Of a stretch of DNA of 64,000 bases, positions 1 to 64,000 are shown piece after piece. Position 1 is the first letter of the stretch. Every line of letters starts with the position of its first letter. The notes under the pieces were generated by a model that saw only the letters and a program-made list of their open reading frames with translations, ran no database searches and was not told the origin of the DNA. Source of the stretch: Planctomycetota bacterium (GTDB taxonomy: Bacteria > Planctomycetota > UBA8742 > UBA2392); NCBI GenBank assembly GCA_020848275.1, contig JADLAK010000018.1, forward strand, positions 26,685 to 90,684, read 5' to 3'. The position numbers and the translations under genes are program-made.

Positions 1-2
1 CC

Positions 3-1589
3 GTGCCGGGTCTTGCCAAGGAAGACAACGCGGAAGCGGCCAAGGACTACGCCGAATTCAAGCGGCTTTGGGCGGCCAAGACTTACGTCGAAAAACTGAA
101 GGGGCTGGCCAAGCTGCCCGGCGGCTACGAGAGGGCGACCAAGGACATCCTCGACTGCCTCAACTCCGAGGACTGGGTTTTCCGCCAGGCGCCCTTCATG
201 CTGCTTTATAAAGAAAAGGACACAGAGCTGCTTGGGTGGTACGAGGAGCAGCTCTTCGAGAAGGAAAAGCGCGCCGCGGTGATGGAGCACATGGTATGGG
301 CGCTCTACAACAACGAAGCGTTTGCCAACGCCGCGCGCTGGGCGCGGCTGGGCGAGCTCATCGGCAACGTCAAGAAAGTCGACGTCAAGGTCCGCGGGCG
401 CGCCGCGCGCGAGATGGGCAAGTACCGCGGCGATGTCAAAAAAGCCGAGGACCAGAAGCAGGCCAAGGACAACTTCCTGGTGTTGCTGGGCCTGCTTGAG
501 AAGTACATGGACGAGAAGAAGCCGGACGCGTTGATGATCTTCCAGCTTTCGGACGCCATGGAAAACCTGACCGGCCAGGAGCACGGCAACGAGGTCAAGA
601 GCTGGCGTAACTGGTGGGACAGCGGCGCCAAGGACCGCGACCTGATCCCGCGCCAGGCCGACAAGCTCACCAAGGACCTGCAGGAAATCCAGCTTGAAGA
701 GCACTCCTATGCCCGCAAGCGCGGCCGCATGATCGAAAACCTCGACGTGCTGGTGCTGCCGGATTTCGGCTGGTCGGGCCAGTATTGGCAGCCCTACATC
801 TGCGAACTGAACAAGATATTCGCCTGCTACATGGTGTCGCTGCCGGACGCCAGCCGCGTCAAGCCCGAGCCCAAGCGGCCTTATGGCAACGACGCTTATG
901 TGTATCCGTTGCCGCAGCTTGTGGAGGCATTCGAGAAGCGCCGTGAGGCCTCGCAGCAGAAGAAAGTGGGCATCATCGCCCACGGCATCTCGGGCTGGAT
1001 TGCGCTGCAATACGCGCGCCAGAGGCCGGACAGCGTGGCGTTCATCATCGTGATCAGCACCTGGTCGGGCACCAAGTCGTTCAACTCGTCAATCTCGCAA
1101 TTGGAGAACAACCAGAACCCGATCATCAAGTATTTCGGCGCGGCGCAGCGCTACGACCCCAACCCAACCGCCCGGGTGGGCCCGCGCTCGATGACGGAAG
1201 AACAGAACACACTCGCGCATGTCGGGAGCTACAAGAGCATGCACCTGGACCCCTATGCGCTGGAGCCGCTGTTCTACGCGCTGGCGCAGGACCAGTTTCG
1301 GCAGCAGATTCCGGGCGTGGCGCTGGTGCCCGACGACTTCGAATTCAAGAAGGGTGTCACGCCCATCGACGTGCCGGCCATGATCATCTGGGGCGCCAAG
1401 GATTGGCGCCACGTAAAGGAAGACCAGAAGACCATCCCGGAGGCGTTCAAGAACCCGACGCTGGCGCTTTACGAGAACTCGTACCGTGTGCCGTGGGCCG
1501 AGGAGCCCGTGCGCTTTGTCAATGATGTCAAGAAGATGGTCGAGAAGTACGGCATCGGCAAAGAGGACAACAAGAAGGGCGGGAAGTAG
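3..1589 (+). CDS. Alpha/beta-hydrolase-like protein, 5' end probably cut by the window
   Basis: The C-terminal half (about residues 235-520) has an alpha/beta-hydrolase fold pattern: a strand before AHGISGW in the nucleophile-elbow position, and WGAKDW where the acid residue normally sits. The N-terminal half is a charged helical region, possibly HEAT-like, with no catalytic motif. No signal peptide is visible. The elbow is degenerate (G-I-S-G-W rather than GxSxG), and the usual GH near the C-terminus is replaced in NSYRVPWAEEP, so the catalytic histidine appears to be missing. The GTG at base 3 is probably an internal codon and the gene likely starts upstream. It may be a binding or scaffold protein rather than an enzyme. 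Substrate unknown. Confidence 0.75.
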   Translation: MPGLAKEDNAEAAKDYAEFKRLWAAKTYVEKLKGLAKLPGGYERATKDILDCLNSEDWVFRQAPFMLLYKEKDTELLGWYEEQLFEKEKRAAVMEHMVWALYNNEAFANAARWARLGELIGNVKKVDVKVRGRAAREMGKYRGDVKKAEDQKQAKDNFLVLLGLLEKYMDEKKPDALMIFQLSDAMENLTGQEHGNEVKSWRNWWDSGAKDRDLIPRQADKLTKDLQEIQLEEHSYARKRGRMIENLDVLVLPDFGWSGQYWQPYICELNKIFACYMVSLPDASRVKPEPKRPYGNDAYVYPLPQLVEAFEKRREASQQKKVGIIAHGISGWIALQYARQRPDSVAFIIVISTWSGTKSFNSSISQLENNQNPIIKYFGAAQRYDPNPTARVGPRSMTEEQNTLAHVGSYKSMHLDPYALEPLFYALAQDQFRQQIPGVALVPDDFEFKKGVTPIDVPAMIIWGAKDWRHVKEDQKTIPEAFKNPTLALYENSYRVPWAEEPVRFVNDVKKMVEKYGIGKEDNKKGGK

Positions 1590-1883
1590 TCGGTGGTCGG
1601 TTGCCTGTAGTCAGTTATCGGTCGACAGCCTGCGGGACGAGTGCTTCTACTCGTCCCGTTTGCGTAGGGACCGTGGCAAACCGTTGATGAGTTTGCCGAC
1701 AAGCGATGACTTTGCCGGCAGCGACGCGCAATCAATCCGTACAATTCTTACATGGGCCAACGGCGGGTCAGCAAATAGACATCGTGGGCGGGCTGCATGG
1801 CTTCTTTACAAACAGTCAACGATCTGTAACTCGCTATCGGTCCATCTCCAGTCAACTGACAACTGATAACCGACAACTGTCTA
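1589..1883. repeat. Intergenic word palindrome, family 1 (CAGTTATCGGT-type)
   Basis: This 291-base gap between a plus-strand and a minus-strand stop codon has arms at its two edges. The left arm carries GTCAGTTATCGGT; the right arm carries the complementary series AACTGACAACTGATAACC, made of several variants of the same word. The right arm runs into the stop codon of the next gene. Between the arms is a separate perfect hairpin, CGGGACGAGT with ACTCGTCCCG, near 1634-1659. I see no gene in the gap. The short plus-strand ORFs listed there are word repeats and shadows. Confidence 0.7.
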
Positions 1884-2813
1884 GGCCGCAGCGCGGATCT
1901 GTTTGCGCAGGGTCTGGTTGGCGTCCAGCAGCGCCTTGAGGAAGCCGGCGCGGGCGACCTCCCTGGTGCCGCCCGGCGCAACCAGGCTCGCCACACCCTC
2001 GTCCTTGTCCACAACGCCCGTGCGGGTGCTGAGCTTCTCCAGCTCGCGCGCCAGTTTCTTGATGCGCTGCTCCAGCTCGACGATACGGCCGCTCTCGGCG
2101 TTCTCGGGGCCTTCGATGTTGCGCTGGCGCTGGCTGTCCGAGATCGCCAGGCGCAGGTGGTTCTTGACCTCCTCGACCTCCAGCTTCTGTGTCTGCGTCA
2201 GTTTAATATGTTGCCGCGTAAGCTCGTTCTGTGCCTGCTCAAGGCCGGCAAGACGATGGGTCGCTTCCAGCACCTCGGCGTTGGCGTGCTCAAGCGCCAG
2301 GATACGTTCGTTGGCGGCCTTGATGTCGGCGAGCAGCGAGTTGCCGGCGCCTTGATCGAAGCTGCCGCGCATCGCCATTATCGCGTCGCGCAACTGGCGC
2401 GTCTCGTGGCGCGAATGCATCAGTTCGCGCTCCATCACGCCTACGCGCACGGCGGCGTTCAGCGTCTGCTCGCGGAACAGTCGTTCCTGGGTGAAGTGCG
2501 CGGCTTCGGCGGCAATGCGCAAACGATGGGCCTCGGCTTGGCGCGCTAGTTCGGCTGATACCGCCGCACGCTGGGCCGCGATGCGGTCGGCCCTGGCTTC
2601 GGCGGCCATGGCGGCGAGGTGGCGCGCCAGCAGCGCCGCGAGCGTAACGATTACCGCGCCTGCCAGCATCTCGGCCGCAAGCGCGCCGCCCATGCCGCCG
2701 TTGTGCAGGCGGTTAGTGAGGAATCCCGCGCACAGGCCAAACAGCGGGGCGAGGATCATGCGGTGAGGGTCGCGCCGCTGCACGGCGTCCATCAGGCTCA
2801 GTATGGATGTCAC
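1881..2813 (-). CDS. Membrane-anchored coiled-coil protein of unknown function
   Basis: The 310-aa product has two short hydrophobic segments near the N-terminus (about residues 17-33 and 42-62). A long Ala/Glu/Arg-rich coiled coil follows (about 65-275) with heptad-like leucine spacing. A short Gly-rich linker and a terminal helix ending LDANQTLRKQ close the protein. The layout suggests a membrane anchor with a rod-like cytoplasmic or periplasmic domain. The stop codon abuts a family 1 repeat arm. The gene lies 9 bases downstream of the RusA-like gene on the same strand, so the two probably share a transcript. I do not recognise a named family. Confidence 0.75.
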   Translation of the reverse strand: MTSILSLMDAVQRRDPHRMILAPLFGLCAGFLTNRLHNGGMGGALAAEMLAGAVIVTLAALLARHLAAMAAEARADRIAAQRAAVSAELARQAEAHRLRIAAEAAHFTQERLFREQTLNAAVRVGVMERELMHSRHETRQLRDAIMAMRGSFDQGAGNSLLADIKAANERILALEHANAEVLEATHRLAGLEQAQNELTRQHIKLTQTQKLEVEEVKNHLRLAISDSQRQRNIEGPENAESGRIVELEQRIKKLARELEKLSTRTGVVDKDEGVASLVAPGGTREVARAGFLKALLDANQTLRKQIRAAA

Positions 2814-2822
2814 GGGACCTCC

Positions 2823-3377
2823 TTAGGCCGCGTCGGCGTCGTTGGCCGCGCGATAGTGGTCGATCACCACGCGGGTCTGCTCGCTCGTCGCGTGGGTTTT
2901 GTTGAGGATGACGCGGAAGATCTGGCGGTCGTCGATGCCGAGCGCGGCACAGACACAGTCTTCGAGGAACTTGATGCGGTTGGTCAGGTCGACCTGGCGA
3001 ACCGAACCCGACTTGGTGTAGGCGCGCAGGAAGACCTCGACCTGCAGTTCGTACAGGCGGTCGCGGCGCAACTTGCCGCGCACCAGCGTGAATATGAGCC
3101 TGCGGATGCGTCGGGCTTGACTTGTCAAGACGCGGCGGGTGACGCCGGTTTTGTCATCGAATATGGTCGCGAACAGCTTGTTCACCGACGGCGGCAAAAA
3201 TGGCAGCGAGATCGTGAGCGGCAGCGGGCTTTCGACGCCGCCGACCTCGGGCGCGACGTAACGGCGCAAGAGCTTCATTTCGTCGCGTTTGGGCTGTGCG
3301 CGCCGGCCAAGAGCAAGCGTGCGGAACTCGGCAGCGCTCATGCGCGGCGGTAATTGACGAACATTGGCAACGGGCAT
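2823..3377 (-). CDS. RusA-like Holliday-junction resolvase
   Basis: The 184-aa product matches the RusA layout. An LPPSVNKLF segment corresponds to the family's PPSxN start (about residue 60). It is followed by VDLTNRIKFLEDCVCAALG and DDRQIF, which carry the acidic metal-binding residues (D-x-x-N and D-D). RusA enzymes are Mg-dependent dimeric nucleases that cut Holliday junctions and are mostly of phage origin. The first ~50 residues are an extra basic segment, including MSAAEF, of the kind seen before phage-derived nucleases. No other phage gene is nearby, so this looks like an orphan. The downstream partner is a coiled-coil membrane protein. Confidence 0.75.
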   Translation of the reverse strand: MPVANVRQLPPRMSAAEFRTLALGRRAQPKRDEMKLLRRYVAPEVGGVESPLPLTISLPFLPPSVNKLFATIFDDKTGVTRRVLTSQARRIRRLIFTLVRGKLRRDRLYELQVEVFLRAYTKSGSVRQVDLTNRIKFLEDCVCAALGIDDRQIFRVILNKTHATSEQTRVVIDHYRAANDADAA

Positions 3378-3462
3378 AGTGGTCCCCCGCCCCTAGATCG
3401 GCAGGGTGATGCTTGAAACTGAACGCAATGTGGTGGGGCGGCCAGCGGCTCAACCACTTGGC

Positions 3463-4980
3463 CTACTTCTTGGCGAGGCGAAGGGCGTCGGCGACCTCAA
3501 AGGCGACGCGGAAGCCCGTGGTTTCATTGCCGCCAAAGGGGTTGCCCTCGCGCCGGTTATGCACCTTGGCGATCTGGCTGTCGTCGTCGGTGTAGCTTGA
3601 GCCGCGGACGCTGCGGCGTTGCTTGGGCTCGCCGCGCATCAGGGGGTTGGCGACGCTGTAAGTCGATTCTTTGTAGGCGCGCTCGAAGTAGCAGTCCTGG
3701 GTCCACTCGGCGACGTTGCCGACCACATCAAGCAGGCCGTAGGGCGACACGCTGCCCAAAAACGCGCCGACGTCGCTGACCTTGCGCGTGTTGAAGTTCG
3801 AGACGCCCGCGAGGTACTCAAGCGGCTTGCGGGCGGCCTTGAAGTCGACGTCGCCCCAGGGCAGCAAACGGCCGTCGTCGCCGCGCGCCGCTTTTTCCCA
3901 CTCGGCCTCGGTGGGCAGGCGGCCCCCGAAGAAGCGGCAGCAGGCGTCGGCCTCAAACCAGTTGACGAAGCAAACGGGCTTGCGCGGGCCGCCGTAGTTC
4001 TTGTTGGTGACCGTCGAGATGTCGTAAATGATCGGCGGCCTGGTAAGGCCGTCAAGGTAAGCCAGCACCTTCACGCTGTCGGAATCAGGGTGAAGCTTGA
4101 TGGTGCCCTGCTCGTTGGCGGTGTAGCGGTAGGGAGCCAGGCCGTCAATGCGGTCGATGTCTGCGCCGGTTACGTCCTTGCGCCAGCCTTCTTCCGCGGC
4201 GGTGGGCGAAAAGTTGCCGTAGATGACGACGCGGCCGCCCTCGGGCTGGCCCGACAGATACAGCTTCCATCCCTCGCCTACCGGGATTTCGGGCAGCACG
4301 TAAAAGCGCGCGCCCACGGCCTTGGGGCCGCGTTTGCCGTCGATGCCCGGGTCGAAGCCCTGCAACGCGAGATCGCCGCGCGGGCTGATCAGCCACGCCA
4401 GGCGGTCATCCTTGTTGGTGTTCCAGCCAATGGCGCCGGTGCCGCGAAGGTCGCGGCGGACGATGTCGGCCCAGCCCTCGGCCGACCAGTAGGACTCGGT
4501 CTGGTAGCCGTTGCGCAGGATGAAGGCGAAGTACTGCTCGTTGGTTACCTCCGTGCGACTGACGTAGTAACTCTTCAGGTACGTCCAGCGTTTGGGCATG
4601 TTACGCGTGACGCCGTCGTCTTCGCCCTGGATGAAGAATCCCTGGGTGACCAGCACCAGGTCGAGGTCGACGGGGTACTCGCCGTCCTCGTAGTGAATGG
4701 ACAGGTACTTGGGCAGGTCGCTTGGGTCGTTGCTGCGGTAAGGCCCAGCATCGGGCGGCACGGGGTTGAAGCTGTCGGCCTTGGCGGGCATGCGGCCATC
4801 GGAGGATTTGCCGTCGTCCTTGCCGATATCGGCGACAATGTTGTTGCCCTGCGGCTCGGGGAACAGCCACTTGCGAAGGTTGAGGGGGTCAAGCGTAAGG
4901 ATGATGAAAGCGCCGCCCGCCAGCGCCAAAAGCGCAAGGAAGGCAATCTTGACGCCAAAACCGTCGTTACTCTCTGCCAT
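3463..4980 (-). CDS. Membrane-anchored formylglycine-generating-enzyme (SUMF1/FGE) family protein
   Basis: The 505-aa product begins MAESNDG and has one transmembrane segment (about residues 8-29), so the domain is probably periplasmic or exposed. The SUMF1/FGE fold follows: SRTEVTNEQYF, VCFVNWFEADACCRFFGG, LPTEAEWEKAARG, GLLDVVGNVAEWTQD and VRGSSYTDD near the end. This family includes oxidases that convert sulfatase Cys to formylglycine, but many members only bind or have other roles. A long insert (about 190-320) between the first and second FGE motifs looks like a beta-rich extra domain. No sulfatase is in the window. The ORF track adds 12 upstream residues; I prefer ATG at 4980. Confidence 0.8.
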   Translation of the reverse strand: MAESNDGFGVKIAFLALLALAGGAFIILTLDPLNLRKWLFPEPQGNNIVADIGKDDGKSSDGRMPAKADSFNPVPPDAGPYRSNDPSDLPKYLSIHYEDGEYPVDLDLVLVTQGFFIQGEDDGVTRNMPKRWTYLKSYYVSRTEVTNEQYFAFILRNGYQTESYWSAEGWADIVRRDLRGTGAIGWNTNKDDRLAWLISPRGDLALQGFDPGIDGKRGPKAVGARFYVLPEIPVGEGWKLYLSGQPEGGRVVIYGNFSPTAAEEGWRKDVTGADIDRIDGLAPYRYTANEQGTIKLHPDSDSVKVLAYLDGLTRPPIIYDISTVTNKNYGGPRKPVCFVNWFEADACCRFFGGRLPTEAEWEKAARGDDGRLLPWGDVDFKAARKPLEYLAGVSNFNTRKVSDVGAFLGSVSPYGLLDVVGNVAEWTQDCYFERAYKESTYSVANPLMRGEPKQRRSVRGSSYTDDDSQIAKVHNRREGNPFGGNETTGFRVAFEVADALRLAKK

Positions 4981-5049
4981 GGTGGCTGCGCCGATCATCG
5001 CACAGGGGGGCAGCAAACATCGTGCCCCCCGCGCAGGCCTCGGGGTTGT

Positions 5050-6306
5050 TTACTTCGAAATGTTCTCGATCAAGGACACCAGGGGCAGGAAGAGCGCGAT
5101 CACGATAAAGCCGATTGCGCCGCCCATGCTGACAATCAGCATGGGTTCCAGGATGGAGATCAGGGACTCGACGGCGACGTCGACGTAAACGTCAAACGTG
5201 TCGGCGACCTTGAGCAGCATCTTGTCGAGCTCGCCGGTTTCTTCACCGACGTCGATCATGTTGACGACGATGTCGTCAAACAGGCCGGTTTCAGACAGCG
5301 GGCTTGCGATGGATTCACCTTCCTTGATCGAGGAGGCGACCTTCTCGATGGCTTCACCGAGAATCACGTTGCCCATGGCGTTTTTGCAGATCGTGAGCGA
5401 TTCCAGGATCGGCACGCCGGCCTGCACCAGCGTACCCAGGGTGCGGGTGAAGCGCGCGGTAATGGCCTTTTTGATGATGTTGCCGAGAATGGGCATCTTG
5501 AGCTTGAGCTTGTCCTTGACGCGTGTGCCCTTGGCGGTGCGGCCCCATGCCATCAGGCCAAAGGCGATCAGGATCAACGCCACCAGGCCGACAGCGCCCT
5601 GCCACGACGCGATGCCGCGCGACACGCTGACGAGGATTTCGGTCATCAGCGGCAACTTGAAACCCTGGTCCTTGAACATCTTTTCGAACGACGGCACCAC
5701 GAACACCATGATGCCGGTCAGGATGAACACGGCCACGGACATGACCACGATCGGGTAGATCATGGCGCCCACGACCTTCTGCTTCAGGCGCTGGGCTTTC
5801 TCAAGGAAGTCGGCCAGGCGCTGCAGGATCGTGTCGAGCACGCCGCCCGCCTCGCCGGCCTTCACCATGTTGACGTACAGGCGATCGAAGGTGCGGTTGT
5901 GCATGTTGAAGGCATCGGAGAGGCTCGAGCCCTGCTCGACCGACTCGGCGATGTCCTCAATCATGTATTTAAAAGTGCCCTCTTTTTGCTGCTTCGCGAG
6001 GACTTTCAAAGACCGCACGACCGGCAAGCCCGCGTCGATCAGCACCGACATCTGCGCGGTGAATTCGGCGACGTACTTGGACGCGACGCGGCCCTTGAGC
6101 CGCTTCGCTTTGTCGGCCGGGCGGGCTTTTTCCTTGGCGGCGGGCGTGGCGGCCTTTTTCTCGGCCTCCGAGCGCTGCGTCACCTTGGTGGGTTTTAAGC
6201 CCGCGTTACGGATTTCGATGATGGCCGCGTTGCGATTGGCCGCCTCGACTTCACCCGTCTCACGCTGACCTTTGTTGTTGATTGCTTCGTAAGCAAACAA
6301 TGGCAT
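5050..6306 (-). CDS. PilC/GspF inner-membrane platform protein (type IV pilus or type II secretion)
   Basis: The 418-aa product begins MPLFAYEAINNKGQ, the usual start of PilC/GspF. It has two homologous cytoplasmic T2SSF domains (about 70-195 and 275-400). Each is followed by hydrophobic segments, near VVMSVAVFILTGIMVFVVP, AVGLVALILIAFGLM and the C-terminal IGFIVIALFLPLVSLI. The protein anchors the assembly ATPase and pseudopilin machinery in the inner membrane. A GGAGG ribosome-binding site lies about 8 bases before ATG at 6306, which fixes the start 10 codons downstream of the ORF-track start. No other pilus or secretion gene is in the window, so pilus versus type II cannot be decided. Confidence 0.93.
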   Translation of the reverse strand: MPLFAYEAINNKGQRETGEVEAANRNAAIIEIRNAGLKPTKVTQRSEAEKKAATPAAKEKARPADKAKRLKGRVASKYVAEFTAQMSVLIDAGLPVVRSLKVLAKQQKEGTFKYMIEDIAESVEQGSSLSDAFNMHNRTFDRLYVNMVKAGEAGGVLDTILQRLADFLEKAQRLKQKVVGAMIYPIVVMSVAVFILTGIMVFVVPSFEKMFKDQGFKLPLMTEILVSVSRGIASWQGAVGLVALILIAFGLMAWGRTAKGTRVKDKLKLKMPILGNIIKKAITARFTRTLGTLVQAGVPILESLTICKNAMGNVILGEAIEKVASSIKEGESIASPLSETGLFDDIVVNMIDVGEETGELDKMLLKVADTFDVYVDVAVESLISILEPMLIVSMGGAIGFIVIALFLPLVSLIENISK

Positions 6307-6538
6307 GAAAACACGCCTCCAACGGAATGCCCGCAAGCGGGCATCGGCACATGGCGCGATAAGCGTGGGGGAACACGCAAAAGGATGGAGTTAATGTAAT
6401 GCCGCCCTCTGCCGATTGCAACTCTATGTGCGCCCTGCCTGCGCCTTTCATGCTTGTTACCGGCGGGTGCCGCCGCACAGGCCATGCCAGCGATTTTAGC
6501 CTTTAGCCTTCCCGGCGTTGCCTGTAGAAGTGCACAAC

Positions 6539-6994
6539 ATGGACATCCATCGACTGATTGACCCCAAGCGCGTCATCCTGGACCTCAAGAGCACTTCCAA
6601 GCGCGAGGCCCTGCTCGAGATCATCGAGAACCTCGGCAAGTCCGAGGGCGTCACCGACGTCGCCGCATTGCGCAAGGCGCTTCTCGACCGCGAAGAAATC
6701 ATGTCGACGGGCGTGGGTTTGACCATTGCCGTGCCGCACGCGAAGCTGCCTTCGGTGAAGGTGTTTACGCTGGCGCTGGCGCGCTCGGCCAAGGGCATCG
6801 ACTACGACAGCCTCGATGGCCAGCCGGTGAAGGTGATTGTGATGATCGCCGCGCCGGACAATGACCAGAACACGTACCTGCGCGTGCTGGCGTCGGTGAT
6901 GCAGGTGCTGCGCAGCGAGCCCAACCGCAAGGCGATTCTCAACGCCAAGGACGCCGCCGAAATCATCGACGTGTTCAAGAAGGCGGCGGATTAG
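6539..6994 (+). CDS. PTS fructose-type EIIA domain protein (PtsN-like)
   Basis: The 151-aa product is a single EIIA type-2 domain. The phosphorylatable histidine lies in GLTIAVPHAKLP, the position of the family's LPH motif, and the C-terminal half carries the usual VIVMIAAPDND segment. No EIIB or EIIC domain is present and no sugar transporter is nearby. By analogy with PtsN it may therefore act as a regulatory phosphocarrier rather than in sugar uptake. I chose ATG at 6539; the ORF track starts 7 codons earlier at TTG. The gene is flanked by minus-strand genes and is probably monocistronic. Confidence 0.85.
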   Translation: MDIHRLIDPKRVILDLKSTSKREALLEIIENLGKSEGVTDVAALRKALLDREEIMSTGVGLTIAVPHAKLPSVKVFTLALARSAKGIDYDSLDGQPVKVIVMIAAPDNDQNTYLRVLASVMQVLRSEPNRKAILNAKDAAEIIDVFKKAAD

Positions 6995-7001
6995 GAAAAC
7001 C

Positions 7002-7067
7002 AGAGCGCGCTGCGTAAGCGGCGGGTGTTTAAAAAAAGACAACAACACCCATCGCTTAGATGGGCTC
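7002..7067. repeat. Intergenic word palindrome, family 8 (TGCGTAAGCGG-type), imperfect copy
   Basis: The left arm (7002-7029) carries GCTGCGTAAGCGGCGGGTGTT and the right arm (7044-7067) carries AACACCC followed by ATCGCTTA and GGGCTC. The loop is AT-rich with a run of seven A. The site lies between convergent genes (EIIA and purine nucleoside phosphorylase) and may end transcription from both sides. The same word recurs at 37360 and 47805. Confidence 0.65.
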
Positions 7068-7071
7068 CGGT

Positions 7072-7902
7072 TCACAGTTTCGAAACCAGCTCCTTCACCA
7101 GCTTCGTCAGCTTGGGCTCCGCCGCATTAGCGGCCTTGATGATGCGCGGCAGGTCGACAGCTTCGAGATGGTCCGGGTCGCACAGGTCCGTCACGATGGA
7201 AAAAGCGACCACGTCGGCGCCCATGTGCTTGGCCGCAATCACTTCCGGCAGTGTTGACATGCCAACAAGGTCGGCGCCCATGCCGCGCAGGAAGCGGTAT
7301 TCCGCCGCGGTCTCGAGGTTGGGGCCAAACACCATCACGTAAGTTCCCTTACGCAACTTGATGTCTAATTCCTTGGCTGCTTCTCGGGCCAGTTTGATCA
7401 ACTTGCGGCTGTAGGGCTCGCTCATGTCGAGGATGCGCGGGCCGAGCTTGTCGTCCTTGAGGCCGACCAGCGGGTTGACGCCGCAAAAGCCCGGCAGGTT
7501 GATGTGGTCTTCAAGCACCGCGATGTCGCCCTGCTTCCAGTCAAGGTTGAGGCCGCCCGCTGCGTTGCTAAGGACAATTTTCTTGCAGCCCAGGTGCGCG
7601 AGCAAACGCACGGGAAATGCGATGTTCTCGGCGCTGTGGCCCTCGTAGCCGTGGAGGCGGCCGTCCATCACCAGCACCGGCGTTTTGCCAAGGACGCCCA
7701 CAATCAACTGGCCCTTGTGGCTGTCGGCGCTGGTGCTGCCCATGTGCGGAATGGTGTTGAAGGGAATGGTCGCCGCGACAATCACTTCCTTGGACAGCCC
7801 GCCCAGGCCCGTGCCAAGCACGATGCCGACGTTGGCCTTGATCTTGACCTTGGAGCGGATGAATTTGACGGCGTCGTCGAGGCGGGTGATGAGGTCGGTC
7901 AT
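7072..7902 (-). CDS. punA: Purine nucleoside phosphorylase (trimeric class)
   Basis: The 276-aa product has the PNP/MTAP class motifs in order: VLGTGLGGL (phosphate loop), GRLHGYEGHS, SNAAGGLN, GPNLETAAEYRFLRGMGAD (conserved Glu) and VGMST (conserved Met). It cleaves purine nucleosides with phosphate in the salvage pathway, in the cytoplasm. At the position where 6-oxopurine-specific enzymes have Asn, this protein reads VTDLCDP. Asp there is typical of enzymes that accept 6-aminopurines such as methylthioadenosine, so substrate range is uncertain. The gene lies downstream of the DUF167 gene, with a family 2 palindrome between them that occupies the region just before the start codon. Confidence 0.92.
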   Translation of the reverse strand: MTDLITRLDDAVKFIRSKVKIKANVGIVLGTGLGGLSKEVIVAATIPFNTIPHMGSTSADSHKGQLIVGVLGKTPVLVMDGRLHGYEGHSAENIAFPVRLLAHLGCKKIVLSNAAGGLNLDWKQGDIAVLEDHINLPGFCGVNPLVGLKDDKLGPRILDMSEPYSRKLIKLAREAAKELDIKLRKGTYVMVFGPNLETAAEYRFLRGMGADLVGMSTLPEVIAAKHMGADVVAFSIVTDLCDPDHLEAVDLPRIIKAANAAEPKLTKLVKELVSKL

Positions 7903-7911
7903 GGGTTTGAT

Positions 7912-7998
7912 AGGGGTTAGGGATTAGGGAGCAGGGATTGGGTCTGGCGATGACGAAGGGTTGTTTCCAATCCCTGATCCCCAGCCCCTAATCCCTTT
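7912..7998. repeat. Intergenic word palindrome, family 2 (TTAGGGATTAGGGA-type)
   Basis: The left arm (about 7912-7940) is a tandem of GGGGTTAGGGATTAGGGA variants ending in CAGGGATTGG. The right arm (about 7967-7998) is its near complement, beginning CCAATCCCTGATCCCCAGCC. The loop holds GGGTCTGGCGATGAC, which is nearly identical to the loop of the unrelated family 7 palindrome at 36345. The element separates two minus-strand genes and overlaps the last codons of the DUF167 gene. Confidence 0.75.
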
Positions 7999-8392
7999 TG
8001 TCAGTAGTCGCCGATAATAGTTTCGTCGCTAGTTCCTCTGCGGTCCCGCCGCAACGAATGCTCACCTGTTTATCCCGCGAAGTGTGTCCCGCCAAGACCT
8101 CAATGCACGCGGGCGGGAGATGCAGGGTTTTGGCGATCAGCCGCAACACGGCCTCGTTGGCCTTGCCCTTGTCCGGCGGCTCGGTGACCGCGACCTTGAG
8201 CGCGCCGCCATGCACACCGGTAATGGCGTCGCGGCGCGCCTTGGGCGCCACGCGCAGGCGCAACACAAACGCGCCGCCACGAGGCTGGATGTCGAGGGGT
8301 TCGATGAGAGGCTCGGCGGAAAGAAACGCGGCTTGGGGCGACCACAGGGAGCGAACCCATGAAACGCTATGCGTTTCATGGGAAAAACCCAA
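7988..8392 (-). CDS. DUF167 (YggU-type) family protein, start uncertain
   Basis: The core (about residues 35-125) matches DUF167: VLRLRVAPKARRDAITG, then PPDKGKANEAVLRLIA, then GHTSRDKQVSI. The family is small, widespread and of unknown biochemical role. The ORF opens at TTG 8392 and its first ~20 residues are encoded through a perfect 12-bp-arm hairpin, with no visible ribosome-binding site. No in-frame ATG, GTG or TTG is apparent before the domain. The true start is therefore doubtful: either a rare start codon is used or the gene acquired its 5' end from the hairpin. Confidence 0.75.
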   Translation of the reverse strand: MGFSHETHSVSWVRSLWSPQAAFLSAEPLIEPLDIQPRGGAFVLRLRVAPKARRDAITGVHGGALKVAVTEPPDKGKANEAVLRLIAKTLHLPPACIEVLAGHTSRDKQVSIRCGGTAEELATKLLSATTDKRD

Positions 8393-8436
8393 GCCGAATC
8401 TTCGTGATCACTCGGCTTGGATTAGAAATCCAAGCC
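8356..8436. repeat. Cluster of three overlapping hairpins at the 5' end of the DUF167 ORF
   Basis: A perfect palindrome with 12-bp arms (CCCATGAAACGC, loop TAT, GCGTTTCATGGG) spans 8356-8382. An AAGCCGA/TCGGCTT stem spans 8391-8418. A GGCTTGGAT/ATCCAAGCC stem spans 8414-8436. The second and third share sequence and are mutually exclusive. The arrangement lies between the exported-protein gene stop and the DUF167 coding core, on the minus strand, and could be a switchable leader or a repeat remnant. Confidence 0.7.
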
Positions 8437-8445
8437 ACGAAATGC

Positions 8446-9468
8446 CTACTTCCACTTCATGTCTTCGAGCCATTCGTCGCGGAACTTCTCGACGCCGTTA
8501 CGGGCCGTGAACATCAACAGCCGCATCGGCGCGTCGGTGCTTGAGTTCACCGCGCAGGCCTTCAGCGCCAGGTCGACCTGCAACGCCGCAACGTGGGTGC
8601 GAATGATCGCAAGGTCCATGCCGCCGTCCTTGACGCGCCTGAGGTCGCTGAAGCACTCTTTGACGGCCATCATCGCTGCGCGCGCGTTGATGTAGTTGGG
8701 CGAATCGTCGTTCTGGTAATTGCGGTCGGGGCCGGTAAGCGCAATCAGCGTGTCCCAGACCGCGATCTCGTCGCCGCGTTCCTTGCACGCGCGATGCGCG
8801 TTCCACAACGCCTTCCAGTGCGTGTAGCTGTTGTCGAGCCAGTTCTGCATGCCGCGTTTTACCAGCGCGCCCGCCTGTTCGCCCATTCCGCCCATCGAGA
8901 CGAACTCCTCAAACTTGACGATGATCTTCTGGGCTTCCTTCTTGGCCTTCTCCCAGTTCGACTGCAACAGGTCTTCCGTCTCGTAATCGCCGTAGCCTTC
9001 CCAAACCTCGGCCACCACGCGCAGGCGCCAGGGACCGCCGTTGTTGATCTCGGTGATCACCGCTTCCTGCACCGGGTTGAAGCTGGTCATCGGGTCGTTG
9101 ATGGGCATCTTGATGCGGCTGGCCTCGGCGCCGGCGTCCTTATAGAAGCCGAGCGCGAGGTAGGCCTTGGCGCGCAGGTAGACCTCAATGGCCGCGGGCA
9201 TCTGGTCGACGGACTTGTTGACGTCGCCCTTCTCGACGGACTTCTTGCCCAGCAGTGCTTTGCGGAAATCGAGGTACTTCTTGTAGGCGTTGGAGGTCGG
9301 CGTCTTGGGATCGACCGTGGGCTCCGGCGTCTCGACCACCGGGGTGTCCGGCGGGATCTTGGCGTTCTCCAGCGCGCGCTTGATTTCGTCGGCGTCGACT
9401 TTGGGAAACACCTGCGCTGACAGCGCGGGCGCGGCAATCAACAGGCAAATCAGCAGTGCGCGAAGCAT
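8446..9468 (-). CDS. Exported protein of unknown function
   Basis: The 340-aa product starts MLRALLICLLIAAPALSAQ, a clear Sec signal peptide with a likely AxA-type cleavage site. The mature part begins with a Pro/Thr/Glu-rich linker. It continues as an alpha-helical region with many Trp and Lys residues, including a YLRAKAYLALGFYKDAGAEA segment that resembles a tetratricopeptide helix pair. No catalytic motif is recognised. ATG at 9468 is chosen because GGAG lies about 9 bases upstream and the signal peptide starts there, 11 codons inside the ORF-track start. Confidence 0.75.
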   Translation of the reverse strand: MLRALLICLLIAAPALSAQVFPKVDADEIKRALENAKIPPDTPVVETPEPTVDPKTPTSNAYKKYLDFRKALLGKKSVEKGDVNKSVDQMPAAIEVYLRAKAYLALGFYKDAGAEASRIKMPINDPMTSFNPVQEAVITEINNGGPWRLRVVAEVWEGYGDYETEDLLQSNWEKAKKEAQKIIVKFEEFVSMGGMGEQAGALVKRGMQNWLDNSYTHWKALWNAHRACKERGDEIAVWDTLIALTGPDRNYQNDDSPNYINARAAMMAVKECFSDLRRVKDGGMDLAIIRTHVAALQVDLALKACAVNSSTDAPMRLLMFTARNGVEKFRDEWLEDMKWK

Positions 9469-9522
9469 CGGAGAATCTCCGAGGGGTACTGCTAGGGGCA
9501 ACGCTACAAAGTGTACGATACG

Positions 9523-9628
9523 TCAGGTTCAGGTACAGGTTCAGGTTCAGAAAATACACGCCGCTCGCTGTCGCCGCCTCACGCCAAAATTGGATCTGGA
9601 CCTGAAAACTGGACCTGAACCTGGTTCT
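9523..9628. repeat. Intergenic word palindrome, family 3 (CAGGTTCAGGT-type)
   Basis: The left arm (9523-9550) is four tandem variants of CAGGTTCAGGTAC. The right arm (9593-9628) is the complementary series, including GGACCTGAACCTGG, and runs into the stop codon of the sigma-54 activator gene. The loop is about 42 bases. It separates two minus-strand genes. Confidence 0.75.
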
Positions 9629-11543
9629 AGTCCTTATCGCCCTCGATGCCGTAGCGTTCCATCTTTTTGCGCAGGCCCAGGCGCGAAAGCCCAAGCAATT
9701 CCGCCGCGCGGCTCTTGTTGCCCTTGGTGCGGTCCATCGCCTCGACAATCTTGCGTTTCTCAATGTTCTCGACGACGTCCTTAAGAGAGCTGCCGATTTC
9801 GGATAAACTTTCCTCTTCGGCGACTTGCCGCAGGCCGGGGCTGAGCAGCGACGCTTCGACTTTCTTGCCGTCCGACAGCGCCACCAGGCGCTTGATCTCG
9901 TTTTCGAGTTCGCGCACGTTGCCGGGCCACGAATAACTCATCAGCGCGCGCAAAACGCCGCGGTCGAGCTTGACGTGTCCATAGCCCGCGTCCGACGCCG
10001 CCTTCTTGAGGAAGAAGTCGACCAGCAGCGGGATGTCCTCCTTGCGCTCACGCAGTGGAGGCAGGCGAATGGTCACGACGTTGATGCGGAAGAACAAATC
10101 CTGGCGGAAGGTTCCCTTGCGGACTTCCTCGGCGAGGTTTTTGTTGGTCGCGCACACCAGGCGGAAATCAACCTTCTTGCTGGCCTTGGCGCCGATCGGG
10201 CGCACTTCGCCCTCTTCGATCACGCGCAGCAGTTTAGCCTGCATCGCCAGCGAGATTTCGCCGATTTCGTCCAGGAAAATCGTCCCGCCGTTGGCCAGCC
10301 CGAACATGCCGATCTTGTCACGGTCTGCGCCCGTGAACGCGCCCTTCATGTAGCCGAAAAGTTCACTTTCCAGCAGCGTCTCGGGCAAAGCGGCGCAGTT
10401 TTCGGCCACCAGTTTGCCCGAGGCGGCGCGCCCGCTGTTGAAGTGCAGCGCGCGGGCCACAAGTTCCTTGCCGCTGCCGCTTTCGCCCAAAATCAGCACC
10501 GGAACCGGCAAGTCCGTGACCTTGTCAAGCATGCGGAACACTTCGTGCATGCCCTGGCTGTTGCCGATCATCTCCGAGTAATCGAAGCGGTGTTGCGGCG
10601 CCTCGGCGTCCTCGGCTTCCTTCTTCATGTTCGTGAGTTCGGCGGTCTGCAGGTCGAGCTTGGCCTCCATCTCCTTGCGCAGTTGCGCAAGCTGGTCCTC
10701 GAGGTCCTCGATCTTTTCGCCCATGGTGTCTTCGCGGCTGCGTGAAACGCTTGCGCCCATCAGCGTGCCCGCAAGCAGGCTGGCGTTTTCGATCAGCTTG
10801 ACCTGCGTCTCCGAGATGTCGGTGTCCTTGTTTTCGCGCTCGACGTACATCACGCCCTGCACGCGCTCGCCGCAACGCAGGGGCACGAACACGCACGGCG
10901 GGTAGTCGCCCGAGCGCGCCTTGACTTGCGTCTTGGCCTTGTTGGCCAGCAGGCGGTTGGCGGTGGCGCGGAAAAACGCCGGCAGTTCGTCCTGCGGCGA
11001 ACCGCTGATGAAGTTGAAGAACGCCTTGGGCTCGAGCGCGCCATCGGTGTTGGCGATGCAGATGCATACGCGCAATCCGGGGATCAGCCGGCCGATGAAC
11101 TGTGCGGCGGCCTCGACGAAGGACTTCGGCGTATCCTCGGCCACGGCATAGGCAAGGCTGCCCAGCGCCTCGTTAATGCCCACGGCCTGGTGGCCGGCCA
11201 GCGGAGCAGCGTTGGCGGAAATCGGCTCCATCGCGCCCTGCGTTTCAAAGGCAGAGCTGTCTTCGTTTTGCAGGCGGATCTTGGCCTGGCCGATCTGGAA
11301 GAAGTCGCCGATTTCGAGGCGCTGCTCAAGCACGCGCTCGCCGCGCACCAGCGTGCCGTTGAGGCTTTTGAGGTCGCGCAGGATGAACTGCCCGTTCTCA
11401 AGGGTGAGGGTGCAATGTTTGCGGCTGGATTTCTCGTCGGCGAGCATGACGTCGTTTTCGGGGGAACGCCCGAAGCTGACGGAGTTTCCGCGAATGGGAA
11501 ATTGACGAGTGCCGTTCTTTTCTTCGACTACGAGAAATGGCAT
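9627..11543 (-). CDS. Sigma-54-dependent activator with FHA and GAF sensory domains
   Basis: The 638-aa product has an N-terminal FHA domain (about 1-95; FGRSPENDV, SRKHC, SLNGT) that would bind phosphothreonine. It is followed by a GAF-like region (about 115-265), a short coiled coil and a sigma-54-interacting AAA+ domain (about 318-555). The AAA+ domain has Walker A GESGSGKE, the sigma-54 contact loop GAFTGA, and Walker B FLDEIGE. A Fis-type helix-turn-helix is at the C-terminus (SRAAELLGLSRLGLRKKM). It should activate sigma-54 promoters in response to a phosphorylated partner and a ligand. The ORF track adds 101 upstream codons that read through repeat sequence; ATG at 11543 starts the FHA domain exactly. 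Confidence 0.95.
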   Translation of the reverse strand: MPFLVVEEKNGTRQFPIRGNSVSFGRSPENDVMLADEKSSRKHCTLTLENGQFILRDLKSLNGTLVRGERVLEQRLEIGDFFQIGQAKIRLQNEDSSAFETQGAMEPISANAAPLAGHQAVGINEALGSLAYAVAEDTPKSFVEAAAQFIGRLIPGLRVCICIANTDGALEPKAFFNFISGSPQDELPAFFRATANRLLANKAKTQVKARSGDYPPCVFVPLRCGERVQGVMYVERENKDTDISETQVKLIENASLLAGTLMGASVSRSREDTMGEKIEDLEDQLAQLRKEMEAKLDLQTAELTNMKKEAEDAEAPQHRFDYSEMIGNSQGMHEVFRMLDKVTDLPVPVLILGESGSGKELVARALHFNSGRAASGKLVAENCAALPETLLESELFGYMKGAFTGADRDKIGMFGLANGGTIFLDEIGEISLAMQAKLLRVIEEGEVRPIGAKASKKVDFRLVCATNKNLAEEVRKGTFRQDLFFRINVVTIRLPPLRERKEDIPLLVDFFLKKAASDAGYGHVKLDRGVLRALMSYSWPGNVRELENEIKRLVALSDGKKVEASLLSPGLRQVAEEESLSEIGSSLKDVVENIEKRKIVEAMDRTKGNKSRAAELLGLSRLGLRKKMERYGIEGDKD

Positions 11544-11580
11544 GACGCATAGTGAACGGTGGCGGAGAGGCGGAGTCAAG

Positions 11581-11716
11581 ACAAAGTGGCAACTTTGTTT
11601 ACAGGTGACTGTAGGCCAGCCTACAGAGCGGATTCCAAAAGGGTATCGGGTGTCAGGTTTTAGGTATCGGGTCCAATGCTGTTTACCCGAAACCGGATAC
11701 CCAAAACCTAATACCT
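11581..11716. repeat. Hairpins and word palindrome, family 4 (TATCGGGTGTCAGG-type)
   Basis: The 234-base gap (11544-11777) between divergent genes holds three structures. ACAAAGT/ACTTTGT is a hairpin at 11581-11598. CTGTAGG/CCTACAG is a hairpin at 11609-11626. The word palindrome has a left arm (11641-11672) with GGGTATCGGGTGTCAGG and a right arm (11683-11716) with ACCCGAAACCGGATACCC. The promoters of cysC and of the sigma-54 activator must lie here, so these structures sit in regulatory space. I cannot assign a confident -35/-10. Confidence 0.65.
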
Positions 11717-11777
11717 CCTTCTTGACGTTCTCGCGTTCTCGTCGCACCCTTGTCGCCCCAAACAAGGAAACGCGACG

Positions 11778-12305
11778 ATGAGCGATAAAGCCTGCACGAT
11801 CTGGTTCACGGGACTTTCGGGTTCGGGCAAAACGACGATTGCGCACGAAGTTGAGAAGGCGCTGCGCAAGGCCAACAAGAAGGTCGAGATTCTCGACGGC
11901 GACGTGGTGCGCGCGAACTTGTCCAAGGGCCTCGGGTTCTCAAAGGAAGACCGCGACACGAATATCCGCCGCATCGGTTTTGTCGCGCACCTGCTGACGC
12001 GCAACGGCGTGTTCTGCATCTGCGCCGCGATCAGCCCTTATAAGGAAGTGCGCAACGAGAACCGCAAGCGCATCGGCAACTTCATCGAGGTATATACGCG
12101 TTGCCCGATCCCGGTGCTGAAGGACCGCGATCCCAAGGGCCTGTACGAGAAGGCGCTCAAGGGAGAGATCAAAGGTTTCACGGGCGTCGACGATCCCTAC
12201 GAAGCGCCGGAGAATCCCGAAATCATCTGCGATACCGACAAGGAGTCGCTCGAACAATCGGTCGAGAAAGTCATCGCCGGCATCAAGAAAGCCGGATATC
12301 TCTAA
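11778..12305 (+). CDS. cysC: Adenylylsulfate (APS) kinase
   Basis: The 175-aa product is a complete APS kinase. It has P-loop GLSGSGKTT (about residues 12-20), the DGD segment that binds substrate, SKEDRDTNIRRIGFVA, and AAISPYKEVRNENR carrying the conserved Ser-Pro. It phosphorylates adenosine 5'-phosphosulfate to PAPS with ATP, in sulfate activation. No ATP sulfurylase is in the window, so it probably works with a subunit encoded elsewhere. A rho-independent-type terminator follows at 12349. Confidence 0.96.
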   Translation: MSDKACTIWFTGLSGSGKTTIAHEVEKALRKANKKVEILDGDVVRANLSKGLGFSKEDRDTNIRRIGFVAHLLTRNGVFCICAAISPYKEVRNENRKRIGNFIEVYTRCPIPVLKDRDPKGLYEKALKGEIKGFTGVDDPYEAPENPEIICDTDKESLEQSVEKVIAGIKKAGYL

Positions 12306-12348
12306 TCGTGTGGCTGCGGCATCCTGCCGCGCCAAAGCTCTAAACCGA

Positions 12349-12376
12349 AACCCGTCGCGGAGCGACGGGTTTTGTT
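12349..12376 (+). terminator. Rho-independent-type terminator after cysC
   Basis: AACCCGTCGC, loop GGA, GCGACGGGTT, then TTTGTT. The stem is a perfect 10 bp. The same ACCCGTCGC stem core occurs in the terminator at 27401. Just upstream (12307-12332) is a copy of the GTGGCTGCGG-type repeat. Confidence 0.85.
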
Positions 12377-12387
12377 ATTATGGCCCC

Positions 12388-12708
12388 ATGGCGACGAAAG
12401 CACGTTCAAAACCGAAGTTGAGTCCTGAAAGTCCCCAGCGCAGGGAAGCTTTGGAAATTTTGTCCAAGCTTCCCGACGACAGGCTCGCACTGGCGATTAG
12501 CTACCTCGAATATCTCAAACTTATGGCTACTCGTCCTGATTTGGCCAAGTTGTGGGCGGAAGAGGTCGACGAACCGATCTCTGCCGAGGAAGAGGAGACG
12601 GTCAAGCAGTCGCGTGCGGAATTCGCGCGCGGTGAGGGGATCCCAATCGACGAGGCGATCAGGAAACTGAGGAGTCGGCGTAGCGGACGTCAGCGCATGG
12701 CGGGTTGA
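12388..12708 (+). CDS. Antitoxin-like protein next to a broken toxin
   Basis: The 106-aa product starts at ATG 12388; the longer track ORF reads through the terminator. The basic N-terminus is followed by a helical domain and a C-terminal tail (AEEEETVKQSRAEFARGEGIPIDEAIRKLR) typical of antitoxins that wrap RelE/ParE toxins. Its 3' end overlaps a RelE/ParE-like reading frame that lacks a start codon. By family, the protein would both bind DNA and neutralise the toxin. With the toxin degraded it may be a relic or act in trans. Confidence 0.65.
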   Translation: MATKARSKPKLSPESPQRREALEILSKLPDDRLALAISYLEYLKLMATRPDLAKLWAEEVDEPISAEEEETVKQSRAEFARGEGIPIDEAIRKLRSRRSGRQRMAG

Positions 12709-12898
12709 GATTTCGGCGACGGTGTTCAGGTACCTCGACCGTATCCCTGCTCATGATCGCGAGCGACGTGAAACGTCTGAAGGGACGACCGGCTCGCGTC
12801 TGCGAATCGGAAAGTATCGAGCCCTGCTGTTGATCGATTCGGAGTCAAAGCTAATCCACGTCGAACAAGTCGGTCCGCGCGGCGACATCTACAAGTAA
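12671..12898 (+). pseudogene. Remnant of a RelE/ParE-family toxin
   Basis: A frame that is not in the ORF track reads WRVEISATVFRYLDRIP near the start and RLRIGKYRALLLID, then VGPRGDIY, at the end. These are the opening beta strand and the closing R-x-G-x-Y-R and R-x-x-x-Y strands of RelE/ParE toxins. The central helical region is too short by roughly 20 residues, and no ATG, GTG or TTG precedes the first strand. I read this as an internally deleted, probably inactive toxin overlapping the antitoxin gene by about 38 bases. Confidence 0.65.
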
Positions 12899-12965
12899 CC
12901 ACGTAGCTGCGCCGTTCAGGCGCGTTAACGGCAAAGCTGCGGCTGAAAGCCGCAGCTTTGGGTTG
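12899..12965. repeat. GTAGCTGCG-type hairpins between convergent genes
   Basis: ACGTAGCTGCGCCGTTCAGG opens the element. A perfect hairpin AAAGCTGCGGCT, loop GAA, AGCCGCAGCTTT follows at 12933-12959. It lies 3' of the pirin gene (minus strand) and the toxin remnant (plus strand) and could terminate both. It belongs to a dispersed family with copies near 12307, 17660, 28374 and 61080. Confidence 0.7.
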
Positions 12966-12981
12966 GTGGTTTTTTGACCGG

Positions 12982-13845
12982 TTACTTGATCACGCCCATT
13001 TTTCCGGCGTGGAAGTCCATAAACGCCTGTTCGATTTCGTCGACAGTGTTCATCACAAACGGCCCGTGGCCGACAATCGGCTCGTCGATGGGCTTGCCGT
13101 CCATCACCAGCAGATGCGCGTCAGACTTCGCGGCGACGATCGCGTCGCTTCCGGCGCGCTCGAAGATCACGAGGTCGCCTTCGCTCGCGGTCTTGCCGCC
13201 GGTTTCGATCTCGCCCTTGAGAACCAGGAACGTCGACGTGTGGCCGTCGGGGAACGGAAGCTCGGCTGACTTGCCCGCGCGCAGGTTCACGTCCCACAGG
13301 TTGATGGGCGTAAACGTCAGCGCCGGTCCTTTAACGTTCTCGCCGAATGAACCCGCGATGACTCGGACCGTGCCGGCCCCCTCGGGCAAATTCGCAACCG
13401 GGATATTCTCCTTGGTCAGCGGCTGGTAGCGCGGCCTGGACATCTTGTCGCGCGCGGGCAGGTTGACCCAAAGCTGTGCCATCTGCATCACGCCGCCCTT
13501 GCGCGAAAATTCTTCCGAGTGAAATTCCTCGTGCACGATGCCGCCTGCGGCGGTCATCCATTGCACGTCGCCGGGCTTGATCGTGCCGCCGCCGCCACTG
13601 GAGTCGCGGTGGCTGACTTCGCCCTGGTAGGCGATGGTCACGGTTTCGAAACCGCGGTGGGGGTGCGAGCCGACGCCACGCCGGCCCTTGGTAGGCGTGA
13701 ATTCGCGCGGCGCGCCGTAATCGAGCAGCAAAAACGGGCTAAGGTGCTGCCCAAGCCCGTTGTAGTCGAACACCGAGCGCACGGCAAAGCCGTCGCCGAC
13801 CCAGTGCATGCCGGAACTTCTGTGAATCTTGAGTAGGTTTTTCAT
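12982..13845 (-). CDS. Pirin family protein (bicupin)
   Basis: The 287-aa product has the pirin N-terminal cupin with metal ligands in GSHPHRGFET and in GIVHEEFHS, then a second cupin (about 165-280). Pirins bind iron; some are quercetin dioxygenases and others regulators, and the sequence does not decide between them. ATG at 13845 matches the usual pirin start; the track ORF adds 121 codons of shadow. Upstream, near 13859-13875, CTGTTTTACATAGAACAG forms a short dyad that might be an operator. Confidence 0.92.
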   Translation of the reverse strand: MKNLLKIHRSSGMHWVGDGFAVRSVFDYNGLGQHLSPFLLLDYGAPREFTPTKGRRGVGSHPHRGFETVTIAYQGEVSHRDSSGGGGTIKPGDVQWMTAAGGIVHEEFHSEEFSRKGGVMQMAQLWVNLPARDKMSRPRYQPLTKENIPVANLPEGAGTVRVIAGSFGENVKGPALTFTPINLWDVNLRAGKSAELPFPDGHTSTFLVLKGEIETGGKTASEGDLVIFERAGSDAIVAAKSDAHLLVMDGKPIDEPIVGHGPFVMNTVDEIEQAFMDFHAGKMGVIK

Positions 13846-13898
13846 GGCGCCCTCCCGTTCTGTTTTACATAGAACAGTCGGGCCTCCATGAAAATTCC

Positions 13899-16800
13899 CT
13901 ATGTCCGCCGCGTCCGCCTGCGCGCGACCCACGCCGCGGCCAAAAGCGCCAGTGCGGCGAGCCACCCGCCGCTTTCGTGGCCGCTGCATGCCGCGCCGCC
14001 GTCCTTGCCGGCGAGCCCGGGACCGATGTTGGCCCTCTGACCAACCTTGACCTGGATGTTGGCGGCGACCTCGTCGTGATTGCCGAGCGCGTCGGTCACG
14101 CGCACGATGGCGAAGTAATTGCCCGCGTTGGCGCTGATGTAGCCGGAGATCACGCCGCCAGGCGACATAACCAACCCCTCGGGCAGCGAGCCGTCGTGGA
14201 TCGACCACGTGTAGGGCGCCAGTCCGCCGCTGCTGGCCAGCGCCATCGTCGGGTAATCCTCGAACTGGCGGCCAGCGCCGAAGCTGACGGGCAGGATGTC
14301 CACGGGCGGCACGTCAACGGCCACACCCTCCAGCGGGATGTCAAACGGCGTGGGTTCGTTGGTGGCTTCGTGCCGCAGCGTAATTTGCGCGTTGCGCGTG
14401 CCGACGGCTACCGGGTCGAAGCTGATGTAGAACATGCTTGCGCCGCCGGGCGGAATGCTGGGCTGGAAACCCGCAAGGTCGACGCGGTAGTCCCCCGCGC
14501 CGATGCCGCTGAGCGAAGGTTCGTAAACCGCCAGCGTGGTGGTGCCGATGTTGCGCAGCGTGAACTGGACGGGCGCAGAGCGGTCGGCCTTGATGTCGCG
14601 CGTGGCGAAGCTGCGCGGCGTGCCGCCCGCCGATGCGCCGGTGGAAAGCAGCGTCCCGTCGGTGCCGCCCTGGCGCACTTCCAGCAACATGATCGCGTGC
14701 TCGCCCTCCAGCGTGAATGTGAAGACGGAACTGTCGCGGCCGTCGTCGGCGATCAGCGTCACCAGGTGGCTCGATCCCAGCGGCGCGTCCAGCGCGCCCG
14801 AGGTGGGCGTGATCACGTAAGGTGCAAACACTGGCACATTGCAGAATTCGGAATCCTGGATGCCGCGGAACACGCCGTTGTGCACATGGCCCGTCAGCGC
14901 CACGAGTTCGCCGGCGTTGGGGTTGTCGACGCGGACCTGGATGCCAAGCGACGCGATGGTGGTCCCCGCGGGGTAGCTCAGGATTGCGCCCTTGGTGATC
15001 GCCAGGCCGCCGACAGTCACACTGATCACCGGCGGATCGTTGCCCTCGAAATGCCAGTTGTAGACGTCGTGCACCGGGTCATTGTTGAGTATCTCGATGT
15101 CGAATTCGAATACGCCGTTGGTCGCCATGACCGAGAGGCCGAAATTGGCCGAGCTGTTGGGGGCGACGAGCGCAGGCGGGTTCAGCACCGTCGCCAGGCA
15201 GCCCACGAGGTTGTGGAGGCGGACGCGAGGTTGACCCGTCAAGACAAGCCCACCTTGCCCGCTGTTCACAATGGTGTAGGTGAAGGTTGTCGGCACGCCG
15301 GGCGACAGGCCCGCACCCACCGAATCGACGCCGCCGTCGATCACCGGTGCACCCGCGCGGTTGATCGAGATCGCCGGGTCCGGCGGGCATTCGTCGGCGC
15401 CGATGTCGATGGCGCCGCGTTGCGGCCGCGTATCGCCGTCCAGGTCGACGGTCACCAGCCAGCCCGTGGTAGGAATTAAATCCACCAGCGGAGAATTGCC
15501 GCGGATGTGAAGGTCCACGGGGTCGGTTGTGCGGCGGAACTGCGGGTTGGCCTCCACGCTGTAATTGTCCTGGCCCGTCGCCTGCCACGCGCCAAGCGTA
15601 TTGTAGGACGCCGCGCCGTCCTCGATACGCACGCGCGTTGACGCTGCGTGAAAGCAGTTGCGTTCGGCAAGCAGCGAAAGATCGTTTTGCTTCAGCAGGT
15701 AAAGCGCGGGTTGGGCGCTGTCGGGTTGCGAGAGGATGTTCGCTGAGAAGTTCGCCAGCCGGCCCTCGCATATGGAGATCGCGGCGCAGGTGGTGCCGGG
15801 ATTCGACGCCCTTGCACGCACGGTGTTATGGCGCACGACCAGGTCTTTGCCGCCCCAGATCGCGAGGCTGCCGGCCATCACGTTGTAGGTCGGCCCGTTG
15901 GGCGCAAAGGGCTTGGAGCGTATGTCGACGCCGCCGACGCCGCAGTCCCACACCATGTTGTTCTCGACGACCATGTTGCGTCCCTGGCCGATTGAAACAA
16001 ACGCGATGCCGGGACCGCTGGCGATGCCGTGGACGCGGCAGCCGCGCACGGCGGAGGTGTGGCAACTGACAAGGTATTCGTTGATCATCACGATGCCGAA
16101 GTGCTCGCCGCCTCGCACCTCGATGCCCTCGAAGCTCACATAAGAGTGGCCGATGGCGACGGTGGCGTGATATTCCTCGTTGCGGAAGCGGAACTTCGCG
16201 CCCGAGCCGTCGATCACGGGGTGCTCGCCGGCGGCGGCCCTGAAGATCATGCCGCGGTTGACCCAACTCCCCCAGATGAAGGCATCGGCGCCGCGGTCGC
16301 TTTCCATGTTGTTGCCGATGCCAAGGCCGTAGGACGCGTTGGACACGTACGGGTCGACGCCCTCGTGCACGGTGAATGTGACCGCGTCCGTAACGCCGCG
16401 CTGCTCCAGCGCGTCGAATGCCTCGCCGATGTCGGCGAAATCGGCGTTTGCGCCCGGCGAGTTGTCGATGTCGTAATTGCCCGTGAGGCCGACGCCGCAC
16501 CAGAAGTGGATGACGAAGGGGTTTTCCTGGCCGCTGCTGTCGTCGTGCGACATGGTAAGGGTGAAGGTGCAGAAATCTCCCGTGGGAGTCACCTCGAGCA
16601 GGTAATAGATCTCGGTCAACTTGCTGAGCAGGATCGGGGCGGGAAATGACGGATCCAGCGCAACGGTGCAGTTGACCTCGTCGCTTACAGTGACCGACGA
16701 AATGAGCAAGTCGCCGCCCAACTCCAGGGTTTCGGCGGTGTTGAGGACGAAAATCTCGATGGGATTGGGCGCCTGGTTCACCAGCGCGCGGCGGATATGG

Positions 16801-17531
16801 GTGTCGCCGTTGTAGATGTCGTGCGTGTTCCAGTCGAGCACGCGGATTTCCGGGTCGGTCTCGACGAAGAACTCGTGGTCCTCGCACTCGCCGCCGACGC
16901 AGGTTCCCGCGGGGCTGCCGAAGTTGCCGGGGCCGATGGCGAAAACTCCCGTGCTCAAAACGCCGTTCCACACACGCACGCGCACGCGGATGGACGGGCC
17001 GACGAGGATATCGGGCATGCGAACCTTGAAGTAACTTGGATCGTTGATGCGAAACGGCTCGCTCGAAGCCACCGTGGCCGGCATCTGGTTGGCGCTGCCG
17101 CAGACGGCGTAGACGACCTGTTCGCCGGCGTCGTCCCAATCGCCGTCGCTGTTGAAATCCATCCACACGCCAAGCACGTCCTGGCCGGCCAGCGCCGTCC
17201 AGCACACGACTTCAAGATAGGCGTAACGCGGGTAAGGGCCCATGCCGCCGCCGCCGCTGGCGCGAATTTCCGTAAAACGCACACCGTCGTCGAAGTCGTC
17301 GCCCTTGATGCCGCCGGGCACCGGGTTGTTGGGCGCGGGCAACGCGGAGTCGTCTGTCATGCGACGGCCGATGTTGAGCCAGCGCGACGTGTTGGTGTAT
17401 GTGAACGTGTGCTCGCATGTGGGATAAGGGTCGGGGGCGTCGCCGTAATCGGCGGCAACGGGTACGACCTGGGCTGCGGCGGCTTGTGCGAATAGGACTA
17501 AGAAAAGGGCTGCGAGCGGCGAGCGGGACAT
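13899..17531 (-). CDS. Large secreted protein with GEVED and beta-helix domains and a Cys-Ser C-terminal sorting tail
   Basis: The 1210-aa product has a signal peptide (MSRSPLAALFLVLFAQAAAAQ). A GEVED domain follows (about 27-230; YGDAPDPYPT, KGDDFDDGVRF, VWMDFNSDGDWDDAGEQV). A right-handed beta-helix-like region (about 370-690) has repeated short strands and a closing DIGADE segment. Several beta-sandwich or choice-of-anchor-like domains come next. A putative-Ig (He_PIG-like) domain precedes the end. The tail has CSGHESGG, a hydrophobic helix WLAALALLAAAWVA and RRRTRR, the layout of a processed C-terminal sorting signal. It is probably cell-surface or released. The function of the passenger is unknown. 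Confidence 0.8.
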   Translation of the reverse strand: MSRSPLAALFLVLFAQAAAAQVVPVAADYGDAPDPYPTCEHTFTYTNTSRWLNIGRRMTDDSALPAPNNPVPGGIKGDDFDDGVRFTEIRASGGGGMGPYPRYAYLEVVCWTALAGQDVLGVWMDFNSDGDWDDAGEQVVYAVCGSANQMPATVASSEPFRINDPSYFKVRMPDILVGPSIRVRVRVWNGVLSTGVFAIGPGNFGSPAGTCVGGECEDHEFFVETDPEIRVLDWNTHDIYNGDTHIRRALVNQAPNPIEIFVLNTAETLELGGDLLISSVTVSDEVNCTVALDPSFPAPILLSKLTEIYYLLEVTPTGDFCTFTLTMSHDDSSGQENPFVIHFWCGVGLTGNYDIDNSPGANADFADIGEAFDALEQRGVTDAVTFTVHEGVDPYVSNASYGLGIGNNMESDRGADAFIWGSWVNRGMIFRAAAGEHPVIDGSGAKFRFRNEEYHATVAIGHSYVSFEGIEVRGGEHFGIVMINEYLVSCHTSAVRGCRVHGIASGPGIAFVSIGQGRNMVVENNMVWDCGVGGVDIRSKPFAPNGPTYNVMAGSLAIWGGKDLVVRHNTVRARASNPGTTCAAISICEGRLANFSANILSQPDSAQPALYLLKQNDLSLLAERNCFHAASTRVRIEDGAASYNTLGAWQATGQDNYSVEANPQFRRTTDPVDLHIRGNSPLVDLIPTTGWLVTVDLDGDTRPQRGAIDIGADECPPDPAISINRAGAPVIDGGVDSVGAGLSPGVPTTFTYTIVNSGQGGLVLTGQPRVRLHNLVGCLATVLNPPALVAPNSSANFGLSVMATNGVFEFDIEILNNDPVHDVYNWHFEGNDPPVISVTVGGLAITKGAILSYPAGTTIASLGIQVRVDNPNAGELVALTGHVHNGVFRGIQDSEFCNVPVFAPYVITPTSGALDAPLGSSHLVTLIADDGRDSSVFTFTLEGEHAIMLLEVRQGGTDGTLLSTGASAGGTPRSFATRDIKADRSAPVQFTLRNIGTTTLAVYEPSLSGIGAGDYRVDLAGFQPSIPPGGASMFYISFDPVAVGTRNAQITLRHEATNEPTPFDIPLEGVAVDVPPVDILPVSFGAGRQFEDYPTMALASSGGLAPYTWSIHDGSLPEGLVMSPGGVISGYISANAGNYFAIVRVTDALGNHDEVAANIQVKVGQRANIGPGLAGKDGGAACSGHESGGWLAALALLAAAWVARRRTRRT

Positions 17532-17639
17532 TCCGTTCTCCAGTGGCGGGCGATGGAGAACAAACTAGCCGATGTGCGATATTTTAGACTCAAAGTTTTG
17601 AACCTTGCATAACAGTTATGCAACGGTTTTAAAACCGGT

Positions 17640-17714
17640 GCGAAAACGCGAGACCCAACTACGTGAGGATGTAGTTGCTGCTTCCAGCCGCAATGCTACG
17701 CCTTGAAGGCGCAG
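17640..17714. repeat. GTAGCTGCG-type hairpin repeat in a gap between two minus-strand genes
   Basis: The 183-base gap (17532-17714) is AT-richer near the 13899-17531 gene start (TATTTTAGACTCAAAG), where its promoter should lie. From 17655 it holds two hairpin units: GTAGTTGCTGC...CGCAATGCTAC and the adjacent GCTACGCC...GGCGCAGCTAC. The units run into the stop codon of the next gene. Confidence 0.6.
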
Positions 17715-19181
17715 CTACTTCTCCAGTTGCCAGCGCAGCAGCGGGGCGGATTTGCCGGTAGTCCAAGGCGCGTAGAGGTTGCCTTCGCAAAGGTGCAGCG
17801 ACACCGGCGACGTGCTTCCATTTTCGCCGCCGGGGCCCGACAGCGGCGTGATCGCCAGGTTTTCGTCAACCAGCACGCAATGCACGCTGATGTCCGTCCA
17901 GGTTGCGGCGGCGCGTTTGCCGTCCGATACGAAGCTCAGGCAGTCGCGGTCGAGGTCGCGGTCGCACTCGAGCACGCGCGTCAGCACGCCGTCCTTGAGC
18001 GCGCCGAGCGCCACGCGTTTGCCGACGAAACATTCGACCAGCACCACGTCGGCGAATTTCACGCCATCGCACCACTTCACTTCGTGCGGCGAGAATCCTT
18101 TTTCAAACGCGATCTCGACCAGCGCGTCGCCCTTGAGGATGAAATGGCGCGTGCCGGCCTTGAGCATGTAACTGACGATGAAGCCGTGCGCGTCGCAAGT
18201 GACGATGTTCGCGGCGGCCTCGACGGGCGGCGCCTTGATCTCGACCGCCTTGACGCCGTCGAGCCTGAAGAAACGCGCGCCGTAACCTTTTTCGCCGTAG
18301 CTGAAAACCGGCAGGATGATTTGCTCGGCCGCGCCGTTGTGCACGGCCATGGCGTAGGCCCAGGTGCCGTCGAAAATTTCACCCGCGCCGTCGGTGATCC
18401 ACCTGGAGACGCCGTCTTTGATGATCCACGAGCGGCACTTCTTTCCCGGCTCGCCGCAACTGCAGATCAGCCCGCTGCGGAAGTCATTGAACAGCACCTC
18501 GCCCGACGCGAAGTCGCTTTGCGGCGGCGTTGTGACGGGTTTGATGAACGCGCCATTGATCAAAAGTAATCGTTGGTGGCCGGGGGGAGGCTCAAGGCGA
18601 ATTCTTCCGCCGGGGTCACATGAAAGCAGGCTGCTGTTCGGCAGTGCGTCGGTGAGTGGTTTCAACGCAGCGCCGGTAAGCAGGTACGGCGTTTCGGTCT
18701 TTTCGCCGGAGCCAAGCATGGCGACAATTTCGCCGGTGCTGGAACGCAGCCATTGCCCGCGCATTCGCGGCGACAAGGGCTTGCCGGCGGCGTCGCGCAG
18801 CGCCTGGGCTTTGTTGGCATCGACGCGGATGAACGCGCCGGGTTTCTCGGACGCGTCGCTGAGCCGGAAAATCGCGGGCTCGCCGGGCAGCACGCACTCG
18901 ATAACCTTGGCTTCGACCGCGGCGTTGCCCGCGCCGGTCACGCGCTGCGCGCTGTCGCCGTCAATCAACCAAAGGCTGAATCCCGCGCGGCCCAGCACCG
19001 TGGCGAGCGTTTTATCGCCGTGGGCCGTGAACGTCGCGTGCGGCGAGATCAGCGGTTTGGCGACGTCGGGCGACTCGAGCCCCGGCAGTTTTACCGCCGC
19101 GCCCGTGGTCGACGGGCCGGCCCACGCCGCGCTGCTTGCGGCGAACAAACAAAGCAACGCGAGGACAGGCCACGTTTTCAT
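17715..19181 (-). CDS. Secreted protein, probable beta-propeller, unknown function
   Basis: The 488-aa product starts MKTWPVLALLCLFAASSAAWA, a Sec signal peptide. The rest is beta-rich with repeating ~50-residue blocks of the type hydrophobic strand, Asp/Gly turn, strand, which suggests a propeller. Several cysteines (CSCGEPGKKC, CDAHG, WCDG, ECDRD) suggest disulfides. No catalytic motif is seen. ATG at 19181 is set by the signal peptide; the track ORF extends 194 codons upstream in shadow. It lies between two other secreted proteins on the same strand. Confidence 0.7.
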   Translation of the reverse strand: MKTWPVLALLCLFAASSAAWAGPSTTGAAVKLPGLESPDVAKPLISPHATFTAHGDKTLATVLGRAGFSLWLIDGDSAQRVTGAGNAAVEAKVIECVLPGEPAIFRLSDASEKPGAFIRVDANKAQALRDAAGKPLSPRMRGQWLRSSTGEIVAMLGSGEKTETPYLLTGAALKPLTDALPNSSLLSCDPGGRIRLEPPPGHQRLLLINGAFIKPVTTPPQSDFASGEVLFNDFRSGLICSCGEPGKKCRSWIIKDGVSRWITDGAGEIFDGTWAYAMAVHNGAAEQIILPVFSYGEKGYGARFFRLDGVKAVEIKAPPVEAAANIVTCDAHGFIVSYMLKAGTRHFILKGDALVEIAFEKGFSPHEVKWCDGVKFADVVLVECFVGKRVALGALKDGVLTRVLECDRDLDRDCLSFVSDGKRAAATWTDISVHCVLVDENLAITPLSGPGGENGSTSPVSLHLCEGNLYAPWTTGKSAPLLRWQLEK

Positions 19182-19221
19182 GCGTTGAGGTAATAACGGC
19201 GCGCAGCGATTTCGGCCCGGA

Positions 19222-21312
19222 CTATTTGCCCGCAACGCGCTTGCGGCGGGCGACCAAAACAAGCGCAAGCACGGGCAGAAGCGGCCACAACGCGGTCTGC
19301 TTCGTACTGCAACCGCCGCCATCGCCGCCGCCGCCGGGGGGCGCGGGGGCAATCGGTGGTGCGACGGCTGCGTTGACCGTGAGCGTCGCCGCCGCGCTGG
19401 TATCGCTGCCGTTGGCGTTGGTGACGACGCAACGGAAGTTGTCGCCGTCGTCGGCGAGCGTCGTGTTGGCCAGCGTATAATTCGCGCTCGTGGCGCCGCT
19501 GATGTCCGCGCCGTTGCGCTGCCATTGGTAGCCCAGCGGTCCCGGGCCCGTTGCGCTGACGTTGAAGTGCGCGTCGTCGCCCTCGGTGACGGTTTCGTCG
19601 TCAGGATCGTTGGTGATGGTCGGCGCGGCGCTGGGCACATTGACGGTCTCGAATACGCCTGTGCCGAGGTTGTAGTAGCTGCCGCTGCCGGAGACCTGAA
19701 GCCGCACCGGCCGCACCATGTAGAAGTTGTCGCCCGCAAGCGGCGACGTGTCGGTGTAGGCAAGGCCGGCGATTGGCGACGGCGTCAGCAGCGTAAACGG
19801 CCCCTGCGCGTCGTCGGATCTATAAATGTAGTAGCCGCTCGCGTCGACCGATGCCGCCCAGTCGAGGTCTACCTCGCCCGCGGTGTGCGCACCCGACAGG
19901 GCCGAAACCGGCGCGACAATGTGCATGCGCAGCGTTGGGTCGCCCATCAGGCCCATGTGCGAGCCGCGCGTGCCGCTTGAACTCGTGATCGGCGAAGGGT
20001 CGTTCATGGAGTATCGCGTGCTGTAGCCGATGGTTTCGCCCAGCGCCATCGGCCAGAACGACCACGAGGGCCGCCCGGCCCACGCGCACGTGAGCGTCCA
20101 GCCCGAGCACAGCGAGGCGCGCATGAAGTTGTTCTGGCTGTCCCAGTCGCCGTGGTAACTGCCAAACAGCATCGTGAAAATGTTGCGGTTGTCGCTGGTG
20201 TTGAAGGTGGTGGTGCTGCCCACGCCGCCCGCGCTGGTGTACGTGCCGCCGCCGCAACCGTAGCTCCATAGATAACCCGGCCCGGCGGCGTTTTGCGTGG
20301 TGAAGTAATCGTCGGCGGTGACGTTTGCGGCGCCGAACATCGGCGCGAAGTTGCGCCAGCCGCTGGAAGCGAACGCCTCGGGGTAACTGCCGTAGGCGAA
20401 GTTGTCGTCAATGACGGCGCGCTCCTGGCAGACGTTGGTCTTGACGCGGAACAAGTGGTTCTTCGCAAGGTAGTCCTGCGTCAGGTCGATTTCGGCGCCC
20501 GCAAATGCCGGCATGTTGGAGAGGTCAACGCGGCCTACGCAAAGTTCGAGATCGCCGGGAAAACTGCTCTGGTCGAATTTGCCGTCGCCGGGGATGTTGT
20601 GGTTCTCGGTGCGCGCGGCTGTCGCGTTATTTACGCTGGTGTCGGTCCAGGCCCCGTCGATGTCGCCGTAGTAACCGTCGCAGGGCCAGGCGCCCGCGTG
20701 GTCCGGGTGGCCGTCGCGCGCGATGTTGCCCGAATACGGCACGGGCACGTGGCCCAGCAGGATCAAGGTGTTCACGTTGGAGGGATCGGCGTTGTAATCG
20801 GCGACGACCAGGGCCTTGACCGACGCGACGGAATCGCCCGTGGACACATCGTGGCGGATGACCCGCCAGCCGTCGGCGACGAGGTCGAGTTCAAATGTTT
20901 GCAGCTCGCCGGCAAGCGCCGCGGCAACGTTGGAGGCTGCGACGAGGATGACCGTGCCGCGAGAGTGCAGCGCGGGAACCTCGATGCCTGCGCGGCAGAA
21001 GCCGCGGCCGCCGGGCGTGCCCGACTTGTCGAAACGATATTCGTAGGCCGTGGCGACTGCGACTGTGGTGTCCGTCCAGCCTGTATCGGCGCCCGCAAGT
21101 GTCGCGATCGAAGCGCCCCAACTCGAGGCGCCGGCAGCCCGCCGATACACGGTGTAGCCTGTGGCCCCGGCGTCAACGGGCCATGTGAAGGCGATCTGCG
21201 GCGGCGCGGCCTGGACGGTGCAACTGACCTCGACGGCTGTCTGCCGCGTCTGCGCGTGCAGTGCTGCGGCGAGAATTGTGGTGACCAACGCTATTGCCAG
21301 TGCCCGGCCCAT
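19222..21312 (-). CDS. Secreted multidomain protein (Fn3, C25-peptidase-like, Ig) with Cys-Ser C-terminal sorting tail
   Basis: The 696-aa product has a signal peptide (MGRALAIALVTTILAAALHA). A fibronectin-III domain follows (about 25-110). A ~330-residue region resembles peptidase family C25: LILLGHVPVPYSG, DGYYGD, then SYHGDW and a Cys pair LCSGWTLTC. After that come a second Fn3 (about 455-540) and an Ig-like domain (about 565-650; YQWQRNGADI). The tail is GGGGDGGGCSTKQTALW, then hydrophobic PLLPVLALVLVA and RRKR. It is likely exported and anchored or released through C-terminal processing. Protease activity is only a suggestion because the His/Cys pair cannot be confirmed. Confidence 0.7.
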   Translation of the reverse strand: MGRALAIALVTTILAAALHAQTRQTAVEVSCTVQAAPPQIAFTWPVDAGATGYTVYRRAAGASSWGASIATLAGADTGWTDTTVAVATAYEYRFDKSGTPGGRGFCRAGIEVPALHSRGTVILVAASNVAAALAGELQTFELDLVADGWRVIRHDVSTGDSVASVKALVVADYNADPSNVNTLILLGHVPVPYSGNIARDGHPDHAGAWPCDGYYGDIDGAWTDTSVNNATAARTENHNIPGDGKFDQSSFPGDLELCVGRVDLSNMPAFAGAEIDLTQDYLAKNHLFRVKTNVCQERAVIDDNFAYGSYPEAFASSGWRNFAPMFGAANVTADDYFTTQNAAGPGYLWSYGCGGGTYTSAGGVGSTTTFNTSDNRNIFTMLFGSYHGDWDSQNNFMRASLCSGWTLTCAWAGRPSWSFWPMALGETIGYSTRYSMNDPSPITSSSGTRGSHMGLMGDPTLRMHIVAPVSALSGAHTAGEVDLDWAASVDASGYYIYRSDDAQGPFTLLTPSPIAGLAYTDTSPLAGDNFYMVRPVRLQVSGSGSYYNLGTGVFETVNVPSAAPTITNDPDDETVTEGDDAHFNVSATGPGPLGYQWQRNGADISGATSANYTLANTTLADDGDNFRCVVTNANGSDTSAAATLTVNAAVAPPIAPAPPGGGGDGGGCSTKQTALWPLLPVLALVLVARRKRVAGK

Positions 21313-21670
21313 GTTTGCCCCCGCAAAGCAGTCCCGAGAGTGTAACACCGGCGGGGTCTTGGAAAGTGGCCAGGTACGATTTGCGTTGCACGTCGGCGGC
21401 GATTTCCCCGATCAGCGCCAATCCGTCGTCTGATGGTTCGAACCGGCAAACGAGGTCGATGACGACGCGTTTGCCGACGGCCTGGTGATAGATCTCCGGG
21501 AGCCGCCCCGTCAGCGTGACGCGGACGTACATCTGGATTTTGTCTTTCAGCGCCAGCGCATGGTACGCGAAGTCATCCCACTCAAGGTAATCGGTGATCG
21601 TGAGGATGAGGAGGCCGGTGGCGAACTCCACGCCGATCATGTCGAAGATGTCGTTCTGTTCGACGGACAT
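21173..21670 (-). CDS. DUF6572-like protein with a 140-base overlap into the next gene
   Basis: The first ~115 residues (MSVEQNDIFDMIGVEF, TITDYLEWDD, HALALKDKIQMYV) match a small family in which a D-x-I-G start and a W-x-x-x-x-x-H-x-x-x-L-x-x-K-I segment are conserved. I recall it as DUF6572. The last ~45 residues are Arg/His/Gly-rich and coincide with the signal-peptide region of the next gene in another frame. They look like read-through of a lost stop codon. Function unknown. It follows the HigBA pair on the same strand. Confidence 0.6.
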   Translation of the reverse strand: MSVEQNDIFDMIGVEFATGLLILTITDYLEWDDFAYHALALKDKIQMYVRVTLTGRLPEIYHQAVGKRVVIDLVCRFEPSDDGLALIGEIAADVQRKSYLATFQDPAGVTLSGLLCGGKHGPGTGNSVGHHNSRRSTARADAADSRRGQLHRPGRAAADRLHMAR

Positions 21671-21693
21671 AGTTTCTATCGCGCTGCCTCTGG

Positions 21694-22023
21694 TCAGGCT
21701 GCCTTGGCGCGTTTGCGAATTTTGCGGGCGGCATCTACAGCGGGTTCAAAAGTGAGATGCACGCGCGCGTTCAGGGCTTTTGCCACCCGGCGTAACATAC
21801 TGAGGGAGTGTCCTTCGTATCCCGGCGATTCAAGGCGACTAACCTGTTGCTGGGAGGTCTTGAGAAGCTTCGCAAGCTGCTTCTGTGAAAGTCCGGCTTT
21901 GTTGCGCAGCGCGGCGATTTGCAGGGAAACATCCCATGCTTCCCCGGCTGCGTCAAAACGGGCCGCGAACTCGGGATCCTCTAGATGTTCCTCCAGGTAC
22001 CGGTCAAAGTTTGTCTTGATCAT
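21694..22023 (-). CDS. HigA-type antitoxin with XRE helix-turn-helix
   Basis: The 109-aa product has an N-terminal acidic segment (YLEEHLEDPEFAARFD). An XRE DNA-binding domain follows (AALRNKAGLSQKQLAKLLKTSQQQVSRLE), then a short beta segment. Its ATG overlaps the TGA of the upstream toxin gene by four bases, the usual toxin-first order of HigBA. By family it binds the toxin and represses the operon. Confidence 0.88.
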   Translation of the reverse strand: MIKTNFDRYLEEHLEDPEFAARFDAAGEAWDVSLQIAALRNKAGLSQKQLAKLLKTSQQQVSRLESPGYEGHSLSMLRRVAKALNARVHLTFEPAVDAARKIRKRAKAA

Positions 22024-22373
22024 GGTGTGTTTCTTTCCACCCAGTCGCGCATGCGATCTCGTGCGGCTTCGTGGTCATGTGCCGCGATAGCTTGCCCTTT
22101 GTTGCGGATGCCATGCACGAGGATGATCCGCTTGCCCCTGGTGAAGAACCAGAGAACACGAGTGTTCAACTTTCCCACGTGTCGAAGTTCAAAAAGGCCC
22201 TTTCCAATCGCTTTGGACAACGGCTCCCGGTGATAAGTGCGGTTCCTTAACTTGGCCAATCCCGCGACCACCGCGGCAAAGTCACCGGGGTCCGATGCGC
22301 TTAGGGCGTCCAAAAATTCCTGAACGGGACATCGCCCCGACGCCGATATGTAAAATTCTATGGAAAAGTCCAT
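22020..22373 (-). CDS. HigB-type toxin (phage Gp49-like, RelE superfamily)
   Basis: The 117-aa product carries the Gp49-like signature: FSIEFYISASGRCPVQEFLDAL at the start, then GLFELRHVGKLNTRVLWFFTRGKRIILVHGIRNKGQ, with the R-x-L-x-F and H-G-x-x-K segments. Family members are ribosome-dependent mRNA interferases. It is complete and of normal length. It is the first gene of the pair, and the antitoxin follows with ATGA overlap. Confidence 0.88.
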   Translation of the reverse strand: MDFSIEFYISASGRCPVQEFLDALSASDPGDFAAVVAGLAKLRNRTYHREPLSKAIGKGLFELRHVGKLNTRVLWFFTRGKRIILVHGIRNKGQAIAAHDHEAARDRMRDWVERNTP

Positions 22374-22403
22374 CGGTGTGCCACATCAATATTGATGTAA
22401 GAC

Positions 22404-23765
22404 CTATTTCGCCACGTTGACGGGTTTGCCCGAGAGAAGGTCCAGCGCCGCAACAACGAACCGGTCCTCGGCCCTGAACGCGCGGCGTTCGGCGTCGGTT
22501 TCGAGCAGGTCTTCCGAGTTGATGCGCAGGCGCTGCAGGTTGAACTTTTCGTAGATCAGGTCGGCTTCGGCCTTGTCGCGGTAGTTGATTTCGATGTGCG
22601 GCGCGATGCCCCCGCGCTCGCCGTTGACGCCGTTCTGGACTTTGCGGCCAAGGGGCGTGAAGTACTGCGTGGTGGTGATGTTCATCGAATAGGTCGGGTC
22701 GGTCTTGAGGCTGATCACGGCCTGCACGAGGCCCTTGCCAAACGTGCGTTCGCCGATCACGACCGCGCGGCCCATGTCTTTCAGCGCGCCGGTGACGATT
22801 TCCGTGGCGCTGGCCGAGCTGCGGTCGACCAGCAGCACCAGCGGCAGTTGCGTGATCGCGCTTTCGTCGCGCGTGCGGTACTCCTTGTCGTCCTTGTGGT
22901 TCTCCGGCCGCGTGCTGCGCGTGAAGGTGATCAGCTTGTCTCTTTGCGCGATCAGCGAATCGACCAGCTCGACGGCGACCTCCACCTTGCCGCCGCCGTT
23001 GCCGCGCATATCGACGATCAGCCCCTCGGCGCCCTGCGACGTCAGCGTGGCGACCGCCTCGACAAACAACTTCTTGTAGGTGTTGCTATTGAAATCGGAG
23101 ATGCGCAGGTAGCCGAACTTGCGCCCGTCGCGCGTTTCAATGTGCACATCGTGCACGCTGTAGCTCGTGATCTCGCCGCGCTTGATCAGGATGTCCACGC
23201 GCTGGGCTTTTTCGTCGCGGCCGTTGGCGCCGCCGCCGCCGCGCAGGACTGTCAGCACCACGCTGGTGTCCGGCAGTTCGTTGCGGATGCGCTTGTGGAT
23301 TTCATCGGCGGGGCGGCCGAGGCACGAATAGCCGTCGACGGCGATCACGACGTCGCGCACCATCATGCCCGCGCGCTCGGCGGGGCCGTCGCGGTTGAGG
23401 CTGCGGATGAACAGGCTGCCGTCGGGGTTGTTGCGCAGCGTCGCGCCGATGCCGTAGAAACTTCCCTTGAGCTGCATTTCCTGCTCGCGCGCCTCCAGAG
23501 GCGGATTCACACGCGTGTACTTGTCGCCCAGGGCTTCCGCGGCGCCGACCAGCGCGCCGTTGCCGATCTTGAGGGGTTCCGCGTCGCCGTCCCAGCGCGT
23601 CATCAGGTTGTCGCGTACTTCCATATACAGCGCGATTTCCTTGTCGAGGCCTTCGCGTTTTGCGGCGTCGGCCTGCGCCGGCTGGCCGAAGAAATGCAGC
23701 ACAAGCACGCCGCCGATGACGATTACCGGCAGAAACGCGAAAGTGAGGAGGAAGTAACGATTCAT
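22404..23765 (-). CDS. S41-family C-terminal processing peptidase (CtpA-type)
   Basis: The 453-aa product has one N-terminal membrane anchor (about 5-25). A PDZ domain follows (about 90-175; FYGIGATLRNNPDGSLFI, GPAERAGMMVRDVVIAVDG). The S41 catalytic core comes next (about 195-420), with nucleophile Ser in DRSSASATEIVTGAL and general-base Lys in GERTFGKGLVQ. It should degrade or trim periplasmic proteins from their C-termini. A family 5 palindrome separates it from the rhomboid-like gene. Confidence 0.95.
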   Translation of the reverse strand: MNRYFLLTFAFLPVIVIGGVLVLHFFGQPAQADAAKREGLDKEIALYMEVRDNLMTRWDGDAEPLKIGNGALVGAAEALGDKYTRVNPPLEAREQEMQLKGSFYGIGATLRNNPDGSLFIRSLNRDGPAERAGMMVRDVVIAVDGYSCLGRPADEIHKRIRNELPDTSVVLTVLRGGGGANGRDEKAQRVDILIKRGEITSYSVHDVHIETRDGRKFGYLRISDFNSNTYKKLFVEAVATLTSQGAEGLIVDMRGNGGGKVEVAVELVDSLIAQRDKLITFTRSTRPENHKDDKEYRTRDESAITQLPLVLLVDRSSASATEIVTGALKDMGRAVVIGERTFGKGLVQAVISLKTDPTYSMNITTTQYFTPLGRKVQNGVNGERGGIAPHIEINYRDKAEADLIYEKFNLQRLRINSEDLLETDAERRAFRAEDRFVVAALDLLSGKPVNVAK

Positions 23766-23822
23766 GGTGACGCGCGGTCCTGCGTAGTCGAACGACTGTG
23801 GATACAGCGGGAGTGCATTCTA

Positions 23823-23900
23823 CGGGTATTAGGTGTTGGGTGTTAGGTGTTAGGAAAGGCAAAACTGCGCCACCCCCAAGACCCAAGACCTAGAACCTAT
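23823..23900. repeat. Intergenic word palindrome, family 5 (GGTGTTGGGTGTTAGG-type)
   Basis: The left arm (23823-23854) is tandem variants of TATTAGGTGTTGGGTGTTAGG. The right arm (23873-23900) is the complementary CCAAGACCCAAGACC and overlaps the stop codon of the rhomboid-like gene. The loop is about 18 bases. It sits between two minus-strand genes. Confidence 0.75.
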
Positions 23901-24895
23901 TTCTTCTTCTTCCCCCGTTCGTCCAGAAACTTCTTTTCCGACTTCGACAGCGCGCCGATGCCCTTTTCGCTGATTTTGGCCAGCAGCGTGTCGACCCTGG
24001 CCCTGTCGCGGTCGTTCGCCTCGCGTTGTTCGCGTTCGTGGCGCGCGTCGTCGCTGCGCTGTTCCAGCGATTGTTTCAGGCTGCGCTCCAGCGGGTCGGC
24101 GTCGGGCTCCATGCCGCTTTGGGTGACGCCGCCGCGCGAAAGTGCGGCGAGAGCGGGCAGGCGATTGCGCTTCTTGAGGTAGATCATGTACGCGGCGCTG
24201 ACGGCAATGGCAAAGACCCCGTGCGTCGGGCTGGTGACGACGCCCTGCGAAACCGCGGCGCTCAGGGTTTGCCAGACCACAAGGACGCAGACTGCGCCGA
24301 TCACGAAGTTGCGCAGCCGCCAGTTGAAAAACGTGCGCGCGTCGGGCGCAAGCCAGATCAGCGACGCGAAAAGCGCCATCAGGCCCGCGTCAGCGCCCAT
24401 GATCAGCACCAACCGCCCTCGAAGGATGAACGGGTCGACGGCGCAGGACGCGACGGCGCCGAGGATGCTCGAGACCACGATCAGGCCGATGAAGCGGCGC
24501 AGGCCGAGGAATTGTTCGACCAGGCGGCCGACGACGTAGACGCCGATCAGCGTGAACACGAACTGGATCAGCGATGGCGCAAGCAGCCAATGCGTGAGCA
24601 GTTTCCAGGGCGCGGGTTTTTCAAAGCCCGGCGCAAAGGGTGCTATGTCTTGCGGCGTCAAGACAAAGATGTCGTGGATCAGGCCGGGTTGGCCGCTGCG
24701 CGCTTCGCCGCCGAGTGACTGCTGAACGGCCATAAAAAAACGCGTGTCGACGTAATCGAGGTGGCCGCCGACGACCGCCGCGGAGAGGTACACGACGCCC
24801 AACGCAATCAGCAGCGCAAACGTGCCGCGCGGAATGCCGCTGGAAAGCTCAATTCCCGGCCTGCTTTGAAAGTAATCGCGATCTTCGTAGCCCAT
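23897..24895 (-). CDS. Rhomboid-family membrane protein lacking the catalytic serine
   Basis: The 332-aa product starts MGYEDRDYF. It has about six transmembrane segments with the rhomboid pattern: LLTHWLLAPSLIQFVFTLIGVYVVG, VEQFLGLRRF, and a later helix with SPTHG. At the catalytic G-x-S-G position it reads MGADAGLMALF, so Ser is replaced by Asp and the site should be inactive. After the membrane core, a charged linker leads to KISEKGIGALSKSEKKFLDE, a small C-terminal helical domain (DUF6576-like) common in planctomycete and bacteroidete rhomboids. A role as pseudoprotease or membrane-protein binder is inferred. I chose ATG 24895 over TTG 24904. Confidence 0.85.
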   Translation of the reverse strand: MGYEDRDYFQSRPGIELSSGIPRGTFALLIALGVVYLSAAVVGGHLDYVDTRFFMAVQQSLGGEARSGQPGLIHDIFVLTPQDIAPFAPGFEKPAPWKLLTHWLLAPSLIQFVFTLIGVYVVGRLVEQFLGLRRFIGLIVVSSILGAVASCAVDPFILRGRLVLIMGADAGLMALFASLIWLAPDARTFFNWRLRNFVIGAVCVLVVWQTLSAAVSQGVVTSPTHGVFAIAVSAAYMIYLKKRNRLPALAALSRGGVTQSGMEPDADPLERSLKQSLEQRSDDARHEREQREANDRDRARVDTLLAKISEKGIGALSKSEKKFLDERGKKKK

Positions 24896-25249
24896 GCGTT
24901 GCAACGTGTATCCTATCAGCCTGTGGAAAAATCGAGCAACGCATTGCGCGTGTTGCCCGATTTATGGGCGGAGTAAATGTGGTGTTAAGGCGTCGCCGAA
25001 CTACCTGGAATTGCACAAAACGTGACGCGCCGGAAATGTCTTAAATCGCGCGGAAGTCGTCGCATCGATGCCATTTTTCCACACACATCCGCGGAACATA
25101 ACTCCTTGTAATATTGCAATCTCTGACAAGAATTTCGTGAAGGTTAGGCACTTTCGCGCATAACGCACAACGCCGGAATGTATCATCAGGATGTCATTTC
25201 TAACCGTCTGTTTACGCGCCGCGTTTTACACCGAGACGAGAGCACCGAC
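24896..25249. other. 354-base divergent intergenic region
   Basis: The region lies between the rhomboid-like gene and the FHA-GAF-HD-GYP gene, which diverge, so it should hold both promoters. It is AT-richer than its surroundings, with TAATATTGCAATCTC near 25110. Possible -35/-10 pairs such as TTGTAA with AGAATT at 17-bp spacing are too weak to call. No palindromic word repeat and no RNA gene are seen. Confidence 0.5.
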
Positions 25250-26845
25250 ATGAAGGCCGAACTGGTCATCCGTGGCGGAAAACGTGATGGTGAAGTGATC
25301 GGCTTGTCGCCGCACGGGCGCATTACATTCGGGCGCTCGCCGTCGTGCGACCAGCAATTCGTCGAAGAAAATATCAGCCGCACGCACTTTGCGCTCGAGG
25401 GCAAGGGCAGCTTTTTCCTGCTGACGGATTTGCAGTCGTCGGCGGGCACACTCGTCAATGGCAAGAAAGTCGCGTCGAAAATTCTGCACCCCGGCGATTT
25501 GATCACCGCGGGCCCGATCAGCTTCGATTTCAAGGCGCCCGAGGCGGTCTCGCCGAAGTTGTCGGCGAACAGCGCGATGCTGGTCAACGACCCGGCGATT
25601 TCGTCCATCAAGCTCGAAAAGAATTTCGAAGACGGTTCGTTTGCCCTTGGCGATAACGAAGTCGAGGACAACAGCCCCGCCAACGCACCGGAGCTTCTGG
25701 GCCGCGCGCGCAAGGCGCTGCAGACGATCTACCAGGTCGGCAACCTGATCCACACCGAGGAAAGCCTCGACCGCGTGTGCCACACGATTATGGACGTCGT
25801 GATGGACGTGATCAAACCGGACCGCGGCTTTTTGGTGATGTACCACCCGGAAGACAAGACGCTGGAGCCGATTGTCGTGCGTCGCCGCCGGCTTACGTCG
25901 GGCTCGGCGCGCACCAGTACGCGCATGCTGCGCGCCGTGGACGACGAGCTGCAATTGTGCAAGCCCGTGGTGTTGTACAGCATCAAGAAGGCGATGGCGG
26001 TGATCTCGGGCGAAGTCTTCCCTGAAACCGGCGACGCCAACAGCAAACACATCCGCAGCGCCATGAGCGTGCCCGTGCGCACCAACACCGACGTCATCGG
26101 CGCCGTGTACGTAGACAACGTCGACACGGAAGCGCCCTTTGCGGCGCACCACCTCGAACTGCTGGCAGCCATCGGCCGCCAGGCGGGCATTGCCATCCAG
26201 CGCGCGCGCTTGTTTGAGGACATGGAAGGCCTGTTCTATTCGTGCGTGCGCACGCTGGTGAGCAGCATTGAAGCCAAGGACCAATACACGCACGGCCACA
26301 GCGAACGCGTGACGGCCTTTGCCGTCACCATCGCCGAAGAAATGGCGCTGGACGCCGAGACGCTCGACAACGTGCGGCTGGGCGGGCTGCTGCACGACGT
26401 CGGCAAAATCGGCGTGGCGGAAAAGATTCTCACCAAGCCCTCGCGCCTGACGCCGGACGAAATCAAGGTGATTCGCCAGCACCCCGCGCGCGGCGGTGAA
26501 ATTCTCAGCCACATCCGCAACATCCCGGGCGTGATTGCGGCGGTGAAACACCACCACGAGATGTACAACGGACTGGGTTATCCCGACGGCCTCTCGGGCC
26601 AGGAGATTCCGCAAACGGCGCGCATCGTCGCGCTTGCTGATGCCTTCGACGCCATGACGTCGAATCGAAGCTACCGGCGTAATTTCGACGTCGGCGAGGC
26701 GGTGGCGGAGTTCACGCGCTGCTCGGGCGACCAGTTCGACCCGGAAGTGTGCGAAGTGATGATCAAGCTGCTGAAGGAAGGCCGCATTATCCCCTGCAAC
26801 GAGCTGTTCGCGCGCGGCATCGACGTCACCAAGAGCATCTATTAA
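25250..26845 (+). CDS. FHA-GAF-HD-GYP signalling protein
   Basis: The 531-aa product starts at ATG 25250. It has an FHA domain (about 1-95; FGRSPSCDQ, SRTHF), a linker, a GAF domain (about 165-325; ending IGRQAGIAIQRARLF) and an HD-GYP domain (about 335-525). The HD-GYP domain has the HD in GLLHDVGKIGV and the diagnostic HHHEMYNGLGYPDGL. HD-GYP domains usually hydrolyse cyclic di-GMP. The FHA domain implies input from Ser/Thr phosphorylation, the same logic as the sigma-54 activator at 9627. A two-gene DUF6941-like cassette follows 9 bases after the stop. Confidence 0.93.
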   Translation: MKAELVIRGGKRDGEVIGLSPHGRITFGRSPSCDQQFVEENISRTHFALEGKGSFFLLTDLQSSAGTLVNGKKVASKILHPGDLITAGPISFDFKAPEAVSPKLSANSAMLVNDPAISSIKLEKNFEDGSFALGDNEVEDNSPANAPELLGRARKALQTIYQVGNLIHTEESLDRVCHTIMDVVMDVIKPDRGFLVMYHPEDKTLEPIVVRRRRLTSGSARTSTRMLRAVDDELQLCKPVVLYSIKKAMAVISGEVFPETGDANSKHIRSAMSVPVRTNTDVIGAVYVDNVDTEAPFAAHHLELLAAIGRQAGIAIQRARLFEDMEGLFYSCVRTLVSSIEAKDQYTHGHSERVTAFAVTIAEEMALDAETLDNVRLGGLLHDVGKIGVAEKILTKPSRLTPDEIKVIRQHPARGGEILSHIRNIPGVIAAVKHHHEMYNGLGYPDGLSGQEIPQTARIVALADAFDAMTSNRSYRRNFDVGEAVAEFTRCSGDQFDPEVCEVMIKLLKEGRIIPCNELFARGIDVTKSIY

Positions 26846-26854
26846 AAGTGTGGC

Positions 26855-27217
26855 ATGAGCCACCTCGTAACCACGTTTCTCACCTGCCGCGCGATCCTGC
26901 AAGAGCAGGGCGAATATGTAATCGATCGCGTGGCGCGTCGATTTAGCAACCTGAATTTCAAAGCAAGTGCTTATTTTGAGATCGTCCCCGAAAAGGGTCC
27001 GTTGTCTTTTGATGTCCTGCTTCTCCTGCGTGACGGAGAGGACGAGGTTGTCTGGGGATCGGCTGTGGAACTGGTTTTGATTCAACATTCATCAATTGAA
27101 TTAACTACAATGATCGAACCGGAGGACCGCATAGAAAGCGGATCCTATGCGTTAGACCTGCTGATCGATGGCGAGCTTAGGCAAACGCGGCTTCTTTATC
27201 TGGATGCTCAGATATGA
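26855..27217 (+). CDS. Cassette 1, gene A: DUF6941-like small protein
   Basis: The 120-aa product is a predicted beta-sandwich: FLTCRAILQEQG at the start, FDVLLLLRDGEDEVVW in the middle and GSYALDLLIDGELRQTRLLYLD at the end. It resembles the gene A products at 44810 and 51575 in length, the central hydrophobic strand pair and the closing G-x-Y/F-x-x-x-x-x-x-G-x-L segment. I believe these belong to the DUF6941 group. Function unknown. It starts 9 bases after the HD-GYP stop and overlaps gene B by ATGA. Codon use is visibly less GC-rich than in the neighbours. Confidence 0.65.
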   Translation: MSHLVTTFLTCRAILQEQGEYVIDRVARRFSNLNFKASAYFEIVPEKGPLSFDVLLLLRDGEDEVVWGSAVELVLIQHSSIELTTMIEPEDRIESGSYALDLLIDGELRQTRLLYLDAQI

Positions 27218-27384
27218 AAGAACAACGAAAAATTGTCGGTCATATGACGCTGTCTTATCGTGGCGTTGGTCCCGACGGTCACGGCCCAACGACCGTAAAG
27301 AGAGTGCCGCTCTACGCTGGCCCCGGCTATGAACGGGCCACCGGCACCGGCAAGTCCAAGCGCCAACGCCGCAAGTCGGCCTGA
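27214..27384 (+). CDS. Cassette 1, gene B: 56-aa basic protein (not in ORF track)
   Basis: ATG overlaps the gene A stop (ATGA). The 56-codon frame starts MKEQRKIVGHMTL and ends TGKSKRQRRKSA. Gene B of cassette 3 (51946) is also exactly 56 residues and ends in a similar Lys/Arg-rich tail (SKRKKAA); gene B of cassette 2 ends AKRRKAG. The tight coupling and shared tail support a real gene. Nucleic-acid or ribosome binding through the tail is a guess. A strong terminator follows at 27401. Confidence 0.65.
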   Translation: MKEQRKIVGHMTLSYRGVGPDGHGPTTVKRVPLYAGPGYERATGTGKSKRQRRKSA

Positions 27385-27400
27385 ACGACCAAGGATGTTG

Positions 27401-27429
27401 AAACCCGTCGCCTTGGCGACGGGTTTTTG
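27401..27429 (+). terminator. Rho-independent-type terminator after cassette 1
   Basis: AAACCCGTCGCC, loop TT, GGCGACGGG, then TTTTTG. It shares the ACCCGTCGC stem core with the cysC terminator. It isolates the upstream HD-GYP/cassette unit from Ku. Confidence 0.88.
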
Positions 27430-27503
27430 TTTGGTAAATCGCTGCGGCGGTGAGCGCGTGTGTTAGCTACAATCGGGTTGTTGCCGGGCATAAGGAGACA
27501 GCC

Positions 27504-28373
27504 ATGCCCCGGCCAATCTGGAAAGGTCACATCAGTTTCGGTCTCGTCAGCATCCCTGTGGTGCTGATGAACGCCATTTCGCCGCGCCGCGAGCTGCATT
27601 TCACCATGCTCGACAAGCGCGACCACTCGCGCATCAAATACCAGCGCGTCAACGCGACCACCGGCAAGGACGTGCCCTGGCCCGAGATCGTCAAGGGCTA
27701 CAACACCGGCGACAATTTCGTGCTGGTGACCGACAAGGATTTCAAGAACGCCGCCGTCGAGGCGACGCAAACCGTCGACATCCTCGATTTCGTGCAGCAG
27801 GACGAAATCGACCGCATGTATTACGACAAACCCTTCCACATCGTCCCCGGCAAGAAGGGCGAGAAGGGTTACAGCCTGCTGCGCGAGGTGCTCGAGCGAA
27901 CTGGAAAGGTCGCGATCGGAAAAGTCGTGATTCGCACGCGCGAGCACCTCGCCGCAGTTTTCCCGCACAACGGCGCGCTGGTCTTGAACCTGCTGCGCTT
28001 TGACCACGAACTCGTGAAGTTGAAGGAACTCCATTTGCCTGCGCAAACGCTGAAGCCCATTAAAGTCAGCCCGAAGGAACTCGACGTCGCGAATCAGCTG
28101 GTCGAAGCGATGACGAGCAAGTGGAAGCCCGAAAAGTATCGCGACGAGTACTACGACAAGATGATGAAGTACATTGAGCGCAAGGCCAAGGCCGGCGGTG
28201 TGGAAGTGCCTCCAGAAGAAAAGCCGCAGCGCGAGGCCAAGGTCTACGACATGCTCGACCTGCTCAAGAAGAGCGTGGGCGACAAGCACGCGCGGCCGAA
28301 GATCGCCAAGGCCGCGCAACGCAAACGCGCCCCAGCCCGCAAAGGCAAGCTGCTTCGCATGCACGCGGCGTAA
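27504..28373 (+). CDS. ku: Ku-type DNA end-binding protein (bacterial NHEJ)
   Basis: The 289-aa product starts MPRPIWKGHISFGLVSIPV, the hallmark start of bacterial Ku. It continues with the ring-forming core (DFVQQDEIDRMYYDKPFHIVP, VIRTREHLAAVFP, LRFDHELV) and the C-terminal KWKPEKYRDEYYDKMMKYIERK segment. The tail is Lys/Arg-rich. Ku homodimers thread onto DNA ends and recruit LigD; ligD is not in the window. The ribosome-binding site AAGGAGA is 7 bases before ATG, inside the ORF-track start. Confidence 0.96.
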   Translation: MPRPIWKGHISFGLVSIPVVLMNAISPRRELHFTMLDKRDHSRIKYQRVNATTGKDVPWPEIVKGYNTGDNFVLVTDKDFKNAAVEATQTVDILDFVQQDEIDRMYYDKPFHIVPGKKGEKGYSLLREVLERTGKVAIGKVVIRTREHLAAVFPHNGALVLNLLRFDHELVKLKELHLPAQTLKPIKVSPKELDVANQLVEAMTSKWKPEKYRDEYYDKMMKYIERKAKAGGVEVPPEEKPQREAKVYDMLDLLKKSVGDKHARPKIAKAAQRKRAPARKGKLLRMHAA

Positions 28374-28400
28374 TGTGGCTGCGGTTTCCTAACCGCAGTC
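28374..28400. repeat. GTGGCTGCGG-type hairpin repeat after ku
   Basis: GTGGCTGCGGTTTCCTAACC followed by GCAG forms CTGCGGTT/AACCGCAG. It is one member of the dispersed family at 12307, 12901, 17660 and 61080. It may serve as a terminator for ku but lacks a T-run. Confidence 0.6.
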
Positions 28401-28443
28401 GTGGGCGAGCGGGTATACTCGTGCGGTCAGCAGGGGCGAACCT

Positions 28444-29067
28444 TTGTCCGACTATCCCCATCCGAACCGGAATTTTCCTGCGCCGCCGCGCCGCGGCGAC
28501 TTCCGTAAGCCGCTGAAGCGGCTTGCGTTGTCTTGGCTGATTCACTTTCTCGCATATGGCGGCGTCGCGTTACTGATCGGTTTTGTGCTCCAACCTACGG
28601 GAGCGTTCGGCTCGCCGTTTCCCATGCTGTGGGTCTTCCTGGCCGTCGCGTTTTCTGACTGCGTGCAGCCGCTGTCTGAAGTGATGAGCTGGCGGCGGGG
28701 ATGCATCATTCCGGCGCTCGCCGACAGTTACGGCATGCCGCTGGGCGTCGCCAAAGCCACGGTCGCGACTGATCGCAAGCCATGCATCGATTGCTGCAAG
28801 CTTTATTATGTTGTCGGTGGTCGTATGAAGACGATCACGGCGCTCGGCATTCCAGCCGGCATGCAAGTCCGGCCCGGGGACATCGTGTGGATTATTGAGC
28901 CCGTTTGGTGGGGGACGCCGCGTATCGTTTCCGGTGTCAACCTCGACGGAACCGCCGTGCCGCAGCCGACCGCCGAAGACCGCAAATGGTTGCTCGACGC
29001 CATCGCCGAAGCGCAGCACGCCGCCCCAACGCCAGCACCGGCAAACAAGACCGTCACCGCCTCTTGA
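28444..29067 (+). CDS. Membrane protein of unknown function
   Basis: The 207-aa product starts at TTG with AGGGG about 8 bases upstream. A basic Pro-rich N-terminus precedes two transmembrane helices (about 30-50 and 57-75; HFLAYGGVALLIGFVLQ, MLWVFLAVAFSDCVQPL). The soluble part contains a CIDCC cluster and a beta-like stretch, MQVRPGDIVWIIEPVWWGTP. The Cys cluster could bind metal. I recognise no family. It lies 48 bases upstream of recA on the same strand. Confidence 0.65.
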   Translation: MSDYPHPNRNFPAPPRRGDFRKPLKRLALSWLIHFLAYGGVALLIGFVLQPTGAFGSPFPMLWVFLAVAFSDCVQPLSEVMSWRRGCIIPALADSYGMPLGVAKATVATDRKPCIDCCKLYYVVGGRMKTITALGIPAGMQVRPGDIVWIIEPVWWGTPRIVSGVNLDGTAVPQPTAEDRKWLLDAIAEAQHAAPTPAPANKTVTAS

Positions 29068-29115
29068 GAAGCATTGTACGTCCGTTAGCATACGCCGACC
29101 GCTCGGAGAACACTC

Positions 29116-30189
29116 ATGGCCGTTAAAGATGAAGCCGCCGCACGCCGTCTGCAGGCCGTCGACATGGCCCTGGCGCAGATCGAGAAATCCCACGGCAAGG
29201 GCTCGCTGATGAAGCTTGGCGACCGCCCGGCCATTGAAATCCCGGGTATCACCACGGGCGTGCTTTCGATCGACCTCGCGCTCGGCGGCCGCGGGGTGGC
29301 GCGCGGGCGCATTACCGAAATCTACGGGCCGGAATCCAGCGGCAAGACCACGCTGGCGCTGCACGTCGTCGCCAACGCCCAGCGGCTGGGCGGGCTTGCG
29401 GCGTACATCGACGCCGAACACGCGCTCGACCCGGCCTATGCCAAGGCGTTGGGCGTGGACATAGACAACCTTTACGTCAGCCAGCCCGACAGCGGCGAGC
29501 AGGCGCTCGACATCTGCGAAACGCTGGTCCGCAGCAACGCGTTCGACACGATCGTGGTCGACTCCGTTGCGGCGCTGGTGCCCAAGAGTGAACTCGAGGG
29601 CGACATGGGCGACGCGCAGATGGGTTCGCAGGCGCGCCTGATGAGCCAGGCGATGCGCAAGCTGACCGCGGCGGTTTCGCGCGCACACACCGCGCTGATT
29701 TTCATCAACCAGATCCGCATGAAGATCGGCGTGATGTTCGGCAACCCTGAAACCACGACGGGCGGCAATGCTTTGAAGTTCGCGGCGTCGGCGCGCGTGG
29801 AAGTGCGCCGTGCGGCGCCGATCAAAGTCGGCGACGCGGTCGTGGGCCACGAGACCAACGTCAAGATCGTCAAGAACAAGCTCGCGCCGCCGTTCAAGGT
29901 CGCGCACGTGGAGATGATTTTTGGCGAGGGAATTTCGCGGCTGGGCGACCTGCTTGAGCTCGGCGCGCAAAGCGGCGTGGTGAAACGTTCGGGCGCGTGG
30001 TGGATTTACGGGCAGACCAAGCTTGGCCAGGGCAAGGACAACGCCAAGCAATTCCTGCGCGAGAACGCGGACATCGAAAAGCAGCTCGACAAGGAAATCC
30101 GCGAGGCGCTGGCGATGAACACTGCGAGCGGTGAACGGCAAGAAGCCAAAGCCGAAAGCAAAACGCCGGAACACAGCGGCAAACGTTAG
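29116..30189 (+). CDS. recA: RecA recombinase
   Basis: The 357-aa product is full length. It has the N-terminal polymerisation helix, Walker [11 protein letters not shown] (about residues 73-82), the catalytic Glu region [11 protein letters not shown], Walker [13 protein letters not shown], the L2-flanking segment [28 protein letters not shown] and an acidic/basic tail. It catalyses strand exchange and promotes LexA-type autocleavage. The 48-base leader has the SD-like GGAGAAC and no recognisable LexA box. A family 6 palindrome follows the stop. Confidence 0.98.
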
Positions 30190-30196
30190 GAAACAA

Positions 30197-30261
30197 CTTA
30201 CACGGATGGGCAGGATAGACAGGATAAAGCCAATCCTGTTGATCCTGTCCATCCGTGTAAG
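30197..30261. repeat. Intergenic word palindrome, family 6 (GGATGGGCAGGATAGACAGGAT-type)
   Basis: Two 29-base arms (30197-30225 and 30233-30261) pair with only three mismatches around a 7-base loop. The left arm includes ACACGGATGGGCAGGAT and the right arm includes ATCCTGTCCATCCGTGT. It sits just after recA and could act as its terminator. Confidence 0.85.
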
Positions 30262-30273
30262 CTTTTAATTGGT

Positions 30274-30302
30274 TTGGCGGTTTGGCGTTTTGACGGTATT
30301 AA
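30274..30302 (+). promoter_or_regulatory. Candidate sigma-70-type promoter for alaS
   Basis: TTGGCG and TATTAA are separated by 17 bases. This would give a leader of about 130 bases before the alaS ATG at 30437. The leader has no obvious riboswitch; it holds a CCGTCGGCGGG stem near 30382. Prediction by eye only. Confidence 0.35.
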
Positions 30303-30436
30303 TGTGTGCATGAAACGCGCGACGAATATTTCTGGTTGGAGCGCCGAGCGGCGAGCTAGATAGCGGCAAACGCTATCGTCCTGCCGTCGGCGGGACAATT
30401 TATACGACCGCTCGCTGAGCAATCTGGAAGACCAAC

Positions 30437-33400
30437 ATGAGTACCGTCAATCACATCGAAGTGCGTGATCGTTTTTTGAAGTTCTTTGACCGCAAATTCC
30501 GCGAATGGGCCAAAGCCAAGGGCGAGGACCCGGCCAAGCTGCCGCAGATGATCCTGCCGGCATATTCGCTCGTGCCCGATGACCCGTCGACGCTCTTTAC
30601 CACGTCCGGGATGCATCAATTTAAGGATGACTTCACCGGTAACTTAAAACATGGAACCAAGCGCGCGACGACGTGCCAGAAGTGCATGCGCACGCCCGAC
30701 CTCGAGAACGTCGGCAAGACCGCGCGCCATCACACGATGTTCGAGATGCTCGGCTTTTTCTCGTTCGGTGATTACTTCAAGAAGGAAGCGATCGCCTGGA
30801 TCTGGGAGTTCTACACCGTCGAGATGAAGCTGAGCAAAGACAAGCTGCGCATCAGCGTCTATCAGGACGACAACGAAGCCTACGAACTCTGGGCCAAGCT
30901 CGAACCGTCGCTCAAGCAGAAGAACTGGATCTATCGCTTTGGCGAGAACGACAATTTCTGGCCCGCAGGTTCGCCCTCGCAAGGCCCCAACGGCGTGTGC
31001 GGCCCGTGCAGCGAAATTTTCTATGACCTCGGCGCGAGTTATGACAAACCCACGCTCAATGGAGCGGACGACCCGAGCAACAACGGCGACCGTTTCATGG
31101 AAATCGGCAACATCGTTTTTACGCAGTTTGAACGCAGCGGCCCGATTCCCGGCAAAGGCACGCTGACGCCGCTTCCTGCGAAAAACATCGACTTCGGTGG
31201 GGGTCTCGAACGCCTGATTGTCGCGCTCGAGAACGTACCGACGACGCTCGACACCAGCCTGTTCACGCCCGTACGCGAAAAAATGCGCGCGCTGCTCGGC
31301 AAACCCGCGCCGCAAGTCGGCGGCGACGAAAACGTGCGCGAAAAGCGCATCGCCGATCACATTCGCGCTTCAACGTTCCTGATTGCCGACGGCGTGGTAC
31401 CCAGCAACGAAAAGCAGGGCTACGTGCTGCGCCGCGTGCTGCGCCGCGCCTATCGCGACGGCAATAAACTTGGTTTTAAAGGCCCGTTCTTGCACAAGCT
31501 GGCGCGGCCGATTATCGACACGTTCGGCGATGTGCCGGATTACCGCAACCTGAAGGAAAATCCTGCGGCCATCGAAGGGGCGATCAAGCAGGAAGAAGAA
31601 GCCTTCGACAAAGTGCTCGCCCGCGGCCTCGAAAAGGTCAACGCGCTAATCGCCGATCTCAAGAAGCGCGGCCAGAAGGTTCTCGACGGCGCGCTCGCGT
31701 TTGATCTGCACTCGACCTACGGCCTGCCCGTGGACGTCACACGTGACGAACTCACTGAAGCGGGTTTCACGCTAGACGAACCCGGCTTTGAAGCCGCGTT
31801 CGACAAGTTCCGCGAAGACAGCCGCAAAGCCGGCGGATTCAGCGGCGAGGTTTTCGACAAGGGCTGGTTCGCGCAGCTCAAGGCCAAGGCCAGGCCGACG
31901 GAATTCCTGGGGTACCAGACTTCGCGCGCCGCGGGCAACGTCGTCGGCATTTCGCACAACGAAAATCTGGTCGATTACATCCGCGAAGGCAGCACGGCGA
32001 CCGTGATCCTCGACAAGACGCCGTTCTACGGCGAATCGGGCGGCCAGGTCGGCGACAGCGGTGTTTTGCAACTGCCCGGCGGCAAATTCATCGTTGCCGA
32101 TACCAAGAAGAAGGAAGATTACATCCTTCACGTCGGCAAACTCGAAAGCGGCAAGCTGTCCACGAGCGACACAGTCGAGGCGATTGTCGACGATGCCCGC
32201 CGCACGCAGATTCGCGCCAATCACTCGGCGACGCACCTCATGCATGCGGCGTTACGCAAAGTCCTGGGCGAACACGTCGTCCAGCGCGGCAGCGAAGTTG
32301 CGTCCGACCGCCTGCGCTTCGATTTCACGCACACCAAACCGGTGAGCTGGGACGAGCGCCGCGAAATCGAGCGCATCGTCAACGAGCAGATCGTCCACAA
32401 CGCCGACGTCTGCACCGACATCATGTCGCCCGACAAAGCCCGCGAAGCCGGCGCCATGGCGCTATTCGGCGAAAAGTACGGCGATCGCGTCCGCGTTTTG
32501 AGCATGGGCAGCATGTCGGACGTCCCGTCCGACGGTAGCGCGGGCTTCCAGCCCGCAAAGGGCGCATTGGACATCCGCGACCGCGGTTACCTGCCCCATT
32601 GGGAGAAGCTCGGGGCAACATATTTCGTCACCTTTCGTCTCGATGATTCACTTCCCGAAAGCGTCAGGAAGGCTCTTGAGTTCGAGCGCAAGGACATTGT
32701 GCTGACCGCCGAGCAAGTTGGCAGGCCCCTGTCGGAATCTGAATTGGATCGACTCGACCATCTGTATTCGGAAAAGATGGAGGATGTCCTCAATGCCGGC
32801 CATGGGGCGTGCCACTTACGCCGCGCCGATTGCGCGAAAATCGTTTCTGACGCATTCAAACACTTCGACAAAAAACGGTACGACCTCTTCGCGTGGGTGG
32901 TTATGCCCAATCACGTCCACGTAGTGTTTTGCCCCTATGACGGTGAAAAGCTTGCCGACATCATGCACTCGTGGAAATCATTTACTGCAAAGGAGTGCAA
33001 CAAAGTCCTGGGTCGTGAAGGAATCTTCTGGCAACCGGAGTATTTCGACCGGCTGATTCGCAACAAGGCAGAGTTCGCCAGGAAAGTCACGTACGTCGAA
33101 CAGAACCCTGTTGTGGCCAAATTAGGGAATTGGGATTGGGTCTGGACGTTCGAAATGCAAGCGGCCGGGACGGCCGCGCTACCTGCGGGCCAGAGGCCCG
33201 CGAATTCCGAGACGCCTGCAACACCTGCGGGCCTGAGGCCCACATCACGTGCGGCCGAGACGGCCACATCACAACGTCCGTTCTCGCGCGAACTTTGCGG
33301 CGGCACGCACGTCCGCCGCACGGGCGACATCGGTTTGTTCAAGATTGTGAGTGAAGGCTCATCGGCGGCCGGCGTGCGGCGTATCGAAGCCGTGACCGGC

Positions 33401-33931
33401 ATGCGCGCGGTGAATGCTATGCAGGCGGAATCGGACGTGATCGCGCAACTCGGCGCGTTGCTGAAAACGCCGCCGGACAAAGTCCTGGCGCGGGTTGAGG
33501 CCATGCAGAAGGAAAACCGCGAGCTGAAATCCGCGGGCCCGAAATCGGCCGGGATCGACGCCGGGGCGCTGGAAAAACTCCGCACCGGGGCGCAAACGGT
33601 TGGCGGCGCGAAGGTTATCGTTGCAGAACTTCCGGTGGGGGATGCCGCCGAGTTATTGACAATCATGGAGTCTCTGCGCCAAGATGCTCCGCCCCACGCG
33701 GTTCTGTTGGGCGGTAAGGCGGAAGACAAGGCCATGTTGGTCGTGGGTTTTTCGCCTGAACTGGTCAAACGCGGCCTTCACGCGGGCAAGCTTATCGGCG
33801 AAATCGCCAAGCTTGTCGGCGGCGGCGGCGGCGGCAAGCCGGAGCATGCACAGGCCGGCGGCAAGAACCCGCAGGGGCTGCCCGAGGCGTTGAAGCTGGG
33901 GCAGGAACGAATTTTGAAGGCATTGTCGTAG
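30437..33931 (+). CDS. alaS: Alanyl-tRNA synthetase interrupted in frame by a RAYT transposase domain
   Basis: The 1164-aa ORF is a full AlaRS: class II catalytic core (TTSGMHQFKDDFTG, FEMLGFFSFGDYFKKEAI), tRNA recognition helices, editing domain and C-terminal DHHA1-like domain with a Gly-rich segment. The editing-domain zinc ligands are split, HSATH upstream and CGGTH downstream. Between them is an extra 251-residue block (698-948) that is a complete REP-associated tyrosine transposase. Without the block the protein would be 913 aa, near the usual ~880. After VLSMGSMSDVP the expected FSRELCGGTHV follows only beyond the insert. Both halves stay in frame with no stop codon. It is the only alaS in view, so the chimera is probably translated and may charge tRNA-Ala; editing function is uncertain. 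Confidence 0.95.
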   Translation: MSTVNHIEVRDRFLKFFDRKFREWAKAKGEDPAKLPQMILPAYSLVPDDPSTLFTTSGMHQFKDDFTGNLKHGTKRATTCQKCMRTPDLENVGKTARHHTMFEMLGFFSFGDYFKKEAIAWIWEFYTVEMKLSKDKLRISVYQDDNEAYELWAKLEPSLKQKNWIYRFGENDNFWPAGSPSQGPNGVCGPCSEIFYDLGASYDKPTLNGADDPSNNGDRFMEIGNIVFTQFERSGPIPGKGTLTPLPAKNIDFGGGLERLIVALENVPTTLDTSLFTPVREKMRALLGKPAPQVGGDENVREKRIADHIRASTFLIADGVVPSNEKQGYVLRRVLRRAYRDGNKLGFKGPFLHKLARPIIDTFGDVPDYRNLKENPAAIEGAIKQEEEAFDKVLARGLEKVNALIADLKKRGQKVLDGALAFDLHSTYGLPVDVTRDELTEAGFTLDEPGFEAAFDKFREDSRKAGGFSGEVFDKGWFAQLKAKARPTEFLGYQTSRAAGNVVGISHNENLVDYIREGSTATVILDKTPFYGESGGQVGDSGVLQLPGGKFIVADTKKKEDYILHVGKLESGKLSTSDTVEAIVDDARRTQIRANHSATHLMHAALRKVLGEHVVQRGSEVASDRLRFDFTHTKPVSWDERREIERIVNEQIVHNADVCTDIMSPDKAREAGAMALFGEKYGDRVRVLSMGSMSDVPSDGSAGFQPAKGALDIRDRGYLPHWEKLGATYFVTFRLDDSLPESVRKALEFERKDIVLTAEQVGRPLSESELDRLDHLYSEKMEDVLNAGHGACHLRRADCAKIVSDAFKHFDKKRYDLFAWVVMPNHVHVVFCPYDGEKLADIMHSWKSFTAKECNKVLGREGIFWQPEYFDRLIRNKAEFARKVTYVEQNPVVAKLGNWDWVWTFEMQAAGTAALPAGQRPANSETPATPAGLRPTSRAAETATSQRPFSRELCGGTHVRRTGDIGLFKIVSEGSSAAGVRRIEAVTGMRAVNAMQAESDVIAQLGALLKTPPDKVLARVEAMQKENRELKSAGPKSAGIDAGALEKLRTGAQTVGGAKVIVAELPVGDAAELLTIMESLRQDAPPHAVLLGGKAEDKAMLVVGFSPELVKRGLHAGKLIGEIAKLVGGGGGGKPEHAQAGGKNPQGLPEALKLGQERILKALS
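32540..32556. repeat. Left REP hairpin of the alaS insert
   Basis: GCGGGC, loop TTCCA, GCCCGC, preceded by GGTAGC. The 10-mer GGTAGCGCGG at 32534 is matched by its complement CCGCGCTACC at 33174-33183, so the ends are in inverted orientation. Confidence 0.85.
33161..33267. repeat. Right REP hairpin array of the alaS insert
   Basis: Four hairpins lie in series, all translated in frame. GCGGCC/GGCCGC is at 33161-33177. GCGGGCC/GGCCCGC is at 33185-33201. GGGCC/GGCCC is at 33229-33241. GGCC/GGCC with GAGAC loop is at 33252-33265. Two hairpin types alternate (GGCC-GGAC-type and GGGCC-type), as in bacterial interspersed mosaic elements. Confidence 0.85.
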
Positions 33932-33971
33932 GGACACGCGGCAGCGTGTCCGCGGAAACCGGAGTCATGCA

Positions 33972-34160
33972 ATGGCTACACCGAAAAAACGCAGTTCGAA
34001 ATCGCGTCGCAACACGCGCCGCTCGCATCACGCCCTCAAGCTGCCCCACCTTGGCAAAGATCCCAAGACCGGCGCGCCCAAGCTGCCCCATACCGTCTGC
34101 GAAGACAGCGGCTACTACGGCAAGGAGAAGCGCGTCTTCGTGGTCGAGGAAAAGCTGTAA
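33972..34160 (+). CDS. rpmF: Ribosomal protein bL32
   Basis: The 62-aa product starts MATPKKRSSKSRRNTRRSHH, the standard bL32 start, and ends with a KRVFVVEEKL tail. It has a single Cys (HTVCEDSGYYG) rather than the four-Cys zinc ribbon, so it appears to be a largely zinc-independent form. It opens the classic rpmF-plsX-fabH-fabD-fabG cluster. Confidence 0.95.
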   Translation: MATPKKRSSKSRRNTRRSHHALKLPHLGKDPKTGAPKLPHTVCEDSGYYGKEKRVFVVEEKL

Positions 34161-34175
34161 TCGGGGAGAGCAGCC

Positions 34176-35201
34176 ATGCCGCGGATTGCCGTGGATGCAA
34201 TGGGTGGAGACAACGCCCCGGGCGTTGTCGTGCGCGGCGCGTACAAATACGCGCAGACGCAACCCGATCACCAGGTCATTCTCGTTGGCATCGAGGACAA
34301 AGTCGCCCCGGTGCTGGCGCAGTGCGGCCCCGCGCTCAAGAACATCTCGCTGGTACATGCTCCTGATGTGATCGGGATGGACGAGCATCCGCGCGACGCC
34401 CTGCGCAAAAAGAAGCACAACTCGCTGAGCGTCGGCTGCGACCTTATCCGCCAGGGCAAAGCTGACGCCGTGCTCAGCGCCGGCAACACCGGCGGCCTGG
34501 TCATGGCGGCCACGGTAATCCTGCGCACGCTGCCGGGCGTGATGAAGGCCGGCATCGCGACCACGCTGCCCACCGTCAAGGGCCGCATCGTGATGATGGA
34601 CGTCGGCGCCAACGTCGAGACCAAGCCCAATCATCTGCTGCAGTATGCGGCGATGGGCGAAATTTTCTACCGCGCCCTGATGCCTGCGCGCGAAAAGCTG
34701 CGCGTCGGCTTGCTGACCGTCGGCTCTGAAGAAGGCAAAGGCAGCACCGTGATCCGTGAGGCCCACGCGTTGCTCACGCAAAGCGGCTTGAGTTTCTCGG
34801 GCAACTGCGAAGGCAACGACATCTTCGAGGGCAACTTCGAAGTGGTTGTCTGCGACGGCGAGCTTGGCAACGTGGTGCTCAAAACCGCCGAGGGCATCGC
34901 CGACGCGATCACCAAGCTGCTGATGGGCCACGTGAAGGCCGCGGAACTCGCGACCGACCCGCGCTGGGCCAAGGCGGCGGGCGGCCTGATGAAGGACATC
35001 GACTGGCGCGACGTCGGGGGCGCGGTGTTGCTTGGCGTGGGCGGGACTGTCGTGATTTCCCACGGCCGCAGTGACGAGCGTGCGATTTTCTCGGGCATCC
35101 GTGTGGCCGCCGAGTGCTGCCAGCACAAGGTCAACGAGCAGATCGTCAAGGTGCTGGAGTCGCAGAAGGCCAAAAGCGGCGCCGGCGTCACACCGGCGTA
35201 A
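34176..35201 (+). CDS. plsX: Phosphate acyltransferase PlsX
   Basis: The 341-aa product starts IAVDAMGGDNAPGVVVRG, the PlsX hallmark. It continues with LSAGNTGGLVMAA, DVGANVETKP and a C-terminal GAVLLGVGGTVVISHGRS. It makes acyl-phosphate from acyl-ACP, the acyl donor for PlsY in phospholipid synthesis, at the membrane surface. It follows rpmF by 15 bases, with a GGGGAGAG ribosome-binding site. Confidence 0.97.
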   Translation: MPRIAVDAMGGDNAPGVVVRGAYKYAQTQPDHQVILVGIEDKVAPVLAQCGPALKNISLVHAPDVIGMDEHPRDALRKKKHNSLSVGCDLIRQGKADAVLSAGNTGGLVMAATVILRTLPGVMKAGIATTLPTVKGRIVMMDVGANVETKPNHLLQYAAMGEIFYRALMPAREKLRVGLLTVGSEEGKGSTVIREAHALLTQSGLSFSGNCEGNDIFEGNFEVVVCDGELGNVVLKTAEGIADAITKLLMGHVKAAELATDPRWAKAAGGLMKDIDWRDVGGAVLLGVGGTVVISHGRSDERAIFSGIRVAAECCQHKVNEQIVKVLESQKAKSGAGVTPA

Positions 35202-35225
35202 TCATTGTCATTCGCGAAATTTCAA

Positions 35226-35258
35226 GATGGCGTGGCCGCAGGGCCGCGCTACAGCCTT
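35226..35258. repeat. REP-like hairpin between plsX and fabH
   Basis: GTGGCCGCAGGGCCGCGCTAC lies in the 114-base gap. Its GGCCGCGCTAC end is identical to the right REP of the alaS insert (33172-33182). It is likely a substrate-type REP related to the RAYT inside alaS. Confidence 0.55.
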
Positions 35259-35315
35259 TCCAGAGCGGCGCAATTTATCTAATGTGCGCCCTTCAATCTG
35301 GCGGGGCCTCAAACG

Positions 35316-36299
35316 GTGCAGAACCTGAGTCCGGGCATTATCGGCGTCGGCTCGTATATTCCCGAGCGCGTTGTCACCAACGACGACCTTAAGCAGTTTG
35401 TCGATACCAACGATGAGTGGATCCGGACCCGCACCGGCATCCGCGAGCGCCGCTTTGCGCGCGCCGACGAATACACCTCGGACATGGCGCTGGCGGCCCT
35501 GAAAAAGGCGCTGGCGCGCGCCGAGATCGACGCCAAGAAACTCGATTACATCCTGGTCGCGACCGCGAGCCCTGACAACACCTTCCCCAACACCGCGTGC
35601 TGGGTGCAGAAGGGGCTGGGCCTCGAAGGCGTGGCATGTCTTGACGTGTCAACGGCGTGTTCGGGCTTTGTATACGCGCTGCAGCTCGCCACCGCACTGG
35701 TTGCCTCCGGCCAGAACAAATGCGTCGCGGTCATCGGCGCCGAGAAACTTTCGGCCATCACGAACTTCCAGGACCGCGGCTCTTGTATTTTGTTCGCGGA
35801 TGGCGCGGGCGCGGCAGTCGTTACGATGACGCAGGGCCGCGGCACGATCATCTGCAGCAACACAGGCGCGCTGTTCGATTACGACGCGCTGGCCGTGCCC
35901 GCCGGCGGTTGCCGCCTGCCGGCTTCGCGCGAAACCGTCGAAAAGAACCAGCACACGATCGCCATGAACGGCCGCGCGACCTACCAGACCGCCGTGCGCA
36001 AGTTTGTCGAGATGGCCAACGAGGCCTGCACGCGCGGTGGCATCAAGATTTCCGACCTGAACATCGTGATCCCGCACCAGGCCAACGAGCACATCGTCTA
36101 CAGCGCCATGGACCGCGCCGGTGTGCCGCGTGAACGGGTGATCCTGAACATCGACCGCGTCGGCAACACGAGTTCGGCCAGCATCCCGATCGCGTTCGAT
36201 GAGGCCGTCGGCGACGGCCGCATCAAGCGCGGCGATTACATCCTGCTGATGGGCTTCGGCGGCGGCCTGAGCTGGGGATACAATCTGATCAAGTGGTAG
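35316..36299 (+). CDS. fabH: Beta-ketoacyl-ACP synthase III
   Basis: The 327-aa product has the FabH triad: Cys in DVSTACSGFVYAL, His in VIPHQANEHIV, Asn in VGNTSSASIPIA. The ending GFGGGLSWG is also typical. It starts fatty-acid synthesis by condensing acetyl-CoA, or other short acyl-CoA, with malonyl-ACP. It starts at GTG 35316 with a weak ribosome-binding site. A propionyl-CoA pathway is encoded downstream, so propionyl-CoA could be a primer; this is inference. Confidence 0.97.
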   Translation: MQNLSPGIIGVGSYIPERVVTNDDLKQFVDTNDEWIRTRTGIRERRFARADEYTSDMALAALKKALARAEIDAKKLDYILVATASPDNTFPNTACWVQKGLGLEGVACLDVSTACSGFVYALQLATALVASGQNKCVAVIGAEKLSAITNFQDRGSCILFADGAGAAVVTMTQGRGTIICSNTGALFDYDALAVPAGGCRLPASRETVEKNQHTIAMNGRATYQTAVRKFVEMANEACTRGGIKISDLNIVIPHQANEHIVYSAMDRAGVPRERVILNIDRVGNTSSASIPIAFDEAVGDGRIKRGDYILLMGFGGGLSWGYNLIKW

Positions 36300-36313
36300 T
36301 CGGGGAAAAATAC

Positions 36314-36391
36314 AGGCTAAAAGCTAAAGGCTAAAATTTGATTTGGGTCGGCGATGACCCGGGACAAATTTTAGCTTTTGGCCTTTAGCTT
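36314..36391. repeat. Intergenic word palindrome, family 7 (GCTAAAAGCTAAAGG-type)
   Basis: The left arm (36314-36340) holds three variants of GGCTAAAAGCTAAAGGC. The right arm (36365-36391) is their complement. Between them GGGTC/GACCC forms a small hairpin (36346-36360) whose sequence GGGTCGGCGATGAC nearly repeats the loop of family 2 at 7941. It separates fabH and fabD. Confidence 0.8.
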
Positions 36392-36414
36392 GTTGTTTCA
36401 AAGGGACATTTCGC

Positions 36415-37353
36415 ATGCCAAAGACAGCATTGTTGTTCCCCGGTCAGGGTGCGCAGTTCGTCGGGATGGGTAAAGATCTGGCGGAAGCGTTTCCGGCCGC
36501 AAAAGCCGTGTTCGCGCAGGCCGACAAGCTGCTGGATTTCCCGCTCTCGCGCGTGTGCTTTGAGGGCCCGGAAGCGGACCTCAACAAGACCGACGTCAGC
36601 CAGCCCGCGATTCTGGCGCATTCCTGGGCCGTGTTCGAAGTTCTTAAATCGACCGAAAAAGGCCGCGCGCTCATAGATCGCGGTCTGGTTGCCGCGGGAC
36701 TCTCGCTCGGTGAATATTCCGCGCTGGCCGCTGCCGGCGCGATGAGCTGGGCCGACGCACTCAAGCTTGTCCGGGCCCGTGGGCGTTATATGCAAGAGGC
36801 GTGCGTTATTAAACCGAGCACCATGGCGAGCATCGTCGGGCTTGACGACGACAAGCTTGAGGCGGCGGTTGCGCCTGCGCGTGCGCTGGGCGTCTGCGTG
36901 CTCGCGAACTTCAACGCACCGGGACAGGTCGCGATCAGCGGTGAGAAGCCTGCCATTGAAGAAGCCATGAAACTGGCCAAGGCCGCCGGCGCGAAGCTGA
37001 TTGCGCCTCTCGCGGTCGCGGGTGCCTTCCACAGCCCGCTGATGGAGCCTGCGCGCGAACGCCTTGCCAAGGAAATCGACGCGACGAAATTCAGCGTGCC
37101 GCGCATCGGCGTGGTTGCCAACGTGGATGCAGCGGAGAGTCGCGACCCGGCGGTGCTTAAACAGAACCTCGTGCGCCAGTTGACAGTGCCGGTGCTGTGG
37201 GCGAAGTCGATGCAGAAGCTGGTCGATCAGGGCTACGACGAGTTCGTCGAAATCGGCCCCGGCACCGTTCTCGCGGGCCTGTTGAAGCGTACCGCAAAAA
37301 CCGCCGCACGCCTAAGCCTCGGCAAACCCGACGACCTAAAAGCGTTCGCGTAG
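36415..37353 (+). CDS. fabD: Malonyl-CoA:ACP transacylase
   Basis: The 312-aa product has LFPGQGAQFVGMG at the N-terminus, the nucleophile Ser in AAGLSLGEYSALAAAG, and the His in AGAFHSPLMEPA. It transfers malonyl from CoA to ACP for chain elongation. The ribosome-binding site AAAGGGA precedes ATG. A near-perfect palindrome separates it from fabG. Confidence 0.97.
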   Translation: MPKTALLFPGQGAQFVGMGKDLAEAFPAAKAVFAQADKLLDFPLSRVCFEGPEADLNKTDVSQPAILAHSWAVFEVLKSTEKGRALIDRGLVAAGLSLGEYSALAAAGAMSWADALKLVRARGRYMQEACVIKPSTMASIVGLDDDKLEAAVAPARALGVCVLANFNAPGQVAISGEKPAIEEAMKLAKAAGAKLIAPLAVAGAFHSPLMEPARERLAKEIDATKFSVPRIGVVANVDAAESRDPAVLKQNLVRQLTVPVLWAKSMQKLVDQGYDEFVEIGPGTVLAGLLKRTAKTAARLSLGKPDDLKAFA

Positions 37354-37359
37354 TTGCGA

Positions 37360-37426
37360 GCCCACTGCGTAAGCGGTGGGATATTGGGTGTGCACTGGTT
37401 TCCATCCCACCGCTTACGCAGTGGGC
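37360..37426. repeat. Intergenic word palindrome, family 8, perfect copy
   Basis: Two 23-base arms (37360-37382 and 37404-37426) are exactly complementary around a 21-base loop. Each carries CACTGCGTAAGCGGTGGG or its complement. The same word occurs, degraded, at 7002 and 47805. It separates fabD and fabG. Confidence 0.92.
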
Positions 37427-37452
37427 TTGAATAAGGCAACAAAAGGACACAC

Positions 37453-38199
37453 ATGCCCACATTGAATGGCCGTAAGGCTCTGATTACCGGTGCGAGCCGC
37501 GGCATTGGACGCGCGATTGCCGAGGCGTTTGCCCGCGAAGGCGCCGCCCTGGCGTTGATTGCCACCGCGCTTGAAAAAACCAACGAGACCGCGCAGCGCT
37601 GCAAGGAAATCGGCGCGCCGAAGGTCATGCAGTTCGCGCTCGACGTTCGGTCCAGCGCCGAATGCGACCGCGTGATCAAGGAAGCGACCGCCGGGCTCGA
37701 CGGCATCGACATCGTTGTCAACAACGCGGGCGTCACCAAAGACAATCTGTTGATGCGCCTGACCGACCAGGACTACGATGCCGTCCTCGATACCAACCTG
37801 CGCGGCGCGTTTAATATTACTCGGGCTGCATGTCGCCCGCTGATGAAGTCCAAGGCTGGCCGCCTCATCAACATTGCCAGCGTCGTCGGCATGACGGGCA
37901 ACGCCGGGCAGGCCAATTACGCCGCAAGTAAGGGCGGTTTGATCGCGTTTACGAAGAGCGTCGCCAAGGAGCTCTCGGGCCGCGGCGTGACCGCCAACGT
38001 GATCGCGCCCGGGTTCATCGAGACGGATATGACCGCGGGGCTGGACCCGAAGGTCAAAGAGGGCGTGCTGAAGGAAATCCTGCTGGGTCGCCTCGGCAAG
38101 CCCGAGGACATTGCGGCTGCCGCGGCCTATCTGGCCAGCGACGCCGCGGGTTACATCACCGCGCAGGTGCTGGTGGTGGATGGGGGCCTGACGGCGTAG
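37453..38199 (+). CDS. fabG: 3-oxoacyl-ACP reductase
   Basis: The 248-aa SDR has the NADP-binding TGASRGIGRAIAEAF, the NNAG motif (VVNNAGVTKDN), the catalytic Ser (NIASVVGMTG) and the YxxxK pair (NYAASKGG). It ends with the QVLVVDGGLTA tail typical of FabG. It reduces 3-oxoacyl-ACP in the elongation cycle. A DUF433 gene starts 25 bases after it. Confidence 0.97.
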   Translation: MPTLNGRKALITGASRGIGRAIAEAFAREGAALALIATALEKTNETAQRCKEIGAPKVMQFALDVRSSAECDRVIKEATAGLDGIDIVVNNAGVTKDNLLMRLTDQDYDAVLDTNLRGAFNITRAACRPLMKSKAGRLINIASVVGMTGNAGQANYAASKGGLIAFTKSVAKELSGRGVTANVIAPGFIETDMTAGLDPKVKEGVLKEILLGRLGKPEDIAAAAAYLASDAAGYITAQVLVVDGGLTA

Positions 38200-38223
38200 G
38201 GTCGCGCTTGTTAGAATGCCTGC

Positions 38224-38445
38224 ATGGCGCCGTTTGAACGAATCGCGGTTGATCCAGCCATCATGCGCGGCCAGCCTTGCATCAAGGGCACGCGCATTAC
38301 CGTGGCGTCCATTCTCGGCATGCTGGGCAAGGGCCACACTCGTGAGCGAATCCTTAAGGGTTATCCGGACCTCAAGCCCGAAGACATTGATGAGGCGCTT
38401 GCGTACGCGTCCTGGCGCATGACTGAATCGGAAGTTCACGCCTGA
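38224..38445 (+). CDS. DUF433 antitoxin-like protein
   Basis: The 73-aa product is a complete DUF433 domain: RIAVDPAIMRGQPCIKGTRITV, then ILKGYPDLKPEDIDEALAYA. These proteins have a winged-helix fold and pair with DUF5615 PIN-like proteins in putative VapBC-type modules. The partner lies 16 bases downstream but is truncated. Confidence 0.88.
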   Translation: MAPFERIAVDPAIMRGQPCIKGTRITVASILGMLGKGHTRERILKGYPDLKPEDIDEALAYASWRMTESEVHA

Positions 38446-38460
38446 CCGCGACAAACGTCC

Positions 38461-38736
38461 ATGCAAATCGTAATCGATTGCTGTCTGACAACGGATTGGG
38501 AGCCGATCCTCAAAACCGCCGGCTTTGACGTGGTTCATTGGCGCAATATCGGTCCGATTCAGGCCAGCGACATTGAAATCGCTCGCTGGGCCGCAGCGAA
38601 CGATCACGTAGTGTTGACGCAGGATCTTGATTACGGCGCATGCCCGCATTCGTCTGTTGCCTTTGAAGTGAAATCAGACTGGTTGGTCGCAAACGCTGCA
38701 AAACCATCCACAGATGACGCAGATTGGCGCAGATAA
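38461..38736 (+). pseudogene. DUF5615 PIN-like toxin, truncated by a word palindrome
   Basis: The 91-aa frame matches the DUF5615 N-terminus: DVVHWRNIGPIQASDIEIARWAA, then VVLTQDLDYGA. Family members run to roughly 110-120 aa and continue with a conserved C-terminal part. Here the sequence diverges after LDYGA, and the last nine residues (STDDADWRR) and the stop codon come from the left arm of the family 9 palindrome. It is probably inactive, leaving the DUF433 protein without a partner. Confidence 0.7.
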
Positions 38737-38774
38737 AAGCGCTATCTGTGTTCATCTGCGCAATCTGTGGATGG
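38704..38774. repeat. Intergenic word palindrome, family 9 (CACAGATGACGCAGATT-type)
   Basis: The left arm (38704-38736) has CCATCCACAGATGACGCAGA followed by a second variant. The right arm (38743-38774) is its complement, ATCTGCGCAATCTGTGGATG. The left arm encodes the end of the truncated DUF5615 frame. A further one-armed word, CTTTGCGTCATTGCGCC at 38788, follows before pccB. Confidence 0.85.
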
Positions 38775-38841
38775 CTGTTATGCAGTTCTTTGCGTCATTG
38801 CGCCTTTGCGTGAGCGCAGTTCTGTGGCTAAATAGCCCGCC

Positions 38842-40446
<1,605 letters not shown>

Positions 40447-40460
40447 GAAACTGCTTTTTG

Positions 40461-40556
40461 TCCACGGAAGACACGGAGAAACACGGAATGGCAGCGAATC
40501 AGTCAACGCTTCAGGAATACGCGTCTGTTTTCCGTGGTTTCCGTGCCTTCCGTGGA
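40461..40556. repeat. Intergenic word palindrome, family 10 (CCACGGAAGACACGGA-type)
   Basis: The left arm (40461-40489) is three variants of CACGGAAGACACGGAGAAA. The right arm (40528-40556) is the complement, TTTTCCGTGGTTTCCGTG and so on, ending four bases before the ATG of the lipoprotein gene. The ORF track's longer start reads through the repeat. Confidence 0.85.
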
Positions 40557-40559
40557 AAA

Positions 40560-41180
40560 ATGCTGTTGCTTTTGGTTTTTGTATTTGTGGCCGCATGTCC
40601 ACGCGATCCGCGCCTTGAACTCACGCCCGACCAGCAGGCGGTCGTCACGGCCGCTGAGCGTTACGCCGTGGCGCTCGGCAAGTCCGACTACGAGGGCATG
40701 TGGAATCTGCTTAGCCCCAGCAGCCAGGAGTGGGTTGTGCGCAACCTTGAAGGCGAAGGGGGCGTGCGCATGACCATTGCGCTGAAAACGAAGGAACTCG
40801 AAACCAACGCACTTGCCGGCAAGGAAAAAGCGGAGGCCGAGGCCTACCTGGCGCGCATGCCCAAGGCGCCCGAGCTCAAGGAGATGACCGGTAAGGACTA
40901 TTATATCTGGCAGCTCAAGCGCACGGTTACCGATGCCCAGCGCGCGGAAACCGCCCGGTTGTTCAATTTCAGCAACGTCCGCGAGGTGGTCGTGCCCGCC
41001 AACAGCGACATGGCGACCCTGGTGTTGAAGGCCGGCGATCCCGACCGTTACACTTTTGTACGGGCACGCGATGGCTGGAAATTGGAGCTTCCGCAGAAGC
41101 GTTTGCTCGATCTTGACGCGGCGCGGATGAAGGAAGTTGACGCAATACCCAAAAAAGAGCATGACGAAAGCCGCGATTAG
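40560..41180 (+). CDS. Predicted lipoprotein of unknown function
   Basis: The 206-aa product starts MLLLLVFVFVAAC with a lipobox (VAAC). The mature part begins with an acidic helix pair (LTPDQQAVVTAAERYAVALGKSDYEGMWNLLSPSSQEW), which resembles small NTF2-like or DUF4878-type stress lipoproteins. ATG at 40560 is inside the track ORF, which otherwise translates the family 10 repeat. It lies between pccB and two exported paralogues. Confidence 0.75.
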   Translation: MLLLLVFVFVAACPRDPRLELTPDQQAVVTAAERYAVALGKSDYEGMWNLLSPSSQEWVVRNLEGEGGVRMTIALKTKELETNALAGKEKAEAEAYLARMPKAPELKEMTGKDYYIWQLKRTVTDAQRAETARLFNFSNVREVVVPANSDMATLVLKAGDPDRYTFVRARDGWKLELPQKRLLDLDAARMKEVDAIPKKEHDESRD

Positions 41181-41237
41181 AAGTATTTGTCTTAGGCCAA
41201 AAGACTTGGGGACCAATCTTCCAAAGGAGGCGGGAAC

Positions 41238-41846
41238 GTGAAATCAATGACCAGAGTGACGCTGTTGCTCGTGCTTTGTGCGGGCGTGATTTACCTTGCG
41301 GGTTGCGGCGGCGGCGGCGGAACGGCCCAGCCGGAAGATATCGCCACGGGCGCAATCAACGCGATAAAGGGTGAGAACTTCACCGCGCTTTATAACTACG
41401 GACCGCAGTGGGCTCGCGATGCACAGCCCAAGGAGACCGAGGTGCGCAAGTGGCGCGCTAAGGAAAAGTGGGACTTGTGGAAGGACTTCAAGAAACGTTT
41501 TGACGGAGATGGCAACTTGGACCCGAAGAATAAGTCCGGCATCACCGAATCAGAAGAAAAGTGGATGGGCGCTTCAGACGCACAGCGCACGGCCGTGCTG
41601 ATGGGCCTCTACCGCATCTACAACAATGAGGAATGGGAGAAGCGCCTGAAGGAGGGTGACTGGTACCTCGACGGTCGTGACGTCAAGCTGGACATCGAGG
41701 GCCAAGGACGCGCGACGTTCACCTACAGGAACCGTTACAACGACACAATAACCGTCGTTTGCACTCGTGAGAACGCGCTGTGGTCGCTTGGAAACGTCAC
41801 GGTTGAGATGCCCAAGGATATGCCGAAGAAGCCGAAGGACGAGTAG
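41238..41846 (+). CDS. Predicted lipoprotein, first of a tandem pair
   Basis: The 202-aa product starts MKSMTRVTLLLVLCAGVIYLAGC with a clear lipobox followed by a Gly linker. The mature domain has WRAKEKWDLWKDFKKRF, GASDAQRTAVLMGLYRIYN and a C-terminal beta half (VKLDIEGQGRATFTYRNRYND). It is closely similar to the next gene over its whole mature length. AAAGGAGG is a strong ribosome-binding site before GTG/ATG at 41238. The function is not recognised; the fold looks like a helix pair plus sheet (NTF2-like). Confidence 0.75.
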   Translation: MKSMTRVTLLLVLCAGVIYLAGCGGGGGTAQPEDIATGAINAIKGENFTALYNYGPQWARDAQPKETEVRKWRAKEKWDLWKDFKKRFDGDGNLDPKNKSGITESEEKWMGASDAQRTAVLMGLYRIYNNEEWEKRLKEGDWYLDGRDVKLDIEGQGRATFTYRNRYNDTITVVCTRENALWSLGNVTVEMPKDMPKKPKDE

Positions 41847-41863
41847 TTTGGGTGAAATCTTCA

Positions 41864-41895
41864 ACGGGCGCGACAATCTGTCGCGCCCGTTTTGT
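41864..41895 (+). terminator. Rho-independent-type terminator between the tandem exported paralogues
   Basis: ACGGGCGCGACA, loop ATC, TGTCGCGCCCGT then TTTGT. The stem is a perfect 12 bp. It separates transcription of the two paralogues. Confidence 0.9.
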
Positions 41896-41925
41896 ATTCT
41901 CGCGCCATCCCTAACGGAGAAGCCC

Positions 41926-42576
41926 ATGTTCCTACGCGTAGCAGCCGCAGGTTTTGTTTCGCTGGCCGTGCTGGCCGGCGCGGGAGTGATGCCGCAGTCG
42001 CGCGCCGAGGCGCCCGTGCCCGTCGAAATCCAGAGCAAAGCCGATGCGAAGACGCCGCAACAAGTTGGCCGCGAGATCATGGGCCACATTGCGGCGGAGG
42101 ATTTCACCAAGGTGTATGCGTACTGCCCAACGTGGGCGCTTGAGGCTGCGCCGGAAGAGACCGAAGCCCGCATCTGGCGGATGAGGGAAAAGTGGGACCT
42201 GTGGAAGACACTGAAGCGGGCCAATTTTGAAGGCGACGGCCCCAACAATCTCGATCCCAAGAGTAAGTCCGGGATTACCGACGACGAGGAAAAGTGGCTC
42301 GGCGCGACGGATGCCCAGCGAACGGCGGTCTTCATGGGCTTCTATCGAATCTACTCAAGCGACGACTGGGAAAAGCGGCTAAAGGCGCCGTGGTATCTCG
42401 ACAGCCGCAACGTGAAACTTGACATCGAGGGTCAGGGCCAGGCGACGCTTGTCTATCGGAATCGCTACAACGACTCCGTTACGGTCACGCTGAGTCGCGA
42501 AGATGGCAGATGGTTCCTTTCCAATGTTCAACTCAATATTCCCAAGGACCTGCCGAAGAAGCCGAAGGAAGAGTAA
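41926..42576 (+). CDS. Exported protein, second of the tandem pair
   Basis: The 216-aa product starts MFLRVAAAGFVSLAVLAGAG, a signal peptide without a lipobox Cys. The mature part is a paralogue of the previous gene: WRMREKWDLWKTLKRANF, GATDAQRTAVFMGFYRIYS, VKLDIEGQGQATLVYRNRYND, and the same PKDLPKKPKEE tail. The loss of the lipid anchor suggests the pair differ in location. The track ORF starts 53 codons earlier, through the terminator; ATG 41926 is preferred. Confidence 0.75.
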   Translation: MFLRVAAAGFVSLAVLAGAGVMPQSRAEAPVPVEIQSKADAKTPQQVGREIMGHIAAEDFTKVYAYCPTWALEAAPEETEARIWRMREKWDLWKTLKRANFEGDGPNNLDPKSKSGITDDEEKWLGATDAQRTAVFMGFYRIYSSDDWEKRLKAPWYLDSRNVKLDIEGQGQATLVYRNRYNDSVTVTLSREDGRWFLSNVQLNIPKDLPKKPKEE

Positions 42577-42588
42577 CCAGTGACCGAT

Positions 42589-42611
42589 GGGGCAGGCTGG
42601 AAGCCCGCCCC
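42589..42611. repeat. REP-like hairpin upstream of the biotin carboxylase gene
   Basis: GGGGCAGGCTGGAAGCCCGC then CCC: arms GGGGC/GCCCC and GGCT/AGCC around GGA. The core GGCTGGAAGCCCGC is the complement of the left REP of the alaS insert (GGGCTTCCAGCC). It lies 22 bases before the start codon. Confidence 0.6.
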
Positions 42612-42632
42612 ACGGGTCTCTATATTCCGCGC

Positions 42633-44120
42633 ATGTTCAAGAAGGTCCTGATAGCCAACAGGGGCGAGATTGCGCTGCGCGTGATCCGCGCGTGCAAGAA
42701 GCTCGGTATCGCGACGATTGCCGTTTTCTCTGACGCGGACGCTCATCTGCCCTTTGTTAAAGCCGCCGACGAAAGCCACTATCTTGGGCCATCGCCCGCC
42801 GCCGACAGCTATCTCAACGGCCCGCGCATTATCGAACTCGCCCAGCGCCACGGCGCTGAGGCCATTCACCCGGGCTACGGTTTTTTGAGCGAGAACCCGG
42901 ACTTCGCCGAACTTTGCGAAAAGAGCGGCATCGTCTTTGTTGGCCCGCCCAGCGCCGCGATCCGCAAGCTTGGCGACAAACGCGCCGCCAAAGCGATTGC
43001 GCAGCAGGCCAACGTACCCGTCACGCCCTGGGTCGAGTGCACAGCCGCCGACGTCGACAAAGTCGTGCCCGCGGTGGCCAAAATCGGCTACCCCGTCCTG
43101 ATCAAACCGGCGGCGGGCGGCGGCGGCAAAGGTATGCACCGCGCCAACGATGAAGCGAGCCTGCGCGAACTGCTGCCGCGCGCGGCGCGCGAGGCCAAGG
43201 CCGCGTTTGGCAAGGACGCGCTGCTGATCGAGAAGTTTCTCGTGAACCCGCGCCATATCGAAGTGCAACTGCTCGCCGACAAGCACGGCACCGTCCTGCA
43301 CCTTTTCGAGCGCGAGTGCTCGCTCCAACGCCGCAACCAGAAGCTGCTGGAAGAGTCGCCCAGCATCGCGCTTACGCCAGACCAGCGCGAGCGCATTTGC
43401 GGCGACGCCGTCCGCATCGCCAAGGCCGCGGGTTATCACAACGCGGGTACCTGCGAATTCCTGATGACCGGCGATAGCTGGTACTTCTGCGAGGTCAACA
43501 CGCGCCTGCAAGTCGAGCACCCCGTGACGGAGATGATCACGGGCGTCGATCTGGTCGAGCAGCAGTTCCGCGTCGCGAGCGGCGAGAAACTCGCGATCAA
43601 ACAGACGGACCTCAAGCAGAACGGCCACGCGATCGAACTGCGCATCAACAGCGAAGATCCCTTCGCCGATTTCATGCCATCTCTGGGCTACATCGAGGCG
43701 CTGCAAGTTCCTGAGGGTGAGGGCATCCGCGTTGATGCTGGTTATGCCGTCGGCGATTCCGTGACGCCGTTCTACGACAGTTTGATCGGCAAATTGATTG
43801 TGCACGGCAAAACGCGCGCGGAGGTGATCGAGAGACTAAAGGTCGCGCTGAAGGAATTCGTCGTGGTAGGGGTGGCGACGACGGTGCCGCTGCATCTGGC
43901 GTTCATGGACGACCCCGGCGTGCGCAAGGGCGACTTCCACATCCAGTACGTCGAGGCGCGCCTGAAGGATTTGCTGAAACGCGAGCGCGAGGAAGATGCG
44001 GCGGTTCTGGGTGCGCTGATGGAATACCGACGCCTCAACAAAATCCGCGAGGCCCAGGGCCGCGCAGGCGAATCGCACTTCGACCCGTGGAGCAGCAGTT
44101 CGCTGCCGCGGGTTCGGTAA
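42633..44120 (+). CDS. accC: Biotin carboxylase (acyl-CoA carboxylase alpha-type)
   Basis: The 495-aa product is a biotin carboxylase with the ATP-grasp lid GGGGKGMH, the catalytic segments VEHPVTEMITGVDLVEQQ and NSEDPFADF, and the N-terminal KVLIANRGEIALRVIRACKKLGI. It carboxylates the biotin on the carrier encoded downstream. No biotinyl domain is fused; that is a separate gene at 44295. In context it is probably the propionyl-CoA carboxylase biotin carboxylase, though it could serve acetyl-CoA carboxylase as well. ATG 42633 is the natural start. Confidence 0.94.
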   Translation: MFKKVLIANRGEIALRVIRACKKLGIATIAVFSDADAHLPFVKAADESHYLGPSPAADSYLNGPRIIELAQRHGAEAIHPGYGFLSENPDFAELCEKSGIVFVGPPSAAIRKLGDKRAAKAIAQQANVPVTPWVECTAADVDKVVPAVAKIGYPVLIKPAAGGGGKGMHRANDEASLRELLPRAAREAKAAFGKDALLIEKFLVNPRHIEVQLLADKHGTVLHLFERECSLQRRNQKLLEESPSIALTPDQRERICGDAVRIAKAAGYHNAGTCEFLMTGDSWYFCEVNTRLQVEHPVTEMITGVDLVEQQFRVASGEKLAIKQTDLKQNGHAIELRINSEDPFADFMPSLGYIEALQVPEGEGIRVDAGYAVGDSVTPFYDSLIGKLIVHGKTRAEVIERLKVALKEFVVVGVATTVPLHLAFMDDPGVRKGDFHIQYVEARLKDLLKREREEDAAVLGALMEYRRLNKIREAQGRAGESHFDPWSSSSLPRVR

Positions 44121-44130
44121 AGACGTTATC

Positions 44131-44278
44131 CACGGAGGACACGGAAGGCACGGAAAAGACAAAAGCTGCCCACAGATGACGCAGATTCACGCGGATGAAG
44201 CTTTGATCTGCGGGCATCTGCGCAATCTGTGGGCTGCCTTGGCAGTTTTCCGTGTAACTCCGTGTTTTCCGTGTAAGA
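44131..44278. repeat. Nested word palindromes, family 10 outside family 9
   Basis: The outer arms (44131-44160 and 44247-44278) are the CCACGGAGGACACGGAAGG word and its complement. Inside them, at 44165-44237, is a complete family 9 palindrome with CCCACAGATGACGCAGATT and its complement. The two families occur separately elsewhere (40461 and 38704). The whole 174-base gap between accC and the carrier gene is filled by the nest. Confidence 0.88.
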
Positions 44279-44294
44279 AGCAGTTGAGACAGAA

Positions 44295-44810
44295 ATGGAA
44301 TACGAAGTCACAGTCGGCGAAAAGACCTTCACCGTGCGTTTTAGCGAGCGCGACGGGCAGCTCTACGTCACATCGCCGCGCGGGACTTTCCCGGTCAAGA
44401 TCGACACGCCCTTGCGCGCGAAAATCCAGCGCGTGCAGGTCAACGGCGGACCGGTGGCGTTCGGGTTCCATCGCGACAAGGAAGAAGATCGCGTTGTTCT
44501 CGACGGTGTGAACTACGAAGTCGCCGTGCGCGAGGCTGAACACGCGAAATTCACGGCGCTGTCGGCGCGACAGGGCGTCGCGACGCGCTTTGAGGTCAAG
44601 GCGCCGATGCCCGGCATGGTCGTGAGTGTGCGCGTGAAAGTCGGCGAAGTCGTGAAGAAGAACCAGACGCTGCTGTTTTTGCATGCAATGAAGCTTGAAA
44701 ACGATATCCGGTCGCCGCGCGCGGGCAAGGTTCTCGACATCAAGGTCAAGGACGGCAATGCGCTCGAAAAAGGCGCGCTGATGATCGTGCTTGGCCCCGA
44801 AGGCGTGTAA
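44295..44810 (+). CDS. Biotin carboxyl carrier protein
   Basis: The 171-aa product ends in a biotinyl domain (about 100-168) with the modified lysine in HAMKLEN, preceded by EVKAPMPGMVVSVRVKVGE. The N-terminal ~95 residues are a beta-rich domain like that linking carboxylase subunits in acyl-CoA carboxylases. It shuttles carboxyl groups from the carboxylase to the transferase. Its stop codon overlaps the start of the next (cassette) gene by one base. Confidence 0.93.
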   Translation: MEYEVTVGEKTFTVRFSERDGQLYVTSPRGTFPVKIDTPLRAKIQRVQVNGGPVAFGFHRDKEEDRVVLDGVNYEVAVREAEHAKFTALSARQGVATRFEVKAPMPGMVVSVRVKVGEVVKKNQTLLFLHAMKLENDIRSPRAGKVLDIKVKDGNALEKGALMIVLGPEGV

Positions 44811-45184
44811 TGGCCAAACTCAATGCAATTGTCTGTTGCACTCAGGCGGTCTTCACAGATCCCTACTGGCATCTGATTGGCGTACTCGAGCAGATTTGGG
44901 TGCGCAGCAACGAAACGGCCCGATTTGATGTCTTTATCAAACTTGGGGACGTGTTGTCGACCTTCGATTCCGACATCACTATTGTTGTTAGATCCTTTGA
45001 TGATGGTCCAGGGGAGGTCATTGCGAACCGCACCCAAAAAACGCGCGGCGGCGGTGACGGAGTCGCGTTAGCCAAGTTCAGCCTTGAAGTGGAGTTCGAG
45101 AAGGAAGGCACCTTCAATGTGGAGGCGTATTTAAATGGTGCCTTGTTGGATGAGCAAAAGCTGAAAGTCCTTATAATCGATTGA
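44810..45184 (+). CDS. Cassette 2, gene A: DUF6941-like small protein
   Basis: The 124-aa product starts MAKLNAIVCCTQAVFTDPYW. It has central strands RFDVFIKLGDVL and ITIVVRSFDDGPGE and closes with EGTFNVEAYLNGALLDEQKLKVL. The layout matches the gene A products at 26855 and 51575. Its ATG uses the last base of the carrier-protein stop (TAATG). The codon use is markedly AT-richer than that of its neighbours. Function unknown; the start resembles DUF6941 (cysteine after a short strand). Confidence 0.68.
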   Translation: MAKLNAIVCCTQAVFTDPYWHLIGVLEQIWVRSNETARFDVFIKLGDVLSTFDSDITIVVRSFDDGPGEVIANRTQKTRGGGDGVALAKFSLEVEFEKEGTFNVEAYLNGALLDEQKLKVLIID

Positions 45185-45185
45185 T

Positions 45186-45455
45186 ATGCGACCCAAGCAA
45201 CGAATTGTGAAGGACATCGTTTACATCACGACATACGTGAATGGCTGGCCGGTGGTGACCCCGACCGAAAGCACGGTCATCTACTACCCCAAGGCTACTC
45301 AAAGCAGGACAGAAGTTCTGCGGCAGTACGCGCAACTCGCTGAACGTCAAGCCGAGCATCAGCGCAGGATGGCCGAATATCAGCGCAAGTTGAACGAAGA
45401 TCGCGCCAAGCGCCTGCCCGCCAAACCCGCTGCCAAGCGCCGCAAGGCTGGGTAG
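45186..45455 (+). CDS. Cassette 2, gene B: 89-aa protein with basic tail
   Basis: ATG follows the gene A stop by one base. The product has a short beta-like N-terminus (RIVKDIVYITTYVNGWPVV). A charged coiled-coil helix (LAERQAEHQRRMAEYQRKLNEDR) and a PAKPAAKRRKAG tail follow. The tail matches those of the 56-aa gene B products. It is longer than its counterparts because of the inserted coiled coil. Confidence 0.68.
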   Translation: MRPKQRIVKDIVYITTYVNGWPVVTPTESTVIYYPKATQSRTEVLRQYAQLAERQAEHQRRMAEYQRKLNEDRAKRLPAKPAAKRRKAG

Positions 45456-45503
45456 CGTCCGCCAACGCTTCACAATCGCCCGTTGTCCGCTATCCTTCGC
45501 GCC

Positions 45504-47168
45504 ATGAGCGTGCAGGACGATTACATCAAGTGGCTGGAAGGCAGCCGCAAAGCCTACGTCGCCAAGACGAAGGAACGGCGCGAGAAATTCGCGACCTCCA
45601 GCGGCATTGAAATCCCGCCATTGGCGACACCTGTGCCGGGCAGCCTCAGCGAGCAGGGCGAGGCCGATTACGCCGCCAAACAAGGTTTTCCCGGCGAAGC
45701 GCCCTTTACTCGCGGCGTTTACCCGAGCATGTACCGCGGGCGTTTCTGGACGATGCGCCAGTACGCGGGCTTTGGCGACGCGGAGGAATCCAACAAGCGT
45801 TATCGCTACTTGTTGCAGCAAGGCACCACCGGCTTGAGCGTCGCGTTCGATTTGCCCACGCAGATCGGCTACGACAGCGACCACCAGATGGCCGAGGGCG
45901 AAATCGGCAAGGTCGGCGTGCCGATTTCCTGCCGCGACGACATGCTCACGCTGCTCGATAACATCCCGCTCGACAAAGTCAGCACGAGCATGACGATCAA
46001 CTCGAGTGCGTCGTGCCTGCTCGCGTTCTATTTGCTCGTCGCCGAAAAACAGGGCGTGAGCTACGACAAGCTGCGCGGCACGGTGCAGAACGACCTGCTC
46101 AAGGAATTCGTCGCGCGCGGGACGTACATTTACCCGCCGCGCCACAGCCTGCGCGTCACGACCGACATAATTGAGTTCTGCGCCAAAGAGGCGCCGAATT
46201 TCAACGCGATCTCGATCAGCGGCTATCACATCCGCGAAGCGGGCAGCACCGCCGCGCAGGAAATCGCGTTTACGCTCGCCAATGGCCTGTGCTACGTGGA
46301 ACACGCGGTCAAACGCGGCCTGGACGTCAACGAGTTCGGCGGCAACCTGAGTTTCTTCTTCAATGGGCACAACAACCTGCTTGAGGAAGTCGCGAAGTTC
46401 CGCGCTGCGCGCCGCCTCTGGGCACGCCTGATGAAGGAGCGTTTCAAGGCGACGGACAAGGCCGCGTTGCAGTGCCGTTTTCACACGCAGACCGCAGGCA
46501 GCACGCTCACGGCCCAGCAGCCCGAAAACAATATCGTGCGCACGACGCTGCAGGCGCTGGGCGCGGTGCTGGGCGGCACGCAGAGCCTGCACACCAACAG
46601 CTTTGACGAAGCGCTGGCGCTGCCGACCGAAAAATCGGTCGAGATCGCGCTGCGCACCCAGCAGATCATTGCCTACGAGTCAGGAGTCTCCGACACGCCC
46701 GATCCGCTGGCCGGCAGCTATCACGTGGAGAAGTTGACTGACGAGTTGGAAGCCGCGGCTATTAAACTGATTGAGGATGTCGACAAGCGCGGCGGCAGCG
46801 TGGGCGCGATTGAGCAGCGCTTCATGCAGGGCGAGATCGCTCGCGCGGCGCTGGCCTATCAGCGCCAGGTCGAAAGCGGCGACGCCGTGGTTGTGGGGGT
46901 GAACAAGTTCAATACTGTCGAGAGCCGGGATCTGCCCCTTCAGAAGATCGATGCTGCGGCGACGCGCCGCCAGCTCGAACGCCTGAAGGCCTTCAAGACG
47001 GGCCGCGACGGGGCCAAGGTCAAGGCGGCCCTTGCCGACCTGCAAGCCACGGCCAAGGGAACCGGCAATCTGATGCCAAAGATACTTGCAGCTTTACGGG
47101 CGGACGCCACACTAGGCGACGTGTGCGATACCTTGCGCACGGTTTTCGGCGAGTATCGCGAAGGTTAG
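45504..47168 (+). CDS. Methylmalonyl-CoA mutase, large (catalytic) subunit
   Basis: The 554-aa product covers the TIM-barrel substrate domain: [76 protein letters not shown]. It lacks the C-terminal cobalamin-binding domain, so a separate B12-binding subunit must be encoded elsewhere. It interconverts (R)-methylmalonyl-CoA and succinyl-CoA. With the carboxylase subunits and the epimerase (47938) it completes propionyl-CoA to succinyl-CoA, or the reverse route to propionate. Confidence 0.94.
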
Positions 47169-47177
47169 GGGATAGCC

Positions 47178-47798
47178 ATGTGGGGTAAGAAAAAAGACAC
47201 CGTCGCCAAGCACCCGTCCAAGCCGGCCCTGGCCAAGGCGCCGTCCAAGGGCGCGATGCCGACGTCCAAGGATACCGGCAAGATCGACCGGCATTCCGCG
47301 CCCAAGCGCCCCACGATCAGCGCCACGAGCATGATCGAGCGCATGGAACTCGTGAAGGTGTGCGAGGGCATCGGCGCGCTGGCCATTGGCGGCCGCGGCG
47401 ACAAGGTCGCGATGGCTGTGGAAGCGCTGCACAAGTCCGCGCGCACGCTGCTGCTCCAGCAGCATCTCGATGTCTGGCTGCCGAAGTTCGAGGAGCACTT
47501 CGCGAACCTCGAGAAGGTGCTCGGCCCCGCCGAAGCCATCAAGCCCGAGAACCTCGTGACCGAGATTAAGGAAAAAGTCGCCAAGGGCGGTTTTCCCACC
47601 ATGCGCGAGTTTGTCATCCGCGTGGTATTGCCGGTCGTCAGCTACCACGGTCTGCTGTTGTTCTTGAACAACCAGGCCGGTGTACGCCTTCCCGACCACG
47701 CGCGTGACAAAGTCATCCAGAAGATGAACCACATCAACCGCATCCTTGGCGGCTCCTGTGCGGCGATGGTGTTGCAGGAGTCGATGAGCGTAGGATAG
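47178..47798 (+). CDS. Protein of unknown function between mutase and epimerase
   Basis: The 206-aa product has a basic, Pro/Lys-rich N-terminal ~45 residues (KKKDTVAKHPSKPALAKAPSK) that looks disordered. A helical domain follows (ERMELVKVCEGIGALAIGG, LLLQQHLDVWLPKFEEHFANLEKVLGP, NHINRILGGSCAAMVLQE). No signal peptide or membrane segment is present. It starts 9 bases after the mutase stop, so it is probably cotranscribed. I recognise no family; the position suggests a link to the mutase pathway, but that is inference. Confidence 0.65.
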   Translation: MWGKKKDTVAKHPSKPALAKAPSKGAMPTSKDTGKIDRHSAPKRPTISATSMIERMELVKVCEGIGALAIGGRGDKVAMAVEALHKSARTLLLQQHLDVWLPKFEEHFANLEKVLGPAEAIKPENLVTEIKEKVAKGGFPTMREFVIRVVLPVVSYHGLLLFLNNQAGVRLPDHARDKVIQKMNHINRILGGSCAAMVLQESMSVG

Positions 47799-47804
47799 AC
47801 GAAT

Positions 47805-47932
47805 CAGAGCCCGTCGCGTAAGTCGAGCAAAGGGAGATGTCGCGCAGCAAAGCACAGCTTTGCAAGCGACGGGGCAATAAGATAAGGCTTTCAGTTGTTA
47901 TTGCCCCGCCGCTTGCCCAGCGGGCTCTGAGG
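47805..47932. repeat. Intergenic word palindrome, family 8, expanded copy
   Basis: The outer arms CAGAGCCCGTCGCGTAAG (from 47805) and CGGGCTCTG (to 47929) pair. The inner arms CAAGCGACGGGGCAATAA (47863-47880) and TTATTGCCCCGCCGCTTG (about 47898-47915) pair with one mismatch. About 38 extra bases interrupt the left arm. The word matches 7002 and 37360. Confidence 0.75.
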
Positions 47933-47937
47933 AATTC

Positions 47938-48351
47938 ATGCGCCTTGATCACATCGGAATTGCGGTAAAGTCGATTGCCGCCTCGCGCAAATTTTACGAG
48001 GGTGGCTTGAAGCTCCGAGCGTTTCCACAAGTTGAAGAGGTAGCCGGGGAAAAGGTCAAAGTGCTCAAGCTCGACCTCGAGCCGGGCCTGCACATTGAGC
48101 TTCTTGAGGCCACGAGCCCTGACTCCGCCGTCGCCAAATTCATTGAAAAGCGCGGCGAGGGCATGCATCACCTGTGCTACGCGGTTGATGACGTCGTTGC
48201 TGCAACGCACGAGCTTGAGATGCGCGGCTTTGTCCCGATATGGGCCGAGCCTCACGTAGGGGCCGGGGGCTGCCTGGTGAACTTCTTTCACCCCAAGGAG
48301 ACCTTTGGGGTACTGACAGAACTGTCACAACCGCCGGTTAGCGGAAACTAA
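47938..48351 (+). CDS. mce: Methylmalonyl-CoA epimerase
   Basis: The 137-aa VOC-fold protein starts MRLDHIGIAVKSIAASRKFYEG, with the metal His in HIGIAV. It continues ELLEATSPDSAVAKFIEKRGEGMHHLCYAVDDV and ends NFFHPKETFGVLTELSQ, all standard for methylmalonyl-CoA epimerase. It interconverts the (S)- and (R)-methylmalonyl-CoA formed by the carboxylase and used by the mutase. Family 8 arms lie immediately upstream. Confidence 0.93.
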   Translation: MRLDHIGIAVKSIAASRKFYEGGLKLRAFPQVEEVAGEKVKVLKLDLEPGLHIELLEATSPDSAVAKFIEKRGEGMHHLCYAVDDVVAATHELEMRGFVPIWAEPHVGAGGCLVNFFHPKETFGVLTELSQPPVSGN

Positions 48352-48528
48352 GTAGGGGGTTGGTGGTACTTGCGGGCTGTTTTTCCCGTCGCTAAACTCC
48401 CGACCCAAGCAGCTTTGTGCAGCAAGGCGCCTACCGCGCCCGATGTCCTGTGAGGGGAAACCATAAGCAGGGCCGCCTCGTTGGCGTGCCGTAGCCGTGA
48501 TTCAAACAGTACGTAGAGGAGACACAGC

Positions 48529-48783
48529 GTGCCGAGCCGCGAAGAAATCCAGGAATCCGTAGTGCAGATCGTTTGCGACCAGATGGGCGTCAGCCGTGAC
48601 AAGGTCACGATGGAGACGTCCTTTGTGAACGACCTGGGCGCGGACAGCCTCGATACCGTTGAACTGGTGATGGAGTTCGAGGACGAGTTCGAGTTGACGA
48701 TCCCGGACGAAGACGCCGAGAAAATCCAGACCGTGGGTGACGCGGTCAAGTACATCGAGGAAAAGACTGCCGCCAAGGGCTAA
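48529..48783 (+). CDS. acpP: Acyl carrier protein
   Basis: The 84-aa product has the phosphopantetheine serine in [20 protein letters not shown] and the usual four-helix acidic sequence. It carries the growing acyl chain for all fab enzymes. It starts at GTG 48529 with GAGGAGA 7-8 bases upstream. It is separated from fabG by about 10 kb, whereas acpP normally follows fabG directly. The 177-base gap before it likely holds its own promoter. Confidence 0.97.
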
Positions 48784-48864
48784 TTCCTGACGTTTGCGGG
48801 CAAGCGTCGATGCGCCCTCACGGCGTACGCGCTTGCCCGAACAGTTTTCGACGCAGAGGTTTGA

Positions 48865-50121
48865 ATGTCCAATCCCGCCCGTAGACGCGTTGTGATCACC
48901 GGAATCGGTGCGATTACCCCGTTGGGAAACAGCGTACCCGAGTTCTGGAACGGCCTGCTCAGCGCCCAGAATGGCATTCGTTCGCTGCCCTGGGCCATTG
49001 AGAAGAAGCTGACCACCACCATCGCGGGCACGGTGCAGAATTTCGACGCCGCAACGGTGTTGGGCGACCGCAAGTACGCGCGCCAGACCGACCCGTTTGT
49101 GCACTTCGCCGTTGCCTCGGGAGCCGAAGCCATCAAGGACTCGGGCCTTGATCTTGCCAAGGAAAACCTCGAGCGCTTCGGTTGCATTCTGGGCTCCGGC
49201 ATCGGCGGCCTGGCCGAAATTGAAGACGGCACGCTGACGCTGCATACGCGCGGCCCCAGCCGCATCAACCCGTTCTTCATTCCCAAGCTGATGCTCAACG
49301 CCGCGGCGGGCAATGTGGCGATCCGCTTTGGCCTGCGTGGGCCGAATTTCGCGACTTCCAGCGCATGCGCCGCGGCCAACCACGCGCTTGGCGCGGCGTT
49401 TCGAACCATCCAGTACGGCGATGCCGACGTGATGTTCGCCGGCGGCTCGGAAGCTGCCGCGACAGAAATCGGCATGGCCGGTTTCTGCGCGGCGCGGGCC
49501 ATGAGCCAGCGCAACACCGACCCTGAACACGCCAGCCGCCCCTTTGACAAGGAGCGCGACGGCTTTGTGATGGGTGAAGGTGCGGCGGTCGTGATCTTCG
49601 AGGAACTCGGGCGCGCCAAGGCCCGCGGCGCCAAGATTTACGCCGAAGTGCTGGGCTATGGCGCGACGGACGACGCCTACCACATGACCTCGCCCAGCGA
49701 GGACGGCACCGGCGCCATGAAGTCCATGGAGAACGCGCTCAAGGACGCCGGTGTAAACCCCAAGGATGTCAGCTACATCAACGCCCACGGCACCAGCACC
49801 GAATACAACGACAAGACCGAAACGCTGGCGATCAAGCGCCTGTTTGGCGACCACGCAAAGAAACTGATGATCAGCTCGACCAAGAGCATGACCGGGCATT
49901 TGCTAGGCGCCAGCGGCGCGGTGGAGATCGTGGCGACGGCGCTTGCGGTCAAGCACGACCGCGTGCCGCCCACGCGCAATTTGACGGTCCCCGACCCCGA
50001 GTGCGACCTCGACTACGTGCCCAACGTGGCCCGCGAGGCGCGCGTGACCTGCGCGATTTCCAACAGCTTCGGCTTCGGCGGCCACAACGCCACCATCGCG
50101 CTGGGCAAGTTCACCGGCTAG
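48865..50121 (+). CDS. fabF: Beta-ketoacyl-ACP synthase II
   Basis: The 418-aa product has the nucleophile Cys in SSACAAANHALG and the two His in NAHGTSTEYND and GHLLGASGAVE. The Lys segment lies in STKSMTGH and the terminal motif in SNSFGFGGHNATI. It elongates acyl-ACP with malonyl-ACP. It follows acpP by 81 bases, as in the standard acpP-fabF pair. Confidence 0.97.
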   Translation: MSNPARRRVVITGIGAITPLGNSVPEFWNGLLSAQNGIRSLPWAIEKKLTTTIAGTVQNFDAATVLGDRKYARQTDPFVHFAVASGAEAIKDSGLDLAKENLERFGCILGSGIGGLAEIEDGTLTLHTRGPSRINPFFIPKLMLNAAAGNVAIRFGLRGPNFATSSACAAANHALGAAFRTIQYGDADVMFAGGSEAAATEIGMAGFCAARAMSQRNTDPEHASRPFDKERDGFVMGEGAAVVIFEELGRAKARGAKIYAEVLGYGATDDAYHMTSPSEDGTGAMKSMENALKDAGVNPKDVSYINAHGTSTEYNDKTETLAIKRLFGDHAKKLMISSTKSMTGHLLGASGAVEIVATALAVKHDRVPPTRNLTVPDPECDLDYVPNVAREARVTCAISNSFGFGGHNATIALGKFTG

Positions 50122-50139
50122 TCAGCGGCAAAGGTACTC

Positions 50140-50616
50140 ATGCGATTGCGCATTACCCTGGGTGTCGGCCTTCTGGCGCTGCTGGCAGGTTGCGGCAGCG
50201 TGTCGGACTATTACCGCCTCGAGGAATGGGGCGAGGGCTGGAAGCTTGAAGTCCGCGAGAAGGGCAAGCAGTTCGAGGCCCGCTGGATCGAGGGCAAAAA
50301 CCGCAGCGTGCGCCTGACCAACCTCGATGACCGCAACTCGAAGGTCACGATCATCAACACGCTTTATCTTGAGCTAGGCGTCGACGGCGGCGTAATTAAT
50401 GGCCGCCTCAAGCGCGTCGTGACAGCCAACCTCGACCGCCGCGCCTACGAGGAAAGCCACGCCCAGTGGTTCAAGGTCGAGGCCGGGCAGTGCGTGCTGG
50501 ACGGAACGCTCAACGGCAGGGTCGATGTAAAGTGCGAAGGCGGCTACACCTTCAGCGGCACCGTCCGCCCCGCCAAAAACGTCCAGAAGATCGAACACGA
50601 AAAGAAGAAGCCATGA
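50140..50616 (+). CDS. Predicted lipoprotein of unknown function
   Basis: The 158-aa product starts MRLRITLGVGLLALLAGC with a lipobox (LAGC). The mature region is beta-rich and ends with a KKP tail. Its TGA overlaps the dapF ATG (ATGA), so the two are translationally coupled. No family recognised. Confidence 0.75.
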   Translation: MRLRITLGVGLLALLAGCGSVSDYYRLEEWGEGWKLEVREKGKQFEARWIEGKNRSVRLTNLDDRNSKVTIINTLYLELGVDGGVINGRLKRVVTANLDRRAYEESHAQWFKVEAGQCVLDGTLNGRVDVKCEGGYTFSGTVRPAKNVQKIEHEKKKP

Positions 50617-51569
50617 CCATTAAGACGATTGTCAAATCCGGCCGCAAGCGTTCGTCGAAGGCCCGCAGCGCGTCCTCGGGCAAGAAGTCCGGGGCGTCAG
50701 CCAAGCCCGTGCGCGGCATTTCGTTCGTCAAGATGCACGGGGCGGGCAACGATTACATTTACCTCGACGCTCGCGACAAAGCGCCCGACAACCTGCCGGA
50801 GCTGGCCCGCAAGATGAGTGACCGGCACTTCGGCATTGGCGCCGACGGCATCATCCTTATCCGCCGCAGCGAAAAGACCGGCGTGCGCCACCGCATGCAG
50901 ATGCTCAACGCCGACGGCAGCGAATCGGAGATGTGCGGCAACGGCATTCGCTGTGTCGCGAAGTTCCTGTACGACCGTAATTACGAAAAGACGGAAACGT
51001 TCCCGATTGAAACCGGCGCGGGCGTGCTGACGCTGGCCGTCACCCCCAAACCCGGCACGCATGTCGCGCAAAAAGTGCGCGTGAACATGGGCAAGCCGCG
51101 GCTGACGCGCGCCGAAATCCCCATGGCCGGCGACGGCGGCAGCAAGTGCATCAATGAGTCCTTTGAGCTCGATGGACGCAAGTTCAGGATCACGTGCGTG
51201 TCGATGGGCAACCCGCACTGCGTGATTTTCCTCGAGCAGCCGCCGACCGACGACTGGGTGCTGGGCCTTGGCCCGAAGCTTGAGCGCCACGCGATGTTCC
51301 CGCGCCGCTGCAACATTCATTTCGTCTACAAGCAGTCGCCGGAGTTGCTCATTCAGCGCACCTGGGAGCGTGGCACCGGCGAAACGCTTGCCTGCGGCAC
51401 GGGCGCGTCGGCGGTGTGCGTTGCGGCGAGCCTCAACGGGCTGACCGGGCGCAAGATGACCATTCGCGTGCTGGGCGGCGACCTTGAGATGGAGTGGAAC
51501 GAGAAGGACGGCTGCGTCTACAAGACCGGCCCCGCTGAGGAAGTCTTCAGCGGCGTCTGGCCGGCGTAG
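50613..51569 (+). CDS. dapF: Diaminopimelate epimerase
   Basis: The 318-aa product has both catalytic cysteines, in ADGSESEMCGNGIRC and ETLACGTGASAV, plus the FVKMHGAGNDY start and VSMGNPHCVIFL. It converts LL- to meso-diaminopimelate for lysine and peptidoglycan. About 32 extra basic residues (RKRSSKARSASSGKK) precede the domain. ATG 50613 overlaps the upstream stop. An internal GTG at 50709, nearer the conserved start, is an alternative. Confidence 0.95.
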   Translation: MTIKTIVKSGRKRSSKARSASSGKKSGASAKPVRGISFVKMHGAGNDYIYLDARDKAPDNLPELARKMSDRHFGIGADGIILIRRSEKTGVRHRMQMLNADGSESEMCGNGIRCVAKFLYDRNYEKTETFPIETGAGVLTLAVTPKPGTHVAQKVRVNMGKPRLTRAEIPMAGDGGSKCINESFELDGRKFRITCVSMGNPHCVIFLEQPPTDDWVLGLGPKLERHAMFPRRCNIHFVYKQSPELLIQRTWERGTGETLACGTGASAVCVAASLNGLTGRKMTIRVLGGDLEMEWNEKDGCVYKTGPAEEVFSGVWPA

Positions 51570-51574
51570 GTTCC

Positions 51575-51949
51575 ATGACCACCCATGCGCGCGAAGTCGT
51601 GAACTTTATTACGGCGACGAAAGTCAGTCCGGGGTTTCCTATCCGACTGGATGATGTCTTTACCGTTCGGCCGGTCACCGTCAAGTTTGTTGAGTTTGGC
51701 GTGTACATTGAGATACGAGTTCGAGAGTTCTCGCCTTTTAACGTATCTGTAAGCATCGAGGGATTTGATGGAGACGAATTCGAACTTCGGCGAGGAACGG
51801 TAATACCTTATCGCTCACTGATTCAGCTGTCGTGGAGACGGGTTTGGTTTGGCCCCATGCTCAGGGAGGGAGAATTGGGGCTACATGTGCGAATAAATGG
51901 TAGTCTGGCCGCGAGTAGGCCGATCAGTGTCGAGGAGAAGGGACCGTGA
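51575..51949 (+). CDS. Cassette 3, gene A: DUF6941-like small protein
   Basis: The 124-aa product starts MTTHAREVVNFITATKVSPG. It has strands VYIEIRVREFSPFNVSVSIEG and closes with EGELGLHVRINGSLAASRPISV. It resembles the gene A products at 26855 and 44810 in size, strand pattern and C-terminal segment, though sequence identity looks low. It starts 5 bases after the dapF stop and overlaps gene B by GTGA. Codon use is AT-richer than in dapF. Confidence 0.62.
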   Translation: MTTHAREVVNFITATKVSPGFPIRLDDVFTVRPVTVKFVEFGVYIEIRVREFSPFNVSVSIEGFDGDEFELRRGTVIPYRSLIQLSWRRVWFGPMLREGELGLHVRINGSLAASRPISVEEKGP

Positions 51950-52116
51950 AAGATCGATTCAAAACGACAATGACGATCATTCAGGGAAACAAGGTTGAGA
52001 AACGCCGTGTTTGGATCAATCGTCCTCCGCTGGACAAGCTATTTGGAATCAAGACCGGTGCCTCGCTAGCCGCCAAATCCGCCAAGCGTGTGTCCAAGCG
52101 GAAGAAGGCAGCCTAA
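51946..52116 (+). CDS. Cassette 3, gene B: 56-aa basic protein (not in ORF track)
   Basis: GTG overlaps the gene A TGA. The 56-residue product has MTIIQGNKVEKRRVWINRPPL and a tail SAKRVSKRKKAA. It is exactly the length of cassette 1 gene B and has the same Lys/Arg-rich ending. The overlap and matching length support it as real. Confidence 0.65.
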   Translation: MKDRFKTTMTIIQGNKVEKRRVWINRPPLDKLFGIKTGASLAAKSAKRVSKRKKAA

Positions 52117-52142
52117 CTTTCAATTCGTGGCGGGGACGTTGA

Positions 52143-52907
52143 ATGCTTATCCACACGTTGCCGCTTGGGGTTGCGCTTAGCGACGGCGTTGGCATCAAGC
52201 TCGTCGTCGGCATGATCGCGTGGTTTGCGCAAATGGGCTTCCACGAAGGCGGCCACGCCTGGGCGGCCTGGTGGCTCGGCGACGACACCGCATACTTGAT
52301 GGGCAAGCGCACGGTCAACCCCATGCGCCACGTTAACTGGCGCGAGCCGATGTCGCTGCTGTCAACGCTCGTGCTGCCCGCCATCACTTCAATTACTTTT
52401 GGCGCCAAGTTTGGGTTGGCCTACATCGTCATTCCCATGGGCATGGCTTATGTGCCCGTGAACATCGCGAATTTCCGCCGGCCCCTGCGCGATCACGCCA
52501 TTGTGGCTTTTGCGGGGCCGGCGGGCGGCTTTGTCGTCGCGCTGGTGGCGTTTCTTGCGCACCTTGTTCTGTTTAAGACGTTCTACGGGAGCGAGATGAC
52601 GCAGATGATGAACCTGCTGGCTGCGATCATCATCAGCATTTACTTTTCCGCCATCATATACAGTGTTTTCAACCTTGTGCCCATTCCGCCGCTCGACGGC
52701 AGCAACATCCTGTATTACTTCGTTAATTGGCGCGCTCGCGAGATCATGGACAAAGTCCGGCCTTACGGGTTCTTCATCATCATTCTGTTATTCTGGATTG
52801 GTCCCGGTGGCGCGCTGATTGATCCTGTGATCAACTTCCTGCTGATACCGTTTTTCGTCTGGCCCGCACGCATTTGGGGCCTGGACAGCCCATTTGACTT
52901 CGGATGA
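52143..52907 (+). CDS. Site-2-type intramembrane metalloprotease (M50 family)
   Basis: The 254-aa membrane protein has the HExxH zinc site in MGFHEGGHAWAAW (first helix) and the third-ligand segment NLVPIPPLDGSNILYYF. It has about six hydrophobic segments. M50 enzymes cut within transmembrane helices of regulatory or other membrane proteins. No PDZ domain is present, so it belongs to the compact YwhC/Rv-type subgroup. It is followed 3 bases later by scpA. Confidence 0.9.
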   Translation: MLIHTLPLGVALSDGVGIKLVVGMIAWFAQMGFHEGGHAWAAWWLGDDTAYLMGKRTVNPMRHVNWREPMSLLSTLVLPAITSITFGAKFGLAYIVIPMGMAYVPVNIANFRRPLRDHAIVAFAGPAGGFVVALVAFLAHLVLFKTFYGSEMTQMMNLLAAIIISIYFSAIIYSVFNLVPIPPLDGSNILYYFVNWRAREIMDKVRPYGFFIIILLFWIGPGGALIDPVINFLLIPFFVWPARIWGLDSPFDFG

Positions 52908-52910
52908 TCC

Positions 52911-53648
52911 ATGGCTGAACCGCGCGTATCGACAAGCGTTTACACCGGGCCCCTGGACCTTCTGTTGTACCTGTGCAGGCGGGCCGAGGTCGACATTTAC
53001 GACCTGCCCGTCGCCGAAATTGCCGAGCAATACATCAAGGAACTCGAGGCGATGCAGACCCTCGACCTCGAATACGCCGGCGAATTTTTGTCGATGGCCG
53101 CTTCGCTGCTGAAACTCAAGAGCGACCTCGTGCTCGCGCGCAGCACGCAAAACAAAGAAGCCGAGGAAGAACGCAGCAAACTCGTCAAGCAATTGCTCGA
53201 GTACAAGCGCCTGCGCGACCTCGCGTTTTTGCTGGGTGAGCGCTGGAACGCCCAGGCCGCGCGCCACGGCCGCCCGCAGGGACTGCTGACGCCCGCCGAG
53301 ATCAACAGCGACAACGATACGTATCTCGAGGATGCCAAGCTCTCGGACATCTACCGCGCCTATTTCCGCATCGCGGGCGAAATCTCCGAGCATCGCGCGC
53401 ACGTCGTCGATCTTGGCGGCCGCACGGTGCGCGATTACATCGAACTGATCCTGGCGCAACTCAAGAAAACCGGGCGCGTGAATTTCACCGAGCTTGTAGG
53501 GCCCGGGCGCGAAAAGGGCGAGAAGATCGGCAACTTCCTCGCGCTGCTCGAACTAGTGAAGCAGCACGAGGTCGAGCTTGTGCAGGAAAACGAAGGCGGC
53601 GACATACTCGTGGTCAAACCCGCGCCGCCGGAGCCAGGCGCCGGGTAG
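52911..53648 (+). CDS. scpA: Segregation and condensation protein A
   Basis: The 245-aa product starts VSTSVYTGPLDLLLYLCRRAEVDIYDLPVAEIAEQYI, the ScpA hallmark. It continues LEYAGEFLSMAASLLKLKSDLVL and a C-terminal winged-helix region (ILAQLKKTGRVNFTELV, KIGNFLALLELVKQHEVEL). It is the kleisin of the bacterial SMC condensin complex. scpB, which usually follows, is not adjacent here. It is tightly linked to the M50 protease gene (3-base gap), a common pairing. Confidence 0.95.
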   Translation: MAEPRVSTSVYTGPLDLLLYLCRRAEVDIYDLPVAEIAEQYIKELEAMQTLDLEYAGEFLSMAASLLKLKSDLVLARSTQNKEAEEERSKLVKQLLEYKRLRDLAFLLGERWNAQAARHGRPQGLLTPAEINSDNDTYLEDAKLSDIYRAYFRIAGEISEHRAHVVDLGGRTVRDYIELILAQLKKTGRVNFTELVGPGREKGEKIGNFLALLELVKQHEVELVQENEGGDILVVKPAPPEPGAG

Positions 53649-53785
53649 CACACTTCTAGGCAATCTGTTTGTTCAATGCGAAACGCGCCCATGAATATCG
53701 AGACGCGGTCGGCGCGCATTGCAAACGTGCGGTACACTTTTCCTTGGTGGGGAGAGGCGGGCAAATTGTTCTACCGGGGGCAACC

Positions 53786-54301
53786 ATGTCCAGCAAAGAG
53801 ACATTCCGTGACGTTGGCCTTCTTTGGTTGAGAGTGGCCGGCGGCATCTATCTCATGTCCCACGGCGTCCAGAAAATCGGCGTGATTTTCAACGGCGCCG
53901 TGTTCGCGGCTGACTTCCAGTTCTCGCCTGACCTCGGCCTGGGGCCGCAACTCGCCTTCATTGGCCTCGCCTTGAGCGAAACGCTGTTTGCGCTGCTGGT
54001 GGTGATAGGCCTGTTCACGCGGGTGTCGGTGCTCCCCGTGATCTTCTCAATGTGCGTCGCGGCGTTTGTGTTCCATGCCCAACCCGGCCAATCGCCGTTT
54101 CGTGACGGTGAAAACGCGTTGCTGTATGCGATTGCTTTCACCACGCTGCTGCTCACCGGCCCCGGCGAAGTCAGCATGGACCGGTTAGTGGGCCAGTGGT
54201 GGGGTCGACGGCGCGGCGAAAAGCGTATGATCACTGAAGTGGGGCTGAGGCCTGCGGCGGCCAAAGCGGTCGCCGGCAAACCGTCGCTGGCCAGGGCGTA
54301 G
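53786..54301 (+). CDS. DoxX family membrane protein 1
   Basis: The 171-aa product starts at ATG 53786. It has about four transmembrane helices with DoxX motifs: LLWLRVAGGIYLMSHGVQKIG, FIGLALSETLFALLVVIGLFTR, IFSMCVAAFVFHAQPGQSPF and ALLYAIAFTTLLLTGPGEVSMD. DoxX proteins are linked to thiosulfate or redox homeostasis and membrane complexes, but the exact role here is unknown. It is the first of three paralogues. Confidence 0.85.
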   Translation: MSSKETFRDVGLLWLRVAGGIYLMSHGVQKIGVIFNGAVFAADFQFSPDLGLGPQLAFIGLALSETLFALLVVIGLFTRVSVLPVIFSMCVAAFVFHAQPGQSPFRDGENALLYAIAFTTLLLTGPGEVSMDRLVGQWWGRRRGEKRMITEVGLRPAAAKAVAGKPSLARA

Positions 54302-54361
54302 CGCTGTCTCAAGGGATTGAAATTGTAGACTGAACATACGGGCTGGGCGGAGGATGCGCCG

Positions 54362-54841
54362 ATGTCCGTTGTCACCCTGATCTGGTTGATATTGCCGGCG
54401 ACGCTGCTGAACGGGCTCCTCACCGGCGCCAACGGCGACCGCTATGTCGTCCAGGTTCCCGCTTGGCGGCATTTCGATCTGCAATTATGGGCTGAGCACA
54501 GTCGGCATGCCGACCTCGGCAACGGGCGATTCTGGTATCCGGTGCTCGCAATCGGTGCGGCTGCCCTCTCGTTGGTCGTGGCTGTCGCCGCAACGCTGAA
54601 CGCGGCCTGGGCGGCATCCCTCGGCCCTCCCGCACAAGCCGCGGCGATCTTTAGCGTAGGCGGCCTGGTCGTGACTGGATTTGCGGCTCCACGCTTGCTG
54701 CGTCTCCGCAAACCCGCGGATTCCTCGACTGTCGCGAAGATATTTGGTGAATTCCATGAGCGGGGCCGAGTCCGGGCATTGCTTCAGGCGGCGGCCTTTG
54801 CCGCAAACTTGTGGTCGCTCGTCATAGCGGCGCGGTTATAA
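54362..54841 (+). CDS. Small membrane protein, DUF1772-like
   Basis: The 159-aa product has about four hydrophobic segments (TLIWLILPATLLNGLLTG, FWYPVLAIGAAALSLVVAVAA, AIFSVGGLVVTGFAAP, LLQAAAFAANLWSLVIAA). The overall layout, including the Trp/Arg pair near a helix end (VPAWRHFD), resembles DUF1772. Function unknown. It lies between two DoxX genes on the same strand and may form part of the same membrane unit. Confidence 0.6.
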   Translation: MSVVTLIWLILPATLLNGLLTGANGDRYVVQVPAWRHFDLQLWAEHSRHADLGNGRFWYPVLAIGAAALSLVVAVAATLNAAWAASLGPPAQAAAIFSVGGLVVTGFAAPRLLRLRKPADSSTVAKIFGEFHERGRVRALLQAAAFAANLWSLVIAARL

Positions 54842-54889
54842 TGAAGACGATTCGTTCGCCGGGTGGGGCGTTTCCTCACGAGGTGGACC

Positions 54890-55372
54890 ATGTCCAGAGA
54901 TTCCTTCCGAAACCTCGGTTTATTGTTCCTGCGCCTCACTGCCGGCGTGTTCCTCATGTCCCATGGCGCGCAGAAGGTCGGCAAAATCGTTGACGGCAGC
55001 ATCTACGCCCCTGACTTCCAGTTCTGGCCCGATCTGGGCCTAGGACCCCAACGCGCCTTCATGGGCCTGGCTGCCAGCGAATTCCTGTTTGCGGGCCTGG
55101 TCGTGATCGGCCTGGCGACCCGCCTTGCGGCGTTGCCGGTGGTGTTCTCGATGTGCGTGGCGGCATTTGTTTTCCACGCCCAGGCGGGACAAACGCCGTT
55201 CAACGAAGGAGAAAAGGCGCTGTTGTACGCGATTATTTTCTCGACATTGGTGATGACCGGCGCGGGACGTTATAGCGTCGACGGCGCAATCGGCCGCTGG
55301 CGTCAAAACCGCAAACACGTCATTCCCGGCCGCACCGAAAGTGGCCGCCGCGTCGCGCTCAAACCGGCGTAG
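54890..55372 (+). CDS. DoxX family membrane protein 2
   Basis: The 160-aa product is a close paralogue of the 53786 protein: LLFLRLTAGVFLMSHGAQKVG, FMGLAASEFLFAGLVVIGLATR, FSMCVAAFVFHAQAGQTPF. ATG 54890 is used; the track ORF starts nine codons earlier. It has the same four-helix topology and a longer basic tail. Confidence 0.85.
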   Translation: MSRDSFRNLGLLFLRLTAGVFLMSHGAQKVGKIVDGSIYAPDFQFWPDLGLGPQRAFMGLAASEFLFAGLVVIGLATRLAALPVVFSMCVAAFVFHAQAGQTPFNEGEKALLYAIIFSTLVMTGAGRYSVDGAIGRWRQNRKHVIPGRTESGRRVALKPA

Positions 55373-55424
55373 TCTTTGCTGCGGCAAACAGCTAACTTAA
55401 CCGCTTCACGAGCGGGAGTTAGCC

Positions 55425-55874
55425 ATGTTCGGAATCAAGGAATCGACGGAACGCACGCTGCGCGATATCGGCCTGCTGGTGCTTCGCGCCGTGCCAAGCC
55501 TGTTCATGATGTCCCACGGCTGGGGCAAGATGGAGAAAATCTTCAACGGCGAAATGTTCAACGCAGATTTCAAGTGGGCCGACCCGATCGGTCTTGGCTC
55601 GCACGTCAGCCTGATGTCCGCCGCAGGCGCCGAGTTCGCCTGCGCGGCGATGGTCGTTGTGGGTTTTTTGACACGTGTGTTCGCCGCGCCGGTAGCCTTC
55701 ACGATGCTGGTCGCGGGTTTCATCGTGCACAGTGCCGATCCCTTCGGCAAAAAGGAAATGGCGTTCCTCTACGCGGCGGTGTTCAGCGCGATTATCCTGC
55801 TGGGCGGTGGGAAGTACTCCGTCGATCATGCATTGGTCGGCATGCGCGCGCGCAAGAAGGCTAAGGCGAAGTAG
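55425..55874 (+). CDS. DoxX family membrane protein 3
   Basis: The 149-aa product is a more divergent DoxX: LLVLRAVPSLFMMSHGWGKME, LMSAAGAEFACAAMVVVGFLTR, AFTMLVAGFIVHSADPFGKKE. The SHGxxK core shared by all three is kept. It ends three bases before the convergent UPF0316 gene stop. Confidence 0.85.
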   Translation: MFGIKESTERTLRDIGLLVLRAVPSLFMMSHGWGKMEKIFNGEMFNADFKWADPIGLGSHVSLMSAAGAEFACAAMVVVGFLTRVFAAPVAFTMLVAGFIVHSADPFGKKEMAFLYAAVFSAIILLGGGKYSVDHALVGMRARKKAKAK

Positions 55875-55876
55875 CC

Positions 55877-56440
55877 CTACTTTCTCAGCGAGGCGCCGGG
55901 GGTGGACCGTTTGACCGCCGAGGCAAATCGCACGTCGTCCACCACGTAAAAGCAATCCGGGTCGAGCACGCGCGCGGCAACTGCGGCGGCCACCGCCTCG
56001 CGGCGGTGGACCTGGATAAACAGCAAATCGACGCGCCCGTCGCGGCCTTTGCCCTCGAATGACGTCACGCGAAACCCGCGCGAGCGCAGGCCGTCTGCGA
56101 CCGCCTCACCCTTGGCTGTGAATATCCGCAACACTTGCTCGCCCATGGCGACCGCACGCTCGATGGTCATGCCCAGGAACGTGCCGGTGGCAAAGCCAAG
56201 CGAGAACGCGATGGCGTAAAGTGGTTCGTTGAGGTGCGTCAACACTTTCGACGCGGCGAATACCCAGATGCCGGCCTCGAGAAAGGCGATCAGCCACGCC
56301 AGTGCACGCCGGCCGTTGATAACCAGCACGAAGCGGAAGGTGCCGAGCGCGACGTCGGCCATGCGAGCGACCATGATGAGCAGAGCTGTGAGGATCAGCT
56401 CGGCGGTCGGGATGGGCGCGCTGTCGGCGAGAAAAACCAT
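55877..56440 (-). CDS. UPF0316 / DUF2179-type membrane protein
   Basis: The 187-aa product has three transmembrane segments (about 12-100: LILTALLIMVARMADVALGTFRFVLV, ALAWLIAFLEAGIWVFAASKV, AIAFSLGFATGTFLGMTIE). A C-terminal cytoplasmic DUF2179 domain follows (VTSFEGKGRDGRVDLLFIQVHRRE). The family's function is unknown; the C-terminal domain resembles ligand- or nucleotide-binding modules. Confidence 0.85.
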   Translation of the reverse strand: MVFLADSAPIPTAELILTALLIMVARMADVALGTFRFVLVINGRRALAWLIAFLEAGIWVFAASKVLTHLNEPLYAIAFSLGFATGTFLGMTIERAVAMGEQVLRIFTAKGEAVADGLRSRGFRVTSFEGKGRDGRVDLLFIQVHRREAVAAAVAARVLDPDCFYVVDDVRFASAVKRSTPGASLRK

Positions 56441-56449
56441 GCCACCGTA

Positions 56450-56911
56450 CTACGAAGCTTCGACGGTTTTTGCGAGACCTTCCAACCGCGCGGCGAAAGG
56501 TTCTGTCTTTTCGCCGACGATCACAACGTAGAGGTTTTCGAGGGGCTCGCCGTGCGTCGGAAAGCCGAAGTGTACGGCGTCGCGCACGGATTCTTCGAGG
56601 TTGTCTTCGTCCTCGCCCGTGGTCATGCAGGGTTCATCGGGCTTTTGCTCAAGTTCGTAATCAACGATCGCTTTATCGAAGATTTCGTGCAGCTTGTGTG
56701 TCCCCTTGCCCGCGTGGATCGTGACCCAGACGCACCCGCACTCGATCAGGGACTTGGCCAGGTGTTTGGCTTCCTTCAGCTCTTTTTTGTCCGGCATGAC
56801 GACCAACAACGCCCCAAACGGTGCGGCTGGGACGTTTTTCAACGCCTCGGCGAACGTCTTTTGCTCGACGATGACGGCGTTGCGGCTGTTTTTTGTCTTC
56901 GCACTGCGCAT
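56450..56911 (-). CDS. Cytoplasmic protein of unknown function
   Basis: The 153-aa product has a Rossmann-like alternation (FGALLVVMPDKKELKEAKHLAKSLIECGCVWVTIHAG) and a central IVDYELEQ. Late segments HFGFPTHGEPLENLYVVIVG follow. No catalytic motif is clear. It lies nine bases downstream of the fumarase/aspartase gene and nine bases upstream of the UPF0316 gene, all on the minus strand, so an operon of three is likely. Confidence 0.65.
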   Translation of the reverse strand: MRSAKTKNSRNAVIVEQKTFAEALKNVPAAPFGALLVVMPDKKELKEAKHLAKSLIECGCVWVTIHAGKGTHKLHEIFDKAIVDYELEQKPDEPCMTTGEDEDNLEESVRDAVHFGFPTHGEPLENLYVVIVGEKTEPFAARLEGLAKTVEAS

Positions 56912-56920
56912 GGCGCCATT

Positions 56921-58321
56921 CTATCCGTCAAAGCCCGCTTGCGGGTAGCGCTTGGTCAGATAGTCGAGGTCGTAGTACTTCTGCTCTTGCTCGGGCGTGA
57001 GGATCTTGTGCTCGGCGATCAACTGCTTGGGCGTTTTGCCGGTCGTCAGCGTTTCTTTGGCGATCTTGGCCGACGCCGCATAACCGATCACGGGGTTGAG
57101 CACGGTCACGAGCGCCTGGCTGGTCTCGAAGTACTGCTTGCAGCGTTCGGCCTGCACCGTGCAGCCGCTGACGCTGTCCTCGGCAAAGCGCGGCAGGAAG
57201 TTCGCCAGCCAGTTCATGGACCAGAGCGTCGTGCAGCACATGGTCGGCATCATCACGTTGAGGTCAAGCTGGCCCGCCATCGCGCATAACATGACGGTGT
57301 GGTCGTTGCCCAGCACCTGGTAAAGCAATTGGTTCATGCACTCGGGGTTACTGGGGTTGATCTTGCCCGGCATGATGCTGGAGCCCGGCTGCACCGCCTT
57401 GAGACGGAACTCGTCGAGCCCCGTGGTCGGCCCGCACGACAGCAGGCGGATGTCGTTGGTGATGCGCGTGAGTTCCACGGCCATTGTGCGAATGGCGGCG
57501 CTGAAGTTGTTGAAGGCCCAGCGCGAGTTGACCGCTTCGAACGGATCCTCAGGCTCACGCACCTTGAGGCCTGTGAGCTTGCGCAGATGCTCGTAGACCT
57601 TGGGACGGTAGCCATCGGCGGTATTTAACCCTGATCCGATGGCACTTCCCCCCAAGGCCAATTCCAAAAGTTTGTCGGCGGCGTCTATTAAATTCTGGCG
57701 CAGGTGGCGCACACAGTTGCGCCAGCTCATGAATTCCTGGCCCAGTGTGATCGGTACCGCGTCCTGCAGGTGCGTGCGGCCGGACTTAATCACGCCCTTC
57801 CATTCTTTGCCCTTCTTTTCGCAAGCGTCCTGCACGGCTTTTAAACCCGCATCCAGGCGTGGGAACGCGATCAAAGCGCTCAAGTGCAGCACGGTGGGGA
57901 AGGTGTCGTTGGTGCTCTGGCCGTAGTTCACGTGGTCGTTGGGATTGATTTTGACAGCGGGGTCGTACTGCATCGCGCGCGTGGCCAGCACTTCATTGGC
58001 GTTCATGTTGATGCTGGTGCCCGCGCCGGCCTGGAAGACATCGACGACGAATTCCTTGTTGTGCTTGCCCGCGACCATTTCGTCGGCGGCCTTGCAGATC
58101 GCGTCGGCGATTTTGCCATCGAGCGCCTTGACGTCGCGATTGGCCAGCGCGCAGGCTTTTTTCAGGTATCCGTAGGCTTTAATAAGGTCGGGCAAAGTAC
58201 TGCCCGCCTGGCCCGAGACGGGGAAGTTTTCAACTGCGCGGGCGGTCGATGCTCCCCACAGGGCGTCTTTGGGCACTTGCATCTCGCCCATGGAGTCTTT
58301 TTCGATGCGGTATTCGGTCAT
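56921..58321 (-). CDS. aspA: Aspartase/fumarase class II family lyase, aspartate ammonia-lyase likely
   Basis: The 466-aa product has the superfamily signature GSSIMPGKINPSNPE, plus NDHVNYGQSTNDTFPT and AGTSINMNANEV. QSTND and the stretch after the signature (NQLLYQVLGNDHTVMLCAMAGQLDLNVM) resemble aspartases more than FumC. The MPGK and DTFPT segments are fumarase-like, so the substrate (aspartate or fumarate/malate) is not settled. It acts in the cytoplasm, probably as a homotetramer. Confidence 0.85.
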   Translation of the reverse strand: MTEYRIEKDSMGEMQVPKDALWGASTARAVENFPVSGQAGSTLPDLIKAYGYLKKACALANRDVKALDGKIADAICKAADEMVAGKHNKEFVVDVFQAGAGTSINMNANEVLATRAMQYDPAVKINPNDHVNYGQSTNDTFPTVLHLSALIAFPRLDAGLKAVQDACEKKGKEWKGVIKSGRTHLQDAVPITLGQEFMSWRNCVRHLRQNLIDAADKLLELALGGSAIGSGLNTADGYRPKVYEHLRKLTGLKVREPEDPFEAVNSRWAFNNFSAAIRTMAVELTRITNDIRLLSCGPTTGLDEFRLKAVQPGSSIMPGKINPSNPECMNQLLYQVLGNDHTVMLCAMAGQLDLNVMMPTMCCTTLWSMNWLANFLPRFAEDSVSGCTVQAERCKQYFETSQALVTVLNPVIGYAASAKIAKETLTTGKTPKQLIAEHKILTPEQEQKYYDLDYLTKRYPQAGFDG

Positions 58322-58497
58322 GGCTGTGGCCTCGTGTTGGACACCCTCGATTTAGCTACTCGCCGCGCCAAAAACCAGCAATTGCTTTCTTGGAATAGAC
58401 AGAGTGTCGCCGCATGTTGTATTAGTTTCATGTAGATCAAAACTTAGGCTGGACGAGGGTCTGGCCGGGACACTTTTAACCGACAGGGGAGACTGCA
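58322..58497. other. 176-base divergent region between the lyase and the DUF1579 gene
   Basis: The region contains GCTACTCGCCGCGCC and an AT-rich CATGTAGATCAAAACTTAGG near the DUF1579 side. The GGGGAGA ribosome-binding site for the DUF1579 gene is at its right end. A TTGGAA with CATGTT at 17-bp spacing is a poor promoter match. No word palindrome is seen. Confidence 0.4.
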
Positions 58498-59097
58498 ATG
58501 AAGCGAAGCATGTTGCTTTTGCTGGTGAGCGGTGCGTTGTTGATCGGCTTTGGGATGCCGGTGCTTTCGGAGGATTCGGGCAAGATCGACTTCAAGAAGG
58601 TGATGGAGGATTACATGAAGCTCCATCAGCCCGGCGAGGAGCACAAGCAATTGATGTTCGCAGTCGGCGACTATGACGTTCAAGGCAAGATGTGGATGGA
58701 GCCGGGCAAGGACCCCATGCCGATGCGCGGTACTTCGACGATTCGCGCCATTGGCGCGACGTTCCTGCATGAGAAGATCATGCTGATCATGCCGGGCAAC
58801 AAGAAGATGGACGTTGAAGGGTTCATCGGCTACGACAACGAAAGCAAGCAGTACCAAGCCACGTTTGTCAGCGGCGGCTGCACCACCACCCGCACGATGA
58901 ACGGCACCTACGACGCCAAGACCAAGACGGTGACCTACCAGTGCGCGTTCAAGTGCCCGGTGACCGGCAAGAATTACAGCGAAAAGATGATCGCCAAGCA
59001 CGAGGGCAACGGCACCATGACCCTTACCGCCAGCGGCACCTACGAGGGCATGCCCGAGTTCAAGATGTGGGAAGCGACCTACACCAAGCTGGAATAG
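58498..59097 (+). CDS. Exported DUF1579 family protein
   Basis: The 199-aa product has a signal peptide (MKRSMLLLLVSGALLIGFG) and a DUF1579 domain: HQPGEEHKQLMFAVGDYDVQGKMWMEPG, GFIGYDNESKQYQATFVS, then TYEGMPEFKMWEATYTK. This is a calycin-like beta barrel of unknown function. The Cys residues (GGCTTT, QCAFKC) may form a disulfide. A strong terminator follows. Confidence 0.85.
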   Translation: MKRSMLLLLVSGALLIGFGMPVLSEDSGKIDFKKVMEDYMKLHQPGEEHKQLMFAVGDYDVQGKMWMEPGKDPMPMRGTSTIRAIGATFLHEKIMLIMPGNKKMDVEGFIGYDNESKQYQATFVSGGCTTTRTMNGTYDAKTKTVTYQCAFKCPVTGKNYSEKMIAKHEGNGTMTLTASGTYEGMPEFKMWEATYTKLE

Positions 59098-59119
59098 TCT
59101 CAGCTTCTTGCGTAATTCG

Positions 59120-59153
59120 CAGGGCGGGCCGCCACGGCCCGCCCTGTTTATTT
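59120..59153. terminator. Bidirectional terminator between DUF1579 and the ParE-type toxin
   Basis: CAGGGCGGGCC, loop GCCAC, GGCCCGCCCTG, then TTTATTT. The stem is a perfect 11 bp. It overlaps the stop of the minus-strand toxin gene and can serve both directions. Confidence 0.88.
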
Positions 59154-59456
59154 CCGTGTGCTCAAAAGTGCGGCGATGACGTCAGGATCGCGGCGCGAAT
59201 CCGTGGCGAGGACCACGACGACTGCGGCCTGGTCGACGCGATAAAACACCGCGGCACCCGTGCGAGGAAACGTGAGTCTCCGGACGGCACGGTGAACCAG
59301 CGGTGCGGATTGCGGGAAAGTCGTGATGCGCGTCAGGGCGCTGGCGATTTCGGATTCAAACTTCGCGAGCGAGGCCTCTCCAAAGCCAAGAGCGTTGGCT
59401 CTGAGTTCGTCGAGTTCAAGGAGTGCGTCTGACAAGAACTCTAGACGCAGCGTCAT
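59148..59456 (-). CDS. ParE/RelE-type toxin
   Basis: The 102-aa product starts MTLRLEFLSDALLELDE. It has the family layout: a helix pair, the P-x-x-x-P-x-x segment TFPQSAPLVHRAVRRLTFPRTGAAVFYRVDQAAVVVVLAT, and a closing R-R-D-P. ATG 59456 overlaps the antitoxin stop by four bases. ParE toxins poison gyrase and RelE toxins cut mRNA; the sequence does not decide. It is complete, unlike the remnant at 12671. Confidence 0.85.
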   Translation of the reverse strand: MTLRLEFLSDALLELDELRANALGFGEASLAKFESEIASALTRITTFPQSAPLVHRAVRRLTFPRTGAAVFYRVDQAAVVVVLATDSRRDPDVIAALLSTRK

Positions 59457-59719
59457 CCGGCAGCCTTGCGAGCCGTGGTCGTTTTCTTGCGCTGAGTTCG
59501 CTCTTTGGCCCACTTACGTTTGATTTCGTCCCAGGAAACGCGGTCTTCAGGGTGCGCGTCGGCATAAGCGACACGGCGATCGAGCTCCGCTTTCAACTCA
59601 TCCATGGTTCTGCCGCGCGGTCTGGCGACCATTTCCTGTAATACCGAGATCAGGGCGAGCAGGGCACCCTGATCCAATTTCCTGGCTTGCTCAACAATGG
59701 TTTTCTGGGTTTTGGTCAT
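59453..59719 (-). CDS. Addiction-module antitoxin partner of the ParE-type toxin
   Basis: The 88-aa product starts at ATG 59719. It has an N-terminal helix pair (MTKTQKTIVEQARKLDQGALLALISVLQEM). A tail (ELDRRVAYADAHPEDRVSWDEIKRKWAKE) is typical of short antitoxins that mask RelE/ParE. It precedes the toxin with ATGA overlap and itself overlaps the zinc-ribbon gene by four bases. The track ORF extends 60 codons upstream in another gene's shadow. Confidence 0.85.
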   Translation of the reverse strand: MTKTQKTIVEQARKLDQGALLALISVLQEMVARPRGRTMDELKAELDRRVAYADAHPEDRVSWDEIKRKWAKERTQRKKTTTARKAAG

Positions 59720-59994
59720 GGTTTCACCAACCACAGGATAACAATGGCCACGGCGGTGAGCAGGACGATCACGCCAAGCCGGACCGCGAGCCGAATGACG
59801 CCGGAGGGCTTTTCCGCCGAAGCGGGGATTTCGTGGCAAAACTGGAACGCCGGGCCGTTGAAATTCAAGCCGCAACGTTCGCACTTGCTGGCAAACCAAT
59901 CAACCAGACCCTTGCAGCGTGTACAGATAACTTGGCCGAACGCCTGCGCCCGCTCACGAAACTTCTCCAGGTCGTGAATGGGCGCGTCAGCCAT
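59716..59994 (-). CDS. Small zinc-ribbon membrane protein
   Basis: The 92-aa product has CTRCKGLVDWFASKCERCG, a CxxC...CxxC zinc ribbon, and a C-terminal transmembrane helix (LGVIVLLTAVAIVILWLV). The N-terminus is cytoplasmic in the simplest model. ATG 59994 overlaps the RidA stop by one base, and its stop overlaps the antitoxin ATG by four bases. The layout suggests translational coupling of RidA, zinc ribbon, antitoxin and toxin. Function unknown. Confidence 0.75.
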   Translation of the reverse strand: MADAPIHDLEKFRERAQAFGQVICTRCKGLVDWFASKCERCGLNFNGPAFQFCHEIPASAEKPSGVIRLAVRLGVIVLLTAVAIVILWLVKP

Positions 59995-60383
59995 TAGGTC
60001 GGGATTTCGGCGATGGCTTCGATCTCTACCAGCATGCTCGGGATCGCCAGGCCCGCGACGGCGACGGTGCTGCGCGTGGGCATCGGCTGCTTGAAGAACT
60101 GCTTGTAGACCTCGTTCATCGTCGCGTAGTGGCGCATGTCGGTGAGAAAGATCGTCACCTTGACCACGCGTTCCATGTTCGTGCCCGCGGCCTCGCACAC
60201 CGAGCGAACGTTGGTCAGCGTCTGCTTCATCTGGTCGCGAAAATCGCCCGCGATGATGTCGCGCGTGCCGGGTTTCATCGCCACCTGGCCCGAAATGAAC
60301 AGCAGGTTGCCCACCACCCGCCCCTGGCTCAGGATGGTCGGAAAGTTCGGCGCTTCGGCTGAGTCGATGACGCGCGATTCCAT
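59994..60383 (-). CDS. RidA family protein
   Basis: The 129-aa product starts MESRVIDSAEAPNFPTILSQGRVVGNLLFISGQVA. It contains the RidA core (FRDQMKQTLTNVRSVCEAAG, VVKVTIFLTDMRHYATMNEVY) and ends VEIEAIAEIPT with the P-x-R-S-T-V-A-V segment near residue 105. RidA hydrolyses reactive enamine/imine intermediates from PLP enzymes. It is the first gene of a four-gene minus-strand string. Confidence 0.92.
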   Translation of the reverse strand: MESRVIDSAEAPNFPTILSQGRVVGNLLFISGQVAMKPGTRDIIAGDFRDQMKQTLTNVRSVCEAAGTNMERVVKVTIFLTDMRHYATMNEVYKQFFKQPMPTRSTVAVAGLAIPSMLVEIEAIAEIPT

Positions 60384-60507
60384 AGTTGCCCCCTTTTTCC
60401 GTGTCCAATGGCAATTTAGCAGCGCCCGCCGCCGCGTCCACGGGTTGACAGGGCCCCACCGTCGCGTTACTTGTATCGGCTCAAATTGCGGTGGTTGAGG
60501 AGATTCA

Positions 60508-61071
60508 ATGATCAAGGCAACTGAACTTCGCGTCGGCAAGGTGATCGTGCTCGAGGGCAAGCTCATCCGCATCACCAATTTCGAACACATCACGCCCGGA
60601 AACTGGCGCGGCATCGTCCAGATCAAGTTCAAGGACGTGATGACCGGCGTCGGCTCGCAGAAGCGCATCAACCCCGACGACAAGTTCGAGGAAGCCTACC
60701 TCGAGACCAAGCCCATGCAGTTCCTCTACAAGCAGGGCGAAAACTTCGTGTTCATGGACAACGAAACCTTCGAGCAGCCGGAACTTGCGGCCGACGTCGT
60801 GGGTGAAGCCGCCAAGTACCTCAAGGAGAACGACGAGGTCAAGATCTGCTTCTTCGAGGGCAAAGTGGTTTCGTTGGAACTTCCCGCCGCCGTGGTGTTG
60901 ACGATCAAATACACCGAACCCGGTGCGCGCGGCAACACCGTCAGCAACGTGTTCAAGGACGCCGAGCTTGAGACCGGCATGAAGATCAAGGTGCCCAACC
61001 ACATCAACATCGGCGACAAGGTGAAGGTCGACACCCGCACCGGCGAGTTCCAGGAACGAGTAAACAGTTAG
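60508..61071 (+). CDS. efp: Translation elongation factor P
   Basis: The 187-aa product has the three EF-P beta-barrel domains: KOW-like N-terminal (MIKATELRVGKVIVLEGKLI), central (QFLYKQGENFVFMD) and C-terminal OB (PNHINIGDKVKVDTRTGEF). It relieves ribosome stalling at polyproline. The loop tip that normally holds the modified Lys or Arg reads TPGNWRG, with Asn32 at the tip position, so the usual lysyl or rhamnosyl modification is impossible there. It starts with GAGGAG upstream. Confidence 0.94.
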   Translation: MIKATELRVGKVIVLEGKLIRITNFEHITPGNWRGIVQIKFKDVMTGVGSQKRINPDDKFEEAYLETKPMQFLYKQGENFVFMDNETFEQPELAADVVGEAAKYLKENDEVKICFFEGKVVSLELPAAVVLTIKYTEPGARGNTVSNVFKDAELETGMKIKVPNHINIGDKVKVDTRTGEFQERVNS

Positions 61072-61080
61072 CCGCCGTTT

Positions 61081-61195
61081 GTGGCTGCGATTTCCTGATC
61101 GCAGCTTTGCCCTTGTTTGCCCAGTCAAGTGACACGCGTGGCGAGCCCTATGGCTCGCCACTGCTGCGGTTGGAAACCGCAGCCACGTTCGGGCG
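61081..61195. repeat. Composite GTGGCTGCG-type palindrome in the efp-MFS gap
   Basis: GTGGCTGCGATTTCCTGATC then GCAG opens the element. An internal perfect hairpin GTGGCGAGCC/GGCTCGCCAC is centred near 61150. The far arm CTGCGGTTGGAAACCGCAGC then CAC closes it. The remaining gap to 61268 is an undistinguished stretch that should hold the MFS promoter. Confidence 0.7.
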
Positions 61196-61268
61196 GGGCT
61201 GTATTTTTGCCCGCCTGGACCTAATCTACACCGGCCTTACTTAGTGACGGCGCTCACGCGCCAAACCA

Positions 61269-62699
61269 ATGCAGACGCCAGGACTTTTGCCGCCGCAACC
61301 CGTAGCTTCCAGTGACCGACTAAGAATCGTTACTGACGAAGCGCCGCCGAAAAAGCGGCCGAGTGGTGTGCTGGGCGCCGGAACGCGGCCGCTGAGCGAG
61401 GCGATCGAGCGCCGCACGCTGCGCTTTGCGCTGGCGGGTTCGATCTGCGAGGGCTTGTTCAATGGCCTGTGCAGCATGAGCGCCTACGTGGCCATCACGG
61501 CCATGGGCGACTGGAAGAAATCCGAAGGCCTGATCACCTCGCTGATGGGCATGATCCCGTCGGTTCTGATGGTGCTGGCTGTCGTCTATGGCAGCTCCGG
61601 GCGCATGCGCAAGGGCACGCGGCTGTTCATGGCAACTGCGTTTTTGGGCCGCATGATCATCGGCGCAGTAGCACTGGTGGCCAACCCGTACATTTTCGTT
61701 GCGGTGGTTACGATCCAGGCGCTGGTGGGCGCCGGCCTGTCGCCGGCCTTCAACCAGATTTGGGGCGCGAATTATTCGACCAGGACGCGCACCAAGTTTT
61801 TCGCGATCAACAGTGTGGTGGGCTGGTGCTGCACGATGTTCGGCGCGCTTGCGGCGGGCCTGATTCTCGACGCCAACGACGGCGCCAATTACGTCTACCT
61901 GTACCCCGCGGCAGGTGTGATCGGCTGCCTGGGCATGGTGTTTTTCTCGCGCATTCGCGTGCGCTACGTGACATCAGGGGGAAACTCGCGCCAGAAAGCG
62001 CCGCCGTTCTGGTCGCGCTTCTCGCTGGCGATCACGCAAACGCGTGCGCTGCTCAAACGCGACCCGGATTTCCGTCTCTACGAGACCGGGTTTTTCCTCT
62101 ATGGCGTGGCGTTCATGATGATGCAACCGGTGATCCCGTTGCTTTACAAACACGACCTTGCCGCCAAGTACAACGAGTTTGGCATCGCCAACGTGCTCAT
62201 CGTGCACCTGGTGCTGATGCTGACGGCGCCGATTGTGACACGCGCTCTGGCGGGCAAACGCGTGACGGTCGTGACGCGCATGGCCTTTCTCATCCTGACG
62301 ACGTGGCCGGGGTTGTTGATGCTGGCGGGGTGGCTCCACAGCATCGAAATCGCGTACCTTGCCTGCGTGGTGCACGGCGCGGGCATGACGTTCATCCACT
62401 TCGTCTGGAATCTGGGCCCGGTGCAGTTCGCCAAGGGCCAGAGCCCGATGCCGTATACCTCGACGCACGCGGCGCTGGTGGGCGCGCGCGCCAGCATTGG
62501 CTATCCCATCAGTTTCCTGCTCATCATGTTGTTTCCCGACCAGTGGCTGCCGATCTGCGCCCTGGGCACTTGCTGCCTGGTTGCGGCGATTGTGCTGATG
62601 ACGGTGCTGGACCGCCGCCTGCGCAACCGCATGCCGCCGCCACCCGTGGAACGCGACGTCACGATGACGATGTCGCCGATTCAACGGCGTGCGGCGTAG
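61269..62699 (+). CDS. Major facilitator superfamily transporter
   Basis: The 476-aa product has a cytoplasmic N-terminal ~55 residues. About 12 transmembrane segments follow, starting LRFALAGSICEGLFNGLCSMSAYVA and with a characteristic cytoplasmic loop GSSGRMRKGTRLF between TM2 and TM3 (MFS A-motif-like). A central loop of about 30 residues contains RALLKRDPDFRLYETG. Substrate unknown; no linked pathway gene points to it. The C-terminal ~30 residues are cytoplasmic. Confidence 0.88.
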   Translation: MQTPGLLPPQPVASSDRLRIVTDEAPPKKRPSGVLGAGTRPLSEAIERRTLRFALAGSICEGLFNGLCSMSAYVAITAMGDWKKSEGLITSLMGMIPSVLMVLAVVYGSSGRMRKGTRLFMATAFLGRMIIGAVALVANPYIFVAVVTIQALVGAGLSPAFNQIWGANYSTRTRTKFFAINSVVGWCCTMFGALAAGLILDANDGANYVYLYPAAGVIGCLGMVFFSRIRVRYVTSGGNSRQKAPPFWSRFSLAITQTRALLKRDPDFRLYETGFFLYGVAFMMMQPVIPLLYKHDLAAKYNEFGIANVLIVHLVLMLTAPIVTRALAGKRVTVVTRMAFLILTTWPGLLMLAGWLHSIEIAYLACVVHGAGMTFIHFVWNLGPVQFAKGQSPMPYTSTHAALVGARASIGYPISFLLIMLFPDQWLPICALGTCCLVAAIVLMTVLDRRLRNRMPPPPVERDVTMTMSPIQRRAA

Positions 62700-62810
62700 T
62701 CGTTTATCAGTTGCCAGTTCTCGGTAGCCAGCAGTCGGCAAAAAACAACCCGCGTTCCAGGTGGGGCTTTTGCTGACAACCGACAACTGAACACTGATAA
62801 CTGGCTACTT
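62700..62810. repeat. Intergenic word palindrome, family 1, second copy
   Basis: The left arm holds TTATCAGTTGCCAGTTCTCGG and the right arm ACAACCGACAACTGAACACTG followed by ATAACTGGC, variants of the family 1 word seen at 1589. The right arm runs into the stop codon of the minus-strand lipoprotein gene. It lies between convergent genes. Confidence 0.7.
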
Positions 62811-63701
62811 CTTTTCTTTGTTGTACTTGTCCAGGCGCTCGAGGTAGATCGCGCCCCACGGATCGTCGTCGCCGATTTCGAACTCGCTCCAGTCCTTATG
62901 CGCGGCGTCGAGTTTGCGCTGGTCGGCGGGCGACAGCACGCGTGAAATTGCTTCACGGTTCTGCTTCTTGAGGTCTTCCACGGCCTTGACGTAACTGCGG
63001 CCCTGCGGGTCGCCGGGCACTTTCTCGCTCGAGAGCTCCAACAGCAGCTTGCCGAAGCGTTCGTCGGCGCCCTGTTCCTTGGCGCCGATGCGAATCAGCG
63101 TATCGATGACTTCCTCGGCGGGAACGCGGCCGTTGTGCATCGGGATTTCCAGCAATTCGAGCATGTCTTTCTTGGTCTTCTTGACCTCGTCGCGGATCGC
63201 CGCCTTTTCGGCGTTGCTGATGTTCAGCCGCTCCATTGCGTCGGCAAAATTCTTGGTCGGTGTGGCGGATTCCTGCTGTTCGGCGAGCTTCTTGTCCACA
63301 ATCGCGGAGATTGTCTTTTCATCGACGGCCGCGGGTTTCATCTCGGCCTTCGTCGCGGTTTCCTCCTTGATGCGCTCGACGCGGGTTTCGACCTCGGCGA
63401 GGCGCTTTTCCAGCCCCGCTTCGACCGGTTTGCCGGTTGCGCGCAGTTCGACGACATCTTTGCGCAGCGCCGCAATGTCTGCGCCGCTGTATCCACGCTC
63501 GAGTGCATCGAGCTTGTCTTCCAGCGCCTTAAGGCGTTGGGCGGCGTAGCCCTGCTGGCGCTCGGCGTCCGCGCGGGCGTCCTCAAGGGCGCCGCGCGTT
63601 GACGCGAGGTCGTCCTGCAGCGCGCGGATATCGGCGCCATGGTCTTTGCAGCCTGACAGCGCCAGCAACGCAACGGCGGCTAACGCAAGCATGATTCGCA
63701 T
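62805..63701 (-). CDS. Coiled-coil lipoprotein of unknown function
   Basis: The 298-aa product starts MRIMLALAAVALLALSGC with a lipobox (LSGC) at 63701. The mature part is a long coiled coil (about 20-130; IRALQDDLASTRGALEDARADAERQ). A helical, acidic domain follows (about 140-298) with SPADQRKLDAAHKDWSEFE. It is probably anchored to the outer membrane and extends into the periplasm. The track ORF adds 91 codons of repeat shadow. No family recognised. Confidence 0.75.
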   Translation of the reverse strand: MRIMLALAAVALLALSGCKDHGADIRALQDDLASTRGALEDARADAERQQGYAAQRLKALEDKLDALERGYSGADIAALRKDVVELRATGKPVEAGLEKRLAEVETRVERIKEETATKAEMKPAAVDEKTISAIVDKKLAEQQESATPTKNFADAMERLNISNAEKAAIRDEVKKTKKDMLELLEIPMHNGRVPAEEVIDTLIRIGAKEQGADERFGKLLLELSSEKVPGDPQGRSYVKAVEDLKKQNREAISRVLSPADQRKLDAAHKDWSEFEIGDDDPWGAIYLERLDKYNKEKK

Positions 63702-64000
63702 AGGGTCTCCCTCAGAGCATTTTCGGACTTGCTGTAGCGGATTCTGCTTGCAGCGGGCGTCGCATCTCGGCGTCGGCCTCGCTGAGCGTGGCCCATAGAG
63801 CATTTTCAAGATTACCATGCCGGTTTCTGCTTGCGGCGAGGCGACGTTCGGAGCGTGCCGGAAAAGCGCCAGTGGCGCTTTTCCGGTGGGCATCTCTGCG
63901 TCGCGCTCGCTCAGCGTGGCTTCCAGCCACGCCGTCGCTCGCGCTTCTTGATCTGCTCGCTCGGCGCAGCGCATAAACTCGGCACACTAACCTTGAAAAA
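63702..64000. repeat. Direct-repeat units at the right end of the window
   Basis: AGAGCATTTTC opens two units about 80 bases apart (63714 and 63798). Each continues with a variant of TTCTGCTTGC and then CTCGCTGAGCGTGGC or CTCGCTCAGCGTGGC. A perfect hairpin GGAAAAGCGCC/GGCGCTTTTCC with two central bases lies near 63858-63881, inside the second unit. The stretch also has GCGTCGCGCTCGCTC. No gene is supported; the listed short ORFs here are repeat shadows. Confidence 0.6.

Follow-up and report, generated by a model that had tools for sequence, protein, structure and literature searches.

In-frame REP-associated tyrosine transposases within alanyl-tRNA synthetase and other proteins of Planctomycetota

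Introduction

The alanyl-tRNA synthetase gene (alaS) of a Planctomycetota bacterium carries, in frame and within its editing domain, a complete REP-associated tyrosine transposase (RAYT). The gene lies in a window of 64,000 nucleotides (the whole stretch of DNA analysed; contig JADLAK010000018.1, positions 26,685 to 90,684 of the forward strand, assembly GCA_020848275.1, hereafter G000). Judging from the sequence comparisons reported here, we put at about 0.7 the probability that the insert belongs to a lineage of REP-RAYT elements (REPtrons) that would live within protein-coding genes, being translated as a domain and not spliced out.

RAYTs have been described as stand-alone, vertically inherited single-copy genes, and in a model of REP/RAYT evolution insertion into a gene destroys that gene, insertion into an essential gene being lethal (PMC8049555). 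Translated REPs inside genes, including tRNA synthetases, have been reported (PMC3733652), as have in-frame REPs within the tnpA_REP genes of subclass 2.4, in a work that excluded RAYT proteins longer than expected, taking them for gene fusions or annotation errors (PMC6006769). Our literature search, with most subscription papers and preprints outside its scope, found no published description of RAYTs in frame inside other proteins.

Results

The chimeric alaS gene

The chimeric gene and its host parts are arranged as follows:

30437..33931, + strand: alaS chimera (alanyl-tRNA synthetase, AlaRS, with in-frame RAYT), 1164 aa, open from start to stop
30437..32509, + strand: host AlaRS, catalytic and first editing-domain part, residues 1-691, ending VRVLSMG (Pfam/NCBIfam, alignment)
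32222..32236, + strand: editing zinc site, HxxxH half, H596/H600 (sequence; conserved in the AlaRS alignment)
33281..33931, + strand: host AlaRS, resuming at FSRELCGGTH; end of the editing domain and DHHA1/C-Ala (Pfam, alignment)
33296..33310, + strand: editing zinc site, CxxxH half, C954/H958 (sequence)

The insert occupies residues 692 to 948 (32510-33280), with VRVLSMG on one side and FSRELCGGTH on the other. The equivalent loop is 3-7 residues long in most family members without the insert, and 1-2 residues long across most of the phylum, as in E. coli (alignment); net of the 3-7-residue linker, the insert amounts to about 250 codons. In a single protein, Pfam finds tRNA-synt_2c (8-587), Y1_Tnp (810-889), tRNA_SAD (948-984) and DHHA1 (1058-1157), in this order, and the NCBIfam alaS profile TIGR00344 scores 804 bits on the chimera. 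The catalytic, editing and C-terminal domains of AlaRS are therefore all present, with the zinc residues kept (Pfam, NCBIfam, alignment). These results agree with an earlier sequence-only reading of this DNA, which had proposed a complete RAYT of about 251 codons in a host frame open on both sides, with an intact AlaRS C-terminal domain. The same reading had placed the insert exactly between the two zinc halves: the order HxxxH, insert, CxxxH holds, and the boundaries lie about 90 residues after the first half and 5 before the second.

The insert had also been taken for a translated internal domain of an essential gene, a view to be given up if a second intact alaS, or decay of this copy, came to light. 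A translatable internal domain of a conserved gene is supported: the frame is intact and neither was found in G000 (a draft, 88% complete, in 111 contigs). Pfam and NCBIfam scans of the chimera detected no intein (Hint splicing) domain, and Rfam gave no match in 30100-34200, which, together with the open frame, leaves the insert outside the definition of a group I/II intron. Upstream, the recA-alaS gap holds an inverted repeat (window 30192-30266, 34-nt arms, 85% complementary) with GGATGGACAGGATNNACAGGAT, which is matched twice in the window where no match is expected, and looks like a dispersed repeat.

The RAYT domain

Within the insert, the transposase itself shows the following features:

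32591..33145, + strand: RAYT core domain, residues 719-903 (Pfam, NCBIfam, 4ER8 alignment, model, Foldseek)
32912..32920, + strand: HUH motif, H826-V-H828 (sequence, alignment to 4ER8)
33092..33094, + strand: catalytic tyrosine Y886, within KVTYVEQNP; its counterpart in the alignment is Y115 of TnpA_REP (E. coli, PDB 4ER8)
32567..32569, + strand: TTG at which the RAYT might start internally; purine-rich AAAGGG immediately upstream (putative function, from sequence)

Pfam Y1_Tnp is above its cut-off on the insert, while the NCBIfam profile REP_Tyr_transpos (NF047646) scores 78.8 bits on the insert alone, the curated cut-off being 80, and 88 on a related embedded copy (L244). The modelled domain matches 4er8_A in Foldseek (E 1.7e-6), identifying it as a RAYT fold. 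The HUH motif is the one already recognized in the sequence-only reading; the catalytic tyrosine, which had been sought in EYFDRLIR, is instead Y886 according to the 4ER8 alignment, Y115 being the catalytic residue of TnpA_REP. The RAYT of the insert lacks a stop codon of its own and has the possible TTG as its only start, and thus does not qualify as a stand-alone gene. In the source copy, the RAYT alone could also start at this TTG (32567).

REP ends, linkers and predicted structure

The RAYT core is flanked on both sides by REP palindromes, which are part of the coding sequence:

32510..32590, + strand: left linker, REP-encoded; residues 695-721 predicted disordered, pLDDT < 50 (model)
32517..32531, + strand: left REP-like palindrome CGGACG-TCC-CGTCCG, encoding SDVPSD
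32535..32556, + strand: left GTAG-tagged REP GTAGCGCGGGCTTCCAGCCCGC, encoding SAGFQPA
33146..33280, + strand: right linker, REP-encoded, Ala/Pro-rich; residues 908-944 predicted disordered (model)
33161..33265, + strand: right-hand REP array, with palindromes at 33161-33177, 33185-33201, ~33224-33243 and ~33251-33265

The palindromes at both ends belong to a genome-wide GTAG-tagged family: the REP pattern that GTAGCGCGGGCTTCCAGCCCGC fits has 41 exact matches in G000, compared with 0 for the reversed control pattern. In the AlphaFold2 model of residues 475-1164, the host and RAYT domains are predicted with confidence (most blocks at 82-98 pLDDT), the stretches below 50 pLDDT (around residues 695-721 and 908-944) being those encoded by the REPs; since the pTM is 0.58, the relative placement of the host and RAYT domains is undefined. 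A chimera of a FabZ paralogue (see below) gives a similar model, with confident domains and disordered linkers. Foldseek recovers AlaRS and 4ER8 from the first model, and FabZ (TMt 0.92) and 4ER8 from the second.

Many contigs of G000 (C2, C5, C21, C25, C67-C71, C101, C102, C109 and others) have a GTAGCGCGGGCGTCTCGCCCGC REP no more than 100 bases from their end, which suggests that a long repeat with REP ends breaks the assembly. Another palindrome, GCGTGGCTTCCAGCCACGC (window 63914-63932), located close to where an ORF on the minus strand (62805-63974) begins, is possibly a further intragenic REP.

Distribution and turnover of the alaS insert

Among the 16 genomes of the family that were compared (mostly draft assemblies), a RAYT occupies the identical alaS site in four (G000, G004, G007 and G014), and alaS is free of it in the other 12, including G008, the sister of G004. 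The possibility, raised in the sequence-only reading, that the insert is fixed in the lineage is thus refuted at the family level. G004 also has an intact chimera, and intact chimeras of 1164 aa and ~1170 aa occur in two genera; the gene of G007 has a frame break elsewhere, outside the insert, and that of G014 has three, one of them within the catalytic domain, which may reflect either sequencing error or decay. In G010, the site holds a REP-encoded peptide only. Homology stops exactly after ATGGGC (two pairs), whether two carriers are compared or a carrier with a non-carrier. The AlaRS of G007 and G014 (L044 and L043) has, elsewhere in the protein, a second REP-like peptide insert, with PAGRPGESTHARSESGSPALPGG in G007.

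When the insert is placed on the AlaRS host tree, three changes are needed, and these are forced even by the well-supported branches alone; additionally, a single clade of AlaRS-borne RAYTs is rejected (AU test, p = 0.015). On this sequence evidence, no fewer than three host lineages gained the insert, unless it was repeatedly lost. The comparison of G007 with G014 is more direct: the host parts of AlaRS are 97-99% identical and the RAYTs 60%, with nucleotide identity along alaS falling from ~92% to ~60% within the insert only. The same two genomes show this contrast in a FabZ paralogue, whose host part is 97% identical in amino acids (dS 0.22) and whose RAYT is 71% identical (dS 1.11). As the hosts are nearly unchanged and the RAYTs divergent, the RAYT was replaced, or newly inserted, in place.

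RAYTs in other host genes

A survey of 392 genomes of the phylum (~85 RAYT matches listed at E <= 1e-40) gave 24 RAYTs embedded in frame, in 9 host gene families and 19 genomes. One of the phylum's genomes contains 57 DUF1559/SBP_bac_10 domains, which are typical of planctomycetes and point to Planctomycetota as the probable phylum; G000 itself has none. Besides alaS, a host in the family is the FabZ paralogue, which bears an in-frame RAYT at one site in 10 of the 16 genomes (loci L063, L064, L062, L065, L066, L068, L070, L072, L075 and L076; one copy is N-interrupted). The remaining FabZ paralogues of the family have a REP-only linker or no insert, the fabZ of G008 being a REP-only insertion. 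Genomes with the RAYT-bearing paralogue also have a canonical FabZ, and the paralogue is therefore not the sole copy; its tolerance of a RAYT is less surprising because the canonical FabZ stands beside it. The other hosts are:

FAD-monooxygenase/OYE protein: G012
PurH: G018
N6/N4 DNA methyltransferase: G019
PglX-like methyltransferases: G051, G381
DUF1156 methyltransferase: G381
Eco57I/TaqI_C restriction-modification proteins: G381, G178, G086
DinG-like helicase: G153

The methyltransferase (PglX-like, DUF1156, Eco57I/TaqI_C) and DinG-like helicase loci are L243-L249, three of them in G381 alone. Long RAYT ORFs without a clear surrounding host (G127, G028, G196 and G007:C14) were excluded from the embedded count, and N-terminal RAYT fusions in a single open frame, seen for MoeA (L252:3643-5556) and for a TPR protein (L251:2051-3745), were kept apart. 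A plasmid search returned distant RAYTs only.

This range of hosts bears on the proposal, made from the sequence alone, that the chimera may represent a selfish strategy or a new fusion linking DNA-hairpin recognition to a tRNA synthetase. A selfish strategy stands as a possibility. Anything specific to AlaRS or to tRNA charging is disfavoured, because unrelated genes (FabZ-like, PurH, DinG-like, FAD/OYE and DNA-methyltransferase) contain in-frame RAYTs of the same kind.

Embedded and free RAYTs compared

In the RAYT tree, which is weakly supported in places, the RAYTs carried by AlaRS and by FabZ group together and apart from six free RAYTs of the family; the support for this group (93/87) is not decisive. 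All the free RAYTs stop within 14 codons past the core, and most have an ATG 12-16 codons before it. The embedded ones, with the exception of the N-rich G015 copy, have no stop within 80 codons downstream (it is absent from all intact copies tested), and most of them lack a nearby ATG. The HUH and tyrosine residues are kept in all embedded RAYTs compared, and dN values of 0.17-0.37, with dS above 1 or saturated, indicate purifying selection.

Discussion

In the mechanism that we propose, a REP-RAYT element would enter a permissive loop of a conserved gene, in the same reading direction as the host and, lacking a stop, with the host frame kept. The REP palindromes (DNA hairpins recognized by the RAYT) would be translated as flexible linkers rich in Ala, Gly and Pro; the host would fold around the RAYT domain and still work, and the RAYT would be expressed from the host gene. 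Because the element is stop-free and does not shift the frame, synthesis of the host protein would continue, with the RAYT as an added domain; and because the host would fold around the RAYT and keep working, insertion into a conserved gene would be survivable. What can be read from the sequences directly is the intact frame, the REP ends, the repeated gain at a single site, the many host genes and the purifying selection; from these we infer production of the full-length chimera, with an AlaRS that is still active and a RAYT that still nicks REP DNA, the insertion having presumably occurred by RAYT transposition and not by recombination. We lean slightly towards the stronger proposal of a RAYT lineage specialized for life within proteins. 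Its REP-RAYT cassette would be stop-free and frame-preserving, with palindromes that act as recognition hairpins in the DNA and encode the flexible linkers of the protein, and it would enter the same permissive loops time and again, much as an intein without splicing. Survivor bias, with only the in-frame insertions in conserved genes persisting, could possibly mimic such a specialization.

A related account is that RAYTs insert everywhere and that the in-frame, stop-free copies in permissive loops simply survive, without a specialized lineage and without benefit to either side. It fits with the alaS site, which in relatives without the insert is a short linker that varies, with the REP-only insertions at such sites (G010 alaS, G008 fabZ) and with the intragenic REPs already known (PMC3733652). 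Nevertheless, we consider it unlikely, given the grouping of the embedded AlaRS and FabZ RAYTs apart from the free ones of the family (93/87), the missing stop codon in all intact embedded copies tested and the purifying selection on the RAYT coding sequence. The missing stops, together with the missing ATG near the core of most embedded copies, also make it rather improbable that the RAYT is translated separately (from the TTG at 32567, which does have the purine-rich AAAGGG just upstream) or freed by proteolysis, with AlaRS acting as two pieces.

A single ancestral insertion into alaS, lost in most lineages and with a RAYT that evolves fast or is exchanged between alleles, would explain the identical site in three lineages, and its losses could leave REP scars like that of G010. 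The rejection of one AlaRS-RAYT clade (p-AU 0.015), the 60% identity of the RAYTs in the near-identical hosts of G007 and G014, and the presence of the insert in G004 and not in its sister G008 make this history very unlikely. Domestication, where the RAYT domain would give AlaRS a new function (e.g. binding of hairpin DNA or RNA), might be read from the purifying selection and the conserved catalytic residues; it is highly improbable for an element that occurs in unrelated hosts, is missing in 12 of 16 close relatives and is rapidly turned over in place. Scarcely credible, and the least probable of all, is that the chimera arose in the assembly or that this alaS is a decaying pseudogene: the source genome is a draft (88% complete, 111 contigs) and frame breaks occur in the copies of G007 and G014, but intact chimeras of 1164 and ~1170 aa occur in two genera, the host residues are conserved, a second alaS was not found in G000 and embedded RAYTs are present in 19 genomes.

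The occurrence of a transposase in housekeeping proteins, repeatedly at the same sites and with the frame unbroken, contrasts with the model in which insertion destroys the gene (PMC8049555). If the REP-RAYT interpretation is true, it would give a mobile element a route to protect itself from loss and would help to explain the spread of REPs in coding DNA. Additionally, the chimeras are natural domain-insertion experiments in AlaRS, FabZ, PurH and DNA methyltransferases, and some of the database records regarded as fusions or annotation errors may be embedded RAYTs.

Inteins with homing endonucleases are in-frame residents of conserved genes that recur at one site and carry a DNA-cutting domain. 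The embedded RAYT is likewise an in-frame resident recurring at one site; unlike inteins, it has no splicing domain detectable by Pfam and, as far as can be told, is not removed. With RAYT/TnpA_REP and REPtrons, the insert shares the HUH motif and tyrosine, the RAYT fold (4ER8) and the flanking GTAG REPs, and it differs from the RAYTs described so far (PMC8049555) in lacking its own stop and in being carried within a host protein. As with intragenic REPs and Rickettsia palindromic elements (PMC3733652), palindromic DNA is translated in frame in conserved genes, tRNA synthetases included; those elements, however, are up to ~80 residues long and bring no enzyme, whereas this insert carries a whole transposase. 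Finally, as in the subclass 2.4 tnpA_REP genes with in-frame REPs (PMC6006769), the REP insertion keeps the reading frame; there, the REP lies inside a RAYT, and here the RAYT lies inside a host gene.
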